10,965 nucleotides of DNA from an uncultured Coriobacteriaceae bacterium (GTDB lineage Bacteria; Actinomycetota; Coriobacteriia; Coriobacteriales; QAMH01), in assembly GCA_902783175.1 (NCBI GenBank), contig CACZQA010000092.1, positions 1 to 10,965 on the forward strand, given 5' to 3'. Positions 1 to 10,965 of the stretch are shown here, in pieces. The notes beneath the pieces are model-generated. The model was not told where the DNA came from and made no database searches. It saw only the letters and a program-made list of their open reading frames with translations. The position numbers and the translations under genes were made by a program. The stretch's first letter is position 1; every line of letters begins with the position of its first letter.

Positions 1-1
1 C

Positions 2-91
2 GTCGACGCCGAGCGGCCCGAAGGCTACTACTCCGCGCTTCTCGAGTATGTCGACGGAGTGCTGGAAGACCACTACGACACGCTGGTGTAG
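2..91 (+). CDS. 3' end of an unidentified gene (partial)
   Basis: An open frame enters from the left edge and runs 29 codons to a TAG at 89-91. The peptide is acidic and aromatic and ends in HYDTLV. No start lies inside the window, and the fragment is too short to assign to a family. The GC-rich codon choice (GAC, CTC, GTG) matches the other genes. The next structure downstream is a pair of palindromic repeats beginning 28 bases after the stop; there is no T-rich terminator directly behind the gene. Confidence 0.6.
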   Translation, partial: VDAERPEGYYSALLEYVDGVLEDHYDTLV

Positions 92-118
92 CGCCCTCTC
101 CGCGTCCTCCCCGCGCGG

Positions 119-188
119 GATGCGTGGCAGTGCCACCACTTTCGCACGCAACGCAGCAGATGCGTGGCAGTGCCACCCTTTTCGCGCG
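119..188. repeat. Direct repeat with GTGGCAGTGCCAC palindromes, 40-bp period
   Basis: Two copies of a 30-bp segment (119-148 and 159-188) match at 27 of 30 positions, and their first 19 bases are identical. Each copy contains the perfect palindrome GTGGCAGTGCCAC (6-bp arms around one G) at 124-136 and 164-176. The 40-bp period places the two palindromes nearly on the same face of the helix. They could be a double operator or a short intergenic repeat family. No T-run follows, so they are not intrinsic terminators. Confidence 0.75.
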
Positions 189-200
189 GGGGGATGAAAC

Positions 201-238
201 GTTGCAAAACGTGCAACGCCAATTGCATGGAGTGCAAC
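201..238. promoter_or_regulatory. Twin TTGCA-N5-TGCAA palindromes (operator candidates)
   Basis: Two inverted repeats lie in tandem: GTTGCA-N5-TGCAAC at 201-217 and ATTGCA-N5-TGCAAC at 222-238. Their centres (209 and 230) are 21 bp apart, two helical turns. The second centre lies 31 bases before a TATAGT box at 261, which puts it near -42 of the likely start site, where class II activators bind. A related pair with the same 21-bp spacing occurs at 5494-5531. The cognate regulator is unknown. Confidence 0.55.
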
Positions 239-260
239 GATTCGCCCGCTTGCAGCGCAG

Positions 261-266
261 TATAGT
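261..266 (+). promoter_or_regulatory. -10 box TATAGT, activator-dependent promoter candidate
   Basis: TATAGT matches the sigma-70 -10 consensus at five of six positions. No acceptable -35 lies 16-18 bases upstream; instead the palindromic site centred at 230 occupies that place, which fits an activator-dependent promoter. The same TATAGT hexamer is used in two better promoters in this window, at 3752 and 7460. Transcription would start near 272. Confidence 0.45.
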
Positions 267-271
267 AAACG

Positions 272-449
272 CGCTCGAAGGAGTGAGTTTTCGGCATCAG
301 CCAAAACGAACTCAGGTTTTCGAAGGGCACTCCCCACTGTCAGCCATAGGCAGTACGCCCGAGAAGACTTTAGCGTTATCCCTCCTTGTCTGACATTTGT
401 CAGCTGCAAGAGACCCAGAGAACTCCGGTTCCTGGGTCTCTTGCTTTTT
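272..449 (+). ncRNA. Candidate structured noncoding RNA or regulatory leader
   Basis: Between the -10 box at 261 and the terminator ending at 449 lies about 177 nt with a series of hairpins. One pairs 281-313 (GAGT with ACTC, GTTTT with AAAAC, GGC with GCC, loop ATCA). One is closed by GGGC at 325-328 and GCCC at 357-360, with internal pairing around GCCATAGGC. One is CTGACA-TT-TGTCAG at 390-403. The terminator stem completes the set. No credible ribosome-binding site and start codon pair is seen. I compared it by eye with the common riboswitch classes and T-boxes and recognised none. It may be a free sRNA, or an attenuating leader of the gene at 559, which starts 110 bases after the terminator. 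Confidence 0.4.
406..449 (+). terminator. Strong intrinsic terminator
   Basis: A perfect 13-bp stem is formed by GCAAGAGACCCAG (406-418) and CTGGGTCTCTTGC (432-444), with a 13-base loop, and is followed directly by TTTTT (445-449). The T-run shows it acts on plus-strand transcripts. It ends either the structured RNA proposed at 272-449 or readthrough from the gene ending at 91. Confidence 0.9.
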
Positions 450-558
450 GCGGAAACATCGCGGCAACTCCGAGGTAACGGAGCATCATCCAGAGCCTCT
501 GGCAGACTGCGCAGCGGGTATCCTCGTCATAAGAATCTTCTCGAGGTTAGGAGCCGTC

Positions 559-1131
559 ATGTCACTTACAGAACAGCAGCTCGATGGGTGGACCGTCGGG
601 GCGGCACTTGCATGTATTCCGCGAATCGGCGGTCTGGAGCACGTGCTCCTCACGCACGACGGCCGTCTGGACGGCGATATCTTTCTGGCGTCGCGCGACG
701 AACATGGCAACATGAACGTTATCGCCTACATCGATGGTGCCACCTGCAATGCGTACGCCTGCGACACGCTCCCCAAAGCCGACGCGGCGGTGCCGCGCGA
801 TACGGGAGAGGTGCCGCTCGTGAGGATCGTCGGGTCGCTCGATGATGCCACGGGCCAGCTCACCATCCGCCAGGAAAGCGGGGCGTACCGCCGTTACAGC
901 AGGTGGGACCGTCTCGATAAGGGCACGCCCCAGCACCCCGCTGCGGTCGTGCGCACGTTGCCGCAATGTGGCTGCGGAGGCTATCTGGGCGCCCCGATGC
1001 TCTTCGATTCGATGCCGGAGATGACCGCGTACTTCTTCGTCGTCTTCTTGGACGCAGCGGCGCGGGGCAGCTCGCAAGACGAGTCGGTCACGCCGGGGCT
1101 TACCGCATGCTCGATCGCGGCATCGCGCTAG
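559..1131 (+). CDS. Hypothetical protein, 190 aa
   Basis: The chosen ATG at 559 has GAGGTTAGGAG just upstream, a good ribosome-binding region. The frame stays open upstream to about 397, but that would run back through the terminator at 406-449, so the shorter form is preferred. The protein is soluble, with no signal peptide or membrane segment I would call. It opens with an MSLTEQQLDGW stretch followed by strand-rich sequence, has a conspicuous QCGCGG cluster at residues 136-141, and an aromatic, hydrophobic patch (AYFFVVFLD) at 157-165. The cysteines at 137 and 139, with others at 63 and 68, could bind a metal, but no known zinc motif is evident. I do not recognise the family. It converges with the MFS gene ending at 1178. 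Confidence 0.75.
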   Translation: MSLTEQQLDGWTVGAALACIPRIGGLEHVLLTHDGRLDGDIFLASRDEHGNMNVIAYIDGATCNAYACDTLPKADAAVPRDTGEVPLVRIVGSLDDATGQLTIRQESGAYRRYSRWDRLDKGTPQHPAAVVRTLPQCGCGGYLGAPMLFDSMPEMTAYFFVVFLDAAARGSSQDESVTPGLTACSIAASR

Positions 1132-1177
1132 ATGCCCGCCCGCCCTTCGTGACCCGCGCATCCCTCGCAGCGGGCGC

Positions 1178-2587
1178 TTACAGCGTGCGCTCGCGGTAGA
1201 ACAGCATGAGGACGAACGAGATTGCGTTGAACACGGCCACGCAGACGAGCATCTGCTGGTAGCCCAGCATGCCGGAGCCCTGCGAGATGAAGCCGACGAG
1301 CACGGCCGGCGCCAGAGAGGTGCCGATCTGCCTCACGAGCGCGATCGTGGCGATGGCCGAGTTGCTGTCCTTGGGGTCTGTGTTCTCCAGAATCATGTAG
1401 TTGGTTGGCGCGCCCATCGCAAAGCCCATGCCCAGGCCGACGATGGCGAGCCCCAAGACGAGCAGCGGGACGCTCGGGCTTTTCGCCGCCACGAACGCGA
1501 GAAAGAGAAAGCCCGCGATCATGACGACCAGGCCGCTCATCAGTACGGGCTTGGCGCCAAAGCGGTCGATGAACTTGCCCGCGAGCGGCGGCCCCACGAT
1601 GGAGAGCAGGCCAATGGCGAGCACGTAGTAGCCGCCCGAGCCGACGGGGTCGCCCATCGCGAACTCGGCGAATTCAGGCACGAGCACCATCGAGATGATG
1701 CAGCAGCCGATGAAAAAGGACACGGCCATGGTGATGACGATGGCGCGGTTGTGGAAGTACTCCAGGTGAAACACCGGGTCCTGCGCGTTTTTCTCGACGA
1801 TGCGGAAGATGAATGCGGAGATGACGGCGCAGACGAGGGGTACCCACGCGCCGAGCTGGACGATGGTCGCGCCAAAGTCGAAGAAGTCTATGGCCTTCAG
1901 GCCGAGCAGCAGCATGAGCACGAACAGGGCAAAGAAGATCGACCCGAACAGGTCCATGCGGCCTTCGGTCTCGACCGTGCTCGTGGGCAGGAAGGCGATC
2001 GCGCCGATGATGACGAGCAGACAGAAGGGTATGGCCAGATAGAACATGACAGCCCAGTTGTCGGTGCCCACGAGCCCGATGATGGCGCTGCCGCATGCCG
2101 CGCCCAGGACGTTGGCCACGCCGACGATGCCGGCGGCCATTCCCAGTGCCATGCCGCGCTTCTCGGGCGGGAACGACGTGCCCATCTCGGCGTTTGCGAC
2201 GGGGATCATGCCGCCCGCGCCGGCAGCCTGGACGACGCGCCCGGTGAGCAGGATTCCAAATCCGCCGAAGTGCTCGGAAAGGCCGCAGATGAGCGAGCCT
2301 GCGGCAAAGATGGCAACGCAGACGGTAAAGACGAGCTTGCGGCCGTGGCGGTCGGCGAGCTTGCCGATGATCGGGATGAGCGCCGCGTAGAACAGCGTGT
2401 AGATGTTGATCATCCAGATGCCCGTGGAATCATCGACGCCAAAGCCAAGCTGCACGACGGTGCGCACGGGGGAGACCATGCCGACGTAAAGGCCGCCGAT
2501 GGTCAGGCCGAGAAGGTATACGGCGAGTATGGCGCCGAAGTGCGTGCGGTGGGCCTGCCCCTCGGCATCTGATGCATGTGATGACAT
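1178..2587 (-). CDS. MFS multidrug exporter, DHA2 (14-TM) type
   Basis: This 469-residue, very hydrophobic protein of the major facilitator superfamily should be a proton-driven exporter in the cytoplasmic membrane. MFS motif A is clear between TM2 and TM3 (GKLADRHGRK, residues 75-84). The TM4 signature R117-x-x-Q120 and a glycine-rich TM5 segment leading to NWAVMFYLAIPF (about 154-188) follow the DHA2 (EmrB/QacA) pattern, as does the length, which suits about 14 helices. The substrate cannot be read from sequence. The ATG at 2587 is chosen because AAGGA lies about 10 bases upstream; the frame continues further upstream but overlaps the preceding gene and is rich in Arg and Pro there. It follows the acidic helical protein gene by 41 bases, so the two are probably cotranscribed. 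Confidence 0.9.
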   Translation of the reverse strand: MSSHASDAEGQAHRTHFGAILAVYLLGLTIGGLYVGMVSPVRTVVQLGFGVDDSTGIWMINIYTLFYAALIPIIGKLADRHGRKLVFTVCVAIFAAGSLICGLSEHFGGFGILLTGRVVQAAGAGGMIPVANAEMGTSFPPEKRGMALGMAAGIVGVANVLGAACGSAIIGLVGTDNWAVMFYLAIPFCLLVIIGAIAFLPTSTVETEGRMDLFGSIFFALFVLMLLLGLKAIDFFDFGATIVQLGAWVPLVCAVISAFIFRIVEKNAQDPVFHLEYFHNRAIVITMAVSFFIGCCIISMVLVPEFAEFAMGDPVGSGGYYVLAIGLLSIVGPPLAGKFIDRFGAKPVLMSGLVVMIAGFLFLAFVAAKSPSVPLLVLGLAIVGLGMGFAMGAPTNYMILENTDPKDSNSAIATIALVRQIGTSLAPAVLVGFISQGSGMLGYQQMLVCVAVFNAISFVLMLFYRERTL

Positions 2588-2628
2588 ATAACTGGTCCTT
2601 GTAGTGTTTGCGGCAGCTCGCTTGGGAG

Positions 2629-3510
2629 CTAGTCTTCGGGGAGCTCGCGCGTGACGAACTCGATGAAATCGTAGTGCTCGAAGACCTTGTTCGCCTCGTC
2701 GATGCGGGAAAGCGCGTCGCGCATGCCCGCAAGTGCCGCCTTGCGTTTCTTGAAGCGGATCTTGCTCGCCTTGCTGTACTGGGCGAGGCACTCGTCAAAC
2801 GCCTCGACGAGCGGGTCCACCTGCTCGTGGTAGCGGGCGTTGGCGCGCTCGTGGTCGCCCGCCTGGGCATCTTGCGCGAGCGAGACGATTTGGTCGTGCT
2901 CTTCGGAAAGCGCGGTCACGACGCCCAAGATCTCGGAGAGCTTCTTCTTGTAGTCGCCGTTGTCGACGGGCTCGTCTTGCTCGAGCGCGCTCACGACGGC
3001 AGAACGGTACGTGGCAAACAGCGCGGTGGCGACCTTGCTCGACGTCTTCGCGCGGCGCCAGTAGAACATGACCTGCTTGTGGGCCTCCGCGCGGATCTCT
3101 TCGTCTTCTACCAGGTGAAACGTGGTAAATGCCTGCTCTTCGCCGGCGAAGACGCTCGGGTTCCACTGCTCGCGCTCGCGTGCCGTGGCCACGATCTTGT
3201 CGAACTCGTCTTCGTCGACATTGGCGTCGGTGATTGCGTTGAGGTCGTTTCCAGACTGCTCGATGGCGTCGAGCAGGATGGCCGTGCGCTTGAGCGCCTC
3301 GCCGATGTCGATGCGCGCGGGCTCGTGTGCGGGGGCGTCCTCGTCGCCTTCCTGGCCGGAGGCGGGGGAGGGCTCGGAGGCGGTGGCTGGCGTCTCGGCA
3401 TCTCCTCGGGCGGCGGTCTCCTCGGCGATGATCTGCGCGACGAGGTCCTCTGCGCTCGTCTCCGCGGGACCTTGTGTGCCTGTGCCGTCAAAGATGTCGT
3501 TGCGTTCCAC
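2629..3510 (-). CDS. Acidic helical hypothetical protein, 293 aa
   Basis: Translation starts at a GTG (3510) preceded by GGAG at a 7-base distance. Residues 1 to about 75 are low-complexity, rich in Ala, Glu, Pro and Thr and probably disordered. Residues about 80-293 are highly charged and predicted by eye to be almost all alpha-helix, with a basic patch near the C-terminus (KIRFKKRKAALAGMRDALSR) before a DFIEFVTRELPED tail. There is no signal peptide or membrane segment, so it is cytoplasmic. I do not recognise a family. It is the first gene of a likely two-gene unit with the MFS exporter 41 bases downstream, which suggests a linked role, though chance adjacency cannot be excluded. Confidence 0.85.
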   Translation of the reverse strand: MERNDIFDGTGTQGPAETSAEDLVAQIIAEETAARGDAETPATASEPSPASGQEGDEDAPAHEPARIDIGEALKRTAILLDAIEQSGNDLNAITDANVDEDEFDKIVATAREREQWNPSVFAGEEQAFTTFHLVEDEEIRAEAHKQVMFYWRRAKTSSKVATALFATYRSAVVSALEQDEPVDNGDYKKKLSEILGVVTALSEEHDQIVSLAQDAQAGDHERANARYHEQVDPLVEAFDECLAQYSKASKIRFKKRKAALAGMRDALSRIDEANKVFEHYDFIEFVTRELPED

Positions 3511-3541
3511 GTTAATGCTCCATTTGCTCGATGTTGTGACT

Positions 3542-3560
3542 GCGATAGCTATAGTATCGC
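3542..3560. promoter_or_regulatory. Palindrome over the likely promoter of the 3510 gene
   Basis: GCGATA (3542-3547) and TATCGC (3555-3560) flank a central CTATAG palindrome. On the minus strand this contains TACTAT/TATAGC, usable as a -10 box 30-45 bases before the GTG start at 3510. No convincing -35 is visible. The dyad may be an operator covering the promoter, or may just reflect the symmetry of the -10 sequence. Confidence 0.35.
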
Positions 3561-3656
3561 GTTACGACGCGCTGCGAGGCGAAAAATGGGTGCGAGTCAG
3601 ACGGTTTGCGCCGTGCGGCGCGAGACGGGATATGCGCGTCCGACCTGCGATAAATG

Positions 3657-3697
3657 CGCGACGCGGAGATATGCGGTATGGCAGCTCGCGCGTCGCG
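3657..3697. repeat. 9-bp inverted repeat CGCGACGCG ... CGCGTCGCG
   Basis: The arms at 3657-3665 and 3689-3697 are perfectly complementary with a 23-base gap. No T-run follows on either strand, so it is not an intrinsic terminator. It lies 33 bases upstream of the candidate sRNA promoter. An imperfect direct repeat (GCGCGA...GATATGCG at 3618-3636 and 3656-3675) overlaps it. Otherwise 3561-3720 shows nothing I can name. Confidence 0.45.
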
Positions 3698-3729
3698 AAA
3701 AGAATCTCAGAAAAAAGCTGAAAAATAGT

Positions 3730-3757
3730 TTGCATTGGCTAACAAATACGCTATAGT
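3730..3757 (+). promoter_or_regulatory. Sigma-70 promoter for a candidate sRNA
   Basis: TTGCAT (3730-3735) and TATAGT (3752-3757) are separated by 16 bases, within an AT-rich stretch that stands out from the GC-rich surroundings. The element matches the promoter of the 48-aa gene at 7438-7465 in both boxes and in spacing. Transcription would start near 3764, exactly where a 7-bp hairpin begins. Confidence 0.7.
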
Positions 3758-3763
3758 ACGTGC

Positions 3764-3840
3764 CAGTTAGTGAAGACTAACTTCCTCTCTCTTCGCCCCA
3801 GCGTCCCTCCCCCTTCCGGATGCTGGGGCTCTCTCGTTTT
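3764..3840 (+). ncRNA. Candidate small RNA of about 77 nt
   Basis: The predicted transcript has a full sRNA architecture: a 5' hairpin AGTTAGT-GAAG-ACTAACT (3765-3782), a 12-base unpaired pyrimidine linker (3783-3794), and a 12-bp terminator hairpin with a C-rich loop (3795-3829) followed by a T tail. There is no room for a protein gene. The linker contains TCCTCTCTCT, complementary over 10 bases to the AGAGAGAGGA Shine-Dalgarno of the DUF4177-like gene and over 9 to AGAGAGGAA of the 48-aa gene, so base pairing to translation start sites is a possible mode of action. That is inference; purine-rich ribosome-binding sites will match any pyrimidine tract to some degree. Confidence 0.55.
3795..3840 (+). 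terminator. Intrinsic terminator of the candidate sRNA
   Basis: GCCCCAGCGTCC (3795-3806) pairs with GGATGCTGGGGC (3818-3829) with a single G-U pair, closing an 11-base C/T-rich loop. CTCTCTCGTTTT follows, so the T-run starts about 7 bases after the stem, a little late for a textbook terminator. There is no T-run on the other strand, so it does not terminate the regulator gene that ends at 3882. Confidence 0.65.
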
Positions 3841-3881
3841 CACGGGCGCATGCCCGTAAGCGGCCGTGGCAGCGCTGCGTG

Positions 3882-5330
3882 TCAGCCGTACCAGGCCTCG
3901 CCGAGGCGCCGGATCCCCTCGGGAATGTCCTCCTCGCGGATCTGCGAGAAGCCGACCAGCACGTAATTGCGCATGGGGCGGGCGCTTCCCACCCAGTAGC
4001 GGTTGGTACCGTAGACGCGCACGTCGTGCGAGCGCGCGAGGTTGATGAGCTCGGACTGGTCGCGCTTCTCGCCGTCGCCCAGCAGGATGTGGAGCCCCGC
4101 GTCGGCGCCCACGATGCGCACCTTGTCGCCCAGGTGTTCGTGGATGCTCGCGATGAGGGTGTCGTGGCGCTTGCGGTAGCTGCTGACCGTCGTGCGTTCG
4201 TAGCGCGCCCATTCCGGGCTGCTCATGAACAGGTGCATCATCTCCTGGTCGAGCCACGGCAGCGCGCAGAAGCGGTAGCGCTGCACGTCGTCCCAACGCT
4301 CCATGAGCGCAGGCGGCAGCACCAGGTAGCTCATGCGGATGGCGGGGGAGAGGATCTTCGACATCGTGCCCAGGTAGATAACGTGGTCCGGGCACAGCGA
4401 GTGCAGCGACGGGATGGCGTCGGAACCATAGCGGTACTCGCAGCAGTAGTCGTCTTCGATGAGGTAGGCGTCGTGCCGTTGGGCCCAGTCGATGACCTTG
4501 AGACGCGTGGCGAGCGGCATGATGTGGCCGAGGGGGAACTGGTTGGAGGGCGTGAGAAAGACGAGCTTCGCGTCGCAGTCCTCGAGCGCGCGCAGCAAGA
4601 CGCGCCCGCCGCGGTAGGCGGGCAGCGCGGTGATGTGCGAGGCGCGTTCCTGGAAGACCTTGCGCGCCGCGTCGTAGCCCGGGTTCTCGATGGCGATGCT
4701 GCGCTGCTCGAGCGGGAACAGCGAGATGACGGAGTGCAGGGCACTTTGCGTGCCCGGCTGCATGATGACCTGCTCGGGCTGGCAGTGCATCTCGCGCGTC
4801 GCGTTGAGCTTTCGGGCGATGCAGGCGCGCAGGGCGGGCAGGCCGAGCGGGTCGATGTAGGTGGCAGCCCCCGTGAGGTCCTCTTCGTCGAGCGCCTCGA
4901 CGGCAAACGTCTTCAGCAGGCCCGTGGGGATCCTGAGATAGTCGCGGTTGCCGTAGGAGAAGTCGTAGCGGCAGCCCAGGCTGTCCCCGAGCGGGCTTTT
5001 GCGGTGGGCGGGGAGATGGACCGATGCGGGAGCGGCGTCTTGCTCCGGCAGCTGCGCCTCGACAACCGAGAAGTCGAGGTCTTCGACCACGTAGCCGATG
5101 CCGCGCTTCCCGTGCGCGTAGCCCTCCAGGCTGAGCTGGCGGTAGGCCGCCTCGACGGTGTTGCGGGCAACGCCCAGGCTCGCGGCGAGGTCGCGGATTT
5201 TGGGGATGAGGGCGCCGGCGGGAATGCTGCCCGCTGCGATCTGATGACGGATCTGCTGGTAGATCTGCCGGTATGCGGGAATAACCGAATTACGGTCGAT
5301 ACGGATGTCGACGGGTGCGACCTCGTGCAT
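3882..5330 (-). CDS. MocR-family regulator (GntR HTH fused to class I aminotransferase)
   Basis: This 482-residue transcription factor has the MocR layout. A winged-helix GntR domain lies at about residues 17-82 (IPAYRQIYQQIR..., with SLGVARNTVEAAYRQL as the recognition region). It is followed by a linker and a fold-type I aminotransferase domain (about 120-480) that in this family senses a PLP-linked ligand. Visible PLP-site features are NPGYD (216-220), TPSNQFPLG (260-268), IEDDYCCEYRY (291-301, where family members usually read DDYDSEFRY) and the lysine of SKILSPAIR (Lys325). The ATG at 5330 has a near-perfect GAGGAGG site 5 bases upstream; an ATG at 5354 lies inside a repeat and is less likely. 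MocR genes often sit beside or opposite their target, but the neighbours here do not reveal the effector. The next gene upstream is the divergent 57-aa membrane protein. Confidence 0.93.
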   Translation of the reverse strand: MHEVAPVDIRIDRNSVIPAYRQIYQQIRHQIAAGSIPAGALIPKIRDLAASLGVARNTVEAAYRQLSLEGYAHGKRGIGYVVEDLDFSVVEAQLPEQDAAPASVHLPAHRKSPLGDSLGCRYDFSYGNRDYLRIPTGLLKTFAVEALDEEDLTGAATYIDPLGLPALRACIARKLNATREMHCQPEQVIMQPGTQSALHSVISLFPLEQRSIAIENPGYDAARKVFQERASHITALPAYRGGRVLLRALEDCDAKLVFLTPSNQFPLGHIMPLATRLKVIDWAQRHDAYLIEDDYCCEYRYGSDAIPSLHSLCPDHVIYLGTMSKILSPAIRMSYLVLPPALMERWDDVQRYRFCALPWLDQEMMHLFMSSPEWARYERTTVSSYRKRHDTLIASIHEHLGDKVRIVGADAGLHILLGDGEKRDQSELINLARSHDVRVYGTNRYWVGSARPMRNYVLVGFSQIREEDIPEGIRRLGEAWYG

Positions 5331-5346
5331 GTTCCCTCCTCGCCTT

Positions 5347-5442
5347 TGACACAAGGGGCCGTGGGTATCGGTTCATTTTGGCACAAGGGGCCGTGGACAT
5401 CGGACCAAAATGGCACGAGGGGCCGTGGGTATCGTGTCATTT
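5347..5442 (+). repeat. 32-bp intergenic repeat, three tandem units
   Basis: Three units start at 5347, 5379 and 5411 with an exact 32-bp period. Each reads TGRCACRA, then GGGGCCGTGG with GTA or ACA, then TCG plus a variable half-site, then TTT or AAA. The third unit (5411-5442) is identical to the first unit at 6621; the middle one diverges most. The array ends 17 bases before the start codon of the MocR gene, so it lies in that gene's promoter or 5' leader, in the divergent region shared with the 5600 gene. Strand is given for the G-rich orientation. Confidence 0.9.
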
Positions 5443-5493
5443 TTTCGCAAGCGCTTCTCGCTTAGAGATACATTCTCGACTGTGAATAATGAC

Positions 5494-5531
5494 GTTGCAA
5501 AAACAACAAAACCAGTTGCAGGGGATGCAAC
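5494..5531. promoter_or_regulatory. TTGCA-N5-TGCAA palindrome with upstream half-site
   Basis: A perfect palindrome, GTTGCAGGGGATGCAAC, occupies 5515-5531. A degenerate partner with an intact left arm (GTTGCA at 5494) is centred 21 bp upstream. The perfect site is centred 30 bases before a possible -10 box, TACATT (5553-5558). Spacing and position repeat the arrangement at 201-266, which suggests one activator serves both the candidate RNA at 272 and the small membrane protein at 5600. It lies in a divergent region and could also affect the MocR gene. Confidence 0.55.
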
Positions 5532-5552
5532 GGCATTTCCTTTTGAGGGGAC

Positions 5553-5558
5553 TACATT
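5553..5558 (+). promoter_or_regulatory. Possible -10 box of the 57-aa protein gene
   Basis: TACATT lies 42 bases before the ATG at 5600. It is a weak match to TATAAT with no proper -35; the palindrome centred at 5523 takes the -35 position, as expected if an activator is needed. It is supported mainly by the parallel with the element at 261. Confidence 0.3.
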
Positions 5559-5599
5559 TGCATCAGACGAAATGAACGCAACAAGGGTTGGAGGTCGTA

Positions 5600-5773
5600 A
5601 TGTTTACTTTGACGATGTGCTTTTTGATGGTGATGGCTCTGTGGTTCGGGCTGACCTACCTGGTCACCCACATCGACCAGATCGACGAGCAGAACCTCGT
5701 CGACTACAAGGTCTACGACCTCGCCGAGCTTCGCAAGGCTCAAGAGGCGAAGGCCGCACGCAAGGCTGCGTAG
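5600..5773 (+). CDS. Small single-TM membrane protein, 57 aa
   Basis: The ATG at 5600 has GGAGG at 5590-5594, five bases away; an in-frame TTG at 5588 overlaps that site and is unlikely to be used. Residues 1-22 form one hydrophobic segment rich in Met, Phe and Leu (MFTLTMCFLMVMALWFGLTY). A charged amphipathic tail of about 35 residues follows (HIDQIDEQNLVDYK..., ending AQEAKAARKAA). It probably sits in the cytoplasmic membrane, with topology unresolved. A strong terminator begins 22 bases after the stop, so the gene is monocistronic. I do not recognise a family. Good ribosome-binding site, clean terminator and host-like codons argue that it is real. Confidence 0.75.
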   Translation: MFTLTMCFLMVMALWFGLTYLVTHIDQIDEQNLVDYKVYDLAELRKAQEAKAARKAA

Positions 5774-5794
5774 CGCGACGTCCCACCCGCACGG

Positions 5795-5836
5795 AAAAGA
5801 CCCCGGAGGCAGAGGTTACCTCCGGGGTCTTTTTTT
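5795..5836 (+). terminator. Strong intrinsic terminator between convergent genes
   Basis: A perfect 15-bp stem is formed by AAAAGACCCCGGAGG (5795-5809) and CCTCCGGGGTCTTTT (5819-5833), with a 9-base loop and an uninterrupted T7 run (5830-5836). The A-rich left arm gives TCTTTT on the minus strand as well. It therefore probably serves both the 57-aa gene and the lipoprotein gene, whose stop is 5 bases away. Confidence 0.93.
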
Positions 5837-5840
5837 GCTG

Positions 5841-6488
5841 CTACTTGTCGAGCCCGAACTGGCTCTTGGAGCTCACCTTACCGTCGGAGAAGGTGATGCT
5901 GCAGTTCGAGGCGATGTTCTCGCCGTCCCACATGTACAGCTTCGACGAGACGCCGGCAATCTTCGTGTCGCTCGAGAGTTCGCCGTCGCCGCCCATGATC
6001 GCCACGACCTCGTCATAGGTCATGCCCGTTTCGACCTGGTTGTACTTGTCCATCGTGGCCTTCGCGGTGGACTGGTCGTTTACGCCGATCTGGCTCTTGT
6101 TCGTGACCTTGCCGTTCTGGAACGTGATGGTCGCGACGCCCCAACCGTCAGATTCCCACTCGTACATCGTCGTCTTGATGCCGCCGATCTCGTTCGTGCT
6201 CTGCTCGGTGCCTTCGGAGCCGATAATGCTCACGACCTGGTCGTAGGACATGCCGTTTTCGATCTTCGCGAACTTGTCCGCGTCGATCTTCGTGCTGTCC
6301 TTCTCCTGCTGAGCGCCTTGCGAGGCAGTGCTGCCCGAGTTGCCGGAGCCGTTCGAGCTGTCGGACTTGTTTCCGGCGCCGCTCGCGCACGACCCGATCA
6401 GTGCGACGAGGACGATGATCACGATGACGATGATGATGAGTTTCTTGTGGCTCTTCTTTGGAGCTGGTGTTTGCTGCGTGTCTGACAT
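5841..6488 (-). CDS. Membrane-anchored protein with two DUF3862-like domains
   Basis: This 215-residue surface protein starts at an ATG (6488) with GAGGGAGAG just upstream. An in-frame ATG at 6650 lies inside the 32-bp repeat and is rejected. Residues 1-16 are polar and Lys-rich, and 17-33 form a strongly hydrophobic Ile/Val helix ending IGSC, so Cys34 may be lipidated, although the lipobox is not ideal. A Ser/Gly/Asn-rich spacer (35-60) leads to two homologous domains of about 65 residues (71-135 and 147-213). Each begins with a GMSYDQVV or GMTYDEVV helix and IIG/IMGG, and ends with ITFQNGKVTNKSQIG or ITFSDGKVSSKSQFG. This is the DUF3862/SmpA-OmlA (BLIP-like) fold seen in Gram-positive lipoproteins; its ligand is unknown. 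Confidence 0.85.
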   Translation of the reverse strand: MSDTQQTPAPKKSHKKLIIIVIVIIVLVALIGSCASGAGNKSDSSNGSGNSGSTASQGAQQEKDSTKIDADKFAKIENGMSYDQVVSIIGSEGTEQSTNEIGGIKTTMYEWESDGWGVATITFQNGKVTNKSQIGVNDQSTAKATMDKYNQVETGMTYDEVVAIMGGDGELSSDTKIAGVSSKLYMWDGENIASNCSITFSDGKVSSKSQFGLDK

Positions 6489-6515
6489 GGACTCTCCCTC
6501 GCTTGCTTCATCCCG

Positions 6516-6532
6516 GCCAGGCGGTGCCTGGC
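6516..6532. promoter_or_regulatory. Palindrome GCCAGGC-GGT-GCCTGGC at the lipoprotein start site
   Basis: A perfect 7-bp inverted repeat with a 3-base centre lies between the -10 box (6534-6539) and the start codon at 6488, covering the expected transcription start near 6527. It could be an operator for a repressor or a 5' stabilising hairpin. No T-run follows. Confidence 0.45.
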
Positions 6533-6533
6533 G

Positions 6534-6562
6534 ATTATCTATTGCGCGGACAATTTTTTCAG
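6534..6562 (-). promoter_or_regulatory. Promoter of the DUF3862-like gene
   Basis: On the minus strand CTGAAA (6562-6557) and GATAAT (6539-6534) are 17 bases apart, matching four and five positions of the sigma-70 boxes. The start would be near 6527, giving a leader of about 40 bases. The region is the only AT-rich patch upstream of the gene. Confidence 0.5.
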
Positions 6563-6620
6563 AGCGGGAGGGCGATTTCCTCAGCTGCCAGCTAAGCCCG
6601 AGAGCGTGCGCCGCCAAAAG

Positions 6621-6684
6621 TGGCACGAGGGGCCGTGGGTATCGTGTCATTTTGAACCGAGGGGCCGTGGGTATCGTCTCAAAA
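6621..6684 (+). repeat. 32-bp intergenic repeat, two tandem units
   Basis: Units at 6621-6652 and 6653-6684 keep the exact 32-bp period. The first is the canonical form and is identical to the unit at 5411. The second varies only in its half-sites (TGAACCGA, TCGTCTCA) and ends AAAA instead of TTT. A degenerate continuation, TGAGGAATCGTGTCTCA, follows at 6685-6701. The array lies between the divergent lipoprotein promoter and the gene at 6749, ending about 50-65 bases before the start of the latter. Confidence 0.9.
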
Positions 6685-6748
6685 TGAGGAATCGTGTCTC
6701 AGGGTGCAGGTACACTGCTACACGAGGAATATGGATGGAAAGGCACGG

Positions 6749-7396
6749 ATGGCTCAGAAGACTATCGTAAGAAGCGAATACGAGTACCGTGGTGCCCGAT
6801 GGGCCGAGACGTCGGGCGGGGACCGCGGCCTTGCGTGCCAGGACGAGCGCATGGGCGCGTGGTTCTTCCGCCATGCGTTTGGCGAAGGCGGAGACGGTGA
6901 GAAGCTCGCCGCGCCACCGGCACGGTTCTTGTCGCCAGCCACCACCGACGCGCAGAGGCGCCGCGTGCTGGAGCGTTTCAAGCAGCTCACGATCGCGTGC
7001 ACGTGGGAAGAGCCCGAATCCAGCTTCCGTCTCAGCTTTGCGCGCAACAGGTTTGGCGCGCACTGCGTTGGCTACCTCGGGCTGCGGCGCAAGGTAGAGT
7101 CGGCGGATCCCGACTTCAGCATGGTCGGCTCCGAGGCGCGCGCGTTTGCCCGCGAGCTTGTGGAAGAGGAGCTGTGGCGGCTTTCCGGCGTCTACTCGCC
7201 CGCTCAAGCGAGCGCAGGCGACTGCGGGTCGTGGCTGCTGATGGCAACCGATGGCGTGCGCTGCTTTCTCGCGCAGGGGGAAGACGCATGGCCGCGCGAG
7301 CTGGAGGGGCTGTGTCGCTCCCTTGAGCGCCATGGCTTTCCTTGGCTCATGAACCCCTTCGGCGAGCTTGGCGCTCCAACGGCGGAGCCCTTCTAA
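6749..7396 (+). CDS. Hypothetical protein, 215 aa
   Basis: The ATG at 6749 is preferred because GGAAAGG lies five bases upstream. An in-frame ATG at 6731, with GAGGA only two bases away, and a GTG at 6704 are alternatives. The product is soluble, Arg- and Trp-rich, with no signal peptide or membrane helix. Features include ACTWEEPESSFRLSFARNRFG (about 82-102) as strand-like sequence, a helical stretch ARAFARELVEEELWRL, and WLLMATDGVRCFL, which looks like a core beta-hairpin. I do not recognise the family. No good promoter is visible between the tandem repeats and the gene, so the repeats may contribute to its expression. Confidence 0.75.
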   Translation: MAQKTIVRSEYEYRGARWAETSGGDRGLACQDERMGAWFFRHAFGEGGDGEKLAAPPARFLSPATTDAQRRRVLERFKQLTIACTWEEPESSFRLSFARNRFGAHCVGYLGLRRKVESADPDFSMVGSEARAFARELVEEELWRLSGVYSPAQASAGDCGSWLLMATDGVRCFLAQGEDAWPRELEGLCRSLERHGFPWLMNPFGELGAPTAEPF

Positions 7397-7426
7397 TATG
7401 CAAAAAGCATAAGCCGAACTTTTTTT
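7397..7426 (+). terminator. Weak terminator candidate after the 6749 gene
   Basis: TATGC-AAAAA-GCATA (7397-7411) is a 5-bp hairpin, and a T7 run starts 9 bases later (7420-7426); AAAAAG and CTTTTT could also pair. Both are weak, so readthrough into the 48-aa gene is possible. Confidence 0.3.
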
Positions 7427-7437
7427 AATTGGGCACT

Positions 7438-7465
7438 TTGCAACATTCTGCAAATCACATATAGT
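7438..7465 (+). promoter_or_regulatory. Promoter of the 48-aa gene with overlapping palindrome
   Basis: TTGCAA (7438-7443) and TATAGT (7460-7465) are 16 bases apart, a near-consensus sigma-70 promoter. The -35 box is the left arm of TTTGCA-N6-TGCAAA (7437-7454), a dyad resembling the TTGCA-N5-TGCAA sites elsewhere but with one extra spacer base. In this position a bound protein would block rather than activate. Transcription should start near 7472. Confidence 0.7.
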
Positions 7466-7472
7466 TCGAGTG

Positions 7473-7493
7473 CTGCATTGATTGGCAATGCAG
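7473..7493 (+). promoter_or_regulatory. 5'-terminal hairpin CTGCATTG-N5-CAATGCAG
   Basis: A perfect 8-bp inverted repeat begins at the predicted first transcribed bases of the 48-aa gene's mRNA. A stem at the extreme 5' end commonly protects messages from decay; as DNA it could also be an operator. It lies 13 bases before the ribosome-binding region, so it should not block translation. Confidence 0.5.
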
Positions 7494-7521
7494 GATTTCC
7501 ATTAGAGAGGAAAAGAACGAC

Positions 7522-7668
7522 ATGGCAGTCAACGTTGACCAGATCATCAACAACCACAACACCCGCATGAACCAGATCGAGATCGCCGAGAAGGAGACCG
7601 ACAACGTCTTCGTCACCGCTTGGGAAGCTGAGCTCAAGAACAGCCTCGCCAACCAGCCGACCGACTAG
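7522..7668 (+). CDS. Microprotein of 48 aa, unknown function
   Basis: The gene begins at ATG 7522, with AGAGAGGAAAAG as ribosome-binding region, and ends at TAG 7666-7668. The 48 residues start MAVNVDQIINNHNTRMNQ and end NSLANQPTD. They are hydrophilic, Asn- and Glu-rich, with no cysteines, signal or membrane segment, and probably form one or two amphipathic helices. Nearly every codon is the C- or G-ending form expected of a highly expressed gene (AAC, ATC, GAC, GAG, CTC). It has its own promoter at 7438 and terminator at 7694, so it is monocistronic. I do not recognise a family. The complete gene architecture makes a chance open frame unlikely. Confidence 0.8.
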   Translation: MAVNVDQIINNHNTRMNQIEIAEKETDNVFVTAWEAELKNSLANQPTD

Positions 7669-7693
7669 TTCTTCGCAACATAGCAAGTGTTGC

Positions 7694-7728
7694 AAAAGGC
7701 CGTTGCTCCTTCGGGCAGCGGCCTTTTT
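7694..7728 (+). terminator. Intrinsic terminator of the 48-aa gene
   Basis: AAAAGGCCGTTGC (7694-7706) pairs with GCAGCGGCCTTTT (7715-7727) with one G-U pair, an 8-base loop and a T5 tract. It lies 25 bases after the stop. The A-run on the left arm gives TTTT on the minus strand too, so it may help stop transcription arriving from the DUF4177-like gene. Confidence 0.9.
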
Positions 7729-7737
7729 CATGTCTTT

Positions 7738-7792
7738 CAGAAAAACGATGCGGCGGGACCACTATCTTCTGGACGAAAGCCCCGTCCCACCG
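7738..7792 (-). terminator. Probable terminator of the minus-strand DUF4177/permease unit
   Basis: Read on the minus strand, CGGTGGGAC (7792-7784) pairs with GTCCCGCCG (7759-7751) with one G-U pair, and TTTTT follows four bases later (7745-7741). The 24-base loop may fold further. It lies about 50 bases after the stop of the DUF4177-like gene. Confidence 0.55.
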
Positions 7793-7845
7793 TCATGCAC
7801 TTTCTGCGCCCGGGCACTGCGGCGTTTCTTGTCGCCAGCGCGTCT

Positions 7846-8106
7846 TCAGTCGATTCGCTCGAACACGAGGTTGCACACCGTGCGGTCGCCGCCGCCAAAG
7901 CCCGCAGAGTTCGCGGTCGACTGCGCGAACGTGTGCAGGCGGTAGCCCTGCGCGTACTGCTCGTTGCAAAGGTCTTCGATCTCGCGGAAGTTCTTCGAGC
8001 CCTTGCCGACGAACTTTTCCCTCAGCACGATCTGCATCACCCGGTACTTGCCGTTGCTGTAGCTGATCTTGCCCTCTTCGTCGTTGAACGCGTCCATGAT
8101 TCCCAT
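7846..8106 (-). CDS. DUF4177-like small protein, 86 aa
   Basis: Residues 20-85 follow the DUF4177 pattern: a first strand KYRVMQIVLREKF, a helix NFREIEDLCNEQYAQGYRLHTF that places the hallmark YAQGYRL, and a closing strand TVCNLVFERI. Proteins of this family are small alpha/beta units of unknown function, often found as accessory genes. Start choice: AGAGAGG lies 8 bases before the ATG at 8106 but only 2 before the ATG at 8112, so 8106 is preferred. An in-frame ATG at 8157 falls in the 32-bp repeat and is rejected. The gene follows the amino-acid permease; the gap consists almost entirely of two repeat units plus this ribosome-binding site. Confidence 0.75.
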   Translation of the reverse strand: MGIMDAFNDEEGKISYSNGKYRVMQIVLREKFVGKGSKNFREIEDLCNEQYAQGYRLHTFAQSTANSAGFGGGDRTVCNLVFERID

Positions 8107-8124
8107 GTGCATGTCCTCTCTCTC

Positions 8125-8188
8125 GTATGGCACGATACCCACGGCCCCTCGTGTCATTTTGAAACGATACCCACGGCCCCTCGTGCCA
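8125..8188 (-). repeat. 32-bp intergenic repeat, two tandem units
   Basis: On the minus strand the units run 8188-8157 and 8156-8125, again at an exact 32-bp period, with the full core GGGGCCGTGGGTA in both. The half-sites are TGGCACGA/TCGTTTCA and TGACACGA/TCGTGCCA. The array starts 2 bases after the permease stop codon and ends just before the AGAGAGG site of the DUF4177-like gene, so it fills the intergenic space and would be transcribed if the two genes are read through. Confidence 0.9.
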
Positions 8189-8190
8189 GT

Positions 8191-9693
8191 TTAGACGACG
8201 AGGTAGGGGAAGGCGAAGAGCGCGAGCGCGAGCACGCAGGCGATGCCCACGACGACCTTCCAGACCAGGTACTCCCGGTCCATCTTGGCGCGCTCCTCGG
8301 CTGGCGGCTCGTCGTTGGCGCCCGATGCGGCCAGGTCGAGCGTGAACTCGCCCTGCTTGCCGTAGACCTTGTAGCAGATCGCGTACACGACCAGCGCGAT
8401 CGCACACCAGATGATCCCCGTCGTAAAGGCGTCGGGCTCGAGCTGCGTCATCATCAGGATGTAGATGACGGCACTCACCGGCGCGCCAATCTTGATGCCA
8501 GGAGCCTTGTACGCGCGCTTGAGCTCGGGGAAGCGCTGGCGCAGGAAGAGCGCCGCGATGATGCCGATCACGTAGTAGAACAGGTCGGCGAACAGCGAGA
8601 GGTTCGCGATGTAGTCGAGCGAGTTGGTGAGGATCAAGACGATCGACACGACGCCGAGGGTGATGACGGAGACATAGGGCGTGCTAAAGCGCTTGCTCGT
8701 CTTCGCGAATACCTTGGGCACGGCGCCGTCGCGCGCCATGACGAACAGGTAGCGGCCGGTCGTTGCCACGCTCGCGTTGAGGGTCGAGAAGTCGCCGCCC
8801 AGCGAGATGCCGATGCACAGCAAAATGAGCGGGAAGCCCATGATGCCGGCGGACATCATCGCCTGGGCAAACGGCGCGTCGGCGTCGGAGAGCATCGCCA
8901 TCGAGTCGACGGGCGTGATGCCGACGAGGAACCACTGGAACAGCGCGTTGACCGCGAACACGACAAACGGGGTCAGAAACATCGCGCGCGGGATGTTGAC
9001 GTGCGGGTACTTGATTTCCTCGCCCATCGAGACGGCCGACTCGAACCCCGCGAAGCACCACCAGATCATGCACATCGCGGCAAAGAACGAGAGGGGATTG
9101 CTCGCGTCGATGAAGTCGGGCGTCGTGACGAAGGTCGGCAGGCTCACGTTGGGGATCATCGTCAAAAACCAGATCGCGGCAACTCCCCAGAAGAAGAACA
9201 TCGCCGCGTTCTGCACGCGCCCCGAGACCTCGACCCCGAACACGTTGACCACGGTGAACCCGGCGACGACGATTGCCGCGAGGATGCCGTCGGAGATGGG
9301 CAGCTCTATGCCGAGTGCGAGGAAGATGGTCTTGAAGTAATAACTGAATGCAAGTGCCTCTCCGCCGTTGACCGCGACGAGCGAGATGATGAAGTTCCAG
9401 CCCGCGAGTACGCCCGCCCAGCGCCCGATGCCCATCGATGCAAACTGGTAGGTGCCGCCGGCGTAGGGGAGCGACGCGCCCATCTCGGCGTAGAGCAGCG
9501 CGGGGTAGATGCTCACGGCCAGCGCGAGGAGCGTCGCGAAGATAACGAACGGGCCGAGGTCGCCTACGACGTTCGAGCCCGTCGTGAACAAGCCGACGCC
9601 GATGACCGAGCCTGCTGCGACGGTGACGGCTTCTCGCATACCGAACTTGCGTTTGAGCTGGCCTTTTCCAACTATGCCTTCGCCCTGTGCCAT
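8191..9693 (-). CDS. APC-family amino-acid permease
   Basis: This 500-residue integral membrane transporter of the amino acid-polyamine-organocation superfamily should exchange or import amino acids or amines. The TM1 signature GSVIGVGLF (28-36), which forms part of the substrate site in this superfamily, is intact. GASLPYAGGTYQFAS (TM2-TM3 region) and CFAGFESAVSMGEEIKYPHVNIPRA (TM6 to the loop, with the conserved acidic pair) are typical. About 12 helices are followed by a hydrophilic segment (DLAASGANDEPPAEERAK) and an extra C-terminal hydrophobic helix (about 478-500). The ATG at 9693 has GAGAGG 7 bases upstream. The substrate is unknown; no metabolic enzyme gene is adjacent to suggest one. 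The weak promoter region 9694-9800 contains a direct repeat CTACAG and a GCAAG/CTTGC dyad on the minus strand. Confidence 0.92.
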   Translation of the reverse strand: MAQGEGIVGKGQLKRKFGMREAVTVAAGSVIGVGLFTTGSNVVGDLGPFVIFATLLALAVSIYPALLYAEMGASLPYAGGTYQFASMGIGRWAGVLAGWNFIISLVAVNGGEALAFSYYFKTIFLALGIELPISDGILAAIVVAGFTVVNVFGVEVSGRVQNAAMFFFWGVAAIWFLTMIPNVSLPTFVTTPDFIDASNPLSFFAAMCMIWWCFAGFESAVSMGEEIKYPHVNIPRAMFLTPFVVFAVNALFQWFLVGITPVDSMAMLSDADAPFAQAMMSAGIMGFPLILLCIGISLGGDFSTLNASVATTGRYLFVMARDGAVPKVFAKTSKRFSTPYVSVITLGVVSIVLILTNSLDYIANLSLFADLFYYVIGIIAALFLRQRFPELKRAYKAPGIKIGAPVSAVIYILMMTQLEPDAFTTGIIWCAIALVVYAICYKVYGKQGEFTLDLAASGANDEPPAEERAKMDREYLVWKVVVGIACVLALALFAFPYLVV

Positions 9694-9800
9694 GTATTGC
9701 CTCTCATATCAGTAGACTTTAGCAAACTGTAGTGCTGTAGTAAGCGGCTAGGAGTGTAGCGCAAGGGGGTGCTTGCCACAAGAACTTTTGCAGCTGGCAG

Positions 9801-10965
9801 CTACAGGCCGCGCACGACGTGGCGCGAGCGCAGCAGGGCGACCCAGCCGGCAAGTGCAATCGTCATCGGCGCGACGATCATCCAGCCCGTCGCCTCGACG
9901 TATGTGCCAAAGACGGGCAGCAGAACGAGGAACATGCCCACCGCGCCCAGAAAGACGCGCATGCAGTTGATGAGCGCGGATGCCGAGCCGATGTCGGAAT
10001 CCTGCTGCGCGAGCAGGATGTTGACCGCGTACGGACGCACGGCAGACTCGAAGAAGGCGAAGACCAGGAACAGCCCGCAGAAGACGAACGCGTTGCTCCT
10101 TCCGACCAACAGGATGAGGATGCCCACGACGATCGTGCAGACGATTGCAAGGGAGGTGAAGAAGCGATGCGTCACGTTCTTGGAGATCTTCAGCCATGCC
10201 GCGGGGCCGAGGGCGTTCGTCAGCGCCACCGTTGCGAAGAACAGGCTGAAGCCGAGCGCGCTGAAGCCGAAGAAGTCGATGTATATGTACGAGCCGACCG
10301 ACACATACGCCATGTAGCCGATTTCCCAGGCGCTGGTTATCAGGAGGAAGAACAGAAAAGCGCGGTTTTTCGCCACGTGCCCCAGGCGGGCGAGCGTCGC
10401 GGGCAGGCTCGTCGTCGCGCGCCCCTGTGCAGGCAGGGTCTCCTTGAACGCCAGGGCCATGAGCAGCTCGAGCGCGGAGACGGCGGCGAGCACGACAAAG
10501 ACCCCGCGCCAGTTGGCGACGACGAGGATGCCGGCGCCGATGATCGGTGCGGCAACCGGGCCGATCACGAAGATGATCTGGATGATGGCGAGCATGCGCT
10601 CGCGGTAGGCGGGCTTGATGGCGTCTTTGACGACGGCGGTGCACACCGCGCTCATAGCGCCCGAGCTCAGCGCCTCGACGACGCGCGCGCCGATGAGCAT
10701 CCAGATGCTCACCGATGCGGCGCATGCCAGGCTCGACAGGCAATAGCAGGCAAGGCCCGCCAGGAGCACCGGCTTGCGGCCGAACTTGTCGGAGAGGGGG
10801 CCAAAGATCAGCAGCCCGACCGCCATGAAGAGGTAGTAACCCACGAGCGTGAGGTTTACGACGTCGTCGGTCGTGTTGAAGTAATTGGACATGTTCGGGA
10901 TGGAGGGCGTGTACATGTCGAGGGAAAGCGGCGCGGTGAGCGAGCCCAGCACGAGCAGGACGAGC
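9801..10965 (-). CDS. Bcr/CflA-type MFS drug-resistance exporter (5' end outside window)
   Basis: This is a 12-TM major facilitator protein of the DHA1 branch. The frame stays open to the right edge (LVLLVLGSLTAPLSLDMYTP...), so the N-terminus lies beyond the window and the GTG at 10952 is internal. SLDMYTPSIPNM at the end of TM1 is the hallmark of Bcr/CflA exporters. Motif A, GPLSDKFGRKPVLLAG, follows between TM2 and TM3. The TM4 segment RVVEALSSGAMSAVCTAVVKDAIKP and the TM5 segment GPVAAPIIGAGILVVANWRGVFVVLA fit the family. It probably expels a drug or small metabolite using the proton gradient; the substrate cannot be told. The stop at 9801 lies 107 bases before the permease start, with no clear terminator between them. 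Confidence 0.9.
   Translation of the reverse strand, partial: LVLLVLGSLTAPLSLDMYTPSIPNMSNYFNTTDDVVNLTLVGYYLFMAVGLLIFGPLSDKFGRKPVLLAGLACYCLSSLACAASVSIWMLIGARVVEALSSGAMSAVCTAVVKDAIKPAYRERMLAIIQIIFVIGPVAAPIIGAGILVVANWRGVFVVLAAVSALELLMALAFKETLPAQGRATTSLPATLARLGHVAKNRAFLFFLLITSAWEIGYMAYVSVGSYIYIDFFGFSALGFSLFFATVALTNALGPAAWLKISKNVTHRFFTSLAIVCTIVVGILILLVGRSNAFVFCGLFLVFAFFESAVRPYAVNILLAQQDSDIGSASALINCMRVFLGAVGMFLVLLPVFGTYVEATGWMIVAPMTIALAGWVALLRSRHVVRGL

Follow-up and report, generated by a model that had tools for sequence, protein, structure and literature searches.

A REP-like family of palindromic repeats with its own Y1 transposase in an uncultured Coriobacteriaceae bacterium

The genome of an uncultured Coriobacteriaceae bacterium harbours a dispersed, intergenic family of 29-bp repeat units, in which palindromic arms enclose a near-invariant core and whose copies bracket the gene of an IS200-like (Y1/HUH, Y1_Tnp) transposase. 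Throughout the order Coriobacteriales such enzymes are tied to flanking palindromes of their own, and enzyme and palindrome vary jointly. Given the bracketing, the flanking repeats, the joint variation and the fold match of the enzyme, the family is REP-like and has its own transposase, being nearest to the TIRYT/TIRtron systems and not to the classical REPs with a GT[AG]G foot. Most probably the units are mobile repeats of the REP/TIR kind, non-autonomous and able to form hairpins, that are spread by one HUH/Y1 transposase of the RAYT/TIRYT type.

Results

An earlier note on the window (the whole stretch of 10,965 nucleotides analysed here) had described seven intergenic copies of a repeat at three loci, with a 32-bp period, variable half-sites and an almost invariant core. 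All seven were located, each as a 29-bp unit (arm, 13-nt core, arm), and within each of the three places the starts lie 32 bp apart, a period that proved to consist of the 29-bp unit and a 3-bp spacer. The 16-mer GGGGCCGTGGGTATCG is exact in six of the seven and has 2 mismatches in the remaining one; at up to 3 mismatches, 0.14 matches would be expected in shuffled windows, and seven were reached in none of 200 shuffles. The intergenic position holds for every copy, since two places lie between divergent genes and the third begins 2 nt behind a stop codon. The units are the following:

5347..5375, plus strand: T1, unit 1 of a triple, TGACACAA / GGGGCCGTGGGTA / TCGGTTCA
5379..5407, plus strand: T1, unit 2 of the triple, TGGCACAA / GGGGCCGTGGACA / TCGGACCA, with a diverged core
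5411..5439, plus strand: T1, unit 3 of the triple, TGGCACGA / core / TCGTGTCA, then TTTT; the triple stands between divergent genes
6621..6649, plus strand: T1, unit 1 of a direct pair between divergent genes
6653..6681, plus strand: T1, unit 2 of the direct pair from 6621; the outer arms of the pair are unmatched
8160..8188, minus strand: T1, unit 1 of a direct pair, 2 nt past the stop codon of the gene ending at 8191 (by our own reading, this gene looks like a candidate amino-acid permease)
8128..8156, minus strand: T1, unit 2 of the direct pair from 8188; the outer arms are matched

No Rfam family matched the window at the gathering threshold.

The earlier note had made a genome-wide search the test on which the idea of a genome-wide element would stand or fall, and the idea withstood it. 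The exact core (GGGGCCGT in the host) occurs in 46 copies, with none for the reversed control; matches at 3 mismatches were left out because at up to that number the reversed control gave 32. We recovered 51 units, grouped in 35 clusters, and no cluster lies inside a called gene (inside meaning an overlap of at least 60%; at gene ends, clusters do overlap by 3-15 nt), in a sequence of which our own gene finder called 84% as coding. The core is kept in 47 of the 51 units, and the arms form a small set of types: TGGCACGA, TGACACGA, TGAACCGA, TGAGACGA and five rarer forms. At 15 of the 16 unit junctions the spacer measures 3 nt, which bears out the earlier dismissal of a CRISPR array. Single units make up 20 of the 35 clusters, and the 15 multi-unit clusters comprise 12 direct arrangements and three inverted pairs; with so few inverted pairs, the arrangement departs from that of REPINs, in which an inverted REP pair is the mobile unit. 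Six clusters lie between divergent genes, T1 units form both ends (inverted) of a 300-bp non-coding composite, and the DNA of one matched unit folds into a hairpin with z values of -3.0 and -3.8 for its two strands. The exact core was absent from all six other genomes of the family, and a search of PLSDB with an 82-bp stretch returned no match. In IMG/VR the exact 16-mer was found in 9 contigs, which we attribute to chance because none of them has the arms.

Taken over all 51 units, complementarity of the arms is not significant (33 paired versus 29.4 in shuffled arms, with 672 of 10,000 shuffles reaching 33), and we therefore limit our claim to a split by position. Lone T1 units have fully paired arms in 18 of 20 cases; in T1 multimers (one multi-unit cluster being skipped) the outermost arms are matched in 11 of 14, versus 2 of 15 inner junctions. 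In 14 of the 20 'single' T1 clusters a T2 unit follows, and in 13 of these T1 is matched with its own arms. None of the 14 8-mers behind T2 pairs fully with the left arm of T1, while at least 7 of 8 pairs are formed by six of them (13.5% for random stretches). The outermost arms match within multimers, but not across T1-T2 pairs.

The search for a REP-associated transposase, proposed in the earlier note, gave a positive result. The draft genome yielded one Y1 gene (minus strand of G000:C113, locus L045 2993-3745; product of 250 aa), which is bracketed by repeats and takes its TGA stop from a repeat arm; as the draft is about 83% complete and in 327 contigs, a second enzyme may have been missed. 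Residues H60, H62 and Y119 are invariant in all 33 aligned sequences (own included). The AF2 model of the enzyme (pLDDT 91.6) has as its best fold match in the PDB 4er8 (E. coli TnpA_REP with a REP hairpin, E 9.2e-7), which also came first, weakly, in a sequence-profile comparison (E 0.014); with the single enzyme, phmmer gave no PDB match up to E 1. The NCBIfam model REP_Tyr_transpos scored 54.9 bits, under its cut-off of 80. Towards the C-terminus the model predicts helices at 213-225, 230-237 and 241-249; HTH_23 is found here at E 0.049, and E 0.01 is reached by 2 of the 33 aligned members. Among 120 of 264 homologues listed, a minority carry PF08299 (which we take to be Bac_DnaA_C), PF13384 (HTH_23) or PF13518 (presumably HTH_28). 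Protein cluster P0001, at 99% identity, comprises 132 sequences.

The enzyme or a relative is encoded in 212 of the 395 genomes of the order (own included), and dispersed copies of repeats are present in other genomes too. Exact inverted repeats of at least 14 nt flank the gene at 38 of 45 enzyme loci, versus none of 39 shifted windows. The 45 loci include our own, some that appear under two handles (L052/L109, L054/L116, L055/L117, L061/L090) and the near-twins L058/L059 and L102/L103, and the count was made without the non-Coriobacterial relatives L063, L064 and L066-L088; repeats of this length are missing at seven loci (L091, L092, L093, L101, L106, L110 and L111). Such words are also common to the upstream stretch of one locus and the downstream stretch of another in 82 of 1980 cross pairs, which is what related loci with similar repeats would give. 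Distances between enzymes and distances between repeats are correlated (Mantel r 0.55, reached in 0 of 5000 permutations) over the 32 loci that were left once eight had been removed by hand along with those under 14 nt. The generic unit of the relatives, TGACAAGGGGACAGGTCACTTGTCA, was found in 33 of the 395 genomes, in up to 104 copies (0 for the reversed control in all). The enzyme is encoded by 28 of these 33 genomes, versus 212 of 395 overall (Fisher p 1e-4, kinship ignored), and the five generic-unit genomes that lack it include one with 17 copies.

Many units adjoin stop codons. Of the 22 scored clusters that face a gene end, 11 are no more than 3 nt from a stop codon, nine in the direction of the gene and two against it. 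This test used 28 of the 35 clusters, leaving out five at contig edges (L041, L042, L043, L003, L004) and two second clusters in gaps already used (L033:2128, L046:5713), and removal of the six divergent ones gave the 22. Gene ends were taken from our own gene finder, with starts set by hand at 6723, 8108 and 3745 (the transposase); these left the stop positions unchanged, altered the gap at 8128 and hence its expectation, and for L035 a guessed probability of 0.1 was entered. In four of the 11 matches, at -3, the arm's own TGA is the stop, as would be the outcome for any gene reading into a unit; without these, 7 of 22 remain. By an ORF-based check, stops were found at 13 of 46 left edges and 8 of 44 right edges of the host's units and at 5 of 39 and 7 of 37 in those of the relatives, versus 1.6% and 1.4% of random positions (intergenic or not). 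For a 40-bp family of the same genome the figures were 0 of 67 and 0 of 46; this family is palindromic and was counted on both strands, and its edges were guessed.

Discussion

The candidate of a mobile short repeat, raised in the earlier note, thus gains support from the bracketed transposase, the order-wide flanking repeats, their joint variation with the enzyme and the fold match. That the units move is something we infer: the genus consists of one genome, and we observed neither transposition nor excision, nor any strain difference in the presence of copies. The enzyme would bind one strand of a unit in hairpin form, for instance on the lagging-strand template, and its catalytic tyrosine would cut at the hairpin foot and then join the unit elsewhere. 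That direct and inverted pairs alike keep a constant spacer of 3 nt may be the mark of a fixed cutting site. The moving entity could be one unit, a T1 pair or the 300-bp composite with T1 ends, and copies would persist chiefly where harm is small, often right behind stop codons. A more specific version, which we offer as doubtful, holds that in T1 multimers recognition by the enzyme is confined to the outermost arms, of whichever type, so that anything enclosed by matched T1 arms or ends (a single unit, a pair of units or the non-coding composite) would move as one single-stranded element; that it would insert by preference right behind stops, the incoming TGA becoming or adjoining the stop of the target gene; and that about half of the Coriobacteriales would have systems of this sort, every one of them dedicated to a repeat of its own. 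Our trust in this version was slightly lowered because T1 units before T2 are nearly all self-matched and full pairing with the left arm of T1 is never reached behind T2.

Other explanations account for parts of these observations. An intrinsic terminator or mRNA 3'-end element would agree with hairpins that are often followed by TTTT, lie behind stops and mostly point in the gene's direction, and the RNA of one unit from the window is more stably folded than its shuffles (z -3.8); but the stem has 8 bp, the loop is large and the T run short, a simple scan calls only partial inner stems (in 2 of the window's 7 units, and there on the opposite strand), and the six clusters between divergent genes, the bracketing of the transposase and the joint variation with it are left unexplained, so that we grant this reading a small chance. 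The RNA processing element of the earlier note may accordingly survive as a side effect (a weak terminator or mRNA 3' end), but not as an account of the copies between divergent genes. An even smaller chance falls to the binding array of a global regulator, also suggested there, in which the arms would be half-sites and the period would set proteins on one helix face. The constant period, the symmetric arms and the location of two of the three window clusters between divergent genes suit an array, but the core, which is asymmetric, is more constant than the arms, lone T1 units and inverted pairs occur alongside direct multimers, half of the scored clusters abut stops, the exact core is missing from all six other genomes of the family and units bracket a transposase gene.

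The units might also be passive, MITE-like leftovers of another transposon, with the Y1 gene as merely one insertion site, as the composite bounded by T1 units and the enzyme-free genomes with the relatives' unit could suggest; the flanking repeats at most enzyme loci and at no shifted window, together with the joint variation, make this the least probable of the alternatives.

Among known systems, the mobile-repeat reading finds its closest counterpart in the TIRYTs/TIRtrons, whose description, in the sections on these elements, has a Y1 tyrosine transposase gene between inverted repeats, some TIRs forming moderately abundant families with dimers and clusters, and some overlapping the 3' end of that gene (Di Nocera 2013, PMC3733652). 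In both, the transposase gene stands between inverted repeats belonging to a family. The motif GGGGWSAS, common according to these sections to some TIRs only (PMC3733652), is fitted by the relatives' GGGGACAG but not by the host's core; the present family differs further in its 13-nt core between few arm types, its direct multimers and its fixed 3-nt spacer. The main text of PMC3733652 has no occurrence of Actinobacteria, Coriobacter, Eggerthella, Slackia or Olsenella. With the REPtrons of E. coli and others, as far as portrayed in parts of PMC8266576, our system shares the HUH/Y1 enzyme, the bracketing repeats, the intergenic hairpins and the fold; it differs in that the GT[AG]G foot occurs in 0 of 51 units on either strand and in having an extra C-terminal region and an 8-bp stem with a 13-nt core. 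The earlier view that this is no classical REP pair thus stands in the narrow sense (no such foot, mostly direct pairs), but not for the family as a whole, which is REP-like. Passages of PMC8040213 on the subject made no link between Collinsella and REP. Mobile repeats of this kind are known; the literature searched described none from the Coriobacteriales.

The units probably break draft assemblies of these genomes, six of the 35 clusters being at contig edges. For TnpA_Y1 subclass 2.1, the relevant sections of Quentin 2018 (PMC6006769) report a C-terminal HTH (Bac_DnaA_C, HTH_23 or HTH_28) and no REP-like sequences near the genes. Our enzymes resemble this subclass, as so portrayed, in the Y1 core with a C-terminal region (predicted to be helical in our model) and in the HTH domains found in a minority of the listed homologues; they differ in that palindromic dispersed repeats flank their genes. 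If they belong to subclass 2.1, they would counter the report, in those sections, that REP-like partners are lacking there (PMC6006769). Some 30 distinct natural enzyme-repeat pairs (from the 32 loci) may inform on how a Y1 enzyme recognizes a hairpin without a GT[AG]G guide.

Repeat units in the window and across the genome

The earlier note had described a tandem family of seven copies at three loci with a 32-bp period, a description that proved correct (seven copies were attained in 0 of 200 shuffled windows). Each copy is a 29-bp unit, termed T1, which consists of an 8-nt arm, the 13-nt core GGGGCCGTGGGTA and a second 8-nt arm; the gap between adjoining units in the window is 3 bp, hence the 32-bp period.

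T1 units read from the window sequence
5347-5439, + strand, T1 triple (3 copies)
6621-6681, + strand, T1 pair (2 copies)
8188-8128, other strand, T1 pair (2 copies)

Within the organism's own draft genome (1.6 Mb, 327 contigs, ~83% complete) the exact T1 16-mer occurs 46 times (0 for the reversed query), and a search with up to 3 mismatches added the diverged window copy and at least 4 copies that differ at one position, followed by chance-looking matches (32 for the reversed query). By regular expression we recovered 51 T1 units, which group into 35 clusters: 20 lone units, 14 doubles and 1 triple. The 15 multi-unit clusters comprise 12 direct arrangements and 3 inverted pairs. The junction spacer measures 3 nt at 15 of 16 junctions and 47 nt at the remaining one, where a second unit type lies in between. 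Since 6 of the 35 clusters lie at contig edges, the true number of units is probably higher.

Placement was scored with a simple gene finder of our own, which called 84% of the sequence coding; taking an overlap of at least 60% as lying within a gene, it placed 0 of the 35 clusters there. Twenty-two are situated between same-strand genes, 6 between divergent and 1 between convergent genes, and 6 at contig edges. The stop-codon test took 28 of the 35 clusters, 6 of them divergent, leaving 22 with a facing gene end; a stop codon lay within 3 nt in 11 of these, as against 2.2 expected under uniform placement in the gap (11 was reached in 0 of 100,000 simulations). Nine of the 11 are oriented as their gene, and in 4 the arm's own TGA is the stop codon (7/22 when these are excluded). 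An ORF-based check gave the same trend for T1, and for the GGGGWCR-type units of relatives (see below) it placed 5/39 and 7/37 edges at stop codons, versus ~1.4% of random positions; in this check 0 members of a second intergenic family of the genome (40-bp period) were near stop codons.

This second dispersed family is a palindrome, GTGGCASTGCCAC, within a larger one (window 119-188, two copies; L044, L049, L164-L179). The period was 40 bp at 25 of 26 neighbour spacings below 200 bp in the loci examined, an exact search of the genome for CGTGGCAGTGCCAC gave 30 copies (0 for the reversed query), and no linked enzyme was seen. The window also holds intergenic TTGCA...TGCAA motifs (199-239, 5492-5532, 7437-7455), the first two 76% alike; the second and third each precede a gene for a small protein (5627-5773 and 7522-7668, respectively), and the motif may be an operator.

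The transposase and its flanking repeats

Genome search found a single Y1_Tnp (PF01797) gene, on contig C113.

L045 2993-3745, minus strand, Y1 transposase gene, 250 aa (PF01797 search)

Two T1 units lie downstream of it, the nearer providing its TGA stop, and upstream there is a T1 unit together with a unit of the second type (T2, core GGGACACCCCGRC), inverted relative to the downstream ones. Pfam matched Y1_Tnp (E 1.4e-10) and, weakly, C-terminal HTH domains; the NCBIfam model REP_Tyr_transpos scored 54.9 bits, under its cut-off of 80. The AlphaFold2 model (pLDDT 91.6, pTM 0.72) had as best fold match 4er8, a REP-associated tyrosine transposase with its REP hairpin (E 9.2e-7), followed by IS200/IS605-type transposases. 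From alignment with 4er8 and family knowledge we infer that H60, H62 and Y119, unchanged in 33/33 aligned sequences, are the catalytic residues.

At family level the enzyme is present in 3 of 7 genomes (own included), and among the seven the exact T1 unit is limited to the own genome; at the level of the order, the Coriobacteriales, to which the genome probably belongs, the enzyme was found in 212 of 395 (E 1e-10). Manual reading of 12 loci (L052-L062, L065) revealed palindromic units in inverted orientation on both sides of each gene, varying by lineage (e.g., TGACAAGGGGACAGGTCACTTGTCA, TGAACAGGGGACGGGTTAGGTGTTCA, TGTACAGGGGTCAGGTTATTGTACA). At 38 of 45 enzyme loci (own included, four present twice) the 450 bases upstream and the 200 bases downstream share an exact inverted repeat of 14 nt or longer, versus 0/39 windows shifted within the same loci, and 82/1980 pairings of different loci do so. 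Protein similarity tracks repeat similarity (Mantel r 0.55, 32 loci, 0/5000 permutations).

A generic GGGGWCR-type pattern, which covers this repeat type only and is unmatched in most enzyme-bearing genomes (own included), matches 33/395 genomes with up to 104 copies each (reversed control 0). The enzyme is present in 28 of the 33 (Fisher p 1e-4, kinship ignored) and undetected in G004, G244, G267, G298 and G311. The 17 units of G244 (L148-L150; draft 85% complete) are either an orphan family or one whose enzyme was lost or is missing from the draft. In stretches from seven GGGGWCR-type genomes the units occur singly, as inverted pairs and as direct pairs.

Anatomy of units and multimers

A matched T1 unit forms an 8-bp stem (DNA fold z -3.0 and -3.8 for the two strands). 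Over all T1 units together, arm pairing showed no excess over an arm shuffle; the arms are fully paired (wobble allowed) in 18/20 single units and in 13/29 units of multimers. Within multimers (L038 left out of this split by position) the outermost arms pair in 11/14, whereas inner neighbours do so in 2/15 (Fisher p 7e-4), and thus the persisting arm pair bounds the whole multimer. This rule is confined to T1 multimers: in T1-T2 pairs the T1 arms are matched within the unit in 13/14, and full pairing of the T1 left arm with any arm behind T2 was found in 0/14.

In its full form T2 is a strong hairpin. Its core has 10 exact matches, each located 33 nt behind the core of a T1 unit, and 7 more appear at one mismatch, one adjoining T1 (reversed control 3). 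At L037, L038, L039 and L003 its other strand has GGGACAGGTC, resembling the GGGGACAGGTC units of relatives.

A 300-bp composite on contig C55 (L046 5442-5741) carries inverted T1 units at both ends, and its middle reappears, whole or partial, on three other contigs (L034, L041, L033) in similar, partly incomplete stretches. This middle is a third repeat, TGACARACCGG (L046 5527-5642 and the same three loci), which was found 12 times, spread over 5 contigs (0 for the reversed query). By analogy with the IS200/IS605 and TnpA_REP families, the enzyme would bind, cut and join the units, and T1-bounded DNA may behave as single-stranded elements whose ends it recognises.

Relation to known systems

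Unlike classical REPs, with their GT[AG]G foot, T1 has this foot in 0/51 units on either strand. The T1/enzyme system appears closest to TIRYT/TIRtron and subclass 2.1, as far as the excerpted texts of the two sources describe them. Di Nocera and co-workers (PMC3733652, in excerpt) gave the name TIRYT to Y1 enzymes between inverted repeats; some of these repeats have GGGGWSAS, and some make up families of moderate abundance that include dimers and clusters. Quentin and co-workers (PMC6006769) regard TIRYTs as the probable equivalent of subclass 2.1, whose enzymes bear a C-terminal HTH and for which, according to the excerpted text, REP-like sequences were not found. The literature searched, mainly open-access, contained nothing on RAYT/REP in Actinobacteria or on a tyrosine transposase in Coriobacter, a description elsewhere being possible, and only unrelated-looking matches on RAYT in Eggerthella or REP in Collinsella.

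We consider it very probable that T1 is a REP-like family of mobile repeats with a Y1 transposase of its own, its movement being what we infer. That the enzyme reads only the outermost arms of T1 multimers, moving everything between them and preferring sites behind stop codons, seems unlikely, somewhat the more so because T1 is self-matched in T1-T2 pairs and finds no partner behind T2. REP-like systems of this kind are already known, and the lineage is one for which we found no earlier description in the literature searched; the features worth testing are the matched outermost arms in multimers, the fixed 3-nt spacing and the closeness to stop codons.
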